Positions 1 through 64,000 of a stretch of 64,000 nt of DNA are shown one piece after another; position 1 is the first letter of the stretch; the number at the start of each line of letters is the position of its first letter. This DNA comes from Actinopolymorpha singaporensis (lineage in GTDB: Bacteria; Actinomycetota; Actinomycetes; Propionibacteriales; Actinopolymorphaceae). The DNA lies in contig NZ_LT629732.1 of the NCBI RefSeq assembly GCF_900104745.1, positions 3,397,981 to 3,461,980 of the forward strand. Direction: 5' to 3'. A program made the position numbers and the translations under genes. Below the pieces are notes generated by a model. That model was given only the letters and a program-made list of their open reading frames with translations, did not search any database and was not told the DNA's origin.

Positions 1-981
1 GCCACGGCGTCCACCCGGGACCAGCCGGGTGGCCAGCCCGGTGGCCAGCCCGGTGGCCAGGCGGAGGGGCTGCAGCGCGAGTACGAGGCCGTCGTACGCC
101 ACACCCTGACCTCGGTCGTCCAGCTGACGGTGAGCGGCGGCCTCGGGTCCGGCGTCGTCTACGACAAGGCCGGACACATCGTCACCAACGCGCACGTCGT
201 GGGGCAGTCGAAGTCGGTGCGGGTCCGGCCGGCGACGGGCGGAACGCCGCTCGCCGCCCACGTGGTCGCGACGTACCCGCCGGGCGACCTGGCCGTCGTC
301 AAGCTCGACCGGCGCAGGACGCTGAACCCCGCCGAGTTCGCCGACTCCGGCAAGCTTCAGGTGGGCCAGATCGTGCTGGCGATGGGCAATCCGCTCGGGC
401 TGTCCGGGAGCGTCACCAACGGCATCGTGTCCGCGGTCGGCCGCAGCATTCCCGAGCCCGCGCACGAGGGCCTGCCGGGTACGACGATCGGGAACATGAT
501 CCAGACGTCGGCGCCGATCAACCCGGGCAACAGCGGCGGCGCGCTCGTCGACCTGTCCGGGGCGGTGATCGGAATCCCCACCCTCGCCGCGACCGACCCG
601 CAGGCGTCGAACAGCGCGGCTCCCGGCATCGGCTTCGCGATCCCGAGCAACACCGTCACCCGCATCGCCGACCAGATCATCGAACACGGCCGCGTCGTCG
701 ACTCCGGCCGGGCGGCCCTCGGGGTCACCGGGTCCACCGTGACCGACGCCGGGGGAACCCCTGAGGGTGTGGGCGTGGAGTCGGTGAAGGCCGGCAGTGC
801 CGCGGCGCGGGCCGGCATCCGGCCGGGCGACGTCATCACCGCGGTGGGCGGCGCGAAGACGCCGACGAGCGCCGCGCTCGGTGAGGTGCTCGTGAAGCGC
901 CGTCCCGGGCAGGTGGTCACGATGACGATCGTCCGGGACGGCAGCGCGCACCGGGTGGAGGTCAAGCTCGGCCAGGGCTGA
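1..981 (+). CDS. HtrA/DegP-like trypsin-type serine protease with PDZ domain (5' end outside window)
   Basis: The reading frame is open from the first base, so the start lies upstream; the internal GTG at 130 is not the true start because homology to the next gene begins before it (both share QR-YEAVVRHTL-SVVQL). The chymotrypsin-fold triad is visible: His in TNAHVV, Asp in PPGDLAVVKL, Ser in NPGNSGGAL. A C-terminal PDZ domain follows (GVGVESVKAGSAAARAGIRPGDVITAVGG). By family knowledge it is an extracytoplasmic quality-control protease. Bases 25-60 are a 12-bp direct repeat coding GGQP units in the linker before the protease domain. It is followed 85 bp downstream by a close paralogue in the same direction, so this is a tandem duplication. 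Confidence 0.9.
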   Translation, partial: ATASTRDQPGGQPGGQPGGQAEGLQREYEAVVRHTLTSVVQLTVSGGLGSGVVYDKAGHIVTNAHVVGQSKSVRVRPATGGTPLAAHVVATYPPGDLAVVKLDRRRTLNPAEFADSGKLQVGQIVLAMGNPLGLSGSVTNGIVSAVGRSIPEPAHEGLPGTTIGNMIQTSAPINPGNSGGALVDLSGAVIGIPTLAATDPQASNSAAPGIGFAIPSNTVTRIADQIIEHGRVVDSGRAALGVTGSTVTDAGGTPEGVGVESVKAGSAAARAGIRPGDVITAVGGAKTPTSAALGEVLVKRRPGQVVTMTIVRDGSAHRVEVKLGQG

Positions 982-1066
982 CAGCGGAGTAGTCGGGCGG
1001 CGCCCCGGGTACATCTCGTAGGACGCCCTGGGACGCGCGGCGCACGGGCGAGGGGGTGGCCCGCCC

Positions 1067-2152
1067 ATGGGAACGACCCGACGGCTTCGGCTCACGGTGT
1101 CCGTGTTCGTCGTGGTCGCCGCGTTCGCCGGAGCCGCGGCCGGATGTACCGACAGCCCGCCCGGAAGCTCCCGGGGCGACCCCGGAGGGTCGAAGGCCGG
1201 AGCCACTGCGGCACCCGGTGGCGAGGCGCAGGCGCTCCAGCGTGACTACGAGGCCGTCGTACGGCACACCCTGATCTCCGTCGTACAGCTCAACGTCACC
1301 GGCGGCGGGCTCGGCTCCGGCATCATCTACGACAAGCAGGGCCACATCGTCACCAACGCGCACGTGCTGGGCCGGTCCACCTCGGTGCAGGTCCTGCTCG
1401 CCACCGGGGGAGCGCCGCTGACCGCGCACCTGGTCGCGGCCTACACACCGAGCGACCTCGCGGTGGTCAAGCTGGACCAGCCGCGGGCGCTGGCACCCGC
1501 GGCGTTCGCCGACTCCACCAAGCTGCGGGTGGGCCAGATCGTGCTGGCCATGGGAAACCCGCTCGGCCTGTCCGGCAGTGTGACCAGCGGCATCATCTCA
1601 GCGGTCGGGCGTACCGTCCCGGAGTCGTCGCGTGACGGCGTGCCGGGCACGACGATCACGAGCATGATCCAGACCTCCGCGCCGATCAACCCGGGCAACA
1701 GCGGCGGCGCCCTGGTCGACCTGACCGGGAAGGTGGTTGGCATCCCCACGCTGGCCGCCACCGACCCACAGGTCGAGGGCGGCGGCGTCGCGGCCGGCAT
1801 CGGGTTCGCCATCCCGAGCAACACCGTGACCCGGATCGCCGGTCAGATCATCAGCCACGGGCGGGTGGTGAACTCCGGCAGGGCGGCGCTCGGCGTGACC
1901 GGCACGACGGTCACCGATCCCCAGGGCACGCCGATCGGCGTCGGCGTCGTGTCCGTGCGCACCGGCAGCGGCGCGGCGAACGCCGGCATCCTGCGCGGCG
2001 ACGTCATCACCGCTGTCAACGGCGTGCGCACTCCGACGAGCGCGGCGCTCGGCGAGGTCGTCGCCCAGCACCGGCCCGGCCAGTTGGTCACCGTCTCGAT
2101 TCGCCGCCAGGGCAAGGACGCGACGGTGAAGGTGAAGCTCGGTCAGCTCTGA
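1067..2152 (+). CDS. HtrA/DegP-like serine protease lipoprotein with PDZ domain
   Basis: 361 residues. The N-terminus has Arg-rich n-region, a hydrophobic stretch (residues 10-25) and a lipobox-like AAGC with Cys27, so it is probably a membrane-anchored lipoprotein. A Pro/Gly/Ser linker leads to the protease domain (about 70-250) with His99 (TNAHV), Asp130 (PSDLAVVKL) and Ser212 (GNSGG), then a PDZ domain (about 265-355). It is colinear with the preceding gene and very similar to it, differing mainly in the linker. The ATG at 1067 is preceded by a GAGGGGG stretch. The 3' end overlaps the convergent SRPBCC gene by 10 bp. Substrates cannot be told from sequence; misfolded envelope proteins are the family expectation. 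Confidence 0.9.
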   Translation: MGTTRRLRLTVSVFVVVAAFAGAAAGCTDSPPGSSRGDPGGSKAGATAAPGGEAQALQRDYEAVVRHTLISVVQLNVTGGGLGSGIIYDKQGHIVTNAHVLGRSTSVQVLLATGGAPLTAHLVAAYTPSDLAVVKLDQPRALAPAAFADSTKLRVGQIVLAMGNPLGLSGSVTSGIISAVGRTVPESSRDGVPGTTITSMIQTSAPINPGNSGGALVDLTGKVVGIPTLAATDPQVEGGGVAAGIGFAIPSNTVTRIAGQIISHGRVVNSGRAALGVTGTTVTDPQGTPIGVGVVSVRTGSGAANAGILRGDVITAVNGVRTPTSAALGEVVAQHRPGQLVTVSIRRQGKDATVKVKLGQL

Positions 2153-2589
2153 GTTGTCGTCGACCCCGCCCGTGCGGTGAGGCCGCGCCGCTCCATCTCG
2201 AGGTACCGGCGGTTGAGGGACCTGGTGAACAACCTGACCAGCCGGGCGCCCGGCCCGGTGTGCGCGACGGCCAGGCGGACCTTCGCGGTCTCCTTACCGT
2301 CCGCCGACCGCACGGGGGTGACGGAGTGGCTGCCCGTCGTCAGAACCCCGGGGGAGCGGGTGACCCAGACGAACGACGAACCCTCGGCGAACTCGGTCAC
2401 CTCCCAGGTCAGCTCCGGCAGCTTCGGCTGCTTGACCACGGCACGTTCGCCGACGGCGAGCGGACCGGTGCCGAGCCGGCGCACCGACGTCATCGACTCG
2501 CTCCACTCCGGCCAGCGCTCGACGTCGACCAGCACCTCCCAGACCTGCTCGGCAGGTGCGGCGACCTCGAACTCGACCTCGTCATGCAT
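2143..2589 (-). CDS. SRPBCC (polyketide cyclase/dehydrase-type) family protein
   Basis: 148 residues from the ATG at 2589, which has a GGAGGAAG Shine-Dalgarno just upstream; a longer frame to 2661 lacks one and would run toward the TetR operator. The start of the fold is typical (FEVAAPAEQVWEVLVDVERWPEWSESM) and the C-terminal helix carries RLFTRSLNRRYLEMERRGL. The START/SRPBCC fold binds hydrophobic ligands; the ligand is unknown. It is divergent from the TetR gene at 2686 and the operator between them lies in its promoter region, so it is the likely regulatory target. It overlaps the protease gene tail-to-tail by 10 bp. Confidence 0.8.
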   Translation of the reverse strand: MHDEVEFEVAAPAEQVWEVLVDVERWPEWSESMTSVRRLGTGPLAVGERAVVKQPKLPELTWEVTEFAEGSSFVWVTRSPGVLTTGSHSVTPVRSADGKETAKVRLAVAHTGPGARLVRLFTRSLNRRYLEMERRGLTARAGSTTTQS

Positions 2590-2669
2590 GACTTCCTCCA
2601 AGGGAGCCACGAGCCGCGGGCCGTCCAGGGTTGTCGTGGCCGCGGCACGGCGGGACTGCACACAGTCAT

Positions 2670-2687
2670 ATGTACCATCTGGTACAT
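2670..2687. promoter_or_regulatory. 18-bp TetR-type operator overlapping the tetR start codon
   Basis: ATGTACCATCTGGTACAT is a perfect inverted repeat with 8-bp arms and a 2-bp spacer. Its last three bases plus the next G include the ATG (2686-2688) of the TetR gene. TACCAT (2673-2678) inside it lies 7 bp before that ATG, which is -10-like spacing for a leaderless mRNA. It also sits 80 bp upstream of the divergent SRPBCC start. Autoregulation and control of both genes is inferred from position. Confidence 0.7.
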
Positions 2688-3300
2688 GCCGAAGGACAGT
2701 GGATCAGGCAACCGATCCGAGCGGCGGTCTTCCGCTCGGCCGGCCCGGGAGCGGTTGCTCGACGAGGTTGTCGCGCACTTCGCCCGGCACGGCGTCGGCG
2801 ACTTCAGCCTGCGTGGCCTCGCCGCCGAACTCGGTACCAGTCACCGCATGCTCATCTACCACTTCGGCTCCAAGGACGGCCTGCTCGTGGAGGTGGTACG
2901 CCGGGTCGAGGCCGAGCAGCGCGCCGCGATGGCGCAGCTCAACCTGGACTCCGACCACAGCGCAGCACACCTGGCCCGGGAGTTCCACCGCCGCCTGTCC
3001 GCCGCCGACCACTGGCCCGCTCGGCTGTTCTTCGAGCTGACCGGGCAGGCACTGGTCGGCAATCCGCACGCCGTACCGCTGCTGGACGGCATCGTCGACG
3101 CGTGGCTGCCACCGCTCACCGAGCTGAGCCGTCGTACCGGCCGGTCGGAGGACGAGGCGCGGGCACACGCGCGGCTCGCGCTGGCCGTCGCCCGCGGGCT
3201 GCTGTTCGACCTGCTGGCCACCGGTGACCGGGACGCCGTGGACGAGGCAGCCGAGGCGTTCCTCAGGTCGTACGAGAGCGCCGGCCCTTCAGGCCCGTGA
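2686..3300 (+). CDS. TetR/AcrR family transcriptional regulator
   Basis: 204 residues. The N-terminal helix-turn-helix domain (about 15-65) is clear: RERLLDEVVAHFARHGVGDF, LRGLAAELGTSHRMLIYHFGSKDGL. The remainder is a ligand-binding helical domain of normal length. The ATG at 2686 was chosen because the HTH begins shortly after it and because the operator palindrome ends on it; the open frame continuing upstream runs antisense to the SRPBCC gene. No Shine-Dalgarno precedes it, consistent with a leaderless transcript. It probably represses itself and the divergent SRPBCC gene. Confidence 0.88.
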   Translation: MPKDSGSGNRSERRSSARPARERLLDEVVAHFARHGVGDFSLRGLAAELGTSHRMLIYHFGSKDGLLVEVVRRVEAEQRAAMAQLNLDSDHSAAHLAREFHRRLSAADHWPARLFFELTGQALVGNPHAVPLLDGIVDAWLPPLTELSRRTGRSEDEARAHARLALAVARGLLFDLLATGDRDAVDEAAEAFLRSYESAGPSGP

Positions 3301-3357
3301 GACCGATGCCCCGCGGCCGCGCCGTCGCCGGTTCTCCCTGTCAACCTCACCTTGCCC

Positions 3358-3380
3358 TGGAAGCGAACCAGCAGCTTCCA
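3358..3380 (+). terminator. Inverted repeat after tetR, possible transcription terminator
   Basis: TGGAAGC and GCTTCCA form a perfect 7-bp stem around a 9-base loop, 58 bp after the tetR stop. There is no T-tract, so a terminator role is only a guess; it could also be an operator for the clpP pair. Confidence 0.35.
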
Positions 3381-3428
3381 CCACGCATTGGCCCCTGCGT
3401 AAACCCCTTGCCGGTACGCCCTCAGCGG

Positions 3429-3445
3429 ATTCGCTGACAGCGCAC
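3429..3445. promoter_or_regulatory. Candidate ClgR box upstream of clpP pair
   Basis: ATTCGCTGACAGCGCAC contains CGC-TGACA-GCG, which fits the ClgR core described for actinobacteria (CGC-Y-N-A-N-R-GCG) at every core position; the outer flanks fit only partly. It lies 104 bp before the clpP start. ClgR is an established activator of clpP genes in Corynebacterium and Streptomyces, so function is inferred from motif and place. Confidence 0.55.
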
Positions 3446-3548
3446 ACCGGCGCACGGCGTCGGCCTTCTCGGTGACAGTGATGACAAGAGATGGCGAGGG
3501 ATCACAAAGACGAGCCACCGACGAGGGCACCACGTCCAGGAGGTAATC

Positions 3549-4166
3549 GTGAATCCGTCCATGACCGACACGGCCCCCACCGGCAGCGGTTTCGACGACC
3601 AGCTGGCGGCCAGGCTGCTGCACCACCGCATCGTCCTGCTCGGCTCGGAGGTCGACGAGGTGAGCGCCAATCGGGTGTGCGCACAGTTGCTGCTGCTGTC
3701 CGCGCAGGACCCCCGTACCGACATCAGCCTCTACATTCACAGCCCCGGCGGCGGGGTGTACGCCGGGATGGCGATCTACGACACGATGCGGCTGATCCCG
3801 AACGACGTGTCGACACTCGCGATGGGCTTCGCCGCCAGCATGGGGCAGTTCCTGTTGTGCGGGGGCACGAAGGGCAAGCGGTTCGCCCTGCCACACGCCC
3901 GGATCATGATGCACCAGGGCTCGGCCGGCATCGGCGGAACGGCCGCGGACATCGCGATCCAGGCCGGCAATCTGGAGCACTCCAAGGCCCAGATGGAACG
4001 CCTGCTCGCTGCCAACACCGGTCAGCCGGTCGAACGGATCCGCGAGGACAGCGACCGCGACCGGTGGTTCTCGGCTGAGGAGGCACGCCAGTACGGCATG
4101 GTCGACGCGGTGGTGGACTCACTGGACCGCATCGGCCACGGCATCTCCCAGCGGGCGGGGGTCTGA
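3549..4166 (+). CDS. clpP: ATP-dependent Clp protease proteolytic subunit (intact catalytic triad)
   Basis: 205 residues, normal ClpP length. The GTG start at 3549 follows AGGAGG with good spacing. The fold is unmistakable: ISLYIHSPGGGVYAGMAIYD, catalytic Ser97 in GFAASMGQ, His122 in RIMMHQG, Asp167 in REDSDRDRWFSAEEA. It forms the chamber that degrades proteins fed by a Clp ATPase in the cytoplasm. It is followed after 3 bp by a second clpP, so the two are co-transcribed and probably make a mixed tetradecamer. The pair resembles the accessory clpP3-clpP4 operons of Streptomyces; no clpX or tig gene is next to it. A ClgR-type box lies upstream. Confidence 0.95.
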   Translation: MNPSMTDTAPTGSGFDDQLAARLLHHRIVLLGSEVDEVSANRVCAQLLLLSAQDPRTDISLYIHSPGGGVYAGMAIYDTMRLIPNDVSTLAMGFAASMGQFLLCGGTKGKRFALPHARIMMHQGSAGIGGTAADIAIQAGNLEHSKAQMERLLAANTGQPVERIREDSDRDRWFSAEEARQYGMVDAVVDSLDRIGHGISQRAGV

Positions 4167-4169
4167 GCC

Positions 4170-4778
4170 ATGGGCCACTACACGATTCCCAACGTGATCG
4201 AGCGCACGCACACCGGCGAACGCGCCACCGACCTGTTCAGCCGGCTGCTGTCGGAGCGGATCATCTTCCTCGGCACCGAGATCGACGACGACGTGGCGAA
4301 CGTCGTGATGGCGCAGCTGATCCACCTGGAGGCGGCCAGCCCCTCGCAGGACATCTCGTTGTACATCAACTCACCGGGCGGCTCGTTCAGTGCGCTGATG
4401 GGGATCTACGACACGATGCAGTTCGTCCTGCCCGACGTGTCGACGATGTGCCTGGGCCAGGCGAGTTCGGCGGCGACGGTGTTGCTGGCCGGAGGTGCGC
4501 CCGGCAAACGGCTCGCCCTGCGCCACTCCCGGATCGCCCTGGACCAGCCGGCGGCGAGAGCACAGGGTGCGCTGTCGGACCTGCAGGTACAGGCCACGGA
4601 AGTGGCCCGGATACGCACCCTCATGCTGGAGGTGCTCAACCGGCACACCGGCCGCAGCGTGGAGACCCTCCGCGCCGACACCGACCGCGAACGCGTCTTC
4701 GACGCCGAGGAGGCCAAGGCGTACGGACTGATCGACGAGATCCTCGTCTACCGCGGCGACGGCCCCGACTTCCAGTGA
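4170..4778 (+). CDS. clpP: ClpP-family subunit with the catalytic His replaced by Asp
   Basis: 202 residues, with 3 bp between its ATG and the stop of the first clpP. The fold is complete: [20 protein letters not shown], Ser100 in [11 protein letters not shown], Asp170 in [15 protein letters not shown]. At the position of the catalytic histidine (25 residues after Ser100, as in ClpP generally) the motif reads RIALDQPAA, so residue 125 is Asp (codon GAC instead of CAC). By known enzymology this should abolish or strongly reduce its own peptidase activity, making it a structural or regulatory subunit comparable in concept to ClpR of cyanobacteria and plastids. Sequencing error of one base is the main alternative. 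Confidence 0.9.
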
Positions 4779-4821
4779 GCCGGGACCGTCCGCCACTGGT
4801 CTGTCGCCGGGTGGGGAACAC

Positions 4822-6498
4822 TCACCCGGCGACGAAGACGCCCCAGGCGAGGTTGCCGGCCCGGCCACCGTCGACCCAGTGCCGCAGGCCGGTGCGCATC
4901 CGGTCGAGGTAGTCGGCGCTGACCCGACCGGCAAGGCTCGCGTCGCGGCGTTCGGTCTCGTCCAGGACCCGCTGGTAGTGGGTGGTGAGGTGCTCGGTCA
5001 GGTCGTCGAACTCCACCGTCAATCCGAGGTTGGCGAGAGTACGTCGGTAGAACTCCGGGGAGGCCATCGTGTCCAGGTGCAGGCGCCGGAGAATGGGCGC
5101 CAGCGCCTCACGTGGGCAGCCGTCGGCGGCCATCGGGTCGGTGAAGACGATTCTGCCGCCGGGCCGGAGAACCCGCACCGCCTCCTGCAGAACCTGCACT
5201 CGGTCACCGCTGTGCAACAGCGCGTCCTGGGACCAGACGACGTCGAACCTGTTGTCCTCGAACGGCAGGTCCTCGAAGGAGCCGTCGACTACCTCCACCA
5301 ACTCCGACAGGCCGGCGGCGTCGGTGAGTACGCGGTTGCGGGCGTTCTCCACCTCGCTGAGGTTCAAGCACGTGGTCCGGCAGCCGGACGTGCCGGACAG
5401 GTGCCGCGCCGCGCCGCCGAAACCTGACCCGAGATCGAGGACCCGGGTGTCCGGTCCGAGGTCGAGCGCGCCGGCCATCCGGGTCACGGTGCGCCTGCTC
5501 GCGGTGGCGATGTCCTCGTCGGGTTCGGTGTAGATGCCGACGTGGATGTCCTCGCCACCCCACACCAGCGAGTAGAACGTGTCCGCGTCCTGGGAGTTGT
5601 AGTAGTCACGTGCGGTGTGCACGGTGGAGGAGTAACCGTCGACTGCCTGGTCCGGCGTACGATGCGCCTTCTCCGCGACGTGGATGAAGAAGTCCGGCTC
5701 GCCCTCGGGATGGGTGTCCTGGAAGTCGCTGTAGGTCTCCACGTGCGCGAAACCCACCTCCCGCATCAGCGTCCGCACGTAGTCGCGGCGCAGCGGGTAC
5801 ATGTTGAGGTGGTACCGACTCCTGTCGGGGAAGGTGTAGCAGAAGCGCGCCAGGCCCGCGTCGACGTACTCCGGCTCCGCGGTGACCGTGTCGCCGCAGT
5901 AGTAGTAGGTGTGCCGATTGCTGTAGGCGCCGTCGAGCAGCGCGTCGTAGTTGCGCTGGTCGAGGATGAGAACGCCGTCGTGCTTGAGCACCGCGTAGAA
6001 CTCGGCCAGCGCTTTCCTGCGGTCTTTCTCGGAGAAGAGGTGGGTGAAGGAGTTGCCCAGGCAGATGATCGCGTCGTACTCGCCCTGGACGTCGCGGTTG
6101 AGCCATCGCCAGTCAGCGTGGATGACCCGTAGTACGTGACCGCCGCGGGCCCGGGCGTTCTCGAACGCCTTGGTCAGCATGTCGGCGCTACCGTCCGCGC
6201 TGACCGTCTCGAAGCCCTCCTCGAGCAGTCGTACCGAGTGGAAACCGGTGCCGGTGGCCACGTCCAGCACGGTCTTCGCGCCACGGGACTTGAGCTGGTC
6301 GACGAAGAACCGGCCCTCGCTCTCCGCGCGCTTGTCCCAGTCGATGAGCTCGTCCCACTTCTCGACGAAGCTGGTGACGTATTCCTGGGTGTAGTGGTCG
6401 GTGTCCCGGACCTCGGTAGGGCTGTCACCGAACTGTTGTTGGTCGTTCGTACCGTCGTCGGGCAGGTTCGTTCTGGAACTGTCCTGGGTACTCTTCAC
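4822..6498 (-). CDS. Fused glycine/sarcosine N-methyltransferase and sarcosine/dimethylglycine N-methyltransferase
   Basis: About 558 residues holding two SAM-dependent methyltransferases. The N-terminal half has motif I VLDVATGTGFHS (about residues 77-88) and the GSMT-type NRHTYYYCGDTVTAEP and FFIHVAEK segments; the C-terminal half has VLDLGSGFGGAARHL and FTDPMAADG, typical of SDMT. Together they convert glycine via sarcosine and dimethylglycine to glycine betaine with SAM, giving an osmoprotectant in the cytoplasm. A fused form is known from the halophile Actinopolyspora halophila. The start is uncertain: the frame is open to a GTG at 6654, but a promoter-like pair lies at 6636-6664, so I prefer the GTG at 6498 with GGGAG 11 bp upstream. 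Confidence 0.88.
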   Translation of the reverse strand: MKSTQDSSRTNLPDDGTNDQQQFGDSPTEVRDTDHYTQEYVTSFVEKWDELIDWDKRAESEGRFFVDQLKSRGAKTVLDVATGTGFHSVRLLEEGFETVSADGSADMLTKAFENARARGGHVLRVIHADWRWLNRDVQGEYDAIICLGNSFTHLFSEKDRRKALAEFYAVLKHDGVLILDQRNYDALLDGAYSNRHTYYYCGDTVTAEPEYVDAGLARFCYTFPDRSRYHLNMYPLRRDYVRTLMREVGFAHVETYSDFQDTHPEGEPDFFIHVAEKAHRTPDQAVDGYSSTVHTARDYYNSQDADTFYSLVWGGEDIHVGIYTEPDEDIATASRRTVTRMAGALDLGPDTRVLDLGSGFGGAARHLSGTSGCRTTCLNLSEVENARNRVLTDAAGLSELVEVVDGSFEDLPFEDNRFDVVWSQDALLHSGDRVQVLQEAVRVLRPGGRIVFTDPMAADGCPREALAPILRRLHLDTMASPEFYRRTLANLGLTVEFDDLTEHLTTHYQRVLDETERRDASLAGRVSADYLDRMRTGLRHWVDGGRAGNLAWGVFVAG

Positions 6499-6635
6499 GA
6501 CTTCTGGCACTCCCTGGGGTTTCTCGCGAACTCCTGCGAACCGGACGGGCGCGTCGAAGGCATGGCTTCGAGTGACGGGCGGCGCCGCTGCATCCACGGG
6601 CTGTGCGGACTGTGCGCGCTCCTCGCGCCGCACCC

Positions 6636-6664
6636 AAACTATGGGATGGACCACATGCGTTCAA
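6636..6664 (-). promoter_or_regulatory. Candidate promoter of the betaine-synthesis gene
   Basis: On the minus strand TTGAAC, 17 bp and TAGTTT form a SigA-like pair. It implies a leader of about 130 bases to the GTG at 6498 and argues against the longest reading frame being translated. Confidence 0.45.
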
Positions 6665-6994
6665 CAGTCGGTGCGCGACAGCGGCGATGCGGTCACGATC
6701 GGATCTCGTTCGGTCGCTGAGCCTCGGCGTGTCGGCCACGGTTGCCTACGATGCGCACTCGCCAGCGGCCGTGTGTCAAGCCCTCCTTGACGGGTCACGG
6801 CCGTACCGGCGGCTCGCCCGAGTCCGGAAACGGCGCGGTGCGCTCTTGTCCGGGGCGAAGTGCGGGAGGGAGCAGGTACGGCTACGGTCGGACTGGTGGA
6901 CGCCCCGGCACTAGGCTCAGGGTTCCACGGGCAGACGCCGACAGCACGACCGCACGACCGCACGACAGGCAGACGCACCCAGGGAGGTCGCATC
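6655..6994. other. Divergent intergenic region
   Basis: 340 bases between the methyltransferase fusion and the acidic protein gene. Apart from the minus-strand promoter near its left edge and the GGGAGG ribosome site at its right edge I see no gene. A short run of CACGACCG repeats occurs near 6945-6970. Confidence 0.5.
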
Positions 6995-7414
6995 GTGAGC
7001 AGCCCGGACCTGCCGGACCGTACCCCGGCCGGCGACGAGATCCCGGACCCGGACGTCACCGGCGAGGACAACCTCGACCTGCCCGACTCCGAGATTCCGG
7101 ACGCGGACGCCGACCTGGACCTTCCTGACTCCGGCGAGATCCCGCAGGATCCGACGGAGGGTGAGCCGGACGTCCTCCTCGAGCCCGACATCGAGAACGC
7201 CCGTGACATGGCCGGTGACGCGGGCTACGACCCGCTGGTCACCGACGAGCTGCGCCCGGAGACCGACGTCACCGAGTTCCAGCCACCGGACCGGCTCAGC
7301 CGCGAAACCCAGCGGCGCCCGACCGAAGACGACGAGCGCGGCGACACCCTCGACCAGCGGCTCGCGCAGGAGATTCCCGACCCGACGATGGAGATCGATG
7401 ACGACGACCGGTGA
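6995..7414 (+). CDS. Acidic actinobacterial protein, DUF5709-like
   Basis: 139 residues from the GTG at 6995, which follows AGGGAGG; the longer upstream frame lacks support. It is very acidic (many Asp/Glu, EDDERGDTLDQRLAQEIPDP near the C-terminus), without Cys or membrane segment. The DTLDQRLAQE-PD segment resembles the conserved part of DUF5709 proteins, which are found only in actinobacteria and have no known function. Repeated DLPDS/EIPD units fill the N-terminal half. The next gene starts 55 bp downstream in the same direction. Confidence 0.6.
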   Translation: MSSPDLPDRTPAGDEIPDPDVTGEDNLDLPDSEIPDADADLDLPDSGEIPQDPTEGEPDVLLEPDIENARDMAGDAGYDPLVTDELRPETDVTEFQPPDRLSRETQRRPTEDDERGDTLDQRLAQEIPDPTMEIDDDDR

Positions 7415-7468
7415 CCACCGGCGCGCCGGTCTCGCGGGCCCGCGCCGGCGGGCGGAGGGTGTGGGCCG

Positions 7469-9067
7469 ATGACCACCGAGGTCGTCGACGCGGTCGTCAT
7501 CGGTGCCGGGCCGAACGGCCTGGTCGCGGCCAACGTCCTCGCCGACGCCGGCTGGGACGTCCTGGTGCTGGAGGCGACGTCGGAACCCGGTGGGGCAGTC
7601 CGCACGGCCGAACTCGTCCGGCCGGGCTTCCGCAGTGACCTGTGCAGCGCGTTCTACCCGCTGGGTGCGGCGTCCCCGGTGCTCGCCGACCTCGACCTGG
7701 AGCTTCACGGCCTGCGGTGGCGGCACGCGCCCGCGGTGCTCGCGCACGTCCTGCCCGACGATCGTGCCGCGGTGCTGCACCGCGATCCGGAGGCGACGGC
7801 GGCCTCGCTCGCGGCGTTCGCGCCTGCCGACGGGAAGGCCTGGCTGACGGAGTTCGAGCGCTGGCGGCGGATCCGTACCGAGCTGTTGTCGGCGTTGCTG
7901 CGCCCGTTCCCGCCGGTGCGGGCCGGCACCCGCCTGCTGCGCAGGCTCGGCACCGCGGACGCGCTGCGGATGGCCCGGTTGCTCACGCTACCCGCTCGCA
8001 CCCTCGGCGAGGAGTCGTTCCAGGGCGAGGGCGCGCGGGTGCTCCTCGCGGGCAACGCGCTGCACACCGACCTCGGCCCCGACCACGCCGGCAGCGGCGT
8101 CTTCGGCTGGTTGTTGTGCATGCTCGGACAGGACGTCGGGTTCCCGGTGCCCGAAGGCGGTGCCGGCATGCTGACGCTGGCGCTCGTCCGCCGGCTCACC
8201 TCGCTCGGCGGCCGCATCGTCTGCGACTCCCCGGTCAGCCAGGTGATCGTGGGTGGCGGGCGCGCCCTGGGCGTACGCACCGCCGACGGCGGGCTGGTCC
8301 GCGCACGTCGTGCAGTGCTCGCCGACGTACCCGCCCCGATCCTCTACCACCAACTCGTCGGGGCGGAGCATCTGCCGTCCCGGCTGCTCACGGATCTGGA
8401 GCGCTTCCACTGGGACCACGCGACCGTCAAGGTCGACTGGGCAGTTTCCGGCCCCGTTCCCTGGACCGCCACGGACGTACGCGGCGCGGGGACCGTGCAC
8501 CTCGGCGGTGACATGGACGCGCTGGTGAAGTACGGCTCGGACCTGTCCCGTTCACGAGTACCGGACACGCCGTTCATGCTGCTCGGGCAGATGGGGGTGG
8601 CCGACTCCACGCGGTCACCGGCCGGTACCGAAACGGTGTGGGCCTACACCCACGTACCCCGCGGTGAGCGGTGGGACGCCGCGCGGCGCGAACGCTACGC
8701 CGACCGCGTCCAGGCCGTGATCGAGCGCCACGCGCCCGGCTTCGGCGATCTGGTGCTCGGCCGGCACGTGGCCGGCCCCCCCGACCTGGAGGCGCACAAT
8801 CCGAGCCTGGTGGACGGGGCGATCAACGCCGGTACGGCGGCCATCCACCAGGAACTGATCTTCCGGCCGACGCCGGGACTCGCCCGGGCCGACACCCCGG
8901 TGGACCGGCTCTACCTGGCCGGCGCGTCCGCGCATCCAGGCGGCGCCGTGCATGGAGCCCCCGGAGCCAACGCCGCCCGGGCTGCGCTGGCCCGGGCGGG
9001 TCTGGCCGGTGGCGCGTACGCCGCGGCGATCAGGCTCGGCCACCGTGCGGTCTACGGCGCGGGCTGA
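7469..9067 (+). CDS. FAD-dependent oxidoreductase of the phytoene-dehydrogenase/carotenoid-isomerase type
   Basis: 532 residues. The N-terminus has the dinucleotide fold for FAD (AVVIGAGPNGLVAANVLADAG, then the acidic VLEA) and the substrate-region signature GGAVRTAELVRPGFRSDLCS. The C-terminus carries LYLAGASAHPGGAVHGAPGANAA, the second FAD contact typical of CrtI-like proteins. No other carotenoid gene is nearby, and this clade is usually annotated only as NAD(P)/FAD-dependent oxidoreductase, so substrate is unknown. It converges on an SRPBCC gene with a 16-bp overlap. Confidence 0.85.
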   Translation: MTTEVVDAVVIGAGPNGLVAANVLADAGWDVLVLEATSEPGGAVRTAELVRPGFRSDLCSAFYPLGAASPVLADLDLELHGLRWRHAPAVLAHVLPDDRAAVLHRDPEATAASLAAFAPADGKAWLTEFERWRRIRTELLSALLRPFPPVRAGTRLLRRLGTADALRMARLLTLPARTLGEESFQGEGARVLLAGNALHTDLGPDHAGSGVFGWLLCMLGQDVGFPVPEGGAGMLTLALVRRLTSLGGRIVCDSPVSQVIVGGGRALGVRTADGGLVRARRAVLADVPAPILYHQLVGAEHLPSRLLTDLERFHWDHATVKVDWAVSGPVPWTATDVRGAGTVHLGGDMDALVKYGSDLSRSRVPDTPFMLLGQMGVADSTRSPAGTETVWAYTHVPRGERWDAARRERYADRVQAVIERHAPGFGDLVLGRHVAGPPDLEAHNPSLVDGAINAGTAAIHQELIFRPTPGLARADTPVDRLYLAGASAHPGGAVHGAPGANAARAALARAGLAGGAYAAAIRLGHRAVYGAG

Positions 9068-9516
9068 CGCTCCGTGCGGGTCCGGCCCTCGACGTAGGCG
9101 GCCAGCCGGGCCAGAGACTCCTTGTTGCGCGGGGTGAAGAGCAGGCTCTGCACGAGCATCGGAAGCTTCTGTGCGGGTCCGCGGTGGAAGTCCTCGATCA
9201 TCCGGACCTCCGTACGCCCGGGGCCGAGCGGGGTGAGCTGGAAGCGGACATGCGCGGCGCCGGCCGGCCAGGCCCGGGCGTCGAGCTTGAGGAACTTTCC
9301 GGGCTCGGCCGCCATCACCTCGGTGTCGTCGTGGAGGACCAGCGGCCAGGGACCGATGCTGTGGTGGATCTTCGTCCCGGGTGCGGGCCAATCATGGTCG
9401 ACGGCGCGGATGTGGGAGGCGCCCACCAGCCAGGCGGCGTACGTCCACCCGTCGGCAAGCACGTTCCACACCTGGTCGGTCGGTGCGGCGATCGACCGCG
9501 TGACCTCGCTGCTCAT
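9052..9516 (-). CDS. SRPBCC family protein
   Basis: 154 residues. Start typical of the fold (SSEVTRSIAAPTDQVWNVLADGWTYAAWLVGASHIR), with GRTEVRMIEDFHRGPA in the later strands. These proteins bind a hydrophobic ligand in a helix-grip cavity. Being tail-to-tail and overlapping by 16 bp with the FAD oxidoreductase suggests a stable pairing of the two functions, which is an inference. The ATG at 9516 has GGAGCCCTG upstream on the minus strand. Confidence 0.78.
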   Translation of the reverse strand: MSSEVTRSIAAPTDQVWNVLADGWTYAAWLVGASHIRAVDHDWPAPGTKIHHSIGPWPLVLHDDTEVMAAEPGKFLKLDARAWPAGAAHVRFQLTPLGPGRTEVRMIEDFHRGPAQKLPMLVQSLLFTPRNKESLARLAAYVEGRTRTERQPAP

Positions 9517-9754
9517 CAGGGCTCCTTCGGGCGAACTGTGCGCGGTTGTCGGATGTCGCTGCGGGTGGTCGACGTCGGTGCGTCCGGTACGCCGGACCTG
9601 TCCTCCCCCCGTCCTCGCCCCATCCTGCCCGCTCCGGGCGGTTGTGGCATTCCGGTGCGAGACGCCGCGCCGGCGGCGGGCCCTCCGGTCCGGCGGCCGC
9701 TCCGGTCCGCAGGCCGCGGGCCGGATCCGGTCAGGGAGACCGGTGTGGGCATCT

Positions 9755-9768
9755 TCCGGCTAGCCGGA
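9755..9768. promoter_or_regulatory. 14-bp palindrome upstream of receiver gene
   Basis: TCCGGCTAGCCGGA is a perfect palindrome 36 bp before the ATG at 9805. A second palindrome CCGGATCCGG lies at 9721-9730. Either could be an operator; no regulator can be named. Confidence 0.35.
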
Positions 9769-9804
9769 TTGTCTGGCTCCCACCCCGTTGGACATCCTGG
9801 CGAC

Positions 9805-10173
9805 ATGCGCTGCCTCCTCATCGACGACAGCCCGCGCTACCTGCGGGCCGCGCGTGCGCTCCTGGAACGCGAGGGCGTCGCCGTCGTCGGCATGGTCCAG
9901 ACAGGGGAGGAGGCGCTCGCCCGTGTGGCCGATTTCCGCCCGGACGTGACGCTGGTCGACATCAACCTGCGCGGCGAGAGCGGCTTCGACCTGGCTCGCC
10001 GGCTCACCTCGGCCGAGCATTCCGGCGGTCGCTCCCAGGTGATCCTGCTCTCCAGCCACAGCGCCGACGACTTCGAGGACCTCATCGAGTCCAGTCCGGC
10101 CGCGGGTTTCCTGGACAAGTCGAACCTCAGTGCCGCGGCGATCGCATCGCTGGTCGGGGCGGTCGGCGACTGA
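9805..10173 (+). CDS. Stand-alone response-regulator receiver domain
   Basis: 122 residues with no output domain. The receiver signature is complete: acidic pair in LLIDDSP (residues 7-8), phospho-acceptor Asp52 in LVDINLRGES, Ser83 in LLSSHS, Lys105 in FLDKSN. Such single-domain proteins relay phosphate or act by protein contact. The neighbouring two-component genes (regulator at 10233, kinase at 11120) suggest a partner kinase, but this is inference. The ATG at 9805 is where homology begins; the frame stays open upstream without a plausible start. No strong ribosome site precedes it. Confidence 0.85.
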   Translation: MRCLLIDDSPRYLRAARALLEREGVAVVGMVQTGEEALARVADFRPDVTLVDINLRGESGFDLARRLTSAEHSGGRSQVILLSSHSADDFEDLIESSPAAGFLDKSNLSAAAIASLVGAVGD

Positions 10174-10232
10174 CGCCTGCGCCTGCAGCCGTCGACGTGG
10201 GCCGGCCGGTGTCAATCCCTGCTTGCGCCGTC

Positions 10233-11024
10233 CTACGAGCCGCCCTGGGAGCCCTCGAGAAACGTCAGCACGGCAAGTACCCGACGGTGGTCGTCACCGG
10301 TCTCCGGGAGCCGCAGCTTGGTCAGGATGTGCTGGACGTGCTTCTCCACGGTTCCCTCGGTGACCCACAGATGCCGGGCGATCCCGGCGTTCGACCGTCC
10401 TTCGGCCATCAGGGCGAGAACCTCGCGTTCGCGACTGCTGAGTACGTCCAGCGGATCGTTGCGGCGGCGGGCGGAGACGAGTTCGTGCACCAGCGTGGGG
10501 TCGACAACCGAGCCCCCCTTGATGATTCGCCGCAACGTCTCGGTGAACTCGCCGACGTCGGTGACCCGGGTCTTCAGCAGATAGCCGATGCTTTGCCCGG
10601 TGGCGAGCAGTTCCGTCGCGTGCTCCACCTCGACATATGCTGAGAGCACCAGGATCCCGATCTGCGGGAACTCCTCGCGGATCGTCCGGGCAGCCTCCAG
10701 CCCCTCGTTGGTGTGAGTGGGCGGCATCCGGATGTCGACCACCACCAGATCAGGAAGAGTTTCGCGAACCATCGTGAGCAGGTCAGCAGCGTCACCAGCC
10801 TGGCCGACGACCTCGAAGCCCTGGCGGCCCAGCAGGCTCGCCATTCCCTCACGCAGCAACAGGTCGTCGTCGGCGAGTGCGACCCGTCCCGCGACGGCGC
10901 CGCTGTCAACGGTCGCTTGCTCGGGGAGCTGTCGCGACCGGGTTTCCTGTGTCCCTTGCCGCTGTGGACGCCCGCTCGTGCCGGCGGAGTTCGTGGTGAT
11001 GCCTCCGAAGATGTACGCAATCAC
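10233..11024 (-). CDS. NarL/FixJ-type response regulator (receiver plus LuxR HTH)
   Basis: 263 residues if the GTG at 11024 is used; this is the last ordinary start codon before the receiver, which begins about 50 residues later at RVALADDDLLLREG. Phospho-acceptor Asp in LVVVDIRMPP, LSAY switch residue and Lys in YLLKTRV are present. The C-terminal LuxR helix-turn-helix reads LSSREREVLALMAEGRSNAGIARHLWVTEGTVEKHV in outline. It is divergent from the histidine kinase at 11120 with 95 bp between, so they are a likely cognate pair. The N-terminal 50 residues look unstructured and the start may be wrong. Confidence 0.85.
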   Translation of the reverse strand: MIAYIFGGITTNSAGTSGRPQRQGTQETRSRQLPEQATVDSGAVAGRVALADDDLLLREGMASLLGRQGFEVVGQAGDAADLLTMVRETLPDLVVVDIRMPPTHTNEGLEAARTIREEFPQIGILVLSAYVEVEHATELLATGQSIGYLLKTRVTDVGEFTETLRRIIKGGSVVDPTLVHELVSARRRNDPLDVLSSREREVLALMAEGRSNAGIARHLWVTEGTVEKHVQHILTKLRLPETGDDHRRVLAVLTFLEGSQGGS

Positions 11025-11119
11025 TGGTTGCGTCCGGTCAACGGGGCCCGCGGCGGTGAGTCCGGGCGCCGGTGCGACGCACCTGTTCAGCCTACGTGCG
11101 ACTGTGAGCACCTGACCCG

Positions 11120-13033
11120 ATGGTGCGCCTGCGGCAGGGGCTGACCGGCCGGCTGGTGGCCGCGAGCTGTGTGCTCGCGGTGCTGCTCGGCTCGGTTTTC
11201 GCCGTACTGTTGCTCGCGGTCGCGGATCAGCGCGACGCCGCGGCGCTTTCCCGGCGGTCGGAGCAGATTCTGACCACCACCAGCCGAATGCACACACTGG
11301 TGCTGGACGTGGAGAACGGCCAACGCGGCTACCTCCTCACCGGCGACCGGCGGTTCCTGCAGCCGTGGAGCGCTGCCCAGGCACAGATCCCGCGGGTGGG
11401 CGCGCGGTTGACCGACCTCATCGTCAGCCCTGCCCGGGAGCGGATGGCACGCGAGATCCTCGACTCAGTGCACTCCTACGTGCGTGACTACTCGGTGCCC
11501 CTGGTCGCACTGGCGGGTCGCGACCCGAAGGCCGCCCGCAGCCTGTCGCTCACCCTGGAAGGCAAACGACGGGCCGACGAGATCCGCGCTCAGATCGACC
11601 GGTTGTCCGCGTCCGCCCGTGCGGCCGGCATCGCCCGTCAGGAGCAGGCCGCTGCGGCTGCTCACCGGGCGGAGGTCGCCGCGTTCGCCGGTATGGCCGG
11701 CTCGGCGCTGATGGTCGCCCTGCTCGCGTCGTATCTCGCCAGGTCGATAGCCCGGCCGGTACGGCGGGCCGCGATGATGGCGGGTGAGCTCGCCTCCGGC
11801 GACCTGGGCGCCCGGTTGCCCGAGACCGGGGTGGGAGAGATCCGCACCCTGGAACACTCGTTCAACACGATGGGGGAGTCGCTGGAGCGCAACCGGGACG
11901 AGCTGGCCAAGCTGGTCGACGAGCAGACGGCGTTGCGACGGCTGTCCACCCTCGTGGCCAGGTCCGTCCCGCCGGCCACGACGTTCGCGGCCGTGACCGA
12001 GGAGATCGGGGAGCTGTTCGAGGCGGACGGGACCGCGATGCTGCGGTACGAGTCCGACGGCACCGCGACCGCGGTCGCGCTGTGGGGGCAGACGGACGCC
12101 TCTGTGCCGGAGGTCGGTTCCCGGATGGACCTGGGGGAGCGGACCGTGCCGGCGCAGGTACGCCGTACCGGCCGACCTGCCCGGCGGGACAGCTACGCGG
12201 ACTCGACGGACGGGGACCGCGGCCCGCGTGAGCTCGCCGTGCGTTCCGCGGTGGCCGCGCCGATCGAGGTGGAGGGTCGGCTGTGGGGAGCGCTGACCGC
12301 GTTCTCCACCAAGGATCGGCCGCTTCCCAGGGACGCCGATGCACGGTTCGCCGACTTCACCGAGGTCGTCGCGCTCGCGATCGCCAACGCACAGGCGCGT
12401 TCGGACCTCGCGGCGTCCAGGGCCCGGGTGGTCGCAGCCACGGACCGGGCGCGCAGGCGGATCGAGCGCGACCTGCACGACGGCGCCCAGCAGCGGCTGG
12501 TGTCACTGCTGCTGGACCTGCGCGGCATCGAGGCGGACATCCCCGAGAGCCGGGTGCGCGCGGAGGTGGCCGAGGTGGCCACCGGACTCACCGAGGCCGT
12601 CGAGGAACTCCGCGAGGTGGCGCGCGGCATCCACCCGGCGATCCTCTCCGAGGCGGGCCTGGCACCCGCGCTGAAGGCGCTGGCCAGACGCTCGGCCGTC
12701 CCGGTCGAACTCGGGCTCGGTGTCAAGACGAGGTTGCCGCAGCCGATCGAGGTCGCGGCGTACTACGTCGTCGCCGAGGCGCTGACGAACGCCGCGAAGC
12801 ATGCGCAGGCCTCGCACGTGGAGGTCACCATGTTCGAACGCGAGGGCCGGGTGTGCGTCGACGTACGAGACGACGGGGTCGGCGGCGCGGGTTCCGGTGA
12901 CGGTTCCGGACTGGTGGGTCTCGCGGACCGGGTCGAGGCGCTCGGCGGCGTGCTCAAGGTGACCAGTCCGGCGGGCAGGGGAACCCGGATCCACGCCGAA
13001 CTCCCGGTGAGTGCCGGCCAGGCCATGTCCTGA
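11120..13033 (+). CDS. Sensor histidine kinase: CHASE3, HAMP, GAF, HisKA_3, ATPase
   Basis: 637 residues. Membrane segment about 10-34, CHASE3-like extracytoplasmic sensor about 45-180 with the hallmark ENGQRGYLLTGD, second membrane segment about 187-207, HAMP about 208-262, GAF about 275-425, then the DHp motif RRRIERDLHDGAQQRL with phospho-acceptor His453 and an ATPase domain (AEALTNAAKHAQA for the N-box, DDGVGG and GLVGLADRVEALGG). It should autophosphorylate and pass phosphate to a NarL-type regulator, most likely the divergent one at 10233. The signal is unknown. Confidence 0.92.
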   Translation: MVRLRQGLTGRLVAASCVLAVLLGSVFAVLLLAVADQRDAAALSRRSEQILTTTSRMHTLVLDVENGQRGYLLTGDRRFLQPWSAAQAQIPRVGARLTDLIVSPARERMAREILDSVHSYVRDYSVPLVALAGRDPKAARSLSLTLEGKRRADEIRAQIDRLSASARAAGIARQEQAAAAAHRAEVAAFAGMAGSALMVALLASYLARSIARPVRRAAMMAGELASGDLGARLPETGVGEIRTLEHSFNTMGESLERNRDELAKLVDEQTALRRLSTLVARSVPPATTFAAVTEEIGELFEADGTAMLRYESDGTATAVALWGQTDASVPEVGSRMDLGERTVPAQVRRTGRPARRDSYADSTDGDRGPRELAVRSAVAAPIEVEGRLWGALTAFSTKDRPLPRDADARFADFTEVVALAIANAQARSDLAASRARVVAATDRARRRIERDLHDGAQQRLVSLLLDLRGIEADIPESRVRAEVAEVATGLTEAVEELREVARGIHPAILSEAGLAPALKALARRSAVPVELGLGVKTRLPQPIEVAAYYVVAEALTNAAKHAQASHVEVTMFEREGRVCVDVRDDGVGGAGSGDGSGLVGLADRVEALGGVLKVTSPAGRGTRIHAELPVSAGQAMS

Positions 13034-13331
13034 CCGCGTACCTGACCGGCGTCCCGTCCGTGTCCTGATCGTGGTCCGGCGAAGGGCCGGAAGTCCCGGG
13101 CCCGCCGTGGCGGTGCCGGCCATTCCACGCAATCGCGACGGGCGCTTCCTGCCCCATTCCGTGCGTACCGTCAGAACCCGTCTCGCGGCTACCAGCCAGC
13201 AGGTATGCCAACCTGCCAGAAGGCCCACCCGGCGGAATGGCGGTTCGCCGTGACGACGCGGGCCCCCTCCGCGGCCCATGCTTGCAAGTGACGGAGCTCA
13301 GCTTCCGACCAGGACGCGAAAGGTCGAGGAC

Positions 13332-15380
13332 ATGCGCACCTCACAGCGCACCAGCACCGCGGTCGCCGCGGCGGACACGACTCCCGCGACCTCCCCGACG
13401 CACAGGAACGTCACCCGGTCCACCCACCGGCGGTGCACGCTTCCGCCGACCCGGGAGTCGCTGGCACCGCTGCCGACCACCGTGCCCGCGCTGGAAACCT
13501 CGACTCTGCAGCCGACCGCCTCCCGGGCCGACCAGCACGCCACCGTCGACACCTCGGCTCCCGCCGGCACCACCTCGTTCGAATCCTCACGCGACTCCTC
13601 CACGCTCGACTCCCTGGTGTCGTCGTCGGTGGGTTCGCAGTGGTGGCGTCGTGCGGTTGTGTATCAGGTGTATGTGCGGAGTTTCTGTGATGCTGATGGT
13701 GATGGTGTGGGGGATCTGGCGGGTGTGGTGGAGAAGTTGCCGTATCTGGCGGGTTTGGGTGTGGACGGGTTGTGGCTGAACCCGTTCTACGCCTCGCCTG
13801 GGCATGATCATGGTTATGACGTGGCTGATCATTGCGCGGTGGACCCGGCGTACGGGTCGCTGGAGTGCTTCGATCATCTGGTCGAGGCCGCGCACGGGCA
13901 CGGGATCCGGGTGATCTTGGATGTGGTGCCCAACCACGCCTCGATCGCTCACCCCTGGTTTGCTGACGCGCTGGCCGCGGGGCCGGGCAGCCCGCAGCGG
14001 GCCCGGTTCCACTTCGCCGACGGCCGGGGCCCGGGCGGGCAGTTGCCGCCGAACAACTGGCGGTCCATCTTCGGCGGGCCGGCCTGGACCCGCATCAGTG
14101 AGCCGGACGGGTCACCGGGGCAGTGGTACCTGCACACCTTCGCCGCCGAACAGCCGGACTGGAACTGGACCCACCCCGACGTGCCCGCCCATTTCGAGCA
14201 GGTGCTGTCGTTTTGGCTGGACCGCGGCGTGGACGGGTTCCGGATCGACGTCGCCCAGGGCCTGCACAAAAAGCCCGGCCTGCCCGACCACCCCGACGCC
14301 GCCGCGGACGAGGCGACCGGTGACCCGGTCAACCCCCACGCCTGGAACCAGCCGGCCGTGCACCAGGTGTGGCGGTCCTGGCGGGCACTGGTCGAGACCT
14401 ACACCGCCGCCGACGGGCGGGACCGGCTGCTGATCGGCGAGGTCGGGCTGACCGACCCCGCCGCCGTGGCCGACTACACCCGCCCCGGCGAACTCCACCA
14501 CACCTTCTGCTTCCCCTTCGCCCACGCCACCTTCGACGCCCAGGCCTACCGGCGCGTCATCGACACCGCCCTGGCCCACCACCCAGGCGGGGTGGCCTGG
14601 GTCGCCAACAACCACGACCTGCCCCGCGCCGTCACCCGCCACACCCCCACCACCACCAGCACCACCACCGAACAAGACGGCAGCAACGGCACCGGTGAGG
14701 AGGGGCTGCCGGCCGGTGCCGACCCCGCACAGATCGGGCTGGCCCGCGCCCGCGCGCAGGCGGCACTGATGCTCGCCCTGCCCGGCGCGGTCTACCTCTA
14801 CCAAGGCGAAGAACTCGGCCTGCCCGACGTCCTCGACCTCCCCGAAACGGTCCTCAAGGACCCCATGTACCACCGCAGCAACGGCACCCGCCCCGGCCGC
14901 GACGGCTGCCGCGTCCCCCTGCCCTGGACCACCAACCCCGACCACCACCACGGCTTCTCCCCACCCGCCACCACCACCCCCGCCTGGCTACCCCAACCCC
15001 CCACCTGGGCCGACCTCGCCGCCGACACCCAACACCACACCACCACCTCCACCCTCAACCTCTACCGCCAAGCCCTCGCCCTACGCCGCACCATCCCCGA
15101 CCTGACCACCCACACCCTCACCATCCACAACAACACCCCACCCGGACTCCTCGCCCTCACCCGCGGCACCCACCTCACCACCTACACCAACACCACCCAC
15201 CACCCCATCCCCACACCACACCCCCACCCCGGCCAACCCATCCTCACCACCCACCCCACCCCCCACCCCCCAGACACCATCCCCCCCAACACCACCGTCT
15301 GGTACCACCACGACAACCCCACCGACGCCGTCTCCACCGACGCCGTCTCCACCGACGACGCGGTCACCGAGGCGATCTGA
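13332..15380 (+). CDS. GH13 alpha-glucosidase / oligo-1,6-glucosidase-like
   Basis: 682 residues from the ATG at 13332 (GAAAGG 8 bp upstream); an in-frame ATG at 13278 is possible. After a Ser/Thr-rich N-terminal extension of about 95 residues the GH13 barrel begins at QWWRRAVVYQVYVRSF. The four conserved regions are present: DVVPNH, GFRIDVA (nucleophile Asp), LIGEVG (acid/base Glu), NNHD. It should hydrolyse alpha-glucosidic bonds of short maltooligosaccharides. The C-terminal 250 residues are remarkably rich in Thr, His and Pro. Base composition is odd: G/T-rich at 13620-13960, then nearly G-free and C/A-rich to 15340. A 15-bp repeat encodes DAVST twice at the end. The next gene starts 11 bp later. 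Confidence 0.88.
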   Translation: MRTSQRTSTAVAAADTTPATSPTHRNVTRSTHRRCTLPPTRESLAPLPTTVPALETSTLQPTASRADQHATVDTSAPAGTTSFESSRDSSTLDSLVSSSVGSQWWRRAVVYQVYVRSFCDADGDGVGDLAGVVEKLPYLAGLGVDGLWLNPFYASPGHDHGYDVADHCAVDPAYGSLECFDHLVEAAHGHGIRVILDVVPNHASIAHPWFADALAAGPGSPQRARFHFADGRGPGGQLPPNNWRSIFGGPAWTRISEPDGSPGQWYLHTFAAEQPDWNWTHPDVPAHFEQVLSFWLDRGVDGFRIDVAQGLHKKPGLPDHPDAAADEATGDPVNPHAWNQPAVHQVWRSWRALVETYTAADGRDRLLIGEVGLTDPAAVADYTRPGELHHTFCFPFAHATFDAQAYRRVIDTALAHHPGGVAWVANNHDLPRAVTRHTPTTTSTTTEQDGSNGTGEEGLPAGADPAQIGLARARAQAALMLALPGAVYLYQGEELGLPDVLDLPETVLKDPMYHRSNGTRPGRDGCRVPLPWTTNPDHHHGFSPPATTTPAWLPQPPTWADLAADTQHHTTTSTLNLYRQALALRRTIPDLTTHTLTIHNNTPPGLLALTRGTHLTTYTNTTHHPIPTPHPHPGQPILTTHPTPHPPDTIPPNTTVWYHHDNPTDAVSTDAVSTDDAVTEAI

Positions 15381-15391
15381 GGGAGCCCGCC

Positions 15392-15871
15392 ATGACCCAC
15401 GACCAGCAAGCGGTCGAACTCTCCCGGGCCGAGTGCCTGCACCTGCTGAACGAGACGTTCGTAGGGCGGGTCATCCACAGCCACAACGCGTTGCCGGAGG
15501 TGGAGCCGGTCGCGTACGTGATGGCGGGTACGTCCGCCGTGGTCCGGACGGCGCCGGGCTCCTCGCTGGCGAACACGCTCGACAAGTCGATCGTGGCGTT
15601 CGAGGTGGACAGCGTGAGCTCGAACCTGTGCGATGGCTGGTCGGTGACCGGGGTAGGTCCGGCCGACGTGGTGAGCGACCCGCAGCAGTACCTCACCGGC
15701 CGATCGCTGCCACCGGCATGGGCGTACGGCGACGAGACATCGGCGTACGTCCGGATCCGGCTGCAGCTGGTCCACGGCCGCCGCCTCACCACGCGGCCGG
15801 CGACCGTGCCGGCAGGCGCCGACGGCGTGGACCCCACCGCGGGCAACTGGCTGTGGACGGAGCAGCCGTAG
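15392..15871 (+). CDS. Pyridoxamine 5'-phosphate oxidase family (FMN-binding split barrel) protein
   Basis: 159 residues. The split-barrel pattern is visible in ECLHLLNETFVGRVIHSHN, PVAYVMAGTSAVVRTAPGSS and IVAFEVDSV. These proteins bind FMN or F420; many are uncharacterised. The ATG follows GGGAGCCCGCC 11 bp after the GH13 stop, so the two may be co-transcribed. No biosynthetic context indicates a substrate. Confidence 0.8.
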   Translation: MTHDQQAVELSRAECLHLLNETFVGRVIHSHNALPEVEPVAYVMAGTSAVVRTAPGSSLANTLDKSIVAFEVDSVSSNLCDGWSVTGVGPADVVSDPQQYLTGRSLPPAWAYGDETSAYVRIRLQLVHGRRLTTRPATVPAGADGVDPTAGNWLWTEQP

Positions 15872-16014
15872 CCGTCAGCGGTAGCGCGTCAGCCGCACCA
15901 TCAGCAGGGACCGGTGGCGGGAAACCTGCCGTGACCACGTGACCGGCAGCGGTCGCGACCTGGCCGAGACATGACACAGCCCGGCGCGTCGAGCCCGTCG
16001 TACGTCGCAATCCC

Positions 16015-16044
16015 TTGCACAGCAGGCGAAACCGGACCAATAAT
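16015..16044 (+). promoter_or_regulatory. Candidate promoter of the substrate-binding protein gene
   Basis: TTGCAC (16015-16020), 18 bp and AATAAT (16039-16044) form a plausible SigA-type pair 30 bp before the start codon, in a region of lower GC than its surroundings. Confidence 0.4.
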
Positions 16045-16073
16045 CCGGGGCACCTGCGGCGAGGGAGACCACG

Positions 16074-18191
16074 ATGCCCCACGACTTCGGTGGACCGGTC
16101 GGCAAACCCAACCGGCGTACGGTTCTGTACGCCTCGGCACTGACGGCGGTGACGGCGCTGACCGGCGCGTGCAGTTCGGGCACGAAGTCCGGTGAGGGAG
16201 GAAAGCCTCGCGCCGGGAGCACCGGCACCTCGACCAAGGGGTCCGAACGCAAGCCGGTTCCGGTGCCGCGCAAGCTGCGCGAGTCGCCGGCGCTTGCCGC
16301 CCAGGTGAAGAGTGGCGCGCTGCCACCGCTGAAGGAACGCGTACCTGAGAAGCCGTACGTCATACCGCACCGGTGGTGCAGCGAGGGCAAGTACGGCGGC
16401 ACGATGTACGCACTCACCGACGCCTCCGACAGCGGAATCATCAACGAGCACATGTACGGCCGCTCGCCGCTGCGCTGGCTCAACGACGGCCTGGACATCG
16501 GGCCCGGACTGGTGGAGTCGTGGGAGTCCGACGACGACGCATCCACCTGGACCCTGCACCTGCGCAGGGGCCTGAAGTGGTCCGACGGGCAACCACTCAC
16601 CGCGGGCGACGCGTTGTACTGGTGGGAAGACCTCGTCGTGAACGACGTGCACCCCGCGCTCCCGCCGGACTCGGGACGGTCGGGCTCGGGCACGGCGATG
16701 AAGCTCACCGCGCCGGACGACCTGACGCTCGTCCTCACCTTCGACAGCCCGACGCCGCTCACTCCCGCCCTGCTGGCCAATGGAGTCGACACCGGGGACT
16801 GGTTCCTGCCCAAGCACTACCTGAAGCAGTGGCATCCCCGCTACAACAAGTCGGTCACCGCGAAGAACTGGTTCGAGAAGCACGACCAGCACCTCAACTG
16901 GGTGCTGGACCCCAAGTGCCCGACCCTGACCGGGTGGCGGACCAAGACCTACTCCGAGGGTCGCCGGGTCGTGCTGGAACGCAATCCGTACTACTGGTGC
17001 GTGGACCGGTCCGGTGCGCAATTGCCGTACGTGGACGAGCTTGTGTTCAACGTCGTACAGGAACCAGAGGTGCGCAAGCTGCAGATCCAGGAGGGCAAAG
17101 TCGACTACGTGCACGGGGCGTTCGTGCCGATCGGGCTCGGCGACATCTCCGGTATGAAGCAGACGCAGAAGCGGCACAACATGAACGTCTACCTGTGGGA
17201 CAGCGGTTCGGGCACCGGTTCGGTGTTCTTCTTCAACTACGACTATCCCGAGCCGAAGATGCGCGCCCTCATCCGCAACCCGAAGTTTCGCCAGGCGCTG
17301 TCGTTCGCCTTCGATCGTTCCGAGGCGCAGAAGGCGGTCTACTTCAACACGGGGGAGAAGACCACCGGCACCTACAGCCCCAAGGCCCAGGAGTACCAGG
17401 GCGCCCAGGGTGAGAAGGTCTACCACCAGTGGCGCGACGCCTACGTTCGGCACGATCCCGAGCGAGCGAAGCGGATGCTGGACGAACTCGGCGCCAAGCT
17501 GGGGCCGGACGGGAAGCGCAGGATGCCCGGCGGCGTCGACGACCTGGTGGTCCGCATCGACGTGCCCGCCGACGTCAGCGACGAGCACCGGAAGAAGAAC
17601 GACCTCCTCAAGCGTGACTGGGAGGCGGTCGGCGTCACCGTGAAGATCAACCCGATGGCGCCGGAGGGTTTCGGTGACCAGTGGAACAACGGCCGGTTGA
17701 TGTCACAGAGTTCGTGGGAGGTCGGCGACGGACCCGACCACATCACCGGTCCCTGGTGGTTCGTGCCGATCGAACCGGCCCGGTGGGCGCCGCTGCACGG
17801 TCAGATGTGGACGCTGCGGGGAACCGCGAAGGAGAAGCAGCAACTCGACGTCGACCCGTGGAAGCGGACGCCTCCTCGCGTCGACGCCGAACCCGGCAGC
17901 CCGATCGCCCGCCTGTGGGACGGCTACGCCAAGGCGAAAGGCGAGGTTGACGGCGTGGCGCGGACGAAGATCGTGTGGGACATGATCAAGATCCACATCC
18001 AGGACGGGCCGTTCTTCATGGGTACCGTCGCCAACTATCCGCAGGTGACGATGAGCAAGCGCGACCTGCACAACGTCCCGACCCGCGAACAGCTGGCACA
18101 GGGCGGAATGGTCAACACCTGGGCGCACCCCACTCCCGCGGTCTACGACCCGGAGGTCTACTACTGGGAAGACCCGGCCAAACACACCTGA
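16074..18191 (+). CDS. ABC transporter substrate-binding lipoprotein, family 5 (peptide/sugar type)
   Basis: 705 residues. The signal sequence has a twin-arginine-like NRRTVLYAS (Arg14-Arg15) and a lipobox LTGAC with Cys33, so export by Tat or Sec and lipidation are expected. The mature part is a family 5 solute-binding protein: PGLVESWESDDDASTWTLHLRRGLKWSDG and FRQALSFAFDRSEAQKAVY are hallmarks. It delivers an oligopeptide or oligosaccharide to an ABC permease. No permease or ATPase gene adjoins it in this window, so it is an orphan binding protein. GAGGGAG precedes the ATG. Confidence 0.9.
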   Translation: MPHDFGGPVGKPNRRTVLYASALTAVTALTGACSSGTKSGEGGKPRAGSTGTSTKGSERKPVPVPRKLRESPALAAQVKSGALPPLKERVPEKPYVIPHRWCSEGKYGGTMYALTDASDSGIINEHMYGRSPLRWLNDGLDIGPGLVESWESDDDASTWTLHLRRGLKWSDGQPLTAGDALYWWEDLVVNDVHPALPPDSGRSGSGTAMKLTAPDDLTLVLTFDSPTPLTPALLANGVDTGDWFLPKHYLKQWHPRYNKSVTAKNWFEKHDQHLNWVLDPKCPTLTGWRTKTYSEGRRVVLERNPYYWCVDRSGAQLPYVDELVFNVVQEPEVRKLQIQEGKVDYVHGAFVPIGLGDISGMKQTQKRHNMNVYLWDSGSGTGSVFFFNYDYPEPKMRALIRNPKFRQALSFAFDRSEAQKAVYFNTGEKTTGTYSPKAQEYQGAQGEKVYHQWRDAYVRHDPERAKRMLDELGAKLGPDGKRRMPGGVDDLVVRIDVPADVSDEHRKKNDLLKRDWEAVGVTVKINPMAPEGFGDQWNNGRLMSQSSWEVGDGPDHITGPWWFVPIEPARWAPLHGQMWTLRGTAKEKQQLDVDPWKRTPPRVDAEPGSPIARLWDGYAKAKGEVDGVARTKIVWDMIKIHIQDGPFFMGTVANYPQVTMSKRDLHNVPTREQLAQGGMVNTWAHPTPAVYDPEVYYWEDPAKHT

Positions 18192-18252
18192 GGGGCCACC
18201 CCCGAGGGGCACACGTGTCAGGTAACGCTTGACAGGCGTACGCGGATGCGGC

Positions 18253-19857
18253 TCAGGACTCGCGTACGACGTCGTCCGGCGCCTTGTCCGGCCGCAGCCC
18301 GCGCCAGGCAGGGTGCCGGAGCCGGCCGTCGCGGGTCCACTCCGCGAACCGGACCTCGCCCACGAGCTTCGGCGTGACCCAGTGCGCGTCCCGGCTGTCC
18401 TTCGCCGGCATCGTCCCGGCGAACGGCGACGTGCGGCGTGCGATTCGGCGGGTGCGGTCGGCGAGGTCGGCCAGCATCTCGTCGGTGAAGCCGGTGCCGA
18501 CCTGGCCGACGTACTCCAGACCGTCCGGACCGGGAACTCCCAGGAGCAGCGATCCGATGGTGCCCTCCCGCCGGCCCTTTCCGGGTTGCCAGCCGCCGAT
18601 CACGACCTCCTGCGTACGCGCGTGCTTCACCTTGATCCAGTCCCGCGACCGCCGGCCGGGTTCGTAGCGGGACGTCAACCGTTTGGCGAGCACGCCTTCC
18701 AGGGCCTGCTCCTTCGACGCCGCCATCAGCTCCTGTCCGCCGCCGCGGGTGTAGGGCGGGGTGTCCCAGTGCGGACCGCGCAGCTCCAGTGACTCCAGGA
18801 GTTCCCTGCGCTGCTCGTACGTCAGGTCGACCGTGCTGCGGCCGTCGAGGTGGAGCAGGTCGAAGATGAGGTACGTCACCGGCGACTGCTCACGCAACCG
18901 GCGCACCTGTGCTGCGTCGCGTACGTGCATCCGCTGTTGCAGGGCGGCGAAGGAGATCCGGCCCGTCTTCGCGTCGAACGCGACGATCTCCCCGTCGAGC
19001 ACGGCCGGCAACGATCCCAGGGACTCCTGCAGGTCGGCGAGTTCGGGATAGGTGCCGGTGACGTCGAGGTCGTTGCGGGTCTTCAGGCGTACCTTCGTGC
19101 CGTCGGCGTAGGCGACCGCCCGGAGGCCGTCCCACTTCATCTCGTAGCCGAACTTCTCGTCGTCGCGGGCGGGGGGCAGCTCGCCCAGAGTCGCCAGCAT
19201 CGGGCGGACGAGTTCGGGCAGCGGCTCCGACCCCGAGGTACTTGCCGACGACGGTCTCTTAGCGGAGGTCTTCTTCGCCGTGGTCTTCTTCCCCGTGGAC
19301 TTCTCGGACGCCGCCTTCGTGGCACCGGCCTTCGTGGCACCGGGCTTCGTGGCACCGGCCTTGGTGGCGGATTCGCCGGAGCCGGCTTCGTCGGGTGAGT
19401 ACTCCATCCGGTGGATGAGCCAGTTCTCGCCGGTCCTGATGAGCACGAAGCGGCCCTGGGAGCGGTCGCCGTTGGTGCCGTGGAGTACGACCTTCACCTC
19501 GCGGTCGGTCCACTTCTCACACTCGTACGTTCCCCGGTCCCAGATCTCGACCGTCCCTCCGCCGTACTCGCCCTTGGCGATCTCACCGGCGAAGTCGGCG
19601 TACTCCAGCGGGTGGTCCTCGGTGTGCACCGCGAGGTGGTTCTTCTTCGGGTCGTCGGGCAGCCCCTTGGGCAGCGCCCAGGAGACGAGCACGCCTTCGC
19701 GTTCGAGCCGAAAGTCCCAGTGCAGGCGGCGGGCGTGGTGCTCCTGGATCACGAAGGTGTCGTCGTTGCCTTGCGGCAGTGGGCCTCCGGCGGGCACCGG
19801 CTCGGCGGTGCGATCGGCGCTGCGCTTGCGGCGGTAGGCGTCCAACTTGTCGGGCAC
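18253..19857 (-). CDS. ligD: ATP-dependent DNA ligase, LigD-type, with 3'-phosphoesterase domain
   Basis: 534 residues, GTG start with AGGA 4 bp upstream. Residues about 30-160 are the LigD 3'-phosphoesterase (FVIQEHHARRLHWDFRLE; HTEDHPLEYADF). A Lys/Ala/Thr linker of 5-residue repeats (ATKAG) at about 164-205 follows. The ligase adenylation domain has Lys241 in EMKWDG, DGEIVAFD, and IKVKHA; the OB domain ends with PKLVGEVRFAEWT. The polymerase/primase domain of full LigD is absent and must be a separate gene or missing. It acts in non-homologous end joining with Ku, which is not in the window. It converges on the substrate-binding protein gene and diverges from the P450 gene. Confidence 0.92.
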   Translation of the reverse strand: MPDKLDAYRRKRSADRTAEPVPAGGPLPQGNDDTFVIQEHHARRLHWDFRLEREGVLVSWALPKGLPDDPKKNHLAVHTEDHPLEYADFAGEIAKGEYGGGTVEIWDRGTYECEKWTDREVKVVLHGTNGDRSQGRFVLIRTGENWLIHRMEYSPDEAGSGESATKAGATKPGATKAGATKAASEKSTGKKTTAKKTSAKRPSSASTSGSEPLPELVRPMLATLGELPPARDDEKFGYEMKWDGLRAVAYADGTKVRLKTRNDLDVTGTYPELADLQESLGSLPAVLDGEIVAFDAKTGRISFAALQQRMHVRDAAQVRRLREQSPVTYLIFDLLHLDGRSTVDLTYEQRRELLESLELRGPHWDTPPYTRGGGQELMAASKEQALEGVLAKRLTSRYEPGRRSRDWIKVKHARTQEVVIGGWQPGKGRREGTIGSLLLGVPGPDGLEYVGQVGTGFTDEMLADLADRTRRIARRTSPFAGTMPAKDSRDAHWVTPKLVGEVRFAEWTRDGRLRHPAWRGLRPDKAPDDVVRES

Positions 19858-19957
19858 GTGTCCTGTTCTACCCCGGACCGCCGGGCGACGCGAACGGTCG
19901 GCGCCGCATCTCCTTCGCGGCCCGCACCTCCCGGCCGGCGTACATCAAAAGAAAATT

Positions 19958-19970
19958 TACACTGGTTGTA
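19958..19970. promoter_or_regulatory. TACA-N5-TGTA inverted repeat in an AT-rich island
   Basis: TACA and TGTA flank CTGGT in the 188-bp divergent region between ligD and the P450 gene. The surrounding stretch 19940-19980 is unusually AT-rich for this genome. The form suits a MarR/TetR-type operator and promoter elements; no regulator lies next to it. Confidence 0.4.
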
Positions 19971-20045
19971 GTTTCAGCAGGACGGGTGTTTGCTGGAAGG
20001 GAGGAGAGCAGTACCGAACAACGACCGGAACGTAAGGAGCACGTG

Positions 20046-21266
20046 ATGGCGAAGACGATGCCGACATCCGTGGCGCCCACGCCACCGGTGGACGGCCTCC
20101 CCGTCGAGCGATCCGACCCGTTCGACCCACCCGCGGTTCTGGCGGCGTTGCGCGAGGAACGTCCGATCAGCCGGTTGCGTTATCCCGACGGCTCGCTGGG
20201 CTGGCTGGTGACGAGCTATCCGCTCGCGCGGGCAGTCCTGGCCGACCGGAGGTTCAGCCGGCGGCGGGAGTTGCAGCGTCCTCCGCGCCGGATCGCGTTC
20301 GAGGAGGAACATCCAGGGCCGTCCGAGCCGGGCTTCTTCATCGGCATGGACCCGCCCGAGCACACCAGATACCGGCGCCAGCTGACGTCACACTTCACGG
20401 TGCGGCGGATGCGGGACCTGGAGGACAGGATCGCGCGGATCACCGCGGAGCACCTGGACGCGATGGAGCGCCGCGGCTCGCCGGCCGATCTGGTCGCGGA
20501 GTTCGCGCTGCCGATCCCGTCGCTGGTGATCTGCGAACTGCTCGGAGTTCCCTACACCGACCGGGAGAAGTTCCAGCACGACACCAGGGTCCTGCTCCAC
20601 CTGGAGTCCAGCTTCGAGGAGGCGATGGGGGCGCTCGTCTCACTGCGGGAGTACCTCCACCGGTTGGTCGTACGCAAGCGGGCAGAACCCGCCGACGACC
20701 TGATCAGCACGCTGATCGCCGGCGGCGCCCTCGACGACGAGGAGATCGCGGGCATCGCGGTGCTGTTGCTGATCGCGGGGCACGAGACCACGGCCAACAT
20801 GCTGGGTCTGGGTACGTTCGCGTTGCTGCGCCACTCCGACCAGCTCGCGGCGCTGCGCGCTGATCCCTCACTGGTGGAGAACGCCGTGGAGGAGCTGCTG
20901 CGTTACCTCACCATCGTGCACATCGGGCCCACACGTGCGGCGCTGGAAGACGTCGAACTGGACGGCGAACTGGTGCGGGCCGGCGAGGTCGTCAGCTTGT
21001 CACTGCCGGCCGCCAACCGTGACCCGGAACGCTTCGGCAACCCCGACGAGCTCGACCTCCGGCGTTCGGCGACCGGGCACCTTGCGTTCGGGCACGGCAT
21101 CCACCAGTGCCTAGGTCAGCAACTGGCGCGGATCGAGATGCGGACCGGGTTCAACGCGCTGCTCTCGCGGTTCCCGGACCTCCGGCTGGCGGTGGAGCCG
21201 GAGGACGTGCAGCTGCGAACCGACATGGCCATCTACGGCGTGCACAGTCTGCCGGTGGCGTGGTAA
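20046..21266 (+). CDS. Cytochrome P450
   Basis: 406 residues, a normal bacterial soluble P450. Signatures: I-helix LLIAGHETTAN with the acid-alcohol pair Glu247-Thr248, K-helix ExxR at Glu283-Arg286 (VEELLR), and the haem loop FGHGIHQCLGQQLAR with Cys355 as axial thiolate. It inserts one oxygen into an organic substrate using electrons from a ferredoxin; the ferredoxin gene follows directly. Family membership close to CYP105/107-like enzymes is a guess. The ATG at 20046 has AAGGAG 6 bp upstream; frames continuing upstream overlap ligD. Confidence 0.94.
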   Translation: MAKTMPTSVAPTPPVDGLPVERSDPFDPPAVLAALREERPISRLRYPDGSLGWLVTSYPLARAVLADRRFSRRRELQRPPRRIAFEEEHPGPSEPGFFIGMDPPEHTRYRRQLTSHFTVRRMRDLEDRIARITAEHLDAMERRGSPADLVAEFALPIPSLVICELLGVPYTDREKFQHDTRVLLHLESSFEEAMGALVSLREYLHRLVVRKRAEPADDLISTLIAGGALDDEEIAGIAVLLLIAGHETTANMLGLGTFALLRHSDQLAALRADPSLVENAVEELLRYLTIVHIGPTRAALEDVELDGELVRAGEVVSLSLPAANRDPERFGNPDELDLRRSATGHLAFGHGIHQCLGQQLARIEMRTGFNALLSRFPDLRLAVEPEDVQLRTDMAIYGVHSLPVAW

Positions 21267-21346
21267 GCGGTGGCGTGGCCGCGAAGTCGCGCGGCTCGGC
21301 GGTTACGTTGTGCGGCAAGGAGTCCCCGGGTACGGGAGGTGACGGG

Positions 21347-21547
21347 ATGAGGATCAACGTTGACCGGGACATCTGCTGTGGTGCGGGGATGTGCGTGCTG
21401 ACCGCGCCGGACATCTTCGACCAGAGCGAAGAGGACGGACTGGTGGTGCTGCTCCGCCAACCCGAGGCCGCCGAGGCCGACGCCGCACGGGAGGCGACGC
21501 AGTTGTGCCCGTCCGGCGCGATCAGTGTCGCCGACGAGGAGGACTGA
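21347..21547 (+). CDS. Ferredoxin (3Fe-4S type) partner of the P450
   Basis: 66 residues. The cluster motif is CCGAGMC near the N-terminus (Cys10 and Cys16, with Ala at the place where a 4Fe-4S protein has Cys) and CPSGAI near the C-terminus, giving three ligands for a 3Fe-4S cluster. This is the classic electron donor for actinobacterial P450s. It starts 80 bp after the P450 stop with GGGAGG upstream, so the two form an operon. A ferredoxin reductase is not encoded nearby. Confidence 0.92.
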   Translation: MRINVDRDICCGAGMCVLTAPDIFDQSEEDGLVVLLRQPEAAEADAAREATQLCPSGAISVADEED

Positions 21548-21642
21548 GCGCCGGAACCAGGTGGCGAGGGCGGCGCATCGCCGCCCTCCTCCTCGCTCTC
21601 GGTCCGCAGGTGCACGTGGGCGCCACGACCTCGTTCGCTGCG

Positions 21643-21660
21643 TCGAAGATCACCCTTCGA
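21643..21660. repeat. Inverted repeat TCGAAG-N6-CTTCGA
   Basis: Six-base perfect arms around a 6-base spacer, about 130 bp upstream of the DUF222/HNH start. It resembles a LexA site but the half-sites are two bases too far apart. Confidence 0.4.
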
Positions 21661-21703
21661 ACGCCCTGTTTTCGCCAGCCGACACTGGTGGCGCGCCAGG
21701 TTT

Positions 21704-21753
21704 TTGTCCACAGGCGTCGGATCGGCGTCGCATCGGGCTCTCCTTGTGGACAA
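21704..21753. promoter_or_regulatory. Pair of inverted DnaA-box consensus 9-mers
   Basis: TTGTCCACA at 21704-21712 and its exact reverse complement TGTGGACAA at 21745-21753 match the actinobacterial DnaA box consensus perfectly. They face each other across 32 bp, 38-87 bp upstream of the DUF222/HNH start. Binding by DnaA is inferred from the motif only. Confidence 0.55.
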
Positions 21754-21784
21754 CGGTCTTGGTGTTATTTGCGGTCATTAGGCT

Positions 21785-21800
21785 TCGAACATGCGTTCGG
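21785..21800. promoter_or_regulatory. LexA (SOS) box overlapping the start of the DUF222/HNH gene
   Basis: TCGAACATGCGTTCGG matches the actinobacterial SOS box TCGAAC-N4-GTTCGA in 11 of 12 defined positions. The start ATG occupies the four-base spacer region. Mycobacterial 13E12-repeat genes of the same family are known to be LexA-regulated, which supports the call. Confidence 0.75.
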
Positions 21801-23746
21801 CAGAGCAGGATCTTCCCGGCAGCGGTGGCAGCGGTGGTGGTGGTGCGGTCGCCCGGTTGAGGGCTGCGCTGGCGGCGATCCGTGCCGGGTTGGACGAGGC
21901 CCTGGCGACGCCGACCACGTTCGTGGAGGTGGGTGAGTTGGGGGAGCTGATCGGTGAGCTGGAGACCGAGAAGGCGCGGTCGGACGCGCTCACTCTGGGC
22001 TGGGTCCGCCAGGCCGAGGCGCGCGAGGTCGGGAAGGCGACCGGTGCGGCGACCACCGCTGTGTGGCTGCGGAACTCCTTGCGGATGGGCAGGAGGGACG
22101 CCTACGCGGCGGTGGCGCTGGCGCGGGACCTGGACCGTACGGTGACGCTTACGGCGCGGGCGTTGGCGCGGGGTGAGGTGTCGTTTCGGCATGCGCAGGT
22201 GATCGCCGCCGCGATCAAGGACCTGCCCCGATGGATCAGCCTGGAACAACGGGTGCAGGGTGAGGAGTACCTGATCGACGAATCCCGGCGGCGTAACCCT
22301 GACGATGTGCGGCTGCTGGGGCGGCACCTGCTGCTGGTGCTCGCCCCGGAGGAATGGGAACGGCGGCTCGGAGAGGAACTCGACGCCGCCGAACGCGCCG
22401 CCGAACGCAGACGCTCCCTGAAATACCTGCCGAACGGGATCCCCGGGTCCGAAACCATGATCGTCAAGCTGCCGGTGCTGGAGATGGAAGCTCTCCGCAA
22501 GATCATCGAAGGGCTGATCGCCGCAGATACCCGCGCCGAACCCGACGAACGCCCCCTGGACCAAAAGCGTGGGGACGCGTTCGCCGAACTCGTGGCGAGG
22601 ATGGCTGAGTGGCAGGCGTCGCCGAACCGTGGCCGTGGACGCGACTGCGTGACCGTCACCATCGGACTCGACCAGCTCCTACAAGGCACCGGGTTCGGCG
22701 CCATCGACGACACCACCCCCGTCCGCCCCATGCCCTGCGGCTGCCAAACCCCCGACGCCACACGACAGGCCAAGCGAAAGAACCGGAAACAAAGCGACGG
22801 GAAGCAGAGCGACGGCGCGCAGAGCGACGGCGCGCAGACCAACGGCGCGCAGAGCGACGGCGGCACGGATACCGCTGGCACGACGGGCACCCCCAACTTC
22901 AAGCCCACCAAGAACAAGAACAAGTCCGGCGAAGACGTGACCGGCGAGCTCGGTCAGGCGGCATGGCCAGGCGACGCCGGTGCTGTCGGCGGGACCCCCG
23001 GGTCAGCCACTCCGGCCGCTCAGGAACGCGAACCAGGCAAGGAGAAGCCATCACCTGACACACCAGAACCGGCGGGGTTCGGAGATCGGAAACCCGGACC
23101 GCGAGAACCCCGGCAGGACCTACAACCGAACAACGCAGCCGGATGGGACCCGAGAGTCCTGGAAACAGGAACCGAACCGGAGTACTGGGAGACCGGGGCG
23201 GAACGCGACGCCGAGCCCGAATCACAGGAGGGTGCGGCGGAGTCGGAGGCTGTCATCGACCCTGACGACCACATCGACCCTGACAACCACCACGTCCCCC
23301 ACGACGGCTGCACCAAGTGCGGCGGTGGCGGGTCGGCCCGGATCCTCGGCCTGCGCGGAGAACCTGTCTCCGTGGCGACGATCCGCCGGATGGCCTGCGA
23401 CGCCAACATCATCCCCGTCGTCCTCGGCGGCAACGGCGAAATCCTCGACATCGGAACGGCAGACCGGTTCTTCACCGAACCACAACGACGCGCTCTCGCC
23501 ATCCGCGACGGGTCCCACTGCCACTTCCCCGGCTGCCACGTACCCGAACGCCGCTGCGTCGCGCACCACATGACCGCCTGGGAGCAGTTCGGCCCGACTG
23601 ATCTGGCCAACGGAGTGCTGCTGTGCAAGACGCATCACACCTTCGTCCACCACAAAGGCTGGCAAGTGCGCATGGGCAACCACGGCCACCCCGAATACAT
23701 CCCACCCGAGTGGGTGGACGTGCGACGACGAATCGTCCGTCCATGA
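21791..23746 (+). CDS. DUF222 and HNH endonuclease domain protein (13E12 repeat family)
   Basis: 651 residues. The N-terminal DUF222 domain spans about 20-325. The C-terminal HNH domain is RDGSHCHFPGCHVPERRC then HHMTAWEQFGPTDLANG and CKTHHTFVHH, with zinc-type Cys pairs. Between them lies an insertion of about 180 residues of low complexity, beginning with five 5-residue KQSDG/AQSDG units coded by a 15-bp repeat near 22790-22865. Family members are multicopy in actinobacteria and the M. tuberculosis 13E12 versions are DNA-damage induced; enzymatic activity is not established. The SOS box on the start codon predicts LexA control. Confidence 0.85.
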   Translation: MRSAEQDLPGSGGSGGGGAVARLRAALAAIRAGLDEALATPTTFVEVGELGELIGELETEKARSDALTLGWVRQAEAREVGKATGAATTAVWLRNSLRMGRRDAYAAVALARDLDRTVTLTARALARGEVSFRHAQVIAAAIKDLPRWISLEQRVQGEEYLIDESRRRNPDDVRLLGRHLLLVLAPEEWERRLGEELDAAERAAERRRSLKYLPNGIPGSETMIVKLPVLEMEALRKIIEGLIAADTRAEPDERPLDQKRGDAFAELVARMAEWQASPNRGRGRDCVTVTIGLDQLLQGTGFGAIDDTTPVRPMPCGCQTPDATRQAKRKNRKQSDGKQSDGAQSDGAQTNGAQSDGGTDTAGTTGTPNFKPTKNKNKSGEDVTGELGQAAWPGDAGAVGGTPGSATPAAQEREPGKEKPSPDTPEPAGFGDRKPGPREPRQDLQPNNAAGWDPRVLETGTEPEYWETGAERDAEPESQEGAAESEAVIDPDDHIDPDNHHVPHDGCTKCGGGGSARILGLRGEPVSVATIRRMACDANIIPVVLGGNGEILDIGTADRFFTEPQRRALAIRDGSHCHFPGCHVPERRCVAHHMTAWEQFGPTDLANGVLLCKTHHTFVHHKGWQVRMGNHGHPEYIPPEWVDVRRRIVRP

Positions 23747-23787
23747 GCGTCGCCGACGCCCTCCGACACCACACCGACTTCGCAGGG

Positions 23788-24630
23788 TCAGGAGTAGGCG
23801 TGCCGCATCAGGCCGTGCAGGACTTCGCGGATGCCGGTGGCGAAGCTCAGATTGTCGTGCCGAGTCGACCAGATGAGCTGCCAGGTGACGGTCAGGGCGT
23901 GCCCGTGGACAAGGTGAGCGAGGTCGTCCGCGGTCAGCGTGCGCCCGTACCCGTCCAGGAACGCCTCACGCAGGTCGGGCCGGCCCTGCCAAGGTCCGAA
24001 GAACAGCTTGGCGAGGTCGGTCACCCAGGCATCCGGGCGAGCCCACTCGAAGTCGATCACGTACAGGTTCCTGCCGTCCAGCAGCCAGTTGCGCGGGCCG
24101 TAGTCACGGTGGCACGGCACCGTCCTCGGGCTCGGAAGGCTTTCCAGACAACGGATCTCCGACCGTACGAACGCGGTCTCCACGGCGTCCAGGAGGCCGT
24201 CGGCGCGCGCGAGCCAGCCATCCAGTTCGGCTGCCTTCACGGCCGCGTAGTCCGGGTCCCGCCCGAACTCCTCGGCATCGTGCAGCCGGCGCAGGAGCGC
24301 CCCGCCCGCGTGGTACAGGTCGACGCTCTGCTCGGGCACGGCCTGCCCCGGCACCGCGGACAGCACGAGCGTGCGTCGTTCGTCGTCATGCGCGCGCAGG
24401 ACGGGAGCGTTCGGCCGCAGCGCGGGCACCCATCGCCGGTACGCCGAGAGTTCGCGGTCGTACTGGCCCTGGCGTTGATGGCGCTTCGCGAACCACCGGC
24501 GGCCCTTGGCGTCTCGCACTTCGAAGACCGCGGCACCGCGGTGCGGCCAGGTGTGCTCGCGTACGACAGTGCACGGACCGAGGACCGTGCCGACAAAGGA
24601 GAGAACGGCCGTCGCGGAGGTGGCAGGCAT
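23788..24630 (-). CDS. Aminoglycoside phosphotransferase-like kinase (APH family)
   Basis: 280 residues from the ATG at 24630 (GAGG upstream). The kinase-like fold has the catalytic loop PCHRDYGPRNWLL (Asp of HRD, Asn) and the metal-binding VIDFEWARPDAWVTDL. FAKRH near the N-terminus may hold the ATP-binding lysine. The family phosphorylates aminoglycosides, choline, sugars or other small alcohols; substrate is unknown. The tail is convergent with the DUF222/HNH gene. Confidence 0.8.
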   Translation of the reverse strand: MPATSATAVLSFVGTVLGPCTVVREHTWPHRGAAVFEVRDAKGRRWFAKRHQRQGQYDRELSAYRRWVPALRPNAPVLRAHDDERRTLVLSAVPGQAVPEQSVDLYHAGGALLRRLHDAEEFGRDPDYAAVKAAELDGWLARADGLLDAVETAFVRSEIRCLESLPSPRTVPCHRDYGPRNWLLDGRNLYVIDFEWARPDAWVTDLAKLFFGPWQGRPDLREAFLDGYGRTLTADDLAHLVHGHALTVTWQLIWSTRHDNLSFATGIREVLHGLMRHAYS

Positions 24631-25086
24631 GGGAGACCTCGCAGTGGAAGGGAGAACGGACAGGGACGGGGGGAGTGGACAGGGGACGAGGCAGGGAGCA
24701 GAGCTGCGCCGGTGGAGTGGCCTCGGAAAGGGGTGCGCCGACGGATGCGCAGAAGGGGACGGGGGGAGCCACGCGGAAGGAGAGGCCCGAGAAGATCGGC
24801 CGTAACGTGCCCGCGGGAGGGGAACCGCGGAACGCCGGCCCCGGCGTGGCGGGAGGGACTCGGGCGAACGAGCGCGAAGTGCCGCGGAAGACTGAGCCGG
24901 CCGGATCGGCCTGGAGGCGTGACCCGATCGTAGAACGTTCACCGCATCGTCGGCAACGACGCCGAGACTGCAGTGAGGGGACTTTCGATCATTCGCAGGA
25001 CACGGGATCACGCCAGGTTGATCATGGTGGTACGTCCTCCTCGGTCACTGAACCCCGCCTGGTTGAGACCGCCATTCGATCTTCTC
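24631..25086. other. Non-coding purine-rich stretch upstream of the APH-like gene
   Basis: 456 bases without a convincing gene. From about 24600 to 24860 the plus strand is strongly purine-rich (many GGGGA/GGAG runs), so the transcribed leader of the minus-strand gene would be pyrimidine-rich. No hairpin or known riboswitch was recognised. Open frames here have no ribosome site or recognisable product. Confidence 0.4.
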
Positions 25087-25160
25087 CCCTGGCTAGCTCA
25101 ACGGAAGAGCGGGCGATCCGGCAAGATCGTCCTGTCGCGGTTCGACTCCGCGGCCAGGGT
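25087..25160 (+). tRNA. tRNA-like element with aberrant anticodon arm
   Basis: 74 bases fold as a tRNA: a perfect 7-bp acceptor stem (CCCTGGC with GCCAGGG), U8-A9 equivalent, a 4-bp D stem GCTC/GAGC around AACGGAA, and a 5-bp T stem CGCGG/CCGCG around TTCGACT. The middle is abnormal: 25 bases replace the usual 23, forming either an 8-bp stem with a six-base loop CGGCAA or a 5-bp stem with a ten-base loop, and there is no U33. No amino acid identity can be assigned. CCA is not encoded; the discriminator is T. It may be a degenerate tRNA, a tRNA mimic, or an unusual tRNA. Confidence 0.5.
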
Positions 25161-25344
25161 CTCATCGACTGCGGGCTCCACCGAGCCGGACGAGTCAGGC
25201 GTGTGCCGAACGGGCCGAAGCGGACCAGCCGAGCCGATACGGTGTGCGTCGTAGGTGACACAGGGTGGTCGTCGTACGAACGCCGCGTGCCTTTCCGGCT
25301 CGCCGTGCCGGTCGTCCGCGCGAAACACCGGCGGGCGGGGGAAC

Positions 25345-27108
25345 ATGAACCCTGACGTCGCCGCAACGCCGGGGCACCCGTGCCCGGACCCGAGGAGCCT
25401 GAGCCTGACCATGACCGCGCCCGAACCGACCGCGCACGAATCCGACAACCCGGCCAGCTTCGCCGATCTCGGTCTGCGTCCGGAACTCCTCCACGAGCTG
25501 TCCACCCTGGGATACGAGGAGCCGACGCCGATCCAGCTCACGGCGATCCCCCCGATGCTGGCCGGGCGGGACGTGCTCGGACAGGCGGCGACGGGCACGG
25601 GCAAGACGGCAGCGTTCGCCCTCCCGATCCTGCAGCAGATGCCCGACGGTGACCGCGGTGCAGACCCCACCGCGCTCGTGCTGGTCCCCACACGCGAGCT
25701 GGCGGTACAGGTGTCGGAGGCGTTCCACAGGTACGGCCGGGGCATCGGCATCCGGGTGCTGCCCATCTACGGCGGTCAGCCGATCGGCCGCCAGCTGCGG
25801 TCGCTGTCGAACGGCGTCGACGTCGTGGTCGCCACCCCGGGACGCGCCCTCGACCACATCGGCCGCGACACCCTCCACCTGGACAGCCTGACCTGCGTCG
25901 TGCTGGACGAGGCCGACGAGATGCTCGACATGGGCTTCGCCGAGGACATCGAGGCGATCCTGCAGGAGACGCCGCAGGAACGCCAGACGGTGTTGTTCTC
26001 GGCGACGATGCCGCCGCGCATCGGCGGGATGGTCCGGCGCCACCTGCGTGACCCGGAGCGGATCGAGATCGAGCGGCGCGCACCGGAGCCCGGTGAGGCA
26101 CCTCTGGTACGACAGGTGGCGTACGTCATCCCGCGGGCGCACAAGCCGGCGGCGCTGGGCCGGGTCCTCGACGTCGAGTCACCCACGGCGTCACTGGTGT
26201 TCTGCCGTACGCGCGAGGAGGTCGACCAGCTCGCAGAGACGCTGAACGGCCGGGGCTACCGCGCAGAGGCTCTGCACGGCGGTATGAGCCAGGAGCAGCG
26301 CGACCGGGTCATGGGCCGGCTGCGCAGCCGTACCGCCGACCTGCTGGTGGCCACCGACGTGGCGGCTCGCGGCCTGGACATCGAACACCTCAGCCACGTC
26401 GTCAACTACGACGTGCCGTCCGCGCCGGAGTCCTACGTCCACCGGATCGGCCGGGTGGGCCGGGCCGGCCGGGAGGGCGTGGCCATCACACTGGCCGCCC
26501 CGCGCGAGCACCGGATGCTGAAGACGATCGAACGCGTCACCGGCCGCAGGATCGCGGTGGAGAAGATGCCGACGGTCGCCGACCTGCAGGCGCGCCGGCT
26601 GGAGCTCACCCGGGCCGCGTTGCACGAGAGCCTGCTCGAGGACGACCTGGACCACTTCCGGGTGGTGGTGGAGACCCTCACCGACGAGTTCGACGTGATG
26701 GAGGTGGCGCTGGCCGCGGTCAAGCTGGCGCACGAGGCCACCGGCGGCCGGGTCGACGAGGACGAGCCGGAGATCCCGAACGCGACCCCGGAGTCCGACG
26801 GTGCGCGACGCAAGGGCGACGGCGGACGTCCGCAGGGCGGTCGTGCGCGAGGCCGCGGCGCGGCAGGTGGTATGACCCGGCTGTTCGTCGGGCTCGGCCG
26901 GCGGGCAGGAGTGCGCCCGCAGGACCTGGTGGGGGCGATCGCCAACGAGTCCAGCCTGCGTGGGCGGGAGATCGGTGCCATCGAGATCACGGACAAGTTC
27001 TCCCTGGTGGAGGTGCCGGAGAACGCCGCCAACGAGGTCATCTCCGCGTTGCGGTCCACGACCGTGAAGGGCCGAAAGGTCAACGTACGCAGGGAACGCC
27101 AGCGCTGA
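25345..27108 (+). CDS. deaD: DEAD-box ATP-dependent RNA helicase, DeaD/CsdA-like
   Basis: 587 residues from the ATG at 25345 (GGGGGA upstream); an in-frame ATG at 25411 is the alternative. Helicase motifs in order: Q-motif with PTPIQ, ATGTGKT, PTRELA, TPGR, DEAD, SAT, then ATDVAARGLD and HRIGRVGRAGR. After the two RecA domains come a dimerisation-like segment, an Arg/Gly-rich linker, and a C-terminal DbpA-type RNA-binding domain (TRLFVGLGRRAGVRPQDLVGAI). It remodels RNA in ribosome assembly or at low temperature. It stands alone downstream of the tRNA-like element. Confidence 0.94.
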   Translation: MNPDVAATPGHPCPDPRSLSLTMTAPEPTAHESDNPASFADLGLRPELLHELSTLGYEEPTPIQLTAIPPMLAGRDVLGQAATGTGKTAAFALPILQQMPDGDRGADPTALVLVPTRELAVQVSEAFHRYGRGIGIRVLPIYGGQPIGRQLRSLSNGVDVVVATPGRALDHIGRDTLHLDSLTCVVLDEADEMLDMGFAEDIEAILQETPQERQTVLFSATMPPRIGGMVRRHLRDPERIEIERRAPEPGEAPLVRQVAYVIPRAHKPAALGRVLDVESPTASLVFCRTREEVDQLAETLNGRGYRAEALHGGMSQEQRDRVMGRLRSRTADLLVATDVAARGLDIEHLSHVVNYDVPSAPESYVHRIGRVGRAGREGVAITLAAPREHRMLKTIERVTGRRIAVEKMPTVADLQARRLELTRAALHESLLEDDLDHFRVVVETLTDEFDVMEVALAAVKLAHEATGGRVDEDEPEIPNATPESDGARRKGDGGRPQGGRARGRGAAGGMTRLFVGLGRRAGVRPQDLVGAIANESSLRGREIGAIEITDKFSLVEVPENAANEVISALRSTTVKGRKVNVRRERQR

Positions 27109-27122
27109 CCACCGCGTCCTCG

Positions 27123-27143
27123 GCTCCGTCCGGGCGGCGGAGC
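27123..27143 (+). terminator. Hairpin downstream of the helicase gene
   Basis: GCTCCG and CGGAGC pair around a nine-base G/C-rich loop 14 bp after the helicase stop. No T-run follows, as is common in high-GC actinobacteria; terminator function is inferred. Confidence 0.35.
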
Positions 27144-27239
27144 GGCCGGAACCGGCTCGCACCCGCGCCGCCGGACCGTTGAGACGTTCGTACGTCAGGA
27201 ATCGGACAGGCCTGGTCGCCCACACCCTGCTAGCGTCCT

Positions 27240-27250
27240 AGGAACGGTTC
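27240..27250. promoter_or_regulatory. GGAACGGTTCC palindrome upstream of sugar oxidoreductase gene
   Basis: An 11-bp palindrome with central G lies about 100 bp upstream of the Gfo/Idh/MocA gene. It is compatible with a GntR or LacI-type half-site arrangement, but no regulator is adjacent. Confidence 0.3.
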
Positions 27251-27348
27251 CGGCCCGCCTGGTGACCGCCCGCATCGCGAAGGGGCGCGAGGTCGCGCCG
27301 AGCCGCGACAGCCGATCCGACGACGACACTTCAGGGTGGGGATGCGGG

Positions 27349-28440
27349 ATGCCGGCGACCACGACGGTCGGAGTCATCGGGTGCGGACAGGTCAGCCACA
27401 TGTACCTCCCGATCCTGGGCCGGATGCCGGGGGTCGAGGTCGCCGCGGTGGCCGACGTCGACCAGGAGCGGGCGGCGCAGGTCGCCAAGAAGTACGACGT
27501 ACCGCAGGCGACGGACCCGCGGACCTTGCTGGAACGCTCGGACATCGAGGTGGTCGTCAACCTCACCCCGATCGCGGTGCACGTCGAGGTGAGCAAGGCG
27601 GCGTTGACAGCGGACAAGCACCTGTGGTCGGAGAAGCCGCTCGCTCCCACACTGGAGCAGGCGCGGGAACTCCTCGCGGAGGCCGACCAGCGTGGGCTGG
27701 CCGTGGGATGCGCTCCGGACACCCTGTTGGGCTCAGGATTCCAAGCCGCGCGGGCCGCTCTGGCCGACGGTGCGGTGGGCACTCCGCTGTCCGCGACCGG
27801 GCTGATGTTTCGGGGCGCGATGGGCCGGGCGAGCTTCTACACCGAGGGTGCGACACCCATTCTGGACATGGCGCCGTACTACTTCTCCGCGCTGGTCAAC
27901 CTGTTCGGCCCTGCGGTGAGGGTGAGCGGTGCGGCCCACACCCTGCGGGCGGGGGAGGAGCCGACCCGGCCGCCGGCGGGCGCGGCGATCGCCACCGCCG
28001 CGGTGGTGGAGTTCGCGAACGGCCTGCTCGCGAACACCGCGCTGGTGTGGGGCACCGACCATCCGCGGGAGGTTCCGGTGCTCACCGTCTACGGCAGCGA
28101 CGGTGAGCTCGCAGCACCGAACCCGAACAACTTCGGCGACCCCGCGTACGTCCGCCGGTACGGCGAGGACTGGAAGGAGGTCCCGGACAGCCGGCAGCCG
28201 GCCGAGCTTCCGCACAACCTGCGCGGGCTCGGCGTGGGTGAACTGGCCGCTGCGGTCCGGGCCGGCCGCAAACCAAGAGCTGGTGGTGACATCGCCTGCC
28301 ACGTGGTCGACCTGATCACCGGCCTGGTCCGCTCCGCCCAGACGGGTGAGCGGGTGGAGCTCACCACCACGTGCACCCCGGCACCGCCGCTGTCGGTGGA
28401 GGAGCGGGCGGCGCTGCTGGGCCAGGGCGAACGCTCGTAG
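27349..28440 (+). CDS. Gfo/Idh/MocA family oxidoreductase
   Basis: 363 residues. The N-terminal Rossmann fold reads VGVIGCGQVSHMYLPILGRMPGVEVAAVADVD, and the family motif EKPLAPTLEQAREL contains the catalytic Lys of E-K-P. The C-terminal beta-domain has DMAPYYFSALVNLFGPAVRVSG. It oxidises or reduces a sugar or cyclitol with NAD(P). It precedes an IolE/xylose-isomerase-like gene by about 110 bp, a pairing common in inositol and sugar-acid catabolic operons. Start ATG at 27349 follows a GGGATGCGGG stretch. Confidence 0.85.
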   Translation: MPATTTVGVIGCGQVSHMYLPILGRMPGVEVAAVADVDQERAAQVAKKYDVPQATDPRTLLERSDIEVVVNLTPIAVHVEVSKAALTADKHLWSEKPLAPTLEQARELLAEADQRGLAVGCAPDTLLGSGFQAARAALADGAVGTPLSATGLMFRGAMGRASFYTEGATPILDMAPYYFSALVNLFGPAVRVSGAAHTLRAGEEPTRPPAGAAIATAAVVEFANGLLANTALVWGTDHPREVPVLTVYGSDGELAAPNPNNFGDPAYVRRYGEDWKEVPDSRQPAELPHNLRGLGVGELAAAVRAGRKPRAGGDIACHVVDLITGLVRSAQTGERVELTTTCTPAPPLSVEERAALLGQGERS

Positions 28441-28466
28441 AACACAGGCAGGAAAGGGAGTCCGGC

Positions 28467-28556
28467 GTGACCCGAGGCCGCGCGGCGATCCCAAGGTGTC
28501 CGAGGCATATCGAGGCCCACAGAGGCGTACAGAGGCGTATCGAGGAGGCGGGATGA
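28467..28556 (+). CDS. Possible 29-residue leader peptide, translationally coupled to the isomerase gene
   Basis: GTG at 28467 follows GGAAAGGGAG at 28451-28460, better than the ribosome site of the next gene. The frame encodes 29 residues rich in Arg and ends with TGA overlapping the ATG of the next gene (ATGA). About five degenerate 10-bp units (AGAGGCGTAC-like) occur from 28500 to 28550. Translation is not proven; it may be a coupling or attenuation leader. Confidence 0.35.
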   Translation: MTRGRAAIPRCPRHIEAHRGVQRRIEEAG

Positions 28557-29425
28557 AGGTCGACCTGGGCTGTGGCCAGATCACGTGGCGAGGTGTCCCG
28601 GAGGAGAAGGTGCTCGCCGACATCGCCGAGGCCGGCTACGCCGGCGCGCCGTGGAGTGCCCGCGGTGGCCGCACGGCGAAGGAGATCGCCGAGATCTGGG
28701 GCGGGTACGGCCTGGCGCCCGCGCCCGGCTACTTCGGCGGCGACTTCTGGGAGGAGGACCGGCACGAGGAGTACGTCGCACAGGCGCGCGAACAGGCCCG
28801 CATCTCCAGCGAACTCGGGGTGGGCGAGCTCTACGTCTCCGCGGGCGGGTTCAACGCCACGACCCGCTCCGGTCGCACCCGACGGGACGTCGCCGCGCAC
28901 GCGGGTCCGGACGACGCTCTGTCGGAGAAGGACTTCGCCCAGCTGGTGCGGACCGTGGACGCGATCGCCCGCGCGACGCTGGAGTACGGCGTGCGGTCCT
29001 GTTACCACAACCACGTCGGCACGTTCGTGGAGACCGAGGACGAGATCGAGCGGCTGCTGGCCGCGGTGGACCCGGAGGTCCTGTTCCTCGGCCCCGACAC
29101 CGGGCACCTTGCCTGGGCGGGCGTCGACGTGGTGGAGTTCACCCGGCGGCACGCCGAGCGGATCAGGACGGCGCACCTGAAGGACGTCGACACCGCCGTG
29201 CGGGACCGCGGCCGGGAAGCGGGCTGGGACTACTCGACGTTCGAGAAGCACGCGATCTGGACCGAGGTGGGCCACGGCGAGGTCGACTTCGCCACGATGT
29301 TCTCCCTGCTGGACCAGGCCGGCTTCGACGGCTGGCTGATCGTGGAGACCGATGTCACCCAGCAGGAGACGCCGTTGGAGAGCGCCAGGATCAGCCGGGA
29401 CAACCTCCGCGCCCTCGGGGTCTGA
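28553..29425 (+). CDS. Sugar phosphate isomerase/epimerase, TIM-barrel (IolE-like)
   Basis: 290 residues. The AP-endonuclease-2 type barrel is recognisable from VDLGCGQITWRGVPEEKVLADIAEAGYAG, the metal-binding CYHNHVGTFVET, LGPDTGHLAWAG, IRTAHLKDVD and GWLIVETDVTQ. Family members include inosose dehydratase and sugar epimerases. It is in line with the Gfo/Idh gene, so joint breakdown of a cyclitol or sugar acid is likely. The stop codon lies inside the first unit of a 13-bp tandem repeat. Confidence 0.85.
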   Translation: MKVDLGCGQITWRGVPEEKVLADIAEAGYAGAPWSARGGRTAKEIAEIWGGYGLAPAPGYFGGDFWEEDRHEEYVAQAREQARISSELGVGELYVSAGGFNATTRSGRTRRDVAAHAGPDDALSEKDFAQLVRTVDAIARATLEYGVRSCYHNHVGTFVETEDEIERLLAAVDPEVLFLGPDTGHLAWAGVDVVEFTRRHAERIRTAHLKDVDTAVRDRGREAGWDYSTFEKHAIWTEVGHGEVDFATMFSLLDQAGFDGWLIVETDVTQQETPLESARISRDNLRALGV

Positions 29426-29494
29426 ACCCGGGGTCTGAACCCGGGGTCTGAACCCGGGGTCTGAACCCGGGGTCTGAACCCGGGGTCTGAACCC
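29417..29494 (+). repeat. Six tandem copies of a 13-bp unit containing the isomerase stop codon
   Basis: The unit GGGGTCTGAACCC occurs six times without interruption. The first copy supplies the last codons and TGA of the preceding gene. Each unit can form a GGGT/ACCC mini-hairpin with a CTGA loop and each carries TGA; because 13 is not a multiple of three, stops appear in all frames. Confidence 0.9.
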
Positions 29495-29703
29495 GGGACT
29501 GTCAAGCCGGGCCTGACGCCGTTTCCGGATCAGACTCGACGGGCGGCAAGCCGTTGCCTGGCGTCGCAGTCCTGTCGGGCCCGTTCCAGCCTCTCCAGGG
29601 CTGACCCGACCAGTGGGCGAGGGCTGCGAACAGCGGCGCCGGACCGCGATCCAGTTCGCTGGTCTCGTACTCCACCCGAGGTGGGACTTCGGTGAACGGG
29701 CGC

Positions 29704-31548
<1,845 letters not shown>

Positions 31549-31555
31549 GGCTTCG

Positions 31556-31561
31556 ATCGTA
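31556..31561 (-). promoter_or_regulatory. -10-like hexamer for leaderless transcription of the GAF gene
   Basis: TACGAT on the minus strand ends 7 bp before the ATG, the spacing typical of leaderless actinobacterial genes. No good -35 element was found. Confidence 0.35.
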
Positions 31562-31785
31562 GAGGGCTGTCAACCGGACCGACCGGGCGAAACCGGGGTG
31601 ATCACCCCAGCTTCGGCGGCCGTCCGCCAGGTTGATTCGGGGAATCCCCCACGCTCCTCGCATCACCGGGTCGTGGGCGCCTGATCGTGGTGCTGTCCGG
31701 TGCTCGTTCCGCCTGTACTGTCAGGGTTTTCGCCCTGCTGGGGTTTCGTCCGGGTGGGCTCGGAACGGCCCCGACCTCCCTACGA

Positions 31786-32811
31786 TCAGAACGTCCACGC
31801 GGCGAGCGCGGCGGTCGACCGTGCGTACTCGGAGAAGTCGCGCGGTTCACGGCCCAGCACACGCCGCACACCGTCTGTCAACGCCGCGTTGCGCCCGTCG
31901 AGCACCTCACCGAACAGCCCCGACAGCAGGGCGGCGAACTCCGCCGGAACGCCTTCCTCGACCAGGCCGGCGGCGAACTGGTCGACGGTGACCGGTACGT
32001 AGGTCACCTCACGTCCGGACGCGGCGGAGATCTCGGCGGCGACCTCGGCGAAGCGAAGCGAGCGCGGTCCGGTCAGCTCGTACACCTGAGCCTCGTGGCC
32101 CGGCTCGGTGAGGGTGGCGACCGCCACGTCGGCCAGATCGTCGGCGTCGACGAACGGCTCGGCGACATCGCCCGCGGGGAAGGGAAGCACGCCCGCGCGG
32201 ACGGCGTCGACCAGGAAGCCCTCGCTGAAGTTCTGCGCGAAGACGCTGGATCGTACGACCGTCCAGGCCGCGTCGCCCCCGCACTCTTCCCGCAGCACCT
32301 GCTCGGTCCGTTGCGCTTCGGGCTCCCCGCGCCCGCTGAGCAGGACCACCCGGCGTACACCACGGTCGACGGCCAACCGGGTGAACGCGCCCACCGTCTC
32401 CGCCGCCCCGGGGAAGCCGAGTTCGGGGACGTACGCGACGTATGCGGCGGAGGCGCCCTCCACGGCCGCCGGCCAGGTCCGAGCGTCCTCCCAGTCGAAG
32501 GGCGGAGTTCCGGACCGGGAGCCGATCCGGACGCGGGCGCCGCGGGCGGTGAGCCGCCGCGCGACCCGGGCGCCGGTCTTTCCCGTACCGGCCAGGACGA
32601 GCGTGGTGCCGGCCGCGTCCGGGTTCGCGTTCGAAAGCGGGACATGCCCCGGCTTCCGGCCGGCCTCCGGGGCTGTGGTCCGGGCTGTGGTCCGGGCTGT
32701 GGTCCGGGCTGTGGTCCGGGCTGTGGTCCGGGCTGTGGTCCGGACTGGGGTCCGGACTGGGGTCCGGACTGGGGTCTGGGCTGGGCTCTGGTCGGGTGCT
32801 GTCTGTGTCAT
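31786..32811 (-). CDS. NmrA-like NAD(P)-binding protein with repeat-coded N-terminal tail
   Basis: 341 residues from the ATG at 32811 (GGAG only 2 bp upstream, so weak). The Rossmann motif TLVLAGTGKTGARVARRLTARG begins near residue 68, and the atypical SDR pattern continues with VVLLSGRGEPEAQ, WTVVRSSVFAQNFSEGF and PFVDADDLADVA. Members reduce quinones or sense NADP state. The first 50 residues consist of PVRT and ARTT tetrapeptides coded by nine 12-bp units (32671-32778). The gene is divergent from an AraC regulator, a usual arrangement for such oxidoreductases and their control. Confidence 0.83.
   Translation of the reverse strand: MTQTAPDQSPAQTPVRTPVRTPVRTTARTTARTTARTTARTTARTTAPEAGRKPGHVPLSNANPDAAGTTLVLAGTGKTGARVARRLTARGARVRIGSRSGTPPFDWEDARTWPAAVEGASAAYVAYVPELGFPGAAETVGAFTRLAVDRGVRRVVLLSGRGEPEAQRTEQVLREECGGDAAWTVVRSSVFAQNFSEGFLVDAVRAGVLPFPAGDVAEPFVDADDLADVAVATLTEPGHEAQVYELTGPRSLRFAEVAAEISAASGREVTYVPVTVDQFAAGLVEEGVPAEFAALLSGLFGEVLDGRNAALTDGVRRVLGREPRDFSEYARSTAALAAWTF
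32671..32778. repeat. Nine tandem 12-bp units in the NmrA-like gene
   Basis: Six GGCTGTGGTCCG units are followed by three diverged GACTGGGGTCCG units. The period is a multiple of three, so copy number can vary without breaking the reading frame. Confidence 0.9.
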
Positions 32812-32911
32812 GGCTCCAGCCAACCGGCGCCGCGCTGGACGTGCCATGGCTGAGAAGCTCGATTCCATACGCGTGCGTCCAGGCCTGGCCGGAGGACCTA
32901 GACTCCCGGAC

Positions 32912-33928
32912 ATGGACCCCCTCGCCGGGCTGCTGTCCGGACCCCGCGCCCGACAGGCGTTCCTGTTGCGTGTGCTGCTCGACCCGCCGTGGTCGATGCG
33001 GGTACAGGACCAGGCGCCGCTGACCCTGGTGGTGATGGTGCGCGGCGACGGGTGGGTCCTGCCCGAGAGGGGCGAGCCCCGCCCGCTCCGGGCTGGGGAC
33101 GTCGCGCTCTTCCGGGGCCCCGAGCCGTACGTCGTAGCCGACCACCCGGACACGCCACCGCAGGTGGTCATCCACCCCGGCCAGCTCTGCACCACGCCGG
33201 CCGGCGAGACCCTGACGGCAGTACCCCGGCGGCATCGCCAAGGCGCTGGTCGCCCGGGCCGGACGATGGACCTCGGCGTGCGGAGCTGGGGAACCAACCC
33301 GCAAGGCCAGGTTGCCATGCTCGTCGGCACCTACCCCGAGGTCGGCGCGGTCGGGGCACTGCTGCTGGATGCCCTGCCTGCGTTGGTGGTCCTGCCGGGC
33401 GCGGCCTGGGACTCACCCCTGGTGCCGCTGCTCGGCGCCGAGGTGCAACGCGAGGACCCCGGGCAGGAGGTCGTACTGGACCGGCTGCTCGACCTGCTGG
33501 TGGTGATGTCGCTGCGGACGTGGTTCGCGCGCCCGGACACCGCCACGCCGCCGTGGTACGCCGCGCAGGACGATCCGGTTGTCGGCCGGGCGCTTCGGCT
33601 GTTGCAGAACGCACCCGCTCGGCCGTGGACGGTGGCCCGCCTCGCCGCGGAGTGCGGTGTGTCGCGCGCGGCGCTGGCACGCAGGTTCACCGAACTCGTG
33701 GGTGAGCCGCCGATGGCGTTCCTCGCCGGCTGGCGGCTCGCCCTCGCCGCCGACCTGCTGACCGAGCCGGGAGCCACTGTCGCGTCGGTGGCGACCAGGG
33801 TGGGGTACGCGAGTCCGTTCGCGCTCAGTACGGCGTTCAAGCGGGTGCGCGGAGTGAGCCCCCGCGAGCACCAACGACGTGCGGCGGCCGAACAGTCCGC
33901 GACTGTGAGGGCCGCGATCGGCGGCTGA
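32912..33928 (+). CDS. AraC family transcriptional regulator with cupin sensor domain
   Basis: 338 residues. N-terminal cupin-like ligand domain (LLDPPWSMRVQDQAPLTLVVMVRGDGWV; GDVALFRGPEPYVVADH), C-terminal double helix-turn-helix (WTVARLAAECGVSRAALARRF, then ASVATRVGYASPFALSTAFKRVRGVSPREHQ). It lies 100 bp from the divergent NmrA-like gene, which is its likely target. Frames open upstream of 32912 run antisense to that gene and are not used. Confidence 0.9.
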   Translation: MDPLAGLLSGPRARQAFLLRVLLDPPWSMRVQDQAPLTLVVMVRGDGWVLPERGEPRPLRAGDVALFRGPEPYVVADHPDTPPQVVIHPGQLCTTPAGETLTAVPRRHRQGAGRPGRTMDLGVRSWGTNPQGQVAMLVGTYPEVGAVGALLLDALPALVVLPGAAWDSPLVPLLGAEVQREDPGQEVVLDRLLDLLVVMSLRTWFARPDTATPPWYAAQDDPVVGRALRLLQNAPARPWTVARLAAECGVSRAALARRFTELVGEPPMAFLAGWRLALAADLLTEPGATVASVATRVGYASPFALSTAFKRVRGVSPREHQRRAAAEQSATVRAAIGG

Positions 33929-33944
33929 GGATCATCTCGGCAGG

Positions 33945-34601
33945 ATGGGCTGGATGCGACCACGTTCACCGGAACACCTGCGGCTGGCAACCCTGAACGT
34001 CTGGGGGACGCGCGGCGACTGGCCGCCCAGGCGTGAGCGCCTCGCCGCGGGCTTCGCCGAACTGGCGCCGGATCTCCTCACCCTGCAGGAAACCATCGTC
34101 ACCGACACCTACGACCAGGTGCGCGACGTACTCGGCGACGAGTACCTCCTGGTCCACCAGACCGCCCGGGAGGACGACGGCCAGGGCATCACCACGGCGA
34201 GCAGGTGGCCGGTCGGACAGGTGATCGAGGTCGACCTGCAGATCAACGACCGTACGGCTGGGTTCGCGTGCACCAGTCTGGTGACCGAGGTCCTGGCCCC
34301 GGAGCCGTTCGGCCGGATCTGGCTGGTCAACCACTTCCCGAGCTGGCGGCTCGACCTCGAACACGAGCGATGCCTGCAGACGGTGCGTACCGCCGGGTTG
34401 GTCGAACGCCTGGCCGCAGAACGCCCCGGGCACGTCATCGTCGCGGGGGACCTGGACGCCGACCCCGACGCCACCAGCATCCGGTTCTGGACCGGTCGGC
34501 ACCCGCTGGACGGCATGAGCGTGTGCTACCGCGACGCGTGGGCGAGCGCGCGCGACCACTTCGGTGTTGCCGTCGACCTCTCCGTGGCAAGCAGACCTTG
34601 A
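33945..34601 (+). CDS. Endonuclease/exonuclease/phosphatase family protein with internal deletion
   Basis: 218 residues, about 60 shorter than relatives. Present: metal-site Asn in LATLNVWG, Glu in LLTLQET, and VIVAGDLDADPDATSIRFWTG. In relatives CYRDAW is followed by a segment ending in a RRIDYVFVRC-type motif before WASDHFGVVADL; here CYRDAWASA runs directly into RDHFGVAVDLSV. The missing part holds residues of the catalytic core, so activity is doubtful. An in-frame deletion through a short GCGTGGGCGAGC-like repeat would explain it. It begins 16 bp after the AraC gene. Confidence 0.75.
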   Translation: MGWMRPRSPEHLRLATLNVWGTRGDWPPRRERLAAGFAELAPDLLTLQETIVTDTYDQVRDVLGDEYLLVHQTAREDDGQGITTASRWPVGQVIEVDLQINDRTAGFACTSLVTEVLAPEPFGRIWLVNHFPSWRLDLEHERCLQTVRTAGLVERLAAERPGHVIVAGDLDADPDATSIRFWTGRHPLDGMSVCYRDAWASARDHFGVAVDLSVASRP

Positions 34602-34647
34602 CAGGGATCGCCAGGGGAGGCACCGTCCCGGCATCGTGGCCAGGGCG

Positions 34648-35394
34648 TCACCGCGGCAAGTACGCCTTGACGGCCTCGGCCAGCGCCTCCGGGCGGTCGT
34701 ACGGAAAGGCGTGTATGCCACCCTCGACACTCACGAACGAACCACCCGGCCGGTCGGCGAGCCGGCGAGCCCATCGCTCGGTGCAGAGCCGGTCGTGCTC
34801 CCCGCGGACCACGGTCGTGGGAACGTGGACGCGGGCCAGCGCCTCCTCGGGGTCGTCGGCCAGCATGGACCGGACGATCGCCAGCATTCGGCGGGGACCC
34901 GCGCGGCGCTGCTCGGACAGCTGCATCCGCCCGAGGCGCGCCGGCGTCGCCGCGCTTTCCAGGGCGAACCGGGTCACCAGTCTGGGCCACGAGCGGTACG
35001 CCGGGTCGATGGTGGGACTGGCGAGTACGAGCGCCGTGACCTGGTTGGGCACCGCGGCGGCGATGCGACCTGCGACCTGGCAGCCGTAGGAGTGCCCGAC
35101 CAGCACGAGCGGACCGGCCGCCGGGTTTGCCGACAGCCAGTCGAGCGTCGCCGTGACGTCCTCGGCGAGGCCGGCCGGCCACGGCGCGTCCGGCGCCTGT
35201 CCGGTCCCGGGCAGGTGGACGAGGTGCGCACGGGCCTGTCGCGCGACCAGGTCCTGGGTCCTCCGGAGGTAGCGGTGGACAGCCATGCCGGGCAGGAAGA
35301 CGACGTCGGTACCGACGCCCGTGCCTGCGCGAATGCCGGCCGAGGTGACCGCCACGGCTCGGGGCGGCGGAGCACCAACCTCGCGGCCGGTCAC
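34648..35394 (-). CDS. Alpha/beta hydrolase
   Basis: 248 residues. Nucleophile elbow GHSYG, acid-region GEHDRL and histidine-region GGIHAFPYDRP give a complete triad. Substrate is unknown. Its GTG start overlaps the stop of the 91-residue protein upstream (GTGA), making it the third gene of an overlapping operon led by the FAD/Fe-S oxidase. Confidence 0.85.
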   Translation of the reverse strand: MTGREVGAPPPRAVAVTSAGIRAGTGVGTDVVFLPGMAVHRYLRRTQDLVARQARAHLVHLPGTGQAPDAPWPAGLAEDVTATLDWLSANPAAGPLVLVGHSYGCQVAGRIAAAVPNQVTALVLASPTIDPAYRSWPRLVTRFALESAATPARLGRMQLSEQRRAGPRRMLAIVRSMLADDPEEALARVHVPTTVVRGEHDRLCTERWARRLADRPGGSFVSVEGGIHAFPYDRPEALAEAVKAYLPR

Positions 35395-35666
35395 CGCGCG
35401 CGGCGGATCGCCTGGATCAGGTCACCCTTGCCCATCTTCGAACGACCCGGGATGTCGAGTTTGCTCGCCTCGGCGTACAGGTCCTGCCGGGTGCGGTCCT
35501 CCAGCCGGTGGCCGGGCTCGCCGCCCCGCTTTCGGGCCGCCGCTCCCTGCTTGCCCAGCTCGCTGCGGGTCTTCGGCGACAGCTTGCTGATGGTCTTCTT
35601 CTTCCGGGCGCCGGCTTGCGCCTTCTGGACGTTCCTGCGCGCCGCCTCGGTCTGCTTACGTGTCAT
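35391..35666 (-). CDS. Small basic protein with Rho-N-like helical segment
   Basis: 91 residues, rich in Lys and Arg. The C-terminal YAEASKLDIPGRSKMGKGDLIQAIRRA resembles the SAP/Rho N-terminal helix-extended-helix that binds nucleic acid; the rest is a basic tail. Similar proteins are often labelled plasmid stabilisation protein, without proof. The start overlaps the stop of the FAD/Fe-S oxidase (ATGA) and its stop overlaps the hydrolase start. It may bind DNA or RNA. Confidence 0.7.
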   Translation of the reverse strand: MTRKQTEAARRNVQKAQAGARKKKTISKLSPKTRSELGKQGAAARKRGGEPGHRLEDRTRQDLYAEASKLDIPGRSKMGKGDLIQAIRRAR

Positions 35667-38600
35667 GGGAGGCGGATTCCCCTCGCGGTCGGACGGAAAC
35701 GGTCGACCACTCCGCCGGCGGCGTGGCTACCGAGGCGGGCGGCGGCAGCGGTCGCGGCACCGGCGGCCAGAGCGGTCGCGGCCAGTGCCGCAGCCCGGGC
35801 GGCCCGGCTCGGCGTGCCCGGCCGGTCGCCGGGCTCCAGGTCGCCCCTGCTCGCCTCGGCGCGCATGCCGTCGGGTGACTCCTGCCGGCCGGGCAGCCTC
35901 CGGGCCAGAAGTTCGGCCAGATGGACACCCTCGCGTCCGCCGCTGTCGAGTTCGTGCAGCTGGGTACGGCAGCTGAACCCGTCCGCGAGGATCGCCGTAC
36001 CCGGCTCGGCGTCGCGCACCGACGGCAACAACACGCTCTCCGCGCAGGCCTCGCTGACCTCCAGGTGCCCGGCCTCGAACCCGAAGTTGCCGGCCAGGCC
36101 GCAACAACCGGAGTCGAGGCGCTCGGCCCGCGCACCGGCGCGGGAGAGGAGTTCGGCGTCGGCGTCCCAGCCCAGGACGGCGTGCTGGTGACAGTGCACC
36201 TGGGCGAGCGCGTGCACACCGTCCAGCGATGGCGGCGTCCAGCCGGGCGTGTGCTCGGTGAGCAGCTCGGCCAGTGTCAACGTCTGCTTGCGCAGCCGCT
36301 CGACGTCGTCGTCGGAGCCCATGAGTTCGGTGGCGTCGGACCGGAACACCGCTGTGCAGCTGGGCTCCAGGCCGACCACGAAGCCACCGGAGCGCAGGTG
36401 CTCCGACAGCGCGTCGATCGTACGCCGCAGCACCTTCTTCGCCGTGGCGAGCTGGCCGGTGGAGATCCAGGTGAGGCCGCAGCACAGCGTCTGCTCCGGC
36501 ATCCGGACCCCCCAGCCGGCGTCCTCGAGCAACTCCACCGCGGCGCGACCGATGTGCGGGTGGAACGTGTTGGTGAACGTGTCCGGCCACAACATCACCG
36601 TGCCGCGGCTCCCGGCCGGACGCGAACCCGGACGCGAGCCCGGACGCGAACCGGAACGTGAGGCATCGCCCGTCCGGCCGGTGCCCCTGCGCTGCCACCA
36701 CTGCCGCAGGGTCTCGCCCGCGAACAACGGGATCTCACGGTGCTCCAGACCGGCCGCCGCGTTCGCGAGCCGGGGCAGCAACGGCGCGTGGGTGAAGGCG
36801 TTCACCACCCGGCCCAGCCGCGCCCGGGTGACGCCGGCCGCGAGGAGAGGCAGCCACCCGAGCGCGTAGTGCGCACGGGGGCGCAGTCGGCCCGCGTAGT
36901 GGTGGGCGAGGAACTCCGCCTTGTACGTCGCCATGTCGACGTTGGCCGGGCAGTCGCTCTTGCATCCCTTGCAGGCAAGGCAGAGGTCCAGCGCGTCGCG
37001 TACGGCGGTCGAGCGCCACCCGTCGATGATGGGGGAGTCGTGGTGCCCGGCCAGCATCTCGAACAGCAGGCGGGAACGACCGCGGGTGGAGTGCTCCTCC
37101 TCCATCGTCGCCTGGTACGACGGGCACATCACCGCGCCGCCCGGATGCTGGTGCTGGCGGCACTTGCCCACGCCGACGCACCGGTTCACCGCCTGCACGA
37201 ACGACCCGTCGTCCTCGGGGTAGTGGAAGTACACCTCCCCGTCGTAGTGCGGCGTCCACGTCGCGCCCAGGCGGAGGTTCTCGTCCAGCCGGTGCGGCGC
37301 GACCACCTTGCCGGGATTCATCCGGTCGCCCGGGTCGAAGATCGCCTTCAGCTCGCCGAACGCCCGCATGACGGTCGGCCCGAACATCCGGGGCAGCAAC
37401 TCGCCGCGGGTCTGCCCGTCGCCGTGTTCGCCGGAGAAGGATCCGCTGTAGGAAGCCACCAGGTCGGCCGCGCTCTCCAGGAACCGGCGATACTTCGCCA
37501 CGCCCTCGGCGTCGGTCATCCCGAACGGGATCCGGGTGTGCACGCAGCCCTGCCCGAAGTGGCCGTACAGGCTGGGCGCGGTCTCGTCGGCGTACCCGAA
37601 GTCCTCGAACAGCCGCTCCAGGTCGCGCAGATAGTCGCCGAGCCGCTCCGGTGCGACGGCCGAGTCCTCCCAGCCCTCCCAGGTCTCCCGGTGGCCGGGC
37701 ACGTGAGCGGTGGCGCCGAGACCGGCCTCGCGCACCCGCCAGAGTTCGTCCTCGCGTTCGGGTTTGTCGAGGAAGGCGACGTCGGGGTCGTCCTCGGACT
37801 TCCCGAGTGCCCGCAGCATTCGCTGCGCCGCCTGGTCGCACTCCTCGGTCGTCTCGGCACCGAACTGCACCATCAGGAAGCCGGAACCCTCGGGCAGCTC
37901 CTCGCGAGCGAGCGGGTTGATGTGCTTGATCTTCTCGTCGGTGAGCAGTCGCTCGTCCAGGCCTTCCAGCGCGATCGGCTTGTGCGGGAGGACGGAGGGC
38001 ACCGCGTCACCCGCCAGGGAGATGCCCTCGAAGCCGAGCACCACGAGAGTGCGGGAGGGGAGAACGGGAACAAGTTCGAGTTCGGCCCGCAGCACGGTCA
38101 CGAGCGTCGACTCGCTGCCGACGAGCAGCCCGGCGACGTCGAAGTTGTGCTCGGGCAGCAGGGAGTCGAGGTTGTAGCCGGACACGCGGCGCGGGATGTC
38201 GGGGTAACGGGCGCGGATCTCGTCGGCGTACCGATCGCGCAGCCGGCGCAGCGAGCGGTAGACGGCGGCGCGCCGGTCGCCGCGGCGTTCGATCGCGGCG
38301 TACTCCTCGTCGTCGGTCTCCCCGCACCAGAAGCGGGTGCCGTCGTAGAGCAGCACCTCAAGGCCGGCGATGTTGTCCACCACCTTGCCCGAGCGCTGGG
38401 CGGTCGCGCCGCAGGAGTTGTTGCCGATCATGCCGCCGATCGTGCAGTTGGGGTGGGTGGCCGGCTCCGGGCCGTACCGCAGGCCGTGGCGGCCGAGCTG
38501 CTCGTTGAGGACGTCGAGGACGATGCCGGGCTCGACCACGCACGTGCGCCGTTCGGGGTCGACGTGCAGCAGCCGGTTGCAGTACTTCGCCCAGTCGATC

Positions 38601-38905
38601 ATCACCGCCTCGTTGGTGCACTGACCGGCCAGGCTGGTGCCGCCGCCCCGGGACAGGAGTGGTGCGTCGTGCTCGCGGCAGACGGTGACCGCCTCGACAC
38701 CGGCCTCGATCGACCGGGGGACGACCACCCCGATCGGTACCTGCCGGAAGTTTGAGCCGTCGGTGGAGTAGGCGGCGCGGGTGCCCGCGTCGAACCGCAC
38801 CTCCCCGTCGACCCTCGACTCGAGGTCCCGTCGCAGGGCGGCCACGTCGACGTGCGGGCGGCGTGGGGCGTGGAGTACGGGTGCGGGCAGTTCGACCTCG
38901 GTCAC
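35663..38905 (-). CDS. FAD-linked oxidase fused to Fe-S/CCG electron-transfer domains (D-lactate dehydrogenase/GlcD-GlpC type)
   Basis: 1080 residues, GTG start preceded by GGGGGAGGAG. FAD-binding domain about 40-260 (LLSRGGGTSLAGQCTN, IGGMIGNNSCGATAQRSGK), FAD-oxidase C-terminal domain about 270-560 (SFSGEHGDGQTRGE, NPGKVV), Fe-S clusters about 590-690 (RCVGVGKC, CLACKGCKSDCP), then two cysteine-rich CCG domains (LCCGLTW, SGCCGLAGNFG). It should oxidise a 2-hydroxy acid such as D-lactate and pass electrons to the membrane quinone pool. A 12-bp repeat codes GSRP units near 36610-36660. The last 60 residues are Ala-rich and could be a membrane segment. Confidence 0.88.
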   Translation of the reverse strand: MTEVELPAPVLHAPRRPHVDVAALRRDLESRVDGEVRFDAGTRAAYSTDGSNFRQVPIGVVVPRSIEAGVEAVTVCREHDAPLLSRGGGTSLAGQCTNEAVMIDWAKYCNRLLHVDPERRTCVVEPGIVLDVLNEQLGRHGLRYGPEPATHPNCTIGGMIGNNSCGATAQRSGKVVDNIAGLEVLLYDGTRFWCGETDDEEYAAIERRGDRRAAVYRSLRRLRDRYADEIRARYPDIPRRVSGYNLDSLLPEHNFDVAGLLVGSESTLVTVLRAELELVPVLPSRTLVVLGFEGISLAGDAVPSVLPHKPIALEGLDERLLTDEKIKHINPLAREELPEGSGFLMVQFGAETTEECDQAAQRMLRALGKSEDDPDVAFLDKPEREDELWRVREAGLGATAHVPGHRETWEGWEDSAVAPERLGDYLRDLERLFEDFGYADETAPSLYGHFGQGCVHTRIPFGMTDAEGVAKYRRFLESAADLVASYSGSFSGEHGDGQTRGELLPRMFGPTVMRAFGELKAIFDPGDRMNPGKVVAPHRLDENLRLGATWTPHYDGEVYFHYPEDDGSFVQAVNRCVGVGKCRQHQHPGGAVMCPSYQATMEEEHSTRGRSRLLFEMLAGHHDSPIIDGWRSTAVRDALDLCLACKGCKSDCPANVDMATYKAEFLAHHYAGRLRPRAHYALGWLPLLAAGVTRARLGRVVNAFTHAPLLPRLANAAAGLEHREIPLFAGETLRQWWQRRGTGRTGDASRSGSRPGSRPGSRPAGSRGTVMLWPDTFTNTFHPHIGRAAVELLEDAGWGVRMPEQTLCCGLTWISTGQLATAKKVLRRTIDALSEHLRSGGFVVGLEPSCTAVFRSDATELMGSDDDVERLRKQTLTLAELLTEHTPGWTPPSLDGVHALAQVHCHQHAVLGWDADAELLSRAGARAERLDSGCCGLAGNFGFEAGHLEVSEACAESVLLPSVRDAEPGTAILADGFSCRTQLHELDSGGREGVHLAELLARRLPGRQESPDGMRAEASRGDLEPGDRPGTPSRAARAAALAATALAAGAATAAAARLGSHAAGGVVDRFRPTARGIRLP

Positions 38906-39230
38906 GAGCGGAGCTCCTCCCCCGGTCGGTCAGCCGGGCGTCCCGTCCGGTTGTCCTACCGGTTGTCACAGTCAGTTCCCATGCATCCCGGCCGCTATCC
39001 ACCTCGTTCCGCCGGGTCCCAGGCCGGGACACGCTCCCAGGATTCCTGCATACTCGCAATACTTGCGCGATTGCAAGTAATGCCGGGCGGTGGTACGTCT
39101 TGGAGGGTAGGTCCGTCCCCTGAGGGCGGCTCTGGACGAGAAAAGATCGATCGGGAGGTTTTGCAGGTGTCCGGTGTGGGGAGGGGTCCCTACCCAGCCC
39201 CGAGCCCCGGCATGGACGAGGAGGTCACCC
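38906..39230. other. Divergent intergenic region before the sigma factor gene
   Basis: 325 bases. It contains the inverted repeat at 39060-39079 and the ribosome site GGAGG of the sigma factor gene. No small gene was recognised. A GGGTAG at about 39106 recalls the -10 of SigB-type promoters but lacks a good partner. Confidence 0.4.
39060..39079. promoter_or_regulatory. Inverted repeat TACTTGC-N6-GCAAGTA
   Basis: Seven-base perfect arms around GCGATT, with an overlapping CGCAA/TTGCG pair just to the left. It lies in the divergent region 150 bp before the sigma factor start and 155 bp before the oxidase start; an operator for either is likely. Confidence 0.5.
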
Positions 39231-40175
39231 ATGGCCACCAGCACCACGGCCGCATCAGCGGTCCCCGCCCGCAAGCGAACCGCCCGCTCTTCGCACATCT
39301 CCGCGACCGAGAGCATCCGCCAGGCGCGCATGGCGCTCGCCGCCAACCCCCCGTCCGACACCGAGCCCGACAGCGAGTCCAGCACCCACGACGCCGCCGC
39401 AACTTCCGCGGCCAGGAAGGACGCCGACCGAAGGAACGCCCGTTCGGGCACCCGTTCCCAGCTGGTTCTCGACCACATCGGCCTGGCCAGAAACCTCGCG
39501 TCCCGTTACGCCGGACGCGGCGAGCCGCTCGAGGAGCTCCACCAGGTGGCCATGGTCGGTCTCGTCCTGGCCGCCGACCGGTTCGACCCGGAGAGAGGCA
39601 CCAGCTTCAGCACCTTCGCCGTGCCGACGATCCTCGGTGAGCTTCGCCGGCACTTCCGCGACCACTGTTGGTCAGTACGAATTCCGCGCCGGCTGCACGA
39701 CCTGCACCGTGCCGTACGCCAGGCCAACGAGGACATGGCCAACACGCTGCGACGGCCGCCCACAGTGAGCGAACTGGCGGAGGAACTCGACGTCCGGGAG
39801 GAGGACATCCTCCAGGCGCAGGAGAGCGCCGGCGCCTACTCCGCGTTGTCGCTGGAGAGCCCTGTGGACAGCGGTGAGCCCGACGCCGACACGCTGGGCG
39901 ACCTGATCGGCCACGACGACAGCAACGTGGAGTACATCGAGAACCGCGAGGCCGTCCGCCGGGTGATTCCGCACGTGCCGGAGCGGGAACGTCGCATCCT
40001 GTACCTCACTTACTTCCGCGAGCGGACGCAGGCCCAGATCGCCGCCGAGTTCGGCATCTCGCAGATGCAGGTCTCCCGGCTGCTGGCGACCACGTTGTCC
40101 AACATCCGGTCCGCGGTGATCGAGGACAAGGGCGTTCCGACCAACTGGCCGACACCGCGCCAGAAGGCGAGCTGA
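39231..40175 (+). CDS. SigB/SigF-type (group 3) RNA polymerase sigma factor
   Basis: 314 residues, ATG at 39231 after GGAGG. After a disordered N-terminus of about 80 residues the sigma-70 regions follow: region 2 (LVLDHIGLARNLASRYAGRGEPLEELHQVAMVGL; TFSTFAVPTILGELRRHFRD with WSVRIPRR), region 3, and region 4 helix-turn-helix (RERTQAQIAAEFGISQMQVSRLL). It directs transcription of a stress or development regulon. No anti-sigma or anti-anti-sigma gene adjoins it, which is unusual for the class. Confidence 0.92.
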   Translation: MATSTTAASAVPARKRTARSSHISATESIRQARMALAANPPSDTEPDSESSTHDAAATSAARKDADRRNARSGTRSQLVLDHIGLARNLASRYAGRGEPLEELHQVAMVGLVLAADRFDPERGTSFSTFAVPTILGELRRHFRDHCWSVRIPRRLHDLHRAVRQANEDMANTLRRPPTVSELAEELDVREEDILQAQESAGAYSALSLESPVDSGEPDADTLGDLIGHDDSNVEYIENREAVRRVIPHVPERERRILYLTYFRERTQAQIAAEFGISQMQVSRLLATTLSNIRSAVIEDKGVPTNWPTPRQKAS

Positions 40176-40237
40176 CACGTCGCGAACGCTCACCCCCGCG
40201 CCGCGGCGTACCGAACCGCACGAGACTGGAGGAGAAG

Positions 40238-42025
40238 ATGGCCGAGCCAGTCGCCAACCACGTCCTTGCCCGGCTCCGCGACTGGGGTGTCGAACAGGTT
40301 TTCGCCTACCCGGGCGACGGCATCAACGGCCTGGTGGCGGCGTTCGGTGAGTCGGACAACCAACCTCGGTTCGTGCAGTCGCGACACGAGGAGATGTCGG
40401 CGTTCGAGGCCGTGGGCTACGCGAAGTTCAGCGGGCAGGTCGGGGTGTGCATGGCGACCAGTGGGCCGGGCGCCATCCACCTGCTGAACGGCCTGTACGA
40501 CGCGAAGCTCGACCACGTGCCGGTCGTCGCGATCGTCGGGCAGACCGCCCGCAGCGCCATGGGTGGCAGCTACCAGCAGGAGGTCGACCTGCAGAGTCTG
40601 TTCAAGGACGTGGCCAGCGAGTACCTCGTCGAGGTCAACGTCCCGGAGCAGCTCCCCAACGCGCTCGACCGCGCGATCCGCACGGCGCAGGTACGCCGGG
40701 CGCCCACGGCGCTGATCATCCCCGCCGACCTGCAGGAGGAGGAGTACTCCCCGCCCGAGCACGTGTTCAAGCAGGTGCCGTCCAGTCCGCCCGCCGACCT
40801 GCGGTCGCTGGCGGTGCCGCCGGAGGAGGAGATCGCCCGCGCCGCAGAGGTGCTCAACGCCGGTAGCAAGGTGGCGATCCTGGTCGGCCAGGGCGCCCGG
40901 AACGCCGCCGAGGAAGTACGCCAGGTCGCCGAGCTCACCGGCGCCGGCGTGGCCAAGGCGCTGCTCGGCAAGGACGTTCTGCCCGACGACCTTCCGTACG
41001 TCACGGGCTCCATCGGACTGCTCGGGACCCGGCCGAGCTATGAGCTGATGCGCGACTGCGACACCTTGCTGATCGTCGGGTCGAGCTTCCCGTACACGCA
41101 GTTCCTGCCGGACTTCGGTCAGGCCCGCGCGGTGCAGATCGACCTCGACCCCGGCCTGATCGGGATGCGCTACCCGACCGAGGTCAACCTGCTCGGCGAC
41201 GCCCGCGGCACGCTCGCGGCACTGCTGCCCCGGCTGACCCGCAAGGACGACCGGTCGTGGCGGGAGACCATCGAGAAGAACGTCGCCCGCTGGTGGGACA
41301 CGGTCGAAAACCAGGCCATGCTGGAGGCCAAGCCGGTCAACCCGATGCGGATCGTGTGGGAGCTGTCCCAGCGGATCCCCGAGAACGCCATCGTGACGTC
41401 GGACTCCGGTTCCGCCGCGAACTGGTACGCCCGCGACCTGCGGATCCGCGGCGAGATCCGGGGTTCTCTGTCGGGCACCCTCGCCACCATGGGACCGGGC
41501 GTCCCGTACGCCATCGGTGCGAAGTTCGCCCACCCGGACCGGCCGGCGGTCGCCCTGGTCGGTGACGGCGCGATGCAGATGAACGGCATGGCGGAACTGC
41601 TCACGATCTCGCGCTACTACCACCTGTGGTCCGATCCGAGGTGCGTGATCTGCGTCTTCCACAACAACGACCTGAACCAGGTCACCTGGGAGCTGCGGGC
41701 GATGGGCGGTGAGCCGAAGTTCGAGGAGTCGCAGGTGCTGCCGGAGGTGTCGTACGCCGACTTCGCCGCCGGCATCGGCCTGGATGCCGTCACGGTGGAC
41801 CATCCCGACCAGCTCGGCCCGGCCTGGGAGCGGGCGCTGAACGCCGACCGGCCGGCCGTACTCGACGTCCGCTGCGACCCGGAGGTGCCGCCGATCCCGC
41901 CGCATGCCACCTGGGAGCAGATGAAGGCGACCGCCCAGTCGGTGCTGAAGGGGGACCCGAACGCCTGGCATCTGATGGTGCAGGGCGCCAAGACCAAGGC
42001 GCAGGAGCTGCGCCGCGGGCGCTGA
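40238..42025 (+). CDS. Thiamine-diphosphate-dependent enzyme, pyruvate oxidase/dehydrogenase (PoxB)-like
   Basis: 595 residues, ATG with GGAGGAG upstream. Three ThDP-enzyme domains: PYR domain with the catalytic Glu in QSRHEEMSAFEA, a central FAD/nucleotide-type domain, and the PP domain with GDGAMQMNGMAELLTISRYY and HNNDLN for Mg-ThDP. It decarboxylates a 2-oxo acid, probably pyruvate, to acetate or acetyl phosphate with electron transfer. It is 37 bp upstream of the antiporter operon and in the same direction, so co-transcription is possible. Confidence 0.88.
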   Translation: MAEPVANHVLARLRDWGVEQVFAYPGDGINGLVAAFGESDNQPRFVQSRHEEMSAFEAVGYAKFSGQVGVCMATSGPGAIHLLNGLYDAKLDHVPVVAIVGQTARSAMGGSYQQEVDLQSLFKDVASEYLVEVNVPEQLPNALDRAIRTAQVRRAPTALIIPADLQEEEYSPPEHVFKQVPSSPPADLRSLAVPPEEEIARAAEVLNAGSKVAILVGQGARNAAEEVRQVAELTGAGVAKALLGKDVLPDDLPYVTGSIGLLGTRPSYELMRDCDTLLIVGSSFPYTQFLPDFGQARAVQIDLDPGLIGMRYPTEVNLLGDARGTLAALLPRLTRKDDRSWRETIEKNVARWWDTVENQAMLEAKPVNPMRIVWELSQRIPENAIVTSDSGSAANWYARDLRIRGEIRGSLSGTLATMGPGVPYAIGAKFAHPDRPAVALVGDGAMQMNGMAELLTISRYYHLWSDPRCVICVFHNNDLNQVTWELRAMGGEPKFEESQVLPEVSYADFAAGIGLDAVTVDHPDQLGPAWERALNADRPAVLDVRCDPEVPPIPPHATWEQMKATAQSVLKGDPNAWHLMVQGAKTKAQELRRGR

Positions 42026-42062
42026 GGTGCCCGGGCCGCCCACCGGGCGGGAAGACGGACGG

Positions 42063-42575
42063 ATGAGCCGCTTCGCCGCGTTGTGGATCTGGCTGTTCGC
42101 CCTGTGGCTGCTGCTCACCTGGACCCTCACCGTCGAGCAGTGGGTGGTCGGTGCGCTGGTGGCCGCGGTGGTGGCGGTCGCGTTCGCGCCCCTCGGGGCG
42201 GTGATCCGTCCCTGGCGGCTCGGGCCGCGCAGGTTGTGGCAGCTGGGCAGGCTGGTGGCCACGGCGCTGTGCCGAACCGCCGTGGCCAACGCCCGGCTCG
42301 CCGCCCGGATCTGGTCGCCGCACCCCAGACCCCGGTCGGGGATGCTGGTGGTGCCGACCAACGCACGCAGCGTCGCGGAGTTCACCACGGTCGGGGTGCT
42401 GACCTCGCTCATCGTCGACAACCAGCTCGTCGACGTACACCGGGACGGCCACCGGCTGCAGTACCACGCGGTGTGGGTGAGCGACGAGGACCCGATGCGC
42501 AACCGCACCCGGATCAACGCGCCCGTGGAGGATCTCGTCATCGGGGAAGACCTCATCGCCCGGGAGTCGCGGTGA
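42063..42575 (+). CDS. mnhE: Na+/H+ antiporter subunit E (MrpE/MnhE)
   Basis: 170 residues. Membrane segments at about 6-50, then the conserved RSGMLVVPTNARSVAEFTTVGVLTSLI of MnhE. It is the first gene of a seven-gene cation/proton antiporter operon in which every junction is a GTGA or ATGA overlap. It supports assembly of the membrane complex. The ATG at 42063 follows GGGAAG. Confidence 0.88.
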   Translation: MSRFAALWIWLFALWLLLTWTLTVEQWVVGALVAAVVAVAFAPLGAVIRPWRLGPRRLWQLGRLVATALCRTAVANARLAARIWSPHPRPRSGMLVVPTNARSVAEFTTVGVLTSLIVDNQLVDVHRDGHRLQYHAVWVSDEDPMRNRTRINAPVEDLVIGEDLIARESR

Positions 42576-42832
42576 CCGAGATCTTCTGGCTGGCTGCCGT
42601 CGCCGAGACCGTCCTCGCCGTTCCGTTGCTCGCCCGGCTCGGGCGCGGCCCGACCATCGCCGACCGGATCGTGGCGGTGAACACCGTGGCCACCCAGGCG
42701 ACGTTGGCCGTGGTGTTCACCGCGGCGGCCACCCAGCGGCCGATCTATCTCGACGTCGCGTTGTGGCTTGCCGCCTTCAGCTACCTGGGCACGATCGTGT
42801 GGGCGCGCTATCTCGAACGAGGCCTGCTGTGA
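42572..42832 (+). CDS. mnhF: Na+/H+ antiporter subunit F (MrpF/MnhF)
   Basis: 86 residues with three predicted membrane helices and the family motif RGPTIADRIVAVNTVATQ. The GTG start overlaps the stop of mnhE. A longer frame upstream is antiporter E read out of frame. Confidence 0.88.
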   Translation: MTEIFWLAAVAETVLAVPLLARLGRGPTIADRIVAVNTVATQATLAVVFTAAATQRPIYLDVALWLAAFSYLGTIVWARYLERGLL

Positions 42833-43236
42833 TCCGGACGGTGATCGTGGCCGCCCTGATCGTGGCCGGGCTGTTCTTCTCCCTTTCCGGGGTCACCGGA
42901 ATCCTCCGGATGCCCGACGTCTACACCCGCATCCAGTGCTCGACGAAGAACATCACGATGGGCGCGTTGCCGGCCCTGGTGGCGCTGGTGGTCGGGATGG
43001 GCGCGCTCACCACGTACGGCAGCCGCGCCCTGCTGGTCGCCGGCCTGCTGCTGCTGATCAACCCGATCGCCTCGCACGCCCTCGTTCGCGCCGCGTACAA
43101 GAGCGGTGCGCCGATGTGGGGCGGCGCCGTCGTCGACCAGGTGCGGGACCCGGCCTTCGGTCGCGGTGAGGGCCGCGGCGACGGTTGTGGAGACGGTCGT
43201 GGAGAGGGCCGTGGCGACGGGGGAGACCGCCGGTGA
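42829..43236 (+). CDS. mnhG: Na+/H+ antiporter subunit G (MrpG/MnhG)
   Basis: 135 residues. Three membrane helices and the signature SGVTGILRMPDVYTRIQCSTKN. The GTG start overlaps the mnhF stop. An unusual C-terminal tail of alternating RGEG/RGDG units (coded by imperfect 6- to 12-bp repeats) follows the membrane part and points to the cytoplasm or exterior without known role. Confidence 0.86.
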   Translation: MIRTVIVAALIVAGLFFSLSGVTGILRMPDVYTRIQCSTKNITMGALPALVALVVGMGALTTYGSRALLVAGLLLLINPIASHALVRAAYKSGAPMWGGAVVDQVRDPAFGRGEGRGDGCGDGRGEGRGDGGDRR

Positions 43237-43592
43237 TGTTCTGGGTGCTCGACTTCACCTGCCTGGCGGTGATTCTCGGCGCCGCGGTCATGGTGGTCTT
43301 CCTGCGCACCCTCACCGGCGCCGTGGTGGCGCTGTCGACGGTGGGCACCGTGCTCACCTTGCTGTTCGTCGTCCTCGGTGCCCCGGACGTCGCCCACGCC
43401 GAGGTCGCGGTGGGCGCGATCGCGCTGCCCGTGCTCTTCCTCGTGGCCATCGGGAAGGTCCGGACGGTGGTGGAACCCGACCAGGTGGGCGAACCTCCCG
43501 TCGACTACCCGCCCGACCCCAACCGCACCGACGCGACCGGGCGTTCGGAGGGGACGGGGCGCGCCGGTGGGCCCGAGAGGTCCGGCGGATGA
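43233..43592 (+). CDS. DUF4040/MbhD-type antiporter subunit
   Basis: 119 residues (GTG at 43233, or ATG at 43236). Three membrane helices and the motif LGAPDVAHAEVAVGAIALPVLFLVA, which in classical Mrp systems is the part of MrpA after its NuoL-like region and in hydrogenase-linked systems is the separate subunit MbhD. Being a free gene here links the operon to the Mbh-type arrangement. A disordered tail of about 35 residues follows. Confidence 0.8.
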   Translation: MMFWVLDFTCLAVILGAAVMVVFLRTLTGAVVALSTVGTVLTLLFVVLGAPDVAHAEVAVGAIALPVLFLVAIGKVRTVVEPDQVGEPPVDYPPDPNRTDATGRSEGTGRAGGPERSGG

Positions 43593-44623
43593 GCGCCGAG
43601 CGGCGGTCGGTCTCGGAGGCGACGCACCGTCCGGTGGTCGGAGCGGTGCTGTCGCTGGGCTGCCTCGGGGTGCTGGTGGTAGCGCTGCTGGGACTACCTG
43701 ATGACCGGGCCCCGTTGCCTGCCGTCGCCCGGCACGCTCTGGAGATGTCGCTGCCGGTATGGCACTCGACCGAACCCGTCAACGTCGTGGTGTACGGCGT
43801 TCGCGGGTTCGACACCTTCGGTGAGACGTTCCTGTTGCTGGCGGCCGTGGTGGGAGTGGTGCTGCTCGCCCGCACCAGGGAACCCCGCGCCGGCTTCGTC
43901 GGGGAGGAGGCGGCCGCCGGGCCCGAACAACAGCAGGAGGACCCGGGCGCGGAGAAGCGGCCCGGCGAGTCCGGCGATGCCCAGGGCGAAGGCGAGGAGG
44001 ACACCGCCCGGGCCGCGGAACGAGCCGAGCAGAAGGGCGAGGAGGAGAGCCGGGCGCCGGCCACCCCGGACGACGAGCCGCTCGGGACCCCCGCACCCGA
44101 ACCCGCACAGGGCATGTCGGTGGTGGTCCGCGGCGGCATCCGTACCGCGGCGCCCGTGCTCGCGGTCATGGGGACGTACCTCGTCGCCTGGGGATACTCG
44201 CCAGGCGGAGGTTTCCCCGGCGGGGCCGTTCTGCTCGGCGTCGTCCTGCTCGTCTACGCCGCACTCGGCTACGGCGCGATCAGCCGCGTGATCCGGCCCG
44301 GACTGCTGGAGCCCCTCGAACTCGCCGGTGCGCTGGCCATCTGTGCCCTCGGCCTGGTCGGCCTGGCCGTCGCCGGTGCGTTCTGGGCGAACTGGCTGCC
44401 GCTCGCCCCCGCGCAGACGATCCGCTCGGGCGGCATCGTGCAGGCGTTCTCGGTGGCGGAGCTCGTGGAGGTGTCGACCGGCCTCACCCTCGCGGTGTTC
44501 GGGCTGCTCGGCATGCGCCACGACTGGGCGCCGGACCCCGGCAACGGCAACGGCGACGGCGATGACGGCGACGACCGCGCCGGGCGCGGCGGTAACGGCA
44601 ACGACGCCGGGGGCAGCCGGTGA
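43589..44623 (+). CDS. mnhB: Fused MbhE-like plus MrpB (MnhB) antiporter subunit
   Basis: 344 residues. N-terminal part (about 10-95) is MbhE-like with the hallmark NVVVYGVRGFDTFGETFLLLAA. A charged linker of about 75 residues rich in Glu, Ala and Pro joins it to the MnhB domain (about 175-330; VLAVMGTYLVAWGYSPGGGFPGGAVL). A Gly/Asp/Asn tail ends it. It starts by ATGA overlap. The fusion of the two modules and the long acidic linker are unusual. Confidence 0.82.
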   Translation: MSAERRSVSEATHRPVVGAVLSLGCLGVLVVALLGLPDDRAPLPAVARHALEMSLPVWHSTEPVNVVVYGVRGFDTFGETFLLLAAVVGVVLLARTREPRAGFVGEEAAAGPEQQQEDPGAEKRPGESGDAQGEGEEDTARAAERAEQKGEEESRAPATPDDEPLGTPAPEPAQGMSVVVRGGIRTAAPVLAVMGTYLVAWGYSPGGGFPGGAVLLGVVLLVYAALGYGAISRVIRPGLLEPLELAGALAICALGLVGLAVAGAFWANWLPLAPAQTIRSGGIVQAFSVAELVEVSTGLTLAVFGLLGMRHDWAPDPGNGNGDGDDGDDRAGRGGNGNDAGGSR

Positions 44624-44988
44624 TCCACGTCAACTACGTCGCCGCGGCGGTGCTGTTCTGCATCGGCCTGTACGCCGTCCTCACCCGGCGCAACCTGCTG
44701 CGGATGGTGATGGGCCTGTCCCTGATGGAGTCCTCCACCTATCTGCTGCTGGTGTCGATGGCCTACCGTCGGGGCTCGACCGCGCCGGTCCTGCTCGACC
44801 CGCCGCCGGGTAGGACGCCGAGCGAACTCGCGGCCGGCAACGTCGCCGACCCCGTGCTGCAGAACTTCTGCATCACCGCGGTCGTCATCGGGGTCGCCGT
44901 CACAGCGGTCTTCCTGGCGGTGATGGTCCGGATCGCCCAGCACCACCGCACCGTGGACGCCGACGACATCCGGGCGATGCGCGGATGA
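44620..44988 (+). CDS. mnhC: Na+/H+ antiporter subunit C (MrpC/MnhC, NuoK-like)
   Basis: 122 residues, three membrane helices, NuoK-like pattern (RRNLLRMVMGLSLMESSTYLLLV; QNFCITAVVIGVAVTAVFLAVMV). GTG start overlaps the stop of the previous gene. It contributes the small helical bundle beside the MrpD channel. Confidence 0.9.
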   Translation: MIHVNYVAAAVLFCIGLYAVLTRRNLLRMVMGLSLMESSTYLLLVSMAYRRGSTAPVLLDPPPGRTPSELAAGNVADPVLQNFCITAVVIGVAVTAVFLAVMVRIAQHHRTVDADDIRAMRG

Positions 44989-46772
44989 GCGCCATGAGCA
45001 CGATGAGCACGATGAGCACGGCCACGCTGGAACCGCTGCTGCCGTTGCCCGCGGTCGTACTCATCGTCGGCGCGACGGTGTGCCCGCTGCTGGGAAGGGT
45101 CTCCTCCCGCGCGCCCGTGATCGTCGCGGTGCTGGCCTGCGGCACCGCCGGCGGGATCCTTGCGCTGTTCGCGCCCGCGGTCTACTCCGGCCGGCTCTTG
45201 GTGACCTACCTCGGCGGCTGGACCCCCGAGCACGGGGCCGCGCTCGGCATCGCCTTCGCCGCCGACCCGTTCGGGCTGAGTTACGCCCTCGCGGTCGCCG
45301 TCGTGAGCCTGGTGCTGACCGTGTTCACGTTGTCGATGCTCGGCCGGCTCGGGCGTCGTGAGCTCGGCGGCTACGCCTGTCTGTTCCTGCTGCTGGCCGC
45401 CGCCCTGGTGGGGATCGCGCTGACCGCCGACGCGTTCAACATGTTCGTGTGGCTCGAGGTCGCGGCCCTGGCGAGCTACGCGCTGACCGGCTTCTTCCTG
45501 GAACGCCCGACCGCGCTGGAGGCGGCGTTCAAGATCCTCGTACTGACCACGATCGGGACGTTCTGCGTCTTCGTCGGCACCGGCGTGCTATACGCGGAGT
45601 ACGGCGCGCTCAACCTCGGTCAGCTGCACGGGGCGCTCGGGCCGGGCGTGGGGGTGGTCGGGCTGGTCGCGCTGGGCCTGCTCGTCGCCGGCTACGGAAC
45701 CAAGGCGGGGCTGATCCCCTTCCACGGCTGGCTGGCCGACGCGCACACCGCCGCACCGGGCCCGGTGTCGGCGTTGTTCTCCGGCCTGATGGTGAGCCTC
45801 GGCGTGGTCGGGATCGCCAGGTTCGCCTTCCTGGTCTACGGCCGGCCACCACCGGTGCTCGGCGTGCTGATGGTGGTGGGTGTCGTCTCGGCGGTGGTGG
45901 GTGCGCTGCTGAGCCTTGGGCAGGACGACCTCAAACGGCTGCTGGCGTACGACACGGTGTCCCAGATCGGCGTGGTGACGGTGGGTCTGGCGATCGGGAC
46001 CAGGGTCGGGGTGGCCGGCGGGACGTACCAGCTGCTCAACCACACGTTGTTCAAGACCCTGCTGTTCCTCTGCGCGGGAACGGTCCTGCACGTCACCGGG
46101 AAGGAACGCCTGTCCGAGCTCGGCGGGCTGGCCCGGCAGATGCCTTTGGTGGCGGCGGCGTTCCTGGTCGGCGTACTTGCCATCTCCGGCATACCGCCGC
46201 TGAACGGCTACGTGTCGCTGGGGCTGATCCACGAGGGGCTGGAGGAGACCCATCAGTACGTCCCGCTGGCGGCCCTCCTGGTCAGTCAGACGGTCACCGT
46301 GGCGGCACTGGGCCGGGCCGCGTGGCGGGTGTTCTTCGGCCCGGCCCGGGGCCCGGCTCCGGCAGGGCAGTCGGCGCGGCCGGGGATGGTGGCCGGGTTC
46401 GTCGCCCTGGCGGCCTTGTGCGTGGCCTTCGGTGCGGTGCCGACGTTGCTGCTGGACCGGGTGCTCAGCCCGGCCGCGGACTCGCTGCTGGACGCGGGGG
46501 ACTACGGCCGGTCCGTGCTGGCCGGTGGGGGGCACGTGTCCCTCGGCCCGGCCATTTCGTTCGACTACCTCGCCCCGAAGTCCTTGCTGGTCGCGCTCGG
46601 CACGGCGGCCGTCGGTGTGCTGCTGACGTGGCGGTACGCCGGTGAGCGGGTGCCAAGTTCGGTGGCGCCGCTGCGCAGGCTGCACACCGGGTCGGTGAAC
46701 GACTACGCGAGCTTCCTCGTGGCGGGTCTGCTGCTGGTGTGCGGAGGTCTGCTGGTCGGGCGGCTCCGGTAG
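44985..46772 (+). CDS. mnhD: Na+/H+ antiporter subunit D (MrpD/MnhD, NuoN/L-like)
   Basis: 595 residues, about 14 membrane helices. Proton-channel residues of the NuoL/M/N family are present: Glu in FVWLEVAALASYAL, Lys in AGYGTKAGLIPFHGWLADAH, Lys in LGQDDLKRLLAYDTVSQIG, and NHTLFKTLLFL. It is the only large channel subunit; there is no MrpA-type NuoL gene in the operon. The 5' end has four in-frame ATGs in a 9-bp ATGAGCACG repeat, so the exact start is open. It ends the operon. Confidence 0.92.
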   Translation: MSAMSTMSTMSTATLEPLLPLPAVVLIVGATVCPLLGRVSSRAPVIVAVLACGTAGGILALFAPAVYSGRLLVTYLGGWTPEHGAALGIAFAADPFGLSYALAVAVVSLVLTVFTLSMLGRLGRRELGGYACLFLLLAAALVGIALTADAFNMFVWLEVAALASYALTGFFLERPTALEAAFKILVLTTIGTFCVFVGTGVLYAEYGALNLGQLHGALGPGVGVVGLVALGLLVAGYGTKAGLIPFHGWLADAHTAAPGPVSALFSGLMVSLGVVGIARFAFLVYGRPPPVLGVLMVVGVVSAVVGALLSLGQDDLKRLLAYDTVSQIGVVTVGLAIGTRVGVAGGTYQLLNHTLFKTLLFLCAGTVLHVTGKERLSELGGLARQMPLVAAAFLVGVLAISGIPPLNGYVSLGLIHEGLEETHQYVPLAALLVSQTVTVAALGRAAWRVFFGPARGPAPAGQSARPGMVAGFVALAALCVAFGAVPTLLLDRVLSPAADSLLDAGDYGRSVLAGGGHVSLGPAISFDYLAPKSLLVALGTAAVGVLLTWRYAGERVPSSVAPLRRLHTGSVNDYASFLVAGLLLVCGGLLVGRLR

Positions 46773-46827
46773 GCGGCTCGGGTAGGCGGCTCGGGAGTGA
46801 GCAGCCGGGACAGGAGGTGGGTGGCCG

Positions 46828-47652
46828 ATGCCCGAACTCCCTGACGTGGAAGGGTTCCGGCGGGTTCTGTGCGACCACGCGGTCGGCGCCCGCGTCGAGG
46901 GCGTGGACGTGGTCGACGAGGGAGTGCTGCGCGAGGTGAGCGGTCGTGCGTTCCGGCGCGCGGTCACCGGCGCGACCCTCACCGAACCCCGTCGGCACGG
47001 CAAGTGGCTGGTGATGCCGCTCGGTACGCGAGGGCGTGGCGAACACCGCCCCGACGACCCGAGCGTGGTCTTCCACTTCGGTATGACCGGCGGGTTGTCG
47101 TGGACGCCGGCGGAGCGAGCGGGGAGGGAGCCTCGGCACCGGCACGACCGGGTGGTCGTCCGTACGCCCGGGGGCGAGCTCCGCTTCCGCGACATGCGCA
47201 AGTTGCAGGGAATCAGGCTGCCCACCGACGACCATGCCGTCGACGTTCTGCTGAGCGGGCTCGGGCCCGACGCGGCGACGGTGACGGCTGGGGAGTTCCG
47301 CAAGCAGATAAGGCCGTTACGGCGTCAGCTCAAGCCCGCCCTGATGGACCAGACCGTGCTCGCCGGGCTGGGCAACCTGCTGGTGGACGAGACCCTGTGG
47401 CGTGCCGGGATCCGTCCCGACCGGCCGACCGCCGGACTCGACGACGCCACCGTGAACCGCGTCCACGCCCGGATGCGCACCGTCGTACGGCACAGCATCC
47501 GGCACGGGCGGGTGCCGGGGCATCCATCCTGGCTGACCGGGCACCGCGACCGGGGGCAGGACCAGACCTGCCCTCGGTGCGGCACCCCGCTTCGGCGTGG
47601 CCGGGTCGGCGGGCGTACGACCGTGTGGTGCCCGCACTGCCAGCCCGGCTGA
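46828..47652 (+). CDS. Fpg/Nei family DNA glycosylase
   Basis: 274 residues, ATG with GGAGG upstream. The N-terminal MPELPDVE gives catalytic Pro2 and Glu3, HGKWL and FHFGMTGGL follow, and the helix-two-turn-helix region holds VLAGLGNLLVDETLWRAGI. The C-terminal zinc finger is CPRCGTPL then CPHC. It excises oxidised bases and cleaves the abasic site. A 13-bp direct repeat (GTAGGCGGCTCGG twice) lies between the antiporter stop and this gene. Confidence 0.93.
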   Translation: MPELPDVEGFRRVLCDHAVGARVEGVDVVDEGVLREVSGRAFRRAVTGATLTEPRRHGKWLVMPLGTRGRGEHRPDDPSVVFHFGMTGGLSWTPAERAGREPRHRHDRVVVRTPGGELRFRDMRKLQGIRLPTDDHAVDVLLSGLGPDAATVTAGEFRKQIRPLRRQLKPALMDQTVLAGLGNLLVDETLWRAGIRPDRPTAGLDDATVNRVHARMRTVVRHSIRHGRVPGHPSWLTGHRDRGQDQTCPRCGTPLRRGRVGGRTTVWCPHCQPG

Positions 47653-47673
47653 CGCCTGACTCGAACGCCTGCC

Positions 47674-48285
47674 TCAGAGGTCGTCCGGCGTGGTGGAACG
47701 CCGGGACAGCGCGTCGCGCATCTTGTCCACCAGGCCCGTGCCGGGGTCGAGCAGCTGGTTCCACGGTGGGTTGCTCGGCGAGGACGGGTGCGGCCGGGTG
47801 GGCGCGGCGTCCTTGGCCGCGGCGATCCGGCGGGCCAGATCGACCAGCTCGTGCTGCGGGCACGCCTGCCGCAGCTTCGGGAAGAGCACTCCCTCCTCCT
47901 CCTCGATGTGGTGGCGCACGTCGTCGATCAGCTGACCGACCAGCCGGTCGAACTCCGCGTCCCGCGGGTCCACGCCCTCCAGGCGCTTCATCAGCTTCTC
48001 GGCCTCGGCGTGCTCATGCGTCTCGTGGTCGGCGAGCTCGTCGCCGTCGGGCAGGACACCGCGCGCCGTGGGGTAGAGATACTGCTCCTCGGCCACGGAG
48101 TGCCGGACGAGCTCCGCGATCATCACGTCCGCGACCTGCCGGCGGCGTTCGGCGTCGCCCTTGCCCGACTCGAGTTCGCGGAAGAGTTCCTCGACCTCGC
48201 GGTGGTCCTCGACCAGGACGTCCACGAGGTCCTGTGCGCCGCCTCTGGCAGCGTCTCCGGGCATCGGAATCGGTGTGTCACCCAT
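47674..48285 (-). CDS. Hemerythrin HHE domain protein
   Basis: 203 residues, ATG at 48285 with AAGGAGG upstream. The di-iron helical bundle is seen in LVEDHREVEELFRELE, IAELVRHSVAEEQYLYP, HETHEHAEAEKLM and DVRHHIEEEEGVLFPKL. Such proteins bind oxygen or NO or guard against oxidative damage. The C-terminal tail is disordered. It is tail-to-tail with the glycosylase gene. Confidence 0.9.
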   Translation of the reverse strand: MGDTPIPMPGDAARGGAQDLVDVLVEDHREVEELFRELESGKGDAERRRQVADVMIAELVRHSVAEEQYLYPTARGVLPDGDELADHETHEHAEAEKLMKRLEGVDPRDAEFDRLVGQLIDDVRHHIEEEEGVLFPKLRQACPQHELVDLARRIAAAKDAAPTRPHPSSPSNPPWNQLLDPGTGLVDKMRDALSRRSTTPDDL

Positions 48286-48411
48286 GAGAACCTCCTTCGA
48301 ACGATGTCCGATAACGCCTACCCCGCCGGGTGTGGCGTACGCGTACGCGGTCGCCTGCGTGGTAGGTAGACCTGGTGCGGCCGGACAGGTCGCGGAATGG
48401 GAGAACGCATC

Positions 48412-48708
48412 ATGTCGCTGTGGACGCGGATACGTGACCGGGTGAAGCGGGACCGGAGCGGTCGTCACCTGGGTGAGCCGGACGCGCCGTCGGACTCCGG
48501 GCCGGGCAGCTCGAGGGCCACCGGTGGCGGCCCCGAGGCGGCGGGGCCCGAACCCACCGGCTCGACCGGCACCGGCACGACAGGCACCGCGCAGAGCGAG
48601 ACCTACGTCGGCCGCGTGGGCGGGGACGACGACGCGGGCGCGGCGGAGGAGTCCGGTGCCGAACGCCGGGCGCGGGCCGAGGACCCGAACCAGTCGCGTC
48701 CCAACTGA
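48412..48708 (+). CDS. Small disordered protein of unknown function
   Basis: 98 residues from the ATG at 48412 (GGGAG 8 bp upstream); an ATG five codons earlier is possible. A basic amphipathic start (SLWTRIRDRVKRDRSGR) is followed by Gly/Thr/Ser/Glu-rich low-complexity sequence. No family recognised. GC bias at third positions supports coding. Confidence 0.5.
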   Translation: MSLWTRIRDRVKRDRSGRHLGEPDAPSDSGPGSSRATGGGPEAAGPEPTGSTGTGTTGTAQSETYVGRVGGDDDAGAAEESGAERRARAEDPNQSRPN

Positions 48709-49010
48709 CCGGTCGCCCGGGGCCGGTTCCCTCCCGGACAAGCGCGAAACAGGTGGCGCACAAGCCAGGACCAGCCGCCCGGTGAAGTGCGGTTTTCCTT
48801 GTTTTGGGGACATTGTTCGAGACTTGTGGGCATGAGGCAGGCGGTGATTGACACCGGCGAAGGCGGGCTGTCAACATCACGGCCTGAGCCGCTCCCAATC
48901 GTCGGGACGACCGTATCGGGGACACAGGGTCGTCGGTCACGACCGAGCGGGTCCAACGACCAATCCGCACAGCGGCCCGGCCGGGCCGCCGACCGCGTGT
49001 GAGGACGCCC
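48709..49010. other. Intergenic region upstream of the GH9 gene
   Basis: 302 bases. A locally AT-richer patch at 48790-48830 and a dyad at 48844-48880 (see that entry) are the only features; it likely carries the promoter of the GH9 gene. No small gene was recognised. Confidence 0.4.
48844..48880. promoter_or_regulatory. Dyad with back-to-back TTGACA hexamers
   Basis: GTGATTGACA and TGTCAACATCAC are near-perfect inverted copies. The inner TTGACA and TGTCAA are exact and 15 bp apart, so a -35 consensus occurs on each strand. It lies about 130-165 bp upstream of the GH9 start and may be an operator or overlapping promoters. Confidence 0.4.
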
Positions 49011-50966
49011 GTGACTCATTCCCCTTCGCACCGAAGTGTTCCCAAGAGAAGATCCGCGCGCCGTGTCCGCTCCGTCGCGCTCGCGTGTACCGCGGTCTTC
49101 GTCACGTTCCTGACCAGTTGCGCGGGCTCGCAGGCGCCGACGTCCACGGCCGTGAAGAACAACGCCGGCGGGCGTCCCGGCGCTGTCGACCCCGGCCTCG
49201 GCGCGGGTGGTGGCGACGAGTGGAAGAAGGCCACCGGAAGCCGGATCCGGGTCAACCAGGTCGGCTACCTTCCCACCGGACCGAAGGGCGCCACGGTGGT
49301 CACCCGGTCAAACGAACCGTTGCCGTGGCAGCTGCGCGACGCCAACGGCCGGGTGGTGGCCGGCGGGCGGTCGACGCCGCGCGGAACCGACCAGGCGTCG
49401 GGGCAGAACGTCCAGACCGTCGACTTCTCCCGCTACGACCGGCAGGGCAGGGGTTACACGCTGCGGATGGACGGCCAGACCAGTCTGCCGTTCGACATCT
49501 CCGCGCAGAACTACGCGAAGCTGCGCAACAGCGCCTTCCGCTTCTTCTACCACCAGCGCAGCGGCACCCCGATCCTCGCTTCCCTGGTCGGTGAGAAGTA
49601 CGCCCGGCCCGCCGGCCACGTCGGTGTGGGTGCCAACGGCGACGACTCCGACGTGCCCTGTCAACCCGGGGTTTGCAAGTACCGCCTCGACGTGCACGGT
49701 GGGTGGTACGACGCCGCCGACCACGGCAAGTACGTCGTCAACGGCGGGTTGGCGGTGTCCCAGCTGTTCGGCACCTGGGAACGCGCGAAGCACTCCCGGA
49801 CCGGAGATCCCAAGGCTCTCGGCGACGGCACGCTGAGCATCCCCGAACACCGCAACGGCGTGCCGGACGTCCTGGACGAGGCACGGTGGGAGATGGAGTT
49901 CCTGCTCCGCATGCAGGTCCCGTCCGGGAATCCGCTGGCGGGGATGGCGCACCACAAGATGCACGACCGGGCGTGGACCGGACTGCCGATGGCGCCCCAG
50001 GACGACCCGCAGCCGCGCGAGCTGCACCGGCCCTCTACTGCCGCGACGCTGAACCTCGCCGCGGCCGGCGCCCAGTGCGCCCGCGTCTTCGCGCCGTATG
50101 ACAAGGCGTTCGCCAACCGCTGCCTGGGAGCTGCGAAGACGGCATGGGCGGCGGCGAAGCGGCACCCCAAGCTCTACGCGCCGGACAGCGACAGCACCGG
50201 TGGTGGCGCGTACGGCGACGCCAACGTGACCGACGAGTTCTACTGGGCGGCCGCCGAGCTCGCGCTCACCACGGGCGAGCGTCCCTACCTCGACGCGATG
50301 CGGGCCTCGCCGCTGCACAAGGCGCAGGTGTTCACTCCCGTCGGGTTCGGCTGGCAGTCCGTGGCCCCGGTGGCCCGGCTCGACCTCGCGACGGTGCCGG
50401 GGAAGGTCCCGGCGTCCGAACGCCGAGCCGCCCAGGCGTCGGTGGTCCGGGCGGCGAACAGCTACCTCGCCACGCAGCGAGGCCAGGCGTACGGCCTCCC
50501 GATGCCCGGCGGGCCGGAGTACTACGGCTGGGGTTCGAACTCCAACGTGCTCAACAATCTGGCCGTCCTGTCCACGGCGTACGACATCACCGGGAAGGAC
50601 GCCTACCGCACGGGTGCGCTGCAGGGGATGGACTACCTCCTCGGACGCAACGCGCTGAACCAGTCCTACGTCACCGGCTACGGCAAGAAGGTCTCCCACA
50701 ACCTGCACAGCCGGGCGTTCGCGCACGAGCTGGACAAGCGGCTGCCGCCACCGCCGCCGGGATTCCTGGCCGGCGGACCGAACACCGCCCTGCAGGACCC
50801 GGTGGCACAGCAGCGGCTGGCGGGCTGCAAACCGCAGTTGTGCTACGTGGACGACATCCAGTCCTACTCCACCAACGAGTACGCCATCAACTGGAACTCC
50901 GCGCTGGTGTGGATGACGTCGTTCGTGGCCGACCAGGGCACCGGCGCAGGACGCGGCCGGGTCTGA
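49011..50966 (+). CDS. Glycoside hydrolase family 9 (cellulase) lipoprotein
   Basis: 651 residues from the GTG at 49011 (GAGG 6 bp upstream); a GTG at 48999 is the alternative. The signal peptide ends in the lipobox LTSC. An N-terminal CelD-type immunoglobulin-like domain (about [19 protein letters not shown]) precedes the (alpha/alpha)6 barrel. Catalytic regions are [16 protein letters not shown] with the base Asp and [10 protein letters not shown] with the acid Glu. It cleaves beta-1,4-glucans at the cell surface. The 3' end overlaps the antisense truncated acetyltransferase gene by 103 bp. Confidence 0.92.
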
Positions 50967-51592
50967 CGGTCCTCACCGACCGCGTGCGCCCCGGCGCCGG
51001 CACCAGTGGACGCCGGCCCCGGGGCGCCGTGCTCTGCAGGGTGCGGATCAGTCCATGGGGCGGTCGCCAGGGCGCCGCCGAGGTAGGTGCCCTCGGCGTC
51101 CCGGGCGTACAGCAGCACGCCGCCGTCGCGCTGGGCGTTGTGGATGCGGGCGACGTCATCCGGGCCGGCCACCCGGTCGGATCCGAAGGCCGCGTGCTGC
51201 GCGGTGACCACGCTCGCGCGCTCCTCGTCGGTGACCGGCTCACCGATCTTCACCCCCGGCGGACCGGCCGGAGTGCGGAGAGTGCGGGGTGAGCAGGTGA
51301 GGTACTCGTTGCGGGCCTCCACGGCGAACCCGGCGTCGAGCAGGTGCCGTTCGAGCTCGGGCGCACAGCTGGTGACGTACTCCAGCCGGGGCACACGTTC
51401 GATTCTCCGGAAGGCGGCCACCAGTTCGGCCACGTCGGCCGGGGTGAAGGCAGCGCCCACCAGAGGCGTTGCGCAGTTGACGAAACGACTGTCGGTGGTG
51501 GGGTCCCAGCCGATGACGAACGGGCCGACGGTGACCGTCGCGGGGCGCCGGGACAGGTTGTGGACGACAGAACTCTGGACGATGTTGTCCAT
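50864..51592 (-). CDS. GNAT acetyltransferase-like gene, truncated and run into antisense GH9 sequence
   Basis: 242 residues. The first 170 residues look like an actinobacterial GNAT protein ([62 protein letters not shown]). The acetyl-CoA binding part, normally with a RGxG/A motif, is absent; the remaining 70 residues are low-complexity or antisense to the GH9 gene. The gene is therefore probably a broken remnant whose 3' half was replaced during rearrangement next to the GH9 gene. Enzyme activity is not expected. Confidence 0.6.
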
Positions 51593-51861
51593 GATCAGGT
51601 GTGACCTCGGGGTCAGCCAGGGCGTGGCGGGGCACGCCCTGAGAGGGATGCGGGCTGCACGAAGCAGCGTGAGGCGCCACGAGGACGTCGGACGTCAGCC
51701 CAGCTGAGCGAACGTCCGGGCGTACGGGCGGCCGCGGCGGGTCGCCGAGATCACAGGCATCTCCAAGGTCTGCGGATCGTCCGCGTCGAGACGCGAACCG
51801 GCGCAAGCCTGCCACCTGGGTCGGCCGAGGTCAACGGCCAGGCGGCAGGCGTGGCAGGCCG

Positions 51862-52980
51862 TCAACGCCGGCCCGATCGCTCCCTCTGCCGCTCCCTCGG
51901 CCTCTGCCTCTGCCTGGGCGGCCTCTCGCCCTCGTCTTCCTCGTCGCGGTCCTCGTCCTCCTCCTCGCTCTCGTCTTCCTCGTCGCGGTCCTCGTCCTCC
52001 TCCTCGCCGCGGTCCTCCTCGCCGCGGTCCTCGTCCTCTTCGTCGCCGCGTTCCCGCTCGCGTTCTTCTTCCTCTTCGTCACCGCGTTCCCGCTCGCGTT
52101 CTTCCTCCTCCTCGCGCATCACCTCGTCGTGGTCGCGAACGAGTTCCCCGTCACGGATCTCACCGCGCCAGCCTTCCTCCTCCGGGTCGGCCTCCACCGT
52201 CACGTAGTGCCGGAACAGTTTGAAGTCCAGGCGTGCGCGGCGCCCCTGCGCACGCCACAGGTTGGCGGTCTTCTCGAAGAAGCCGTGCGGGTGGTACTCG
52301 AGGAGCAGCAGCACCTGGGTGAGGTTGTCCTCCAGTTGGTGGAAGCTGACCGCGCCGTTGACCACCGTCTGTCCCTCCGATCGCCACACGATCCGGTCGT
52401 CGGGGATCTGGTCGCTGGTCGTCGCTTTCCAGTTCCGGTTGGACCAGGCGATCTTCGCCTTCCAGGAGCTCTTCGTCTCGTCCTCCTTGTCGAAGTCCAC
52501 GCTCTGCACTCCCTTTGACCACTTGGGAAAGTCCTGGTACTGCGTCCAGTGGTTGTAGGCCATCCGTGCCGGGACAGGGACGTAGAGGTCCTCCACTATG
52601 TTCATGTACTTCCCACCGGAGGACTTGCCCTTCCCGCGGCCGAAGATGCCTTTCACCTTCTCCTTCAGCCCCTGCACACCGGCCTTGGCCGCCGCCTTGC
52701 CCGGCGAGGACCCGCTCAGTGTCTCCTTCACCATTTCCCCGACCATGCCGCCTCCGTCGTCGTCTCCCTCGGCGATCCCGGTGAGGTTCTTCGTCGCGCC
52801 ACTCACCTTGTCACCGACCTTCCCCAGCACCTTTTCGGCTTTTGCCGCCGCGAACCCCTGGGCCGCCTCGAAGAGACGCTGGGTCGCGGGGTTGCGGCCG
52901 GCGGCCTTGCGGATGCCGCCGCCGATGTCGGAGAGACTCACCTTGTCGGGGCGGGCTCGTCCGAATCCTGCCTGGCTCAT
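51862..52980 (-). CDS. Gas-vesicle-operon SRPBCC protein (GvpZ position)
   Basis: 372 residues. N-terminal helical segment, an SRPBCC domain at about 125-275 (EDLYVPVPARMAYNHWTQYQDFPKWSKGV; HPHGFFEKTANLWRAQGRRARLDFKLFRHYV), then a 95-residue tail of almost only Glu, Asp and Arg coded by tandem repeats (about 51925-52115). Streptomyces gvp operons carry an SRPBCC gene (gvpZ) in the same place after gvpG and gvpY. Its start overlaps the upstream gene by ATGA. It is the last gene of the operon; its task in vesicle formation is unknown. Confidence 0.75.
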   Translation of the reverse strand: MSQAGFGRARPDKVSLSDIGGGIRKAAGRNPATQRLFEAAQGFAAAKAEKVLGKVGDKVSGATKNLTGIAEGDDDGGGMVGEMVKETLSGSSPGKAAAKAGVQGLKEKVKGIFGRGKGKSSGGKYMNIVEDLYVPVPARMAYNHWTQYQDFPKWSKGVQSVDFDKEDETKSSWKAKIAWSNRNWKATTSDQIPDDRIVWRSEGQTVVNGAVSFHQLEDNLTQVLLLLEYHPHGFFEKTANLWRAQGRRARLDFKLFRHYVTVEADPEEEGWRGEIRDGELVRDHDEVMREEEEERERERGDEEEEERERERGDEEDEDRGEEDRGEEEDEDRDEEDESEEEDEDRDEEDEGERPPRQRQRPRERQRERSGRR

Positions 52981-53609
52981 CCACTTCCCCCTCTCGAAGC
53001 GCTGCGGCTGCTGGACCGCTCGCTTCTGGCACGCTCACTCTTCTCGCCGCCTCGGCCGCCACGCTCGGGACGCTCGCTCCGGCCACGGCTGCCGCCGGGC
53101 CGGCGCCCTTCGCCGGTACGCCTGTCACCGGTCCGCGGCTCGCCGCCACGCCCGCGCGTGGGGCGCCCCTTCCGCTCACCGCGGCGGCCCTCGGCGCGCT
53201 CCTCCTCCGGCTCTTCGGGCTCCTCCGGCTCTTGGCGCTCCTCGGCCTCCTCTCCTTCGGCGCGATCCTCGTCCTCGCGCCCTCGGCCCTTCCCGTCCCC
53301 GGACGGCTTGCCTGTCAAGCCCGCGGTGCGTTCCTCCAGTGAGTCGGCCAGCCGGTCGAGCGGCTTGGTGAGGCTGGCCATCGCGGCGGCGCGGCCGGTC
53401 GACACCAGTTCACCGGTCACCTCGTCCTTGATCCGGCCGAACTGTGGTGACTCCGAGAGCCGTTCGAAGGCTTCCTGGCCGAGTGAACGCAGGTCGAGCC
53501 GCTTGCCGGCCAGGGCCGAGCCCAACAGCAGGGCGAACCGGGCCTTCTTGCGCCGCCCCAGCACGTAACCCCCGACCACGGCCAGAACTATTTTCGTCGT
53601 GTTGTCCAT
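52977..53609 (-). CDS. Gas-vesicle-operon accessory protein (GvpY position)
   Basis: 210 residues. An N-terminal small hydrophobic helix (IVLAVVGGYVLGRRKKARFALLLGSALAG), a helical middle part, and a highly charged Glu/Arg/Gly tail. Position between gvpG and the SRPBCC gene matches gvpY of Streptomyces. No catalytic motif. ATG with GAGGAGGGGGAG immediately upstream. Confidence 0.65.
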   Translation of the reverse strand: MDNTTKIVLAVVGGYVLGRRKKARFALLLGSALAGKRLDLRSLGQEAFERLSESPQFGRIKDEVTGELVSTGRAAAMASLTKPLDRLADSLEERTAGLTGKPSGDGKGRGREDEDRAEGEEAEERQEPEEPEEPEEERAEGRRGERKGRPTRGRGGEPRTGDRRTGEGRRPGGSRGRSERPERGGRGGEKSERARSERSSSRSASRGGSG

Positions 53610-53639
53610 CTCCCCCTCCTCGTGACGCCGACCCGTTTC

Positions 53640-53900
53640 TCAGCCGGCCGGACGCCGTTGTCCGGTGCCGCGTCGCTGTGCTTCCTCAAGCCGGTCGAGG
53701 ATCTCGTCCTCGGCGACGTCGAACTCCTCCTCGGTGAGCAGGCCCGCGTCGTAGGCGTCGGAAAGATCCGCCAGTTCACCGCGGATGCGGGCGACGTCGT
53801 AGTACTGCTGCTCGCCCAGGTCGAGGACCTGCTCGGCGATCCAGCCCACGCCGCGCACCGGCGCCAGCGGCAACGTGAGCAGTCCGGTGACCAGTCCCAT
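53640..53900 (-). CDS. gvpG: Gas vesicle protein GvpG
   Basis: 86 residues. The family pattern is clear: PLAPVRGVGWIAEQVLDLGEQQYYDVARIRGEL and LLTEEEFDVAEDEILDRLE. GvpG is an assembly factor required for vesicle formation. The ATG lies 6 bp after the gvpF stop with GGGAGG in the gvpF end. Confidence 0.9.
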   Translation of the reverse strand: MGLVTGLLTLPLAPVRGVGWIAEQVLDLGEQQYYDVARIRGELADLSDAYDAGLLTEEEFDVAEDEILDRLEEAQRRGTGQRRPAG

Positions 53901-53906
53901 GAGTGC

Positions 53907-54779
53907 CTACGCCTCCCTTCCCGACACCCGCTCGGACGTGAGATCCGGTGTGGTGACGAAGCTGTACGGCGGAAGCGGCCCGGAACGTCGCACCGTGACC
54001 GCCGGACCCCATGCGGCATCGAGCTCGTCCGTGGTCTCCGCGAACTCCTCCGCACGGTCGTTGTCCACGAGAAAGCTCTCGTTGACAGCCGCTCCGCGAA
54101 CTCTGGAACCTGCCAGGTGGTCGACGGCGATCGGGCCGAGCGCGGCGAGGAGCAGTTCCTCCATGGCGCGTTCCCTGTCCTCGATCGCGGCCGCGACCGC
54201 CTCGCCGAGCCGGATCTGCTCGTCCACGCTGTCGATGTGTGCCCGCAACCGCCGTACTGTCGGGTCGTTCTCCGCGACCGACCGGATCAGCTCGTCCTCG
54301 TCGCAGAACACCTTGACGTTGATCTCCGCCCTCCGGGCGAGATTGCCGAGGGTGGCGAGGTGGGCTTCGTCCTCGGCGGCGAGCTCGTCGCGCAGGCTGT
54401 CCTCGTCGGTCGCGACCACACCGAACCGCATCGGCAGCACCGTTCCCTGGCGGCCGAGCTGGTCCAGGACATTTTGGTGGGCCTGCACGTCCCGCCGTTT
54501 GGCGCGCAGTCCGGGAGGAGCGTCGCTGACCACGGCCAGCACCCGGCCGGCGCGAAGTCTCCGCAGCGTCGCGGGCGGGTCGCCCACGCCCTCGAACCCG
54601 CTCAGGTCACAGGGGTGATCCCCGGCCACGATGCCGTAGACGTATGCCGCCGACGCGGCCTGCTCGGGAGCGATCTGCTCGCCCTGCCCGGTCTGCTGCT
54701 CGGCTTGGGCGGACGCGCCTTCGCGGCCCTTCTCGGCCGTGGGACTCGTGCGTTCCGTCTGCCTCGTCTGCCCTGCCAT
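53907..54779 (-). CDS. gvpF: Gas vesicle protein GvpF/GvpL family
   Basis: 290 residues. After a disordered N-terminus of about 40 residues comes the GvpL/F domain (AYVYGIVAGD, VLPMRFGVVATDED, NVKVFCDEDEL, YSFVTTPDL). It is an accessory protein at the vesicle surface or in GvpA chaperoning. It follows the gvpA gene by 15 bp; a second gvpL/F gene lies upstream in the operon. Confidence 0.9.
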   Translation of the reverse strand: MAGQTRQTERTSPTAEKGREGASAQAEQQTGQGEQIAPEQAASAAYVYGIVAGDHPCDLSGFEGVGDPPATLRRLRAGRVLAVVSDAPPGLRAKRRDVQAHQNVLDQLGRQGTVLPMRFGVVATDEDSLRDELAAEDEAHLATLGNLARRAEINVKVFCDEDELIRSVAENDPTVRRLRAHIDSVDEQIRLGEAVAAAIEDRERAMEELLLAALGPIAVDHLAGSRVRGAAVNESFLVDNDRAEEFAETTDELDAAWGPAVTVRRSGPLPPYSFVTTPDLTSERVSGREA

Positions 54780-54794
54780 GACTGCCCCCTTGCC

Positions 54795-55265
54795 TCACTC
54801 CGACCGTGACCGCGAACGTGCCTGACGGGCACGGCTGCTGCTGACCCGCTCCTTGCGCGGCTCGCCTCGTTCTTCCTCTTCTTCGCCTTCCTCGTCGCCG
54901 CCCTTGCCGAACACTCCGCTGACCGTTTCCGCGGCTCCGCCCAGCGCGCCCTTCACCTTGCGGCCGGCGCCCTTCTCCTCCATGTCGCCGATGAACTCCG
55001 GCAGGGTGCGGGAGTTGCCGGACTGGGTGAGATCGAGCCGGTTGACGGCCTCGGCGAACCGCAGATAGGTGTCCACGCTGGCGATGACGATCCGGATGTC
55101 GATGGTGAGCAGTTCGATGCCCACCAGCGAGACCCTGATGTAGGCGTCGATCACCAGACCCTTGTCCAGAATGAGCTCGAGGACGTCGTACAGACTGCTG
55201 GAGTGTCCTCGCTGCGCGAGGTTGCTGCCAGAGCCCTGCCAGGGGCTGACTGTCATCGCTGTCAT
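54795..55265 (-). CDS. gvpA: Gas vesicle structural protein GvpA
   Basis: 156 residues. The shell-forming core is [57 protein letters not shown] in outline (about residues 22-80), close to actinobacterial GvpA. A C-terminal extension of about 75 residues, acidic then Arg/Ser-rich, is longer than in aquatic bacteria. The ATG at 55265 overlaps the gvpS-gvpK stop (ATGA); a second ATG at 55256 has better ribosome-site spacing. Core residues make the ribbed protein shell of the gas compartment. Confidence 0.88.
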
Positions 55266-55978
55266 CTTCCTTCTGTGACGGGGTTTCGGTGGTCGGGGAA
55301 CGGATCCACATGGGCCGGGAACGGCGACAGCTCCGGCTTGTTCCGCCGGCGGCCGGCCACGAACTCGGTGAGTTCGCCGACCTGTTGTTCCAGCGCCATC
55401 AGGGACCGGCCGAGTCGCTCCACCTGGGTCGAGGTCAGTTCGCCGGCATCCATGCGCCGCAGTGCCTGACGCTCGAGCAGTTGGCGGACCAGGTCGACCA
55501 CGAACACCACCAGTCCGGCGACGCCCGCTTCCCGGTCTCCTTCTTCCGGACCCGCGCCGGGCAGCTCCGCCGACGTACGGACCGGTGGTGGTGCGGGGCG
55601 CATGCCTGCGCTCGGCCGGCACGCCGAGCCGGTGCGTGACGGTTCGGCGTTCGCTTGTTCGGTGTTCGGCTGTTCGGTGTTCGGTCGTTCGGTGCGCGGT
55701 ACGGGTGCGGGTGCGGGCCGGGCGTCGACCGGCTTCGACGGGCTCACCCCGGCTGGCACCTGCGCCGACTGCGAGCGCTCGGCAGCACTGCGCTCGGCAG
55801 CGCGTTCGAGGGTGTGCACAGAGGCCAGCAGCAGGCGCAGATCGAGCCGAACGAGATCCACGTCGGCGAGGGTGATCAACACGCTCCCGTCGACGCAGGC
55901 CCCGGTGTCCAGCAACCGGTCGAGCACGTCGACCAGCGAGCCGTCATCGAGTGCCAGGCGGCGTTCGCTGCCGCTCAT
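55262..55978 (-). CDS. GvpS-GvpK fusion protein
   Basis: 238 residues. Residues about 13-60 are a GvpA-family domain of GvpS/J type ([43 protein letters not shown]). A linker of about 80 residues with [14 protein letters not shown] repeats follows. Residues about 147-208 match GvpK ([38 protein letters not shown]). In Streptomyces gvpS and gvpK are separate neighbouring genes, so this is a gene fusion in one uninterrupted frame. Start by ATGA overlap with gvpL at 55978. Both parts are accessory or tip proteins of vesicle nucleation. Confidence 0.82.
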
Positions 55979-57210
55979 CTCGGAGCTCCCGTGGTCGGCG
56001 AGGAGGACGCCCGCGACCGGCTCGTGTCGGTCGGCATCCGGACGAAGTGGTACGGCGGCCACGGCCCGGAGACCTCCACCCGAAGGCCGTCGTCGGCGTA
56101 CTGCCGCGCCACGTCCCGCAGGTTGGCGTCGAACTCGTCCTGCCGGGGGTGGGAGACGAGGTAAACGGCGTCGAACGCCAGGTCGGTGCGGCCGGCGGTC
56201 TGGCCAGTGGAATGCCCAGTGGAATGCCCGGTGGTCTGCCCGGTCGAGGGTCCTACCCGGGCCGAGGCCCGGACGACCACGTCGCGGGCCTGACCGGCCA
56301 GCGCGTCCTCCAGCGCGGCGGCGACGGCACCGCGAAGCCGGCCGGCAGCCTCACGGGCCGCGGCCGCCTCCCGGCGGCGAACCATCCAGGTGGTCCCGGT
56401 CGCCGGCTCGTCCAGGTAGGCGGGTACCTGCTCCGCGCGGTCCGCGGGGGACTCGACGTACGCCTTCACACCCCACTCGCTCGCCCCGTCGAGCCGGTCC
56501 AGCTCCGCGGCCAGCCGGCCGGCGTCTGTCAACGCGATCTTGCGGGCGTCGTCGCTGCTGGGGTAGAGGGCACCGAACCGGAACGGCAGGACGGTCCTGT
56601 CCCTGGCCAGATCCTCCACCACCCGCTCATGTGCGGCCACAGCCGCACGCAGCCAGCCGTGGGCACTCAGGTCGGGATCCTGGTCGCTGGCCCGGAACCC
56701 GGCAAGGGGAACCTCCGAGGCCGCTACGGCCAGGTCGCCGGCGTCGAGGAGCTCGACGGAGGCGCCCTCCACTCCTGCTGGGAGCTCAGCCGGAGCGGGC
56801 AGGGACCGGCCCGCGGGGAGGTCGACCCTGCGCAGGATCGCGTACACGTACCACGCCGTCTCGGCGGGCGCCTCACCCTCGGCGGGCGCCCCACCCTCGG
56901 CGCCCACCTGCCCCTCGGTGGGCCCCTGGCCCTCGACGGGCGCCTGGCCCTCGACGGACGGCTGGAGGTCGGTGGGGGCCGGCCGGGCACGAGGCACCAG
57001 ACCGGGTTCGAACCCGGCCGTCGGCTCCTCCGGTGGGAACGGTTCCACACCGAGCACCGAACGCACCGCCTGGCGATAGCGCTCGGCGAGCTGGTCGACG
57101 AGTTCGTCGCGCACCAGAGCACGAGCACGCTCCGAAGCCTCGTCGACCAGCGAGGTCACCTCGTCGGGCGTCGGCCGGTCGGCAAGCAGGTTCCGTGCTG
57201 CGGCACTCAT
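55975..57210 (-). CDS. gvpL: Gas vesicle protein GvpL (GvpL/F family) with N-terminal extension
   Basis: 411 residues. An N-terminal helical part (LVDEASERARALVRDELVDQLAERYRQAVRSVLG) and a linker of EGQAP/EGQGP-type repeats precede the GvpL/F domain (WYVYAILRRVDLPAG, VLPFRFGALYPSSDDAR, FDAVYLVSHPRQDEFD, YHFVRMP). STGQTTGHSTG repeats interrupt the later domain. ATG by ATGA overlap with gvpJ. Second GvpL/F protein of the operon. Confidence 0.86.
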   Translation of the reverse strand: MSAAARNLLADRPTPDEVTSLVDEASERARALVRDELVDQLAERYRQAVRSVLGVEPFPPEEPTAGFEPGLVPRARPAPTDLQPSVEGQAPVEGQGPTEGQVGAEGGAPAEGEAPAETAWYVYAILRRVDLPAGRSLPAPAELPAGVEGASVELLDAGDLAVAASEVPLAGFRASDQDPDLSAHGWLRAAVAAHERVVEDLARDRTVLPFRFGALYPSSDDARKIALTDAGRLAAELDRLDGASEWGVKAYVESPADRAEQVPAYLDEPATGTTWMVRRREAAAAREAAGRLRGAVAAALEDALAGQARDVVVRASARVGPSTGQTTGHSTGHSTGQTAGRTDLAFDAVYLVSHPRQDEFDANLRDVARQYADDGLRVEVSGPWPPYHFVRMPTDTSRSRASSSPTTGAPR

Positions 57211-57629
57211 CGCCGGGCCTCGCTCTCGGTGGAGGTGGACCCGACGGCGTGCTCGGGCTGCCGCTCGCCGGACCCCACCTCGCCGGCAGGAAGCTCGGCG
57301 GCCTTCATCCGGTCCTCCATCTGCTCGATGCGCTCGCGGAGTTCGCGGTTCTCCTGCTCCAGGCGGGAGTTGCCGGTCAGGAACGGGTCGGAGGACCACC
57401 AGTCGATTCCCATGTCGCGCGCGGTGTCGACCGAGGCGATGAGCAGCCGTACTTTCAGGGTGAGGAGTTCGATGTCGAGAATGTTCACCTGAATGTCGCC
57501 GGCGATCACCACGCCTTTGTCCAGAACGCGTTCGAGAATGTCGGCGAGAGAGTCACTGGACCTGGACACGGGAGTAACCCCCGTCGTCCGGTACTGGGGG
57601 TACTGGGCGTTCTGCCGCCGCGCGGTCAC
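57207..57629 (-). CDS. gvpJ: Gas vesicle protein GvpJ (GvpA family)
   Basis: 140 residues. The core SLADILERVLDKGVVIAGDIQVNILDIELLTLKVRLLIASVD is GvpA-like, followed by MGIDWWSSDPFL typical of actinobacterial GvpJ and a coiled-coil ENRELRERIEQMEDRMK. It is a minor shell or nucleation protein. The GTG start overlaps the gvpO stop. Confidence 0.88.
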   Translation of the reverse strand: MTARRQNAQYPQYRTTGVTPVSRSSDSLADILERVLDKGVVIAGDIQVNILDIELLTLKVRLLIASVDTARDMGIDWWSSDPFLTGNSRLEQENRELRERIEQMEDRMKAAELPAGEVGSGERQPEHAVGSTSTESEARR

Positions 57630-58045
57630 ATCTCACCTGCCTGGTTACGCGGGTACCTCCGCTGCCGTCGATACGACATGATGTTTCCGGCCGAGTCGGT
57701 GTGGGTTTCGTAGCTCGCCAGGATGCTGGTGGTGTCCGGAACGCGGGGAACTTCGATGATCTCCACCTGGAAGACCCAGCCGTCGCCGTCGGCCTCCAAC
57801 CGGGAAACCCCGGCCGCCTCGCAGTTGGTGAGGGCGGACAGTTGTTCCATGGCGGTTCGCGAAACCTGCATCGGATTCATCCCGCTCCGCTCCGTCAGGT
57901 CCCGTTCGCGTCGCTCACCACGGTCGTCACGTTCGGCTCGGTCGGCACGGTCGGCACGGCTGGTTCGTCCGGCGCGCTCGGGCCGGCCGTCGCCACGAGT
58001 ACGCCGGGAAGCACGATCACCGCCACGCCTGCGTTCGTCGGTCAT
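57626..58045 (-). CDS. gvpO: Gas vesicle protein GvpO, first gene of the operon
   Basis: 139 residues from the ATG at 58045 (AAGGAAG about 12 bp upstream); an ATG at 58093 is possible. The N-terminal half is Arg/Asp/Glu repeats; the conserved part is MQVSRTAMEQLSALTNCEAAGVSRLEADGDGWVFQVEIIEVPRVPDTTSILASYE in outline, matching GvpO. GvpO is needed for vesicle formation in haloarchaea and leads the Streptomyces operons too. Confidence 0.87.
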   Translation of the reverse strand: MTDERRRGGDRASRRTRGDGRPERAGRTSRADRADRAERDDRGERRERDLTERSGMNPMQVSRTAMEQLSALTNCEAAGVSRLEADGDGWVFQVEIIEVPRVPDTTSILASYETHTDSAGNIMSYRRQRRYPRNQAGEM

Positions 58046-58534
58046 TCGTGAATTTCTCTTCCTTGCGCCTGATCCGCCGCCGCGGTGACGCATGATCCTT
58101 CACGTCCCAGGTGCGCGATGCTGATTTCGGTGTCGATACGCTTTCGATCCTCGCGCCGGTCCTCGCGGATCCCTACTGCCACGCTACGCAGTGACCACCG
58201 AAGAGACGAGGTTGTCGGCGTTCGGTGTTCCGCCTTTCGGCAAAGCGAAATCGGCGTCATGTCGAGTGATGTCGGCCGAAGAATTTCGAAAGCCGACGAG
58301 CGCGCTGTCGTGGCCCAACCGGCATCTGCCGGTGCCGGTCAGCCAGGTGCGGCCAGCGGCGCGCGGCCCGGCCCTGATCGTCTTGACAGGGTTCGGGCGG
58401 CGACCATAGTTTCGCGGAGATCCGCACGAAGACGCAGGCAGCGGACGACGACCCAGGTGACCACCGAAGTTCCGGAAGCGCCGCTCCGATGAAGCCGAAG
58501 CGCGGGCCTTCCGGAGCGGAGAGGCAGTGCGCGG
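58046..58534. other. Divergent regulatory region between gas vesicle operon and GH116 gene
   Basis: 489 bases without a convincing gene. It holds two TTTCG/CGAAA dyads (TTTCG-N6-CGAAA at about 58234-58249 and TTTCGAAA at about 58284-58291) and the plus-strand promoter at 58383. The promoter of the gvp operon is expected on the minus strand near the dyads but no clear hexamers were found. Confidence 0.45.
58383..58412 (+). promoter_or_regulatory. Candidate promoter of the GH116 gene
   Basis: A consensus TTGACA (58383-58388), 18 bp and TAGTTT (58407-58412). The -10 is the same as in the promoter proposed for the betaine gene. It leaves a leader of about 115 bases. Confidence 0.45.
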
Positions 58535-61057
58535 ATGACCGCGGAGACCTTCGACTGGCCCGTCCTCGACCGCTACGACGTCGCTCACTCGCTCCGGGTC
58601 GCGCTGCCGCTGGGCGGCATCGGCACCGGCACGGTCAGCCTCGGCGGGCGCGGCGACCTGCGCGACTGGGAGGTGGTCAACCGTCCGGCCAAGGGGTTCG
58701 CGCCGAGGTGGAGCTTCTTCGCGTTGCGGACGGCGCCGGCGGGCAGCGACGATCCGCGTGCGGTGGTCGCGCGGGCGCTGGAAGGGCCGATCGACCTTGT
58801 GCTGTACGAAGGTGGGCACGGGTCGGGTGTGCCCAACCACGGCCTGCCGAGGTTCCGGCGGTCGGAGTTCCTCGCGGCCTATCCGTTCGGCCAGGTCCTC
58901 CTGGAAGACCCCGACGTGCCCGCCGAGGTGCGGGTACAGGCGTTCAACCCGCTGGTGCCCACCGACGCCGAGGCGAGCGGGCTGCCGGTGGCCGTGCTGC
59001 GGTACGTCGTGACCAACACCGCCGGCCACCCGCTGGAGGTCTCCGTCGCGGGCAGCGTCTCGAACTTCGTCGGCACCGACGGCTCCGAAGGCGTGGCCAA
59101 GGACAACCACAACGCCGTACGGCAGGAGGACTTCGGCACCGGAGTCCTGCTCACCTCCGACGGGGTGCAGCGCGACGCCGAGCAGTGGGGCTCGCTCGCC
59201 CTCGTCGCGCTCGGCGAGGACGACGTGACCACCCGCACCGCGTGGGCGGACCACAGCTGGGGCGGTGAGCTGCTGGACTTCTGGGACGACTTCACTGCCG
59301 ACGGCCGGCTGGAGGAACGCGCCAGCGGCACGGACACCCCGACCGCGTCCGTCGCCGCGACCCGGACCCTCGCGCCGGGGGAGACGCACACCTTCACGTT
59401 CCTGCTCGGCTGGCACTTCCCCAACCGCCGCAACTGGGACCGCACCGAGACGGTGGGCAACTACTACGCCACGAAGTACGCCGACGCCTGGCAGGTGGTG
59501 GCCGACACGGTGCCGGCACTCGACCAGCTCGAACGCAGGACGCGGACCTTCGTCGAGGATGTCGTCGGCTCCGACCTGCCCCACGTGGTCAAGGAGGCCG
59601 CGCTGGCCAACCTGTCCACGCTGCGCACCCAGACCTGTTTCCGTACCGCCGACGGGCGGTTCTTCGGCTGGGAAGGATGCAGCGACGACGTTGGCTGCTG
59701 CGCCGGCAGCTGCACGCACGTGTGGAACTACGAGCAGGCCACGCCGTTTCTGTTCGGCGCGCTGGCGACGTCCCTGCGGGAGGTGGAGCTCGGACACGCC
59801 ACCGGTGCGGACGGCCGGATGCCGTTCCGCATCCCGCTGCCGCTGGAGCGCGCACAGACCGATCCCGGCCCGGCCGCCGCCGACGGCCAGATGGGCTGCC
59901 TGGTCAAGCTCTACCGCGAGTGGCGGATGTCCGGAGACGACGACCTGCTGCGCAGCCTGTGGCCGGCTGCCAAGCGGGCGTTGGCGTTCGCCTGGATCCC
60001 GGGCGGCTGGGACGCCGACCGCGACGGCGTGATGGAGGGCTCGCAGCACAACACCATGGACGTGGAGTACTTCGGGCCCAACCCGGAGGTGGGGGTGTGG
60101 TATCTCGCCGCCCTGCGTGCCTGTGAGGAGATGGCGACCTACCTCGACGACGGGGACTTCGCGGCGACCTGTGCCGACCTGTTCGCCCGCGGCAGCACCT
60201 GGCTGGACGAGCACCTGTTCAACGGGGAGTACTACCGGCACGAGATCCGCCCGCCCGGCTCGGAGGACGCGATCGCGCCCGGCCTGCGGCTGAAGGGCAT
60301 CGGTGCCCGCGATCTTGTCAACCCGGAGTTGCAGATCGGGGACGGCTGCCTGGCCGACCAGCTGGTGGGCCAGGAGCTTGCCCATCTGTACGGCCTGGGC
60401 GACCTGCTCGACCCGGCACACGTCCGGACCACGTTCGAGAGCATCCTGCGGCACAACCGGCGTGACACGATGGCCGGCCACTTCAACCCGATGCGCAGCT
60501 ACACCCTGGGCGACGAGGCGGGCCTGGTGGTCGCGTCCTACCCGCGCGGCAACCGGCCGGAGCGGCCGTTCCCGTACTTCGACGAGGTGTGGAGCGGGCT
60601 CGAGTACACCGCCGCCGTGGGCATGATCTGCGTGGGGATGGCGGAGGAGGGCGTCCGGGTGATCGAGACGACCCGGGGCCGTTACGACGGCCGGCGGCGC
60701 AACCCGTTCGACGAGGCGGAGTGCGGTCACCACTACGTCCGGGCGATGGCGAGCTGGGGCGCGGTGCCGGCCCTCACGGGGTTCGGCTACGACGGCGTGC
60801 GCCGCGTGCTGACGTTCGCCGCCGCGGACGAGGTCGCGACGGACACCACGCGGTGGTTCTGGTCGAACGGCTGGGCCTCGGGCACCGTCGAGCAGACGCC
60901 GGCCGCCGCGGGCGCGGGTGTGGACGTTCGCCTCGACGTACGCGAGGGCGCCCTTCGGGTACGCGAGCTGACGCTGACCGGGCTGGGTTCGGCCGACGTG
61001 GGCGAGCGCACCCTCGGGCCGGGTGACCAGGTGAGGGTGCGGGTGCCGGCCGCGTGA
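58535..61057 (+). CDS. GH116 beta-glucosidase / glucosylceramidase-like protein
   Basis: 840 residues. N-terminal beta-sandwich (SLRVALPLGGIGTGTVSLGGRGDLRDWEV) and C-terminal (alpha/alpha)6 barrel. GH116 signatures: FFGWEGCSDDVGCCAGSCTHVWNYEQA, DGVMEGSQHNTMDVEYFGPN, HFNPMRSYTLGDEAG, and FDEVWSGLEYTAA. Family members cleave beta-glucosides or glucosylceramide. No signal peptide, so it is intracellular. ATG after GGAGAGG. It precedes a serine hydrolase in the same direction by 70 bp. Confidence 0.86.
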   Translation: MTAETFDWPVLDRYDVAHSLRVALPLGGIGTGTVSLGGRGDLRDWEVVNRPAKGFAPRWSFFALRTAPAGSDDPRAVVARALEGPIDLVLYEGGHGSGVPNHGLPRFRRSEFLAAYPFGQVLLEDPDVPAEVRVQAFNPLVPTDAEASGLPVAVLRYVVTNTAGHPLEVSVAGSVSNFVGTDGSEGVAKDNHNAVRQEDFGTGVLLTSDGVQRDAEQWGSLALVALGEDDVTTRTAWADHSWGGELLDFWDDFTADGRLEERASGTDTPTASVAATRTLAPGETHTFTFLLGWHFPNRRNWDRTETVGNYYATKYADAWQVVADTVPALDQLERRTRTFVEDVVGSDLPHVVKEAALANLSTLRTQTCFRTADGRFFGWEGCSDDVGCCAGSCTHVWNYEQATPFLFGALATSLREVELGHATGADGRMPFRIPLPLERAQTDPGPAAADGQMGCLVKLYREWRMSGDDDLLRSLWPAAKRALAFAWIPGGWDADRDGVMEGSQHNTMDVEYFGPNPEVGVWYLAALRACEEMATYLDDGDFAATCADLFARGSTWLDEHLFNGEYYRHEIRPPGSEDAIAPGLRLKGIGARDLVNPELQIGDGCLADQLVGQELAHLYGLGDLLDPAHVRTTFESILRHNRRDTMAGHFNPMRSYTLGDEAGLVVASYPRGNRPERPFPYFDEVWSGLEYTAAVGMICVGMAEEGVRVIETTRGRYDGRRRNPFDEAECGHHYVRAMASWGAVPALTGFGYDGVRRVLTFAAADEVATDTTRWFWSNGWASGTVEQTPAAAGAGVDVRLDVREGALRVRELTLTGLGSADVGERTLGPGDQVRVRVPAA

Positions 61058-61125
61058 GCGGTGCACGTGTCCGGTCATGATCGGGTGTGCGGGCGGTCCG
61101 CGCGGATGGTGAAACGAGGTCTGGC

Positions 61126-62640
61126 ATGGACGTCAAGGGCATGGGCGTCAACGGCGTGGGTGTCAACGGCGTGGGTGTCAAGGAAGCCTTGCCCCGGTCG
61201 ACTCCGGAGGACCAGGGCATTCCGTCCAGGGCGGTACTCGACTTCGTGACGGCCCTGGAGGAACGCGTCGACGCGATCCACGGCTTCGTGCTCGTTCGTC
61301 ATGGTCACGTGGTTGCACAGGGCTCGTGGGCGCCGTACCCGCTGAACGGTCCGCGGATGGTCTTCTCCCTCAGCAAGAGCTTCACCTCCAGCGCGGTCGG
61401 CCTAGCCGTGGACCAGAGGCTGTTGTCGGTGGACGACCCTGTGCTGAAGTTCTTCCCCGACGACGCACCGGAGGAGGTCTCGGAAAACCTTGCCCGGATG
61501 CGCGTACGCCACCTGCTGACGATGACCACCGGCCACGCGGCCGACACCGCTGTCGTACGCACGACCGGGGACCAGAACTGGGTCCGTGGGATCCTCGCCA
61601 AGCCGGTCGAGCACGAGCCCGGCACTCATTTCCTCTACAACAGCGGAGCGAGCTACCTCCTGTCGGCGATCGTCCAGCAGGTCACCGGATCGACGTTGCT
61701 GGACTACCTGCGGCCGCGGCTGCTGGAGCCGTTGGGCATCACCGACGCGACGTGGCAGACCTGCCCACGCGGGATCAACACCGGTGGTTGGGGCCTGACC
61801 CTGCGCGTGGGCGAGATCGCGCGGTTCGGGCAGCTGTACCTCCAGCAGGGCAGGTGGAACGGCGAACAGGTGATCCCGCAGGAGTGGGTGGCCGAGGCGA
61901 CCTCCCGGCAGGTGAGCAACGACGGCGAGCCGGAGATCGACTGGCGACAGGGTTACGGCTACCAGTTCTGGCGTTGCCGCAACGGCGCCTATCGCGGCGA
62001 CGGCGCGTTCGGGCAGTACTGCCTGGTGATGCCGGACCAGGACGCGGTGCTGGCGATGATCGGCGGCACCACGCACATGCAGGGCGCGCTCGACCTGGTG
62101 TGGGAGCACCTGCTGCCGGCCATGGGTGCCGAGCCCCTGCCGTCCGACGACACCACCCGCGACCGGCTGGAACGCCGGCTGGCCACCCTGTCGCTGCCGG
62201 AGCCCTCCGGCCGATCGACCTCGCCCACGGCCGCGAGGGTCTCCGGACAGACCTACCGCGTCCGGATCGGCGACCACAGTGCCGAGGATCCGGTCCTGGC
62301 GCTGCGCCTCCCGGTCCGCGCCGCCCAGACGATCAGGTTCGACGTCGGCGCCGAGGGCGAGTGCCGGCTCAGGTTGCGCGACAGTGGTGGTGAGCACGAG
62401 GTCGTCGGCGGGGCGAACCAGTGGCGGGCCGGCACCACCACCGTGGTGCGCGACGATCCCGACCCGGTGCTCGTCCGGGCGACCTGGACCGACGACGACA
62501 CGTGCGAGCTGCGGATCTGCTTCGTTCGTACGCCGTTCATCCGTACGCACGCCCTGAAGTTCGAGGGCGACCAGGTGACCATGACGACGGTGGACAACGT
62601 GCTGCCTCCGCCCGCAGCCGTGGTGGCCGACCTGGGCTGA
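61126..62640 (+). CDS. Serine hydrolase, beta-lactamase/esterase class C fold
   Basis: 504 residues from the ATG at 61126 (GAGG 7 bp upstream). Catalytic SxxK in FSLSKSFTS, Tyr in HFLYNSGASYLL, and a later HGG-like GGTTHMQGA. A beta-rich C-terminal domain follows. Substrates may be esters or D-amino-acid peptides. The first residues are repeats of GMGVN/GVGVN coded by 15-bp units, with no signal peptide. Confidence 0.85.
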   Translation: MDVKGMGVNGVGVNGVGVKEALPRSTPEDQGIPSRAVLDFVTALEERVDAIHGFVLVRHGHVVAQGSWAPYPLNGPRMVFSLSKSFTSSAVGLAVDQRLLSVDDPVLKFFPDDAPEEVSENLARMRVRHLLTMTTGHAADTAVVRTTGDQNWVRGILAKPVEHEPGTHFLYNSGASYLLSAIVQQVTGSTLLDYLRPRLLEPLGITDATWQTCPRGINTGGWGLTLRVGEIARFGQLYLQQGRWNGEQVIPQEWVAEATSRQVSNDGEPEIDWRQGYGYQFWRCRNGAYRGDGAFGQYCLVMPDQDAVLAMIGGTTHMQGALDLVWEHLLPAMGAEPLPSDDTTRDRLERRLATLSLPEPSGRSTSPTAARVSGQTYRVRIGDHSAEDPVLALRLPVRAAQTIRFDVGAEGECRLRLRDSGGEHEVVGGANQWRAGTTTVVRDDPDPVLVRATWTDDDTCELRICFVRTPFIRTHALKFEGDQVTMTTVDNVLPPPAAVVADLG

Positions 62641-62711
62641 GCCGGCTCAGCGGCGGGCGCCGGGCGGTGGTCGACGGCTGCCCCGGCTGTGCCTGCGGGC
62701 ATGATGACCGC

Positions 62712-63827
62712 GTGGAGCTTCGTACCGTCCTCCGGCACCGGCTGGCCACCCAGCGGCTGACCGGACCCCCGCTGCCCACCGCCGCCGACACGGTGCGCCT
62801 GCTCACGTGCGTGCAGGCGCAGGAGCGCGAGCACGCGTGCTTCTCGCTCGCGTTGCGGAGCCGGGCGACCACGCTCGCGGACGTACGCGCCGAGCTCGAC
62901 TCCGGTGCGTTCGTCCGCACCCACATCCTGCGGCCGACCTGGCACTTCGTCGCCGCGGAAGACCTGCGCTGGATACTGGACCTCACCTCGCCGCGAGTGG
63001 AACGCGTGCTCGCCGTCCAGCTGAGGCGGTCGTCGCTGGCCGAGCGGGACGTCGGCAGGGCGCTGGAGATCGTCGCCGAGGCGCTCGCCGGCCGCAACTT
63101 CCTCACCCGCAAGGAGATCGGCGCACGCCTCGCCGCGGCAGGGCTACCCGGGTCCGGCCAGGAACTCGGCAACCTGGTGATGGTTGCGGAGCTTCGCGGC
63201 GTGGTGTGCAGTAGGCCCATCCGCGGAGTCCAGCACACCTACGCGCTGGTGGACGAGGTGGTTCCGCCGACTCCCGCGCGCTCGCGGGAGGAGGCCCTGG
63301 CCGAGCTCGCCCGGCGGTTCTTCGGCGGCCACGGACCCGCCTCGATCAAGGACTTCACCCGCTGGTCCTCGCTGACGGTCACCGACGCCAGAGACGCGCT
63401 GGCCGACGTCGGCGACGGGCTGGAACGCGTGGACGTCGACGGCGTGCCGCACTGGTACGACCCGGCGCTGCTGTCCGGGCAGTCCTCCGCTCGGGCGGAT
63501 TCGACGGAGCCGCCCGGGTCGGGGACGCGCCGCGCACATCTCTTCCCGACGTACGACGAGGCGGTGCTGACCTATCCGAGCGTCAACTTCCCCTTGCCGC
63601 CGGAGTCACCGGCACCCGCCGCGCCGGACCAGTGGTCGGCGGCCGTCGTCGTGGACGATGTCCGGGTCGGCACGTGGAAGCGCACCGTCGGCCGGACCGC
63701 TGTCACTGTCGAGTCCTGGTTTCTCGGCACGCTCGACGACGAACAGTGCGGCCAGGTGGAGGCCGCCGCCGAACGCCTCGGTATCTTCCACGGCCTGCCC
63801 GTCCGGCACGTGGCCGGCCGATCGTAG
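62712..63827 (+). CDS. Winged-helix DNA-binding domain protein (HTH_42, AlkZ/YcaQ-related)
   Basis: 371 residues, GTG start at 62712. The three winged-helix pattern appears in LRTVLRHRLATQRLTGPPLPTAADTVRLLTCVQAQ, TLADVRAELDSGAFVRTHILRPTWHFVAAEDLRWIL, FLTRKEIGARLAAAG and SIKDFTRWSSLTVTDARDAL. Relatives include the DNA glycosylase AlkZ; in this clade the function is unproven. VQAQ may correspond to the QxQ motif of AlkZ. Confidence 0.82.
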   Translation: MELRTVLRHRLATQRLTGPPLPTAADTVRLLTCVQAQEREHACFSLALRSRATTLADVRAELDSGAFVRTHILRPTWHFVAAEDLRWILDLTSPRVERVLAVQLRRSSLAERDVGRALEIVAEALAGRNFLTRKEIGARLAAAGLPGSGQELGNLVMVAELRGVVCSRPIRGVQHTYALVDEVVPPTPARSREEALAELARRFFGGHGPASIKDFTRWSSLTVTDARDALADVGDGLERVDVDGVPHWYDPALLSGQSSARADSTEPPGSGTRRAHLFPTYDEAVLTYPSVNFPLPPESPAPAAPDQWSAAVVVDDVRVGTWKRTVGRTAVTVESWFLGTLDDEQCGQVEAAAERLGIFHGLPVRHVAGRS

Positions 63828-63859
63828 AGCACGCTGCGGGGCGCTCGCCGCAGGAGACC

Positions 63860-64000
63860 TCAGCCCGGGCCGGAGATCCAGTCCTCGACGTCCACGACGT
63901 CGGCCTGGCGCGGAAACACCTTCTCGGTGAGCACCCGGTGCACCTCCGGGTCGGGGTCGTAACACCCGTCGGCGAGCACGGTGAGCCGGTAGTCGAGGTC
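63860..64000 (-). CDS. Isochorismatase-like cysteine hydrolase, C-terminal end only
   Basis: 46 residues and a stop; the gene continues past the right edge. DLDYRLTVLADGCYDPDPEV then HRVLTEKVFPRQADVV is the typical end of the isochorismatase-like hydrolase fold. The catalytic Cys lies outside the window. It converges on the winged-helix gene. Confidence 0.75.
   Translation of the reverse strand, partial: DLDYRLTVLADGCYDPDPEVHRVLTEKVFPRQADVVDVEDWISGPG

Follow-up and report, generated by a model that had tools for sequence, protein, structure and literature searches.

Recurrent loss of the catalytic triad in ClpP4, the partner of an intact ClpP3, in Actinopolymorpha singaporensis and other Actinomycetes

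The 64,000-nucleotide stretch of Actinopolymorpha singaporensis DNA analyzed here (the window) carries two adjacent clpP genes, of which the first, clpP3, encodes a complete Ser-His-Asp triad and the second, clpP4, a ClpP-fold subunit in which the triad is broken. In the reading that we favor, with a probability of roughly 0.72, ClpP4 is dispensable as a protease and has repeatedly lost its active site because ClpP3 cuts and ClpP4 docks the Clp unfoldase, an arrangement that would work in the manner of ClpP/ClpR and have a separate origin. What was observed directly is that residues are lost, and lost repeatedly, beside an intact partner, that the gene is under purifying selection, and that the aromatic residues of the docking pocket are conserved in the opposite sense.

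The clpP3-clpP4 locus and the residues lost

The gene clpP3 (3549..4166, + strand) is preceded by AGGAGGT (3538..3544, +), from its sequence a likely ribosome-binding site, and its product keeps the catalytic residues Ser97 (3837-3839, +), His122 (3912-3914, +) and Asp171 (4059-4061, +), with Leu replacing an aromatic residue at one docking-pocket position. After a gap of 3 bp on the same strand, clpP4 (4170..4778, +) encodes a product of 202 aa that retains the nucleophile as Ser100 (4467..4469, +) and carries Asp125 (GAC, 4542..4544, +) at the position of the catalytic His and Glu174 (GAA, 4689..4691, +) at that of the catalytic Asp. These three residues align with Ser110, His135 and Asp186 of M. 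tuberculosis ClpP2, the last two of which we take to be the rest of that protein's triad. Ser110 is given in PMC3258218. The original prediction had placed Asp at the catalytic His position of the second clpP and an intact ClpP partner 3 bp upstream; the alignment and the codon at 4542-4544 confirm the former, and the open reading frame at 3549-4166(+) ends where the latter had been located. It was also right about Ser97 and His122 of the partner, the catalytic Asp of which is Asp171 and not Asp167 as proposed, and it did not include the second lesion, the change of the catalytic Asp to Glu174, with which two of the three triad residues of ClpP4 are altered.

Judged by its sequence, ClpP4 is a ClpP-family protein that, deprived of Ser-His-Asp, would be no ClpP peptidase. 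It matches the ClpP profile PF00574 (peptidase family S14) with 228.5 bits (cut-off 20.2), as does the clpP3 product, also far over the cut-off, and NF001368 with 258.7 bits (cut-off 249), while the cut-off of the clpP equivalog TIGR00493 (308.6) is reached neither by ClpP4 (241.9) nor by its partner (220.5). One of five AlphaFold2 models was usable (mean pLDDT 78.8, against 40.7-45.4 for the others; pTM 0.75), with residues 127-135, adjoining Asp125, below a pLDDT of 50 and with side-chain geometry and assembly beyond its reach. The best Foldseek match of this model was M. tuberculosis ClpP2 (TM 0.86 and 0.90), and VIA-align returned ClpP chains, with Z values of 24.6 to 5e0s and 25.1 for the top rows. 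The predicted model supports the ClpP fold of ClpP4, and nothing finer. In a tree of ClpP1, ClpP2, ClpP3 and ClpP4 sequences, ClpP3 forms one side of a single branch with support 100; the ClpP4 label needs four changes, with rows of family f21 labelled ClpP4 intermingling with ClpP2, and the window's ClpP4 falls, by leaf order, in the main ClpP4 group.

The genome of the window holds five PF00574 matches, namely the clpP3/clpP4 pair, a ClpP1/ClpP2 pair at about 5.91 Mb and, at 5.41 Mb, a single divergent protein. This fifth ClpP-like protein (1501-2010(-) of locus L005, equivalent to C1:5409457-5409966 of the genome) has relatives in L031-L033 and L035 and matches in all six Actinopolymorpha genomes, and its triad positions, in five genomes, read Gly-Ala-Gly (four) or Gly-Ser-Gly (one). 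At an E value of 1e-30, it was matched in 2 of 118 class genomes, its own included.

Among the relatives listed, the best named match came from A. rutila (96% identity). Position 174 is Glu in all six Actinopolymorpha species compared, the window's genome included, and the partner ClpP3 is Ser-His-Asp in all six, whereas position 125 is Asp in the window's genome only. The original prediction had asked whether Asp is fixed among relatives and had allowed that His in all of them would make it a single-strain mutation; within the genus this is how the alignment falls, with His in five of five congeners, and Asp125 as a genus-wide fixed state was ruled out. In the order of events that this comparison suggests, the catalytic Asp would have been lost first (Asp to Glu, in all six species) and the His later, in the window's species alone (CAC to GAC), so that by sequence the His-to-Asp replacement is one species' private change over an older loss of Asp. 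The pseudo-protease reading survives because all six species are without the catalytic Asp and other lineages have lost Ser, His or Asp. Asp125 itself could be a single-genome event that says nothing about the lineage, whether a mutation newly arisen in this genome or an error of base calling, in keeping with the His of the five congeners and the single base that separates GAC from a His codon. We consider this rather unlikely, given that His-to-Asp recurs in L046, in L239/L240 and in L215 (the last among rows with mixed ClpP2/ClpP4 labels), a change that this position thus tolerates; an event confined to Asp125 is in any case compatible with the main reading of ClpP4, and Glu174 in six of six species is untouched by it.

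Triad states and selection across Actinomycetes

Loci with clpP genes were taken from genus, family, order, class and named genome contigs, and open reading frames were sorted by their best match to the genome's own ClpP1-4. The ClpP4 set comprised the genus and family loci, 30 loci fetched from the order (where 123 of 293 genomes matched the window's protein at E ≤1e-63), 30 from the class (127 of 394 genomes at E ≤1e-66), a further 100 chosen regions from these order and class matches, and the best 80 of at least 571 named-contig relatives, mostly Streptomyces. This sample is no census: divergent ClpP4, intact or broken, are under-represented, and a species with differing copies may have been counted twice. 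Nor are the controls a census; those for ClpP1 and ClpP2 derive largely from 30 of 118 class genomes matching the genome's own ClpP2 at 1e-85 and from ClpP2-like order and class matches. Sequences shorter than 150 aa were left out, and 9 of 531 distinct sequences were dropped from the triad counts (five of the divergent fifth ClpP-like family, with scores <120, and four with an ambiguous residue).

Counted on distinct sequences, Ser-His-Asp is intact in 61/61 ClpP1, 56/56 ClpP2 and 198/198 ClpP3, and in 64/207 ClpP4. The 143 broken ClpP4 display 17 triad states, with Ala, Trp, Glu or Gly at the Ser position, Gly, Ala, Asp, Glu or Gln at the His position and Asn, Ser, His, Thr or Glu at the Asp position, a variety that is direct evidence of several separate events. 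Among 198 distinct clpP3-clpP4 pairs (families f22 and f23 being merged with Streptomycetaceae and Jiangellaceae on judgement, by sequence likeness for Streptomyces), 141 combine a broken ClpP4 with an intact ClpP3, 57 have both intact and none shows the reverse. Of the original prediction, the pairing of an intact ClpP with a broken-triad subunit is supported, and the two are retained as a pair. Both genes lie on one strand in 198/198 pairs, a count restricted to loci with both. Within the Streptomycetaceae the His of ClpP4 is missing in 85/85 distinct pairs (81 Ser-Gly-Asp, three Ser-Gly-Glu, one Ser-Ala-Asp), and it is absent from 73 of the best 80 named loci; ClpP4 of S. violaceoruber NRRL S-981 (L160) is Ser-Gly-Asp. 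Intact and broken ClpP4 coexist in families f4, f20, f2 and f3.

Some of these states bear on whether ClpP4 might still cut, its site being completed by a neighbor or another residue in a hetero-complex. Listeria monocytogenes ClpP1 resembles the present case in having an altered catalytic Asp (Asn172) beside a normal isoform, and its site aligns to an active triad only when complexed with ClpP2 (cited in PMC9765437); the Ser-His-Asn, Ser-His-Glu, Ser-His-Ser and Ser-His-His classes of ClpP4 (14/143) could act so. In Listeria, however, one residue is affected in a triad that reportedly becomes aligned, whereas ClpP4 is hit at all three positions in several lineages, and 129/143 broken ClpP4, without Ser or His, are hard to fit to such a site. 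Residual cutting by ClpP4 is, in our judgement, distinctly unlikely.

In a tree of 283 ClpP (144 of them ClpP4) built with the triad columns removed, parsimony placed 11 changes between intact and broken states in ClpP4, and none in ClpP1, ClpP2 or ClpP3. When a mixture model was applied to 172 rows of ClpP4 and ClpP2, the resulting second tree likewise gave 11 changes, at least 7 of them forced by starred branches, in a count blind to loss versus regain; many of its inner branches are weakly supported (69 of 169 open) and some rows are long, which leaves the exact number soft, and both trees are quick ones with long rows, the stars of which deserve less trust. On the 172-row tree, intact/lost changes number 6, 6 and 7 in the columns of the triad, 19 together (8, 8 and 13 residue changes), against three in all for 28 control columns that do not vary in intact ClpP4 or in at least 27/28 ClpP2, 26 of these 28 columns showing none. 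Compared with these controls, the pattern of triad loss is not due to chance. The columns conserved to at least 90% in intact ClpP4 and to less than 80% in broken ClpP4 are 74, 100, 125, 161, 171 and 174, the whole triad included.

Broken ClpP4 is under purifying selection, like ClpP3. Nei-Gojobori dN/dS values of the window's clpP4 against five congeners were 0.11-0.24; over 15 Actinopolymorpha pairs they ranged from 0.078 to 0.287 for clpP4 and from 0.065 to 0.248 for clpP3, and the streptomycete medians were 0.169 (73 clpP4, without His) and 0.184 (72 clpP3). That clpP4 is a redundant gene on its way to a pseudogene is highly improbable: the losses are indeed many and lineage-specific, as under relaxed selection at the triad residues, but dN/dS is as low in clpP4 as in the active partner, 26 of the 28 other invariant columns show no change whatever, and in the 85 streptomycetaceous pairs without His the ClpP4 frames are open and constrained. 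Decay of ClpP4 as a pseudogene was rejected on dN/dS values clearly <1 in broken lineages.

Docking pocket, division of labor and known systems

In Streptomyces ClpP1P2, ClpP1 cuts, a ClpP2 with Ser changed to Ala supports full activity, and it is ClpP2 that the unfoldases bind, by way of three residues of its pocket (E. coli Y74, Y76 and F96; PMC9765437); M. tuberculosis unfoldases likewise require the ClpP2 face (PMC4416901). The corresponding ClpP4 positions 63, 65 and 85 were placed by distance to the catalytic Ser and include, in the window, Tyr65 (4362..4364, +; E. coli Y76) and Phe85 (4422..4424, +; E. coli F96), both mapped with PMC9765437. Tyr occupies position 65 in 207/207 ClpP4, and 204/207 carry Phe or Tyr at position 85, a position that is Leu or Met in 177/198 ClpP3. 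Aromatic residues at both positions are found in 2/198 ClpP3, 56/56 ClpP2 and 55/61 ClpP1. As 164/198 ClpP3 retain Tyr or Trp at 65, the loss concerns mainly one pocket position; at position 63, ClpP4 varies no less than the other subunits do. ClpP3 thus keeps the triad and has lost part of the pocket, and ClpP4 keeps the two aromatics and often loses the triad. The reported insensitivity of ClpP3P4 to ADEP (PMC12607617), which usually binds the docking pocket (PMC9765437), fits this picture.

We infer that clpP3-clpP4 constitutes a second, ClpP1P2-like operon of Actinomycetes encoding an asymmetric ClpP core. ClpP3 and ClpP4 would assemble as two rings of one barrel, a Clp unfoldase would dock on the ring of ClpP4, the ClpP2-like subunit, and substrate would be fed through the ClpP4 face to the active sites of ClpP3, a broken ClpP4 itself not cutting. 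Docking and cutting being thus parted, the active site of ClpP4 would be free to decay while its other residues stayed constrained, and in many lineages it would have done so. The evidence leans towards complementary degeneration across Actinomycetes, in which ClpP3 lost a pocket aromatic and ClpP4, repeatedly and via all three triad residues, its active site, on a tally of 11 changes by parsimony, at least 7 of them forced and some possibly regains. If this is true, a half-dead ClpP barrel recurs in nature and is the rule in the sampled Streptomycetaceae, and the backup function, essential there without ClpP1P2, would run on seven sites.

Two other roles for ClpP4 were weighed. As a ClpR-type subunit it would share mixed rings with ClpP3, as ClpR, a ClpP-like protein without catalytic residues, shares rings with ClpP3 in Synechococcus at 3:4 (PMC6508832). 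Against this, its nearest solved relatives, in sequence and in fold, are mycobacterial ClpP2, and M. tuberculosis ClpP1P2 is described as a double ring of two kinds of subunit, one face being ClpP1 and the other ClpP2 (PMC4416901); by analogy with that actinobacterial case, an inactive ring on top of an active one is the likelier arrangement, and the odds of mixed rings seem small. Broken ClpP4 might also act as a regulator, poisoning other ClpP rings or retuning them, comparable to the action of ClpP_ADEP on ADEP-activated ClpP1 in S. hawaiiensis, where an accessory ClpP reportedly can break up one complex and enter into a different one (PMC12607617). We regard this role as very unlikely, as clpP4 shares strand and locus with clpP3 in 198/198 pairs (among loci with both) and clpP3P4 is described as the second peptidase, with expression upon impairment of the first (PMC7142297).

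To return to ClpP3 as the cutting and ClpP4 as the docking ring, we know of no biochemistry on the ClpP3P4 core, and none was found in the extracts of open-access literature searched, which counts against that reading. The same holds for the 64/207 intact ClpP4, for the only partial loss of the ClpP3 pocket together with the variable position 63 of ClpP4, and for the ClpP2 triad, intact in 56/56 although equally dispensable in the Streptomyces ClpP1P2 assays; that the sites of the docking ring are dispensable is therefore not enough to predict their loss. In M. tuberculosis, ClpX-dependent degradation is reportedly not much slowed by inactivating either ring (PMC4416901), which means that a split of labor between rings is not universal. 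We also count against the main reading that "clpP4" of S. cattleya, coexpressed with clpX in E. coli, shortened the half-life of an antitoxin, in a study whose numbering pairs clpP4 with clpP5 and whose host has its own ClpP (PMC4989188). The retention of the triad in ClpP2, which takes the corresponding place in the housekeeping core, contrasts with its loss in ClpP4.

It is in cyanobacteria, plastids and apicoplasts that pseudo-subunits of ClpP have become best known. ClpP4 shares with ClpR the lack of a full triad, two of its three residues being gone in the window, and scores 150.6 bits against NF009204, presumably the ClpR-like NCBIfam model, below the cut-off of 263, which places it outside the cyanobacterial and plastid ClpR lineage. 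Its separate origin is judged from its nearest solved relatives, mycobacterial ClpP2. The functional parallel to ClpP/ClpR drawn in the original prediction is supported. Inactive ClpP-like subunits are already known, ClpR of cyanobacteria and plastids being one with a ClpP fold and without the full triad beside an active ClpP (PMC6508832), as is the altered triad of Listeria ClpP1 (cited in PMC9765437). No statement of an actinomycete ClpP4 without the triad was found in the extracts of open-access literature. ClpP1P2 of Streptomyces and M. tuberculosis also consists of two subunits from adjacent genes, with the ClpP2-like subunit as the docking face, a role that is transferred to ClpP4 here by inference, and the catalysis of the docking ring is dispensable in the Streptomyces assays (PMC9765437, PMC4416901); unlike ClpP4, all 117 distinct ClpP1 and ClpP2 keep Ser-His-Asp. 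Streptomyces ClpP3P4, a PopR-controlled backup Clp core, has the gene order of the window and an intact ClpP3 triad as well, and differs in the order of the losses, Asp having gone first in the genus of the window, where His was present until recently.

Through the repeated conversion of ClpP4 in Actinomycetes, the loss of catalysis from a proteolytic ring with an intact sister is replicated many times, which allows the reasons for ClpP/ClpR mixtures to be tested by comparison. In Streptomyces either clpP1P2 or clpP3P4 must function (PMC9765437); should ClpP4 be inactive in that genus, the essential backup activity would have to come from ClpP3, which would then be the main target of serine-reactive Clp inhibitors in the ClpP3P4 core.

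The control region and neighboring genes

A second difference from Streptomyces ClpP3P4 lies upstream, where the window has a ClgR-type box replacing the PopR box and no popR-like gene adjoining clpP4. The box consensus applied comes in part from PMC9775585, which also gives the PopR box motif, TCTGCC-N3-GGCAGA. With up to two mismatches, a PopR box was found upstream of clpP3 in 180/199 stretches, drawn from all families, compared with 6/199 shuffled ones. Upstream of the window's clpP3 no PopR box was found, the best candidate having four mismatches; from its sequence and that of congeners, the element there is a ClgR-type operator-like box, TTCGCTGACAGCG (3430..3442, +). The Actinopolymorpha genomes G003 and G001 have a PopR-type box at a like distance, and a popR-like gene adjoins clpP4 in both and in G006; the window, G004 and G005 have TTCGCTNACAGCG at a like distance upstream of clpP3 and G002 a variant of it, and no popR-like gene lies beside clpP4 in the window's genome, G004, G005 or G002. 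A looser ClgR-type pattern matches the window six times, with 2.9 expected and at least six in 10/100 shuffles, and is not rare; because the pattern alone is not unusual in the window, the weight of the box rests on its place and on the congeners. A ClgR-type box also precedes the genome's own clpP1, and a ClgR-like gene is present at about 5.63 Mb in the order pgsA-cinA-clgR (gene names assigned by eye), which we take to be the setting of ClgR. Together, these observations suggest that control of the operon may have shifted from PopR to ClgR within the window's subclade of Actinopolymorpha.

This apparent swap of operator and regulator concerns 3430-3442 of the window and loci L007-L011, L301, L302 and L306. 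In family f21, PopR-type boxes stand upstream of 6/17 clpP1-like genes, the partner genes of which have mixed ClpP2/ClpP4 tree labels.

Upstream of the clpP pair are two similar tandem open reading frames, 130-981(+) and 1067-2152(+), the latter matching Do/HtrA-type serine protease models under their cut-offs. At 4822-6654(-), an open reading frame of 610 aa combines a part that matches glycine/sarcosine N-methyltransferase (475 bits, cut-off 350) with one that matches sarcosine/dimethylglycine methyltransferase (367.5 bits, under the cut-off of 550), and its product is likely a fused enzyme of glycine betaine synthesis.
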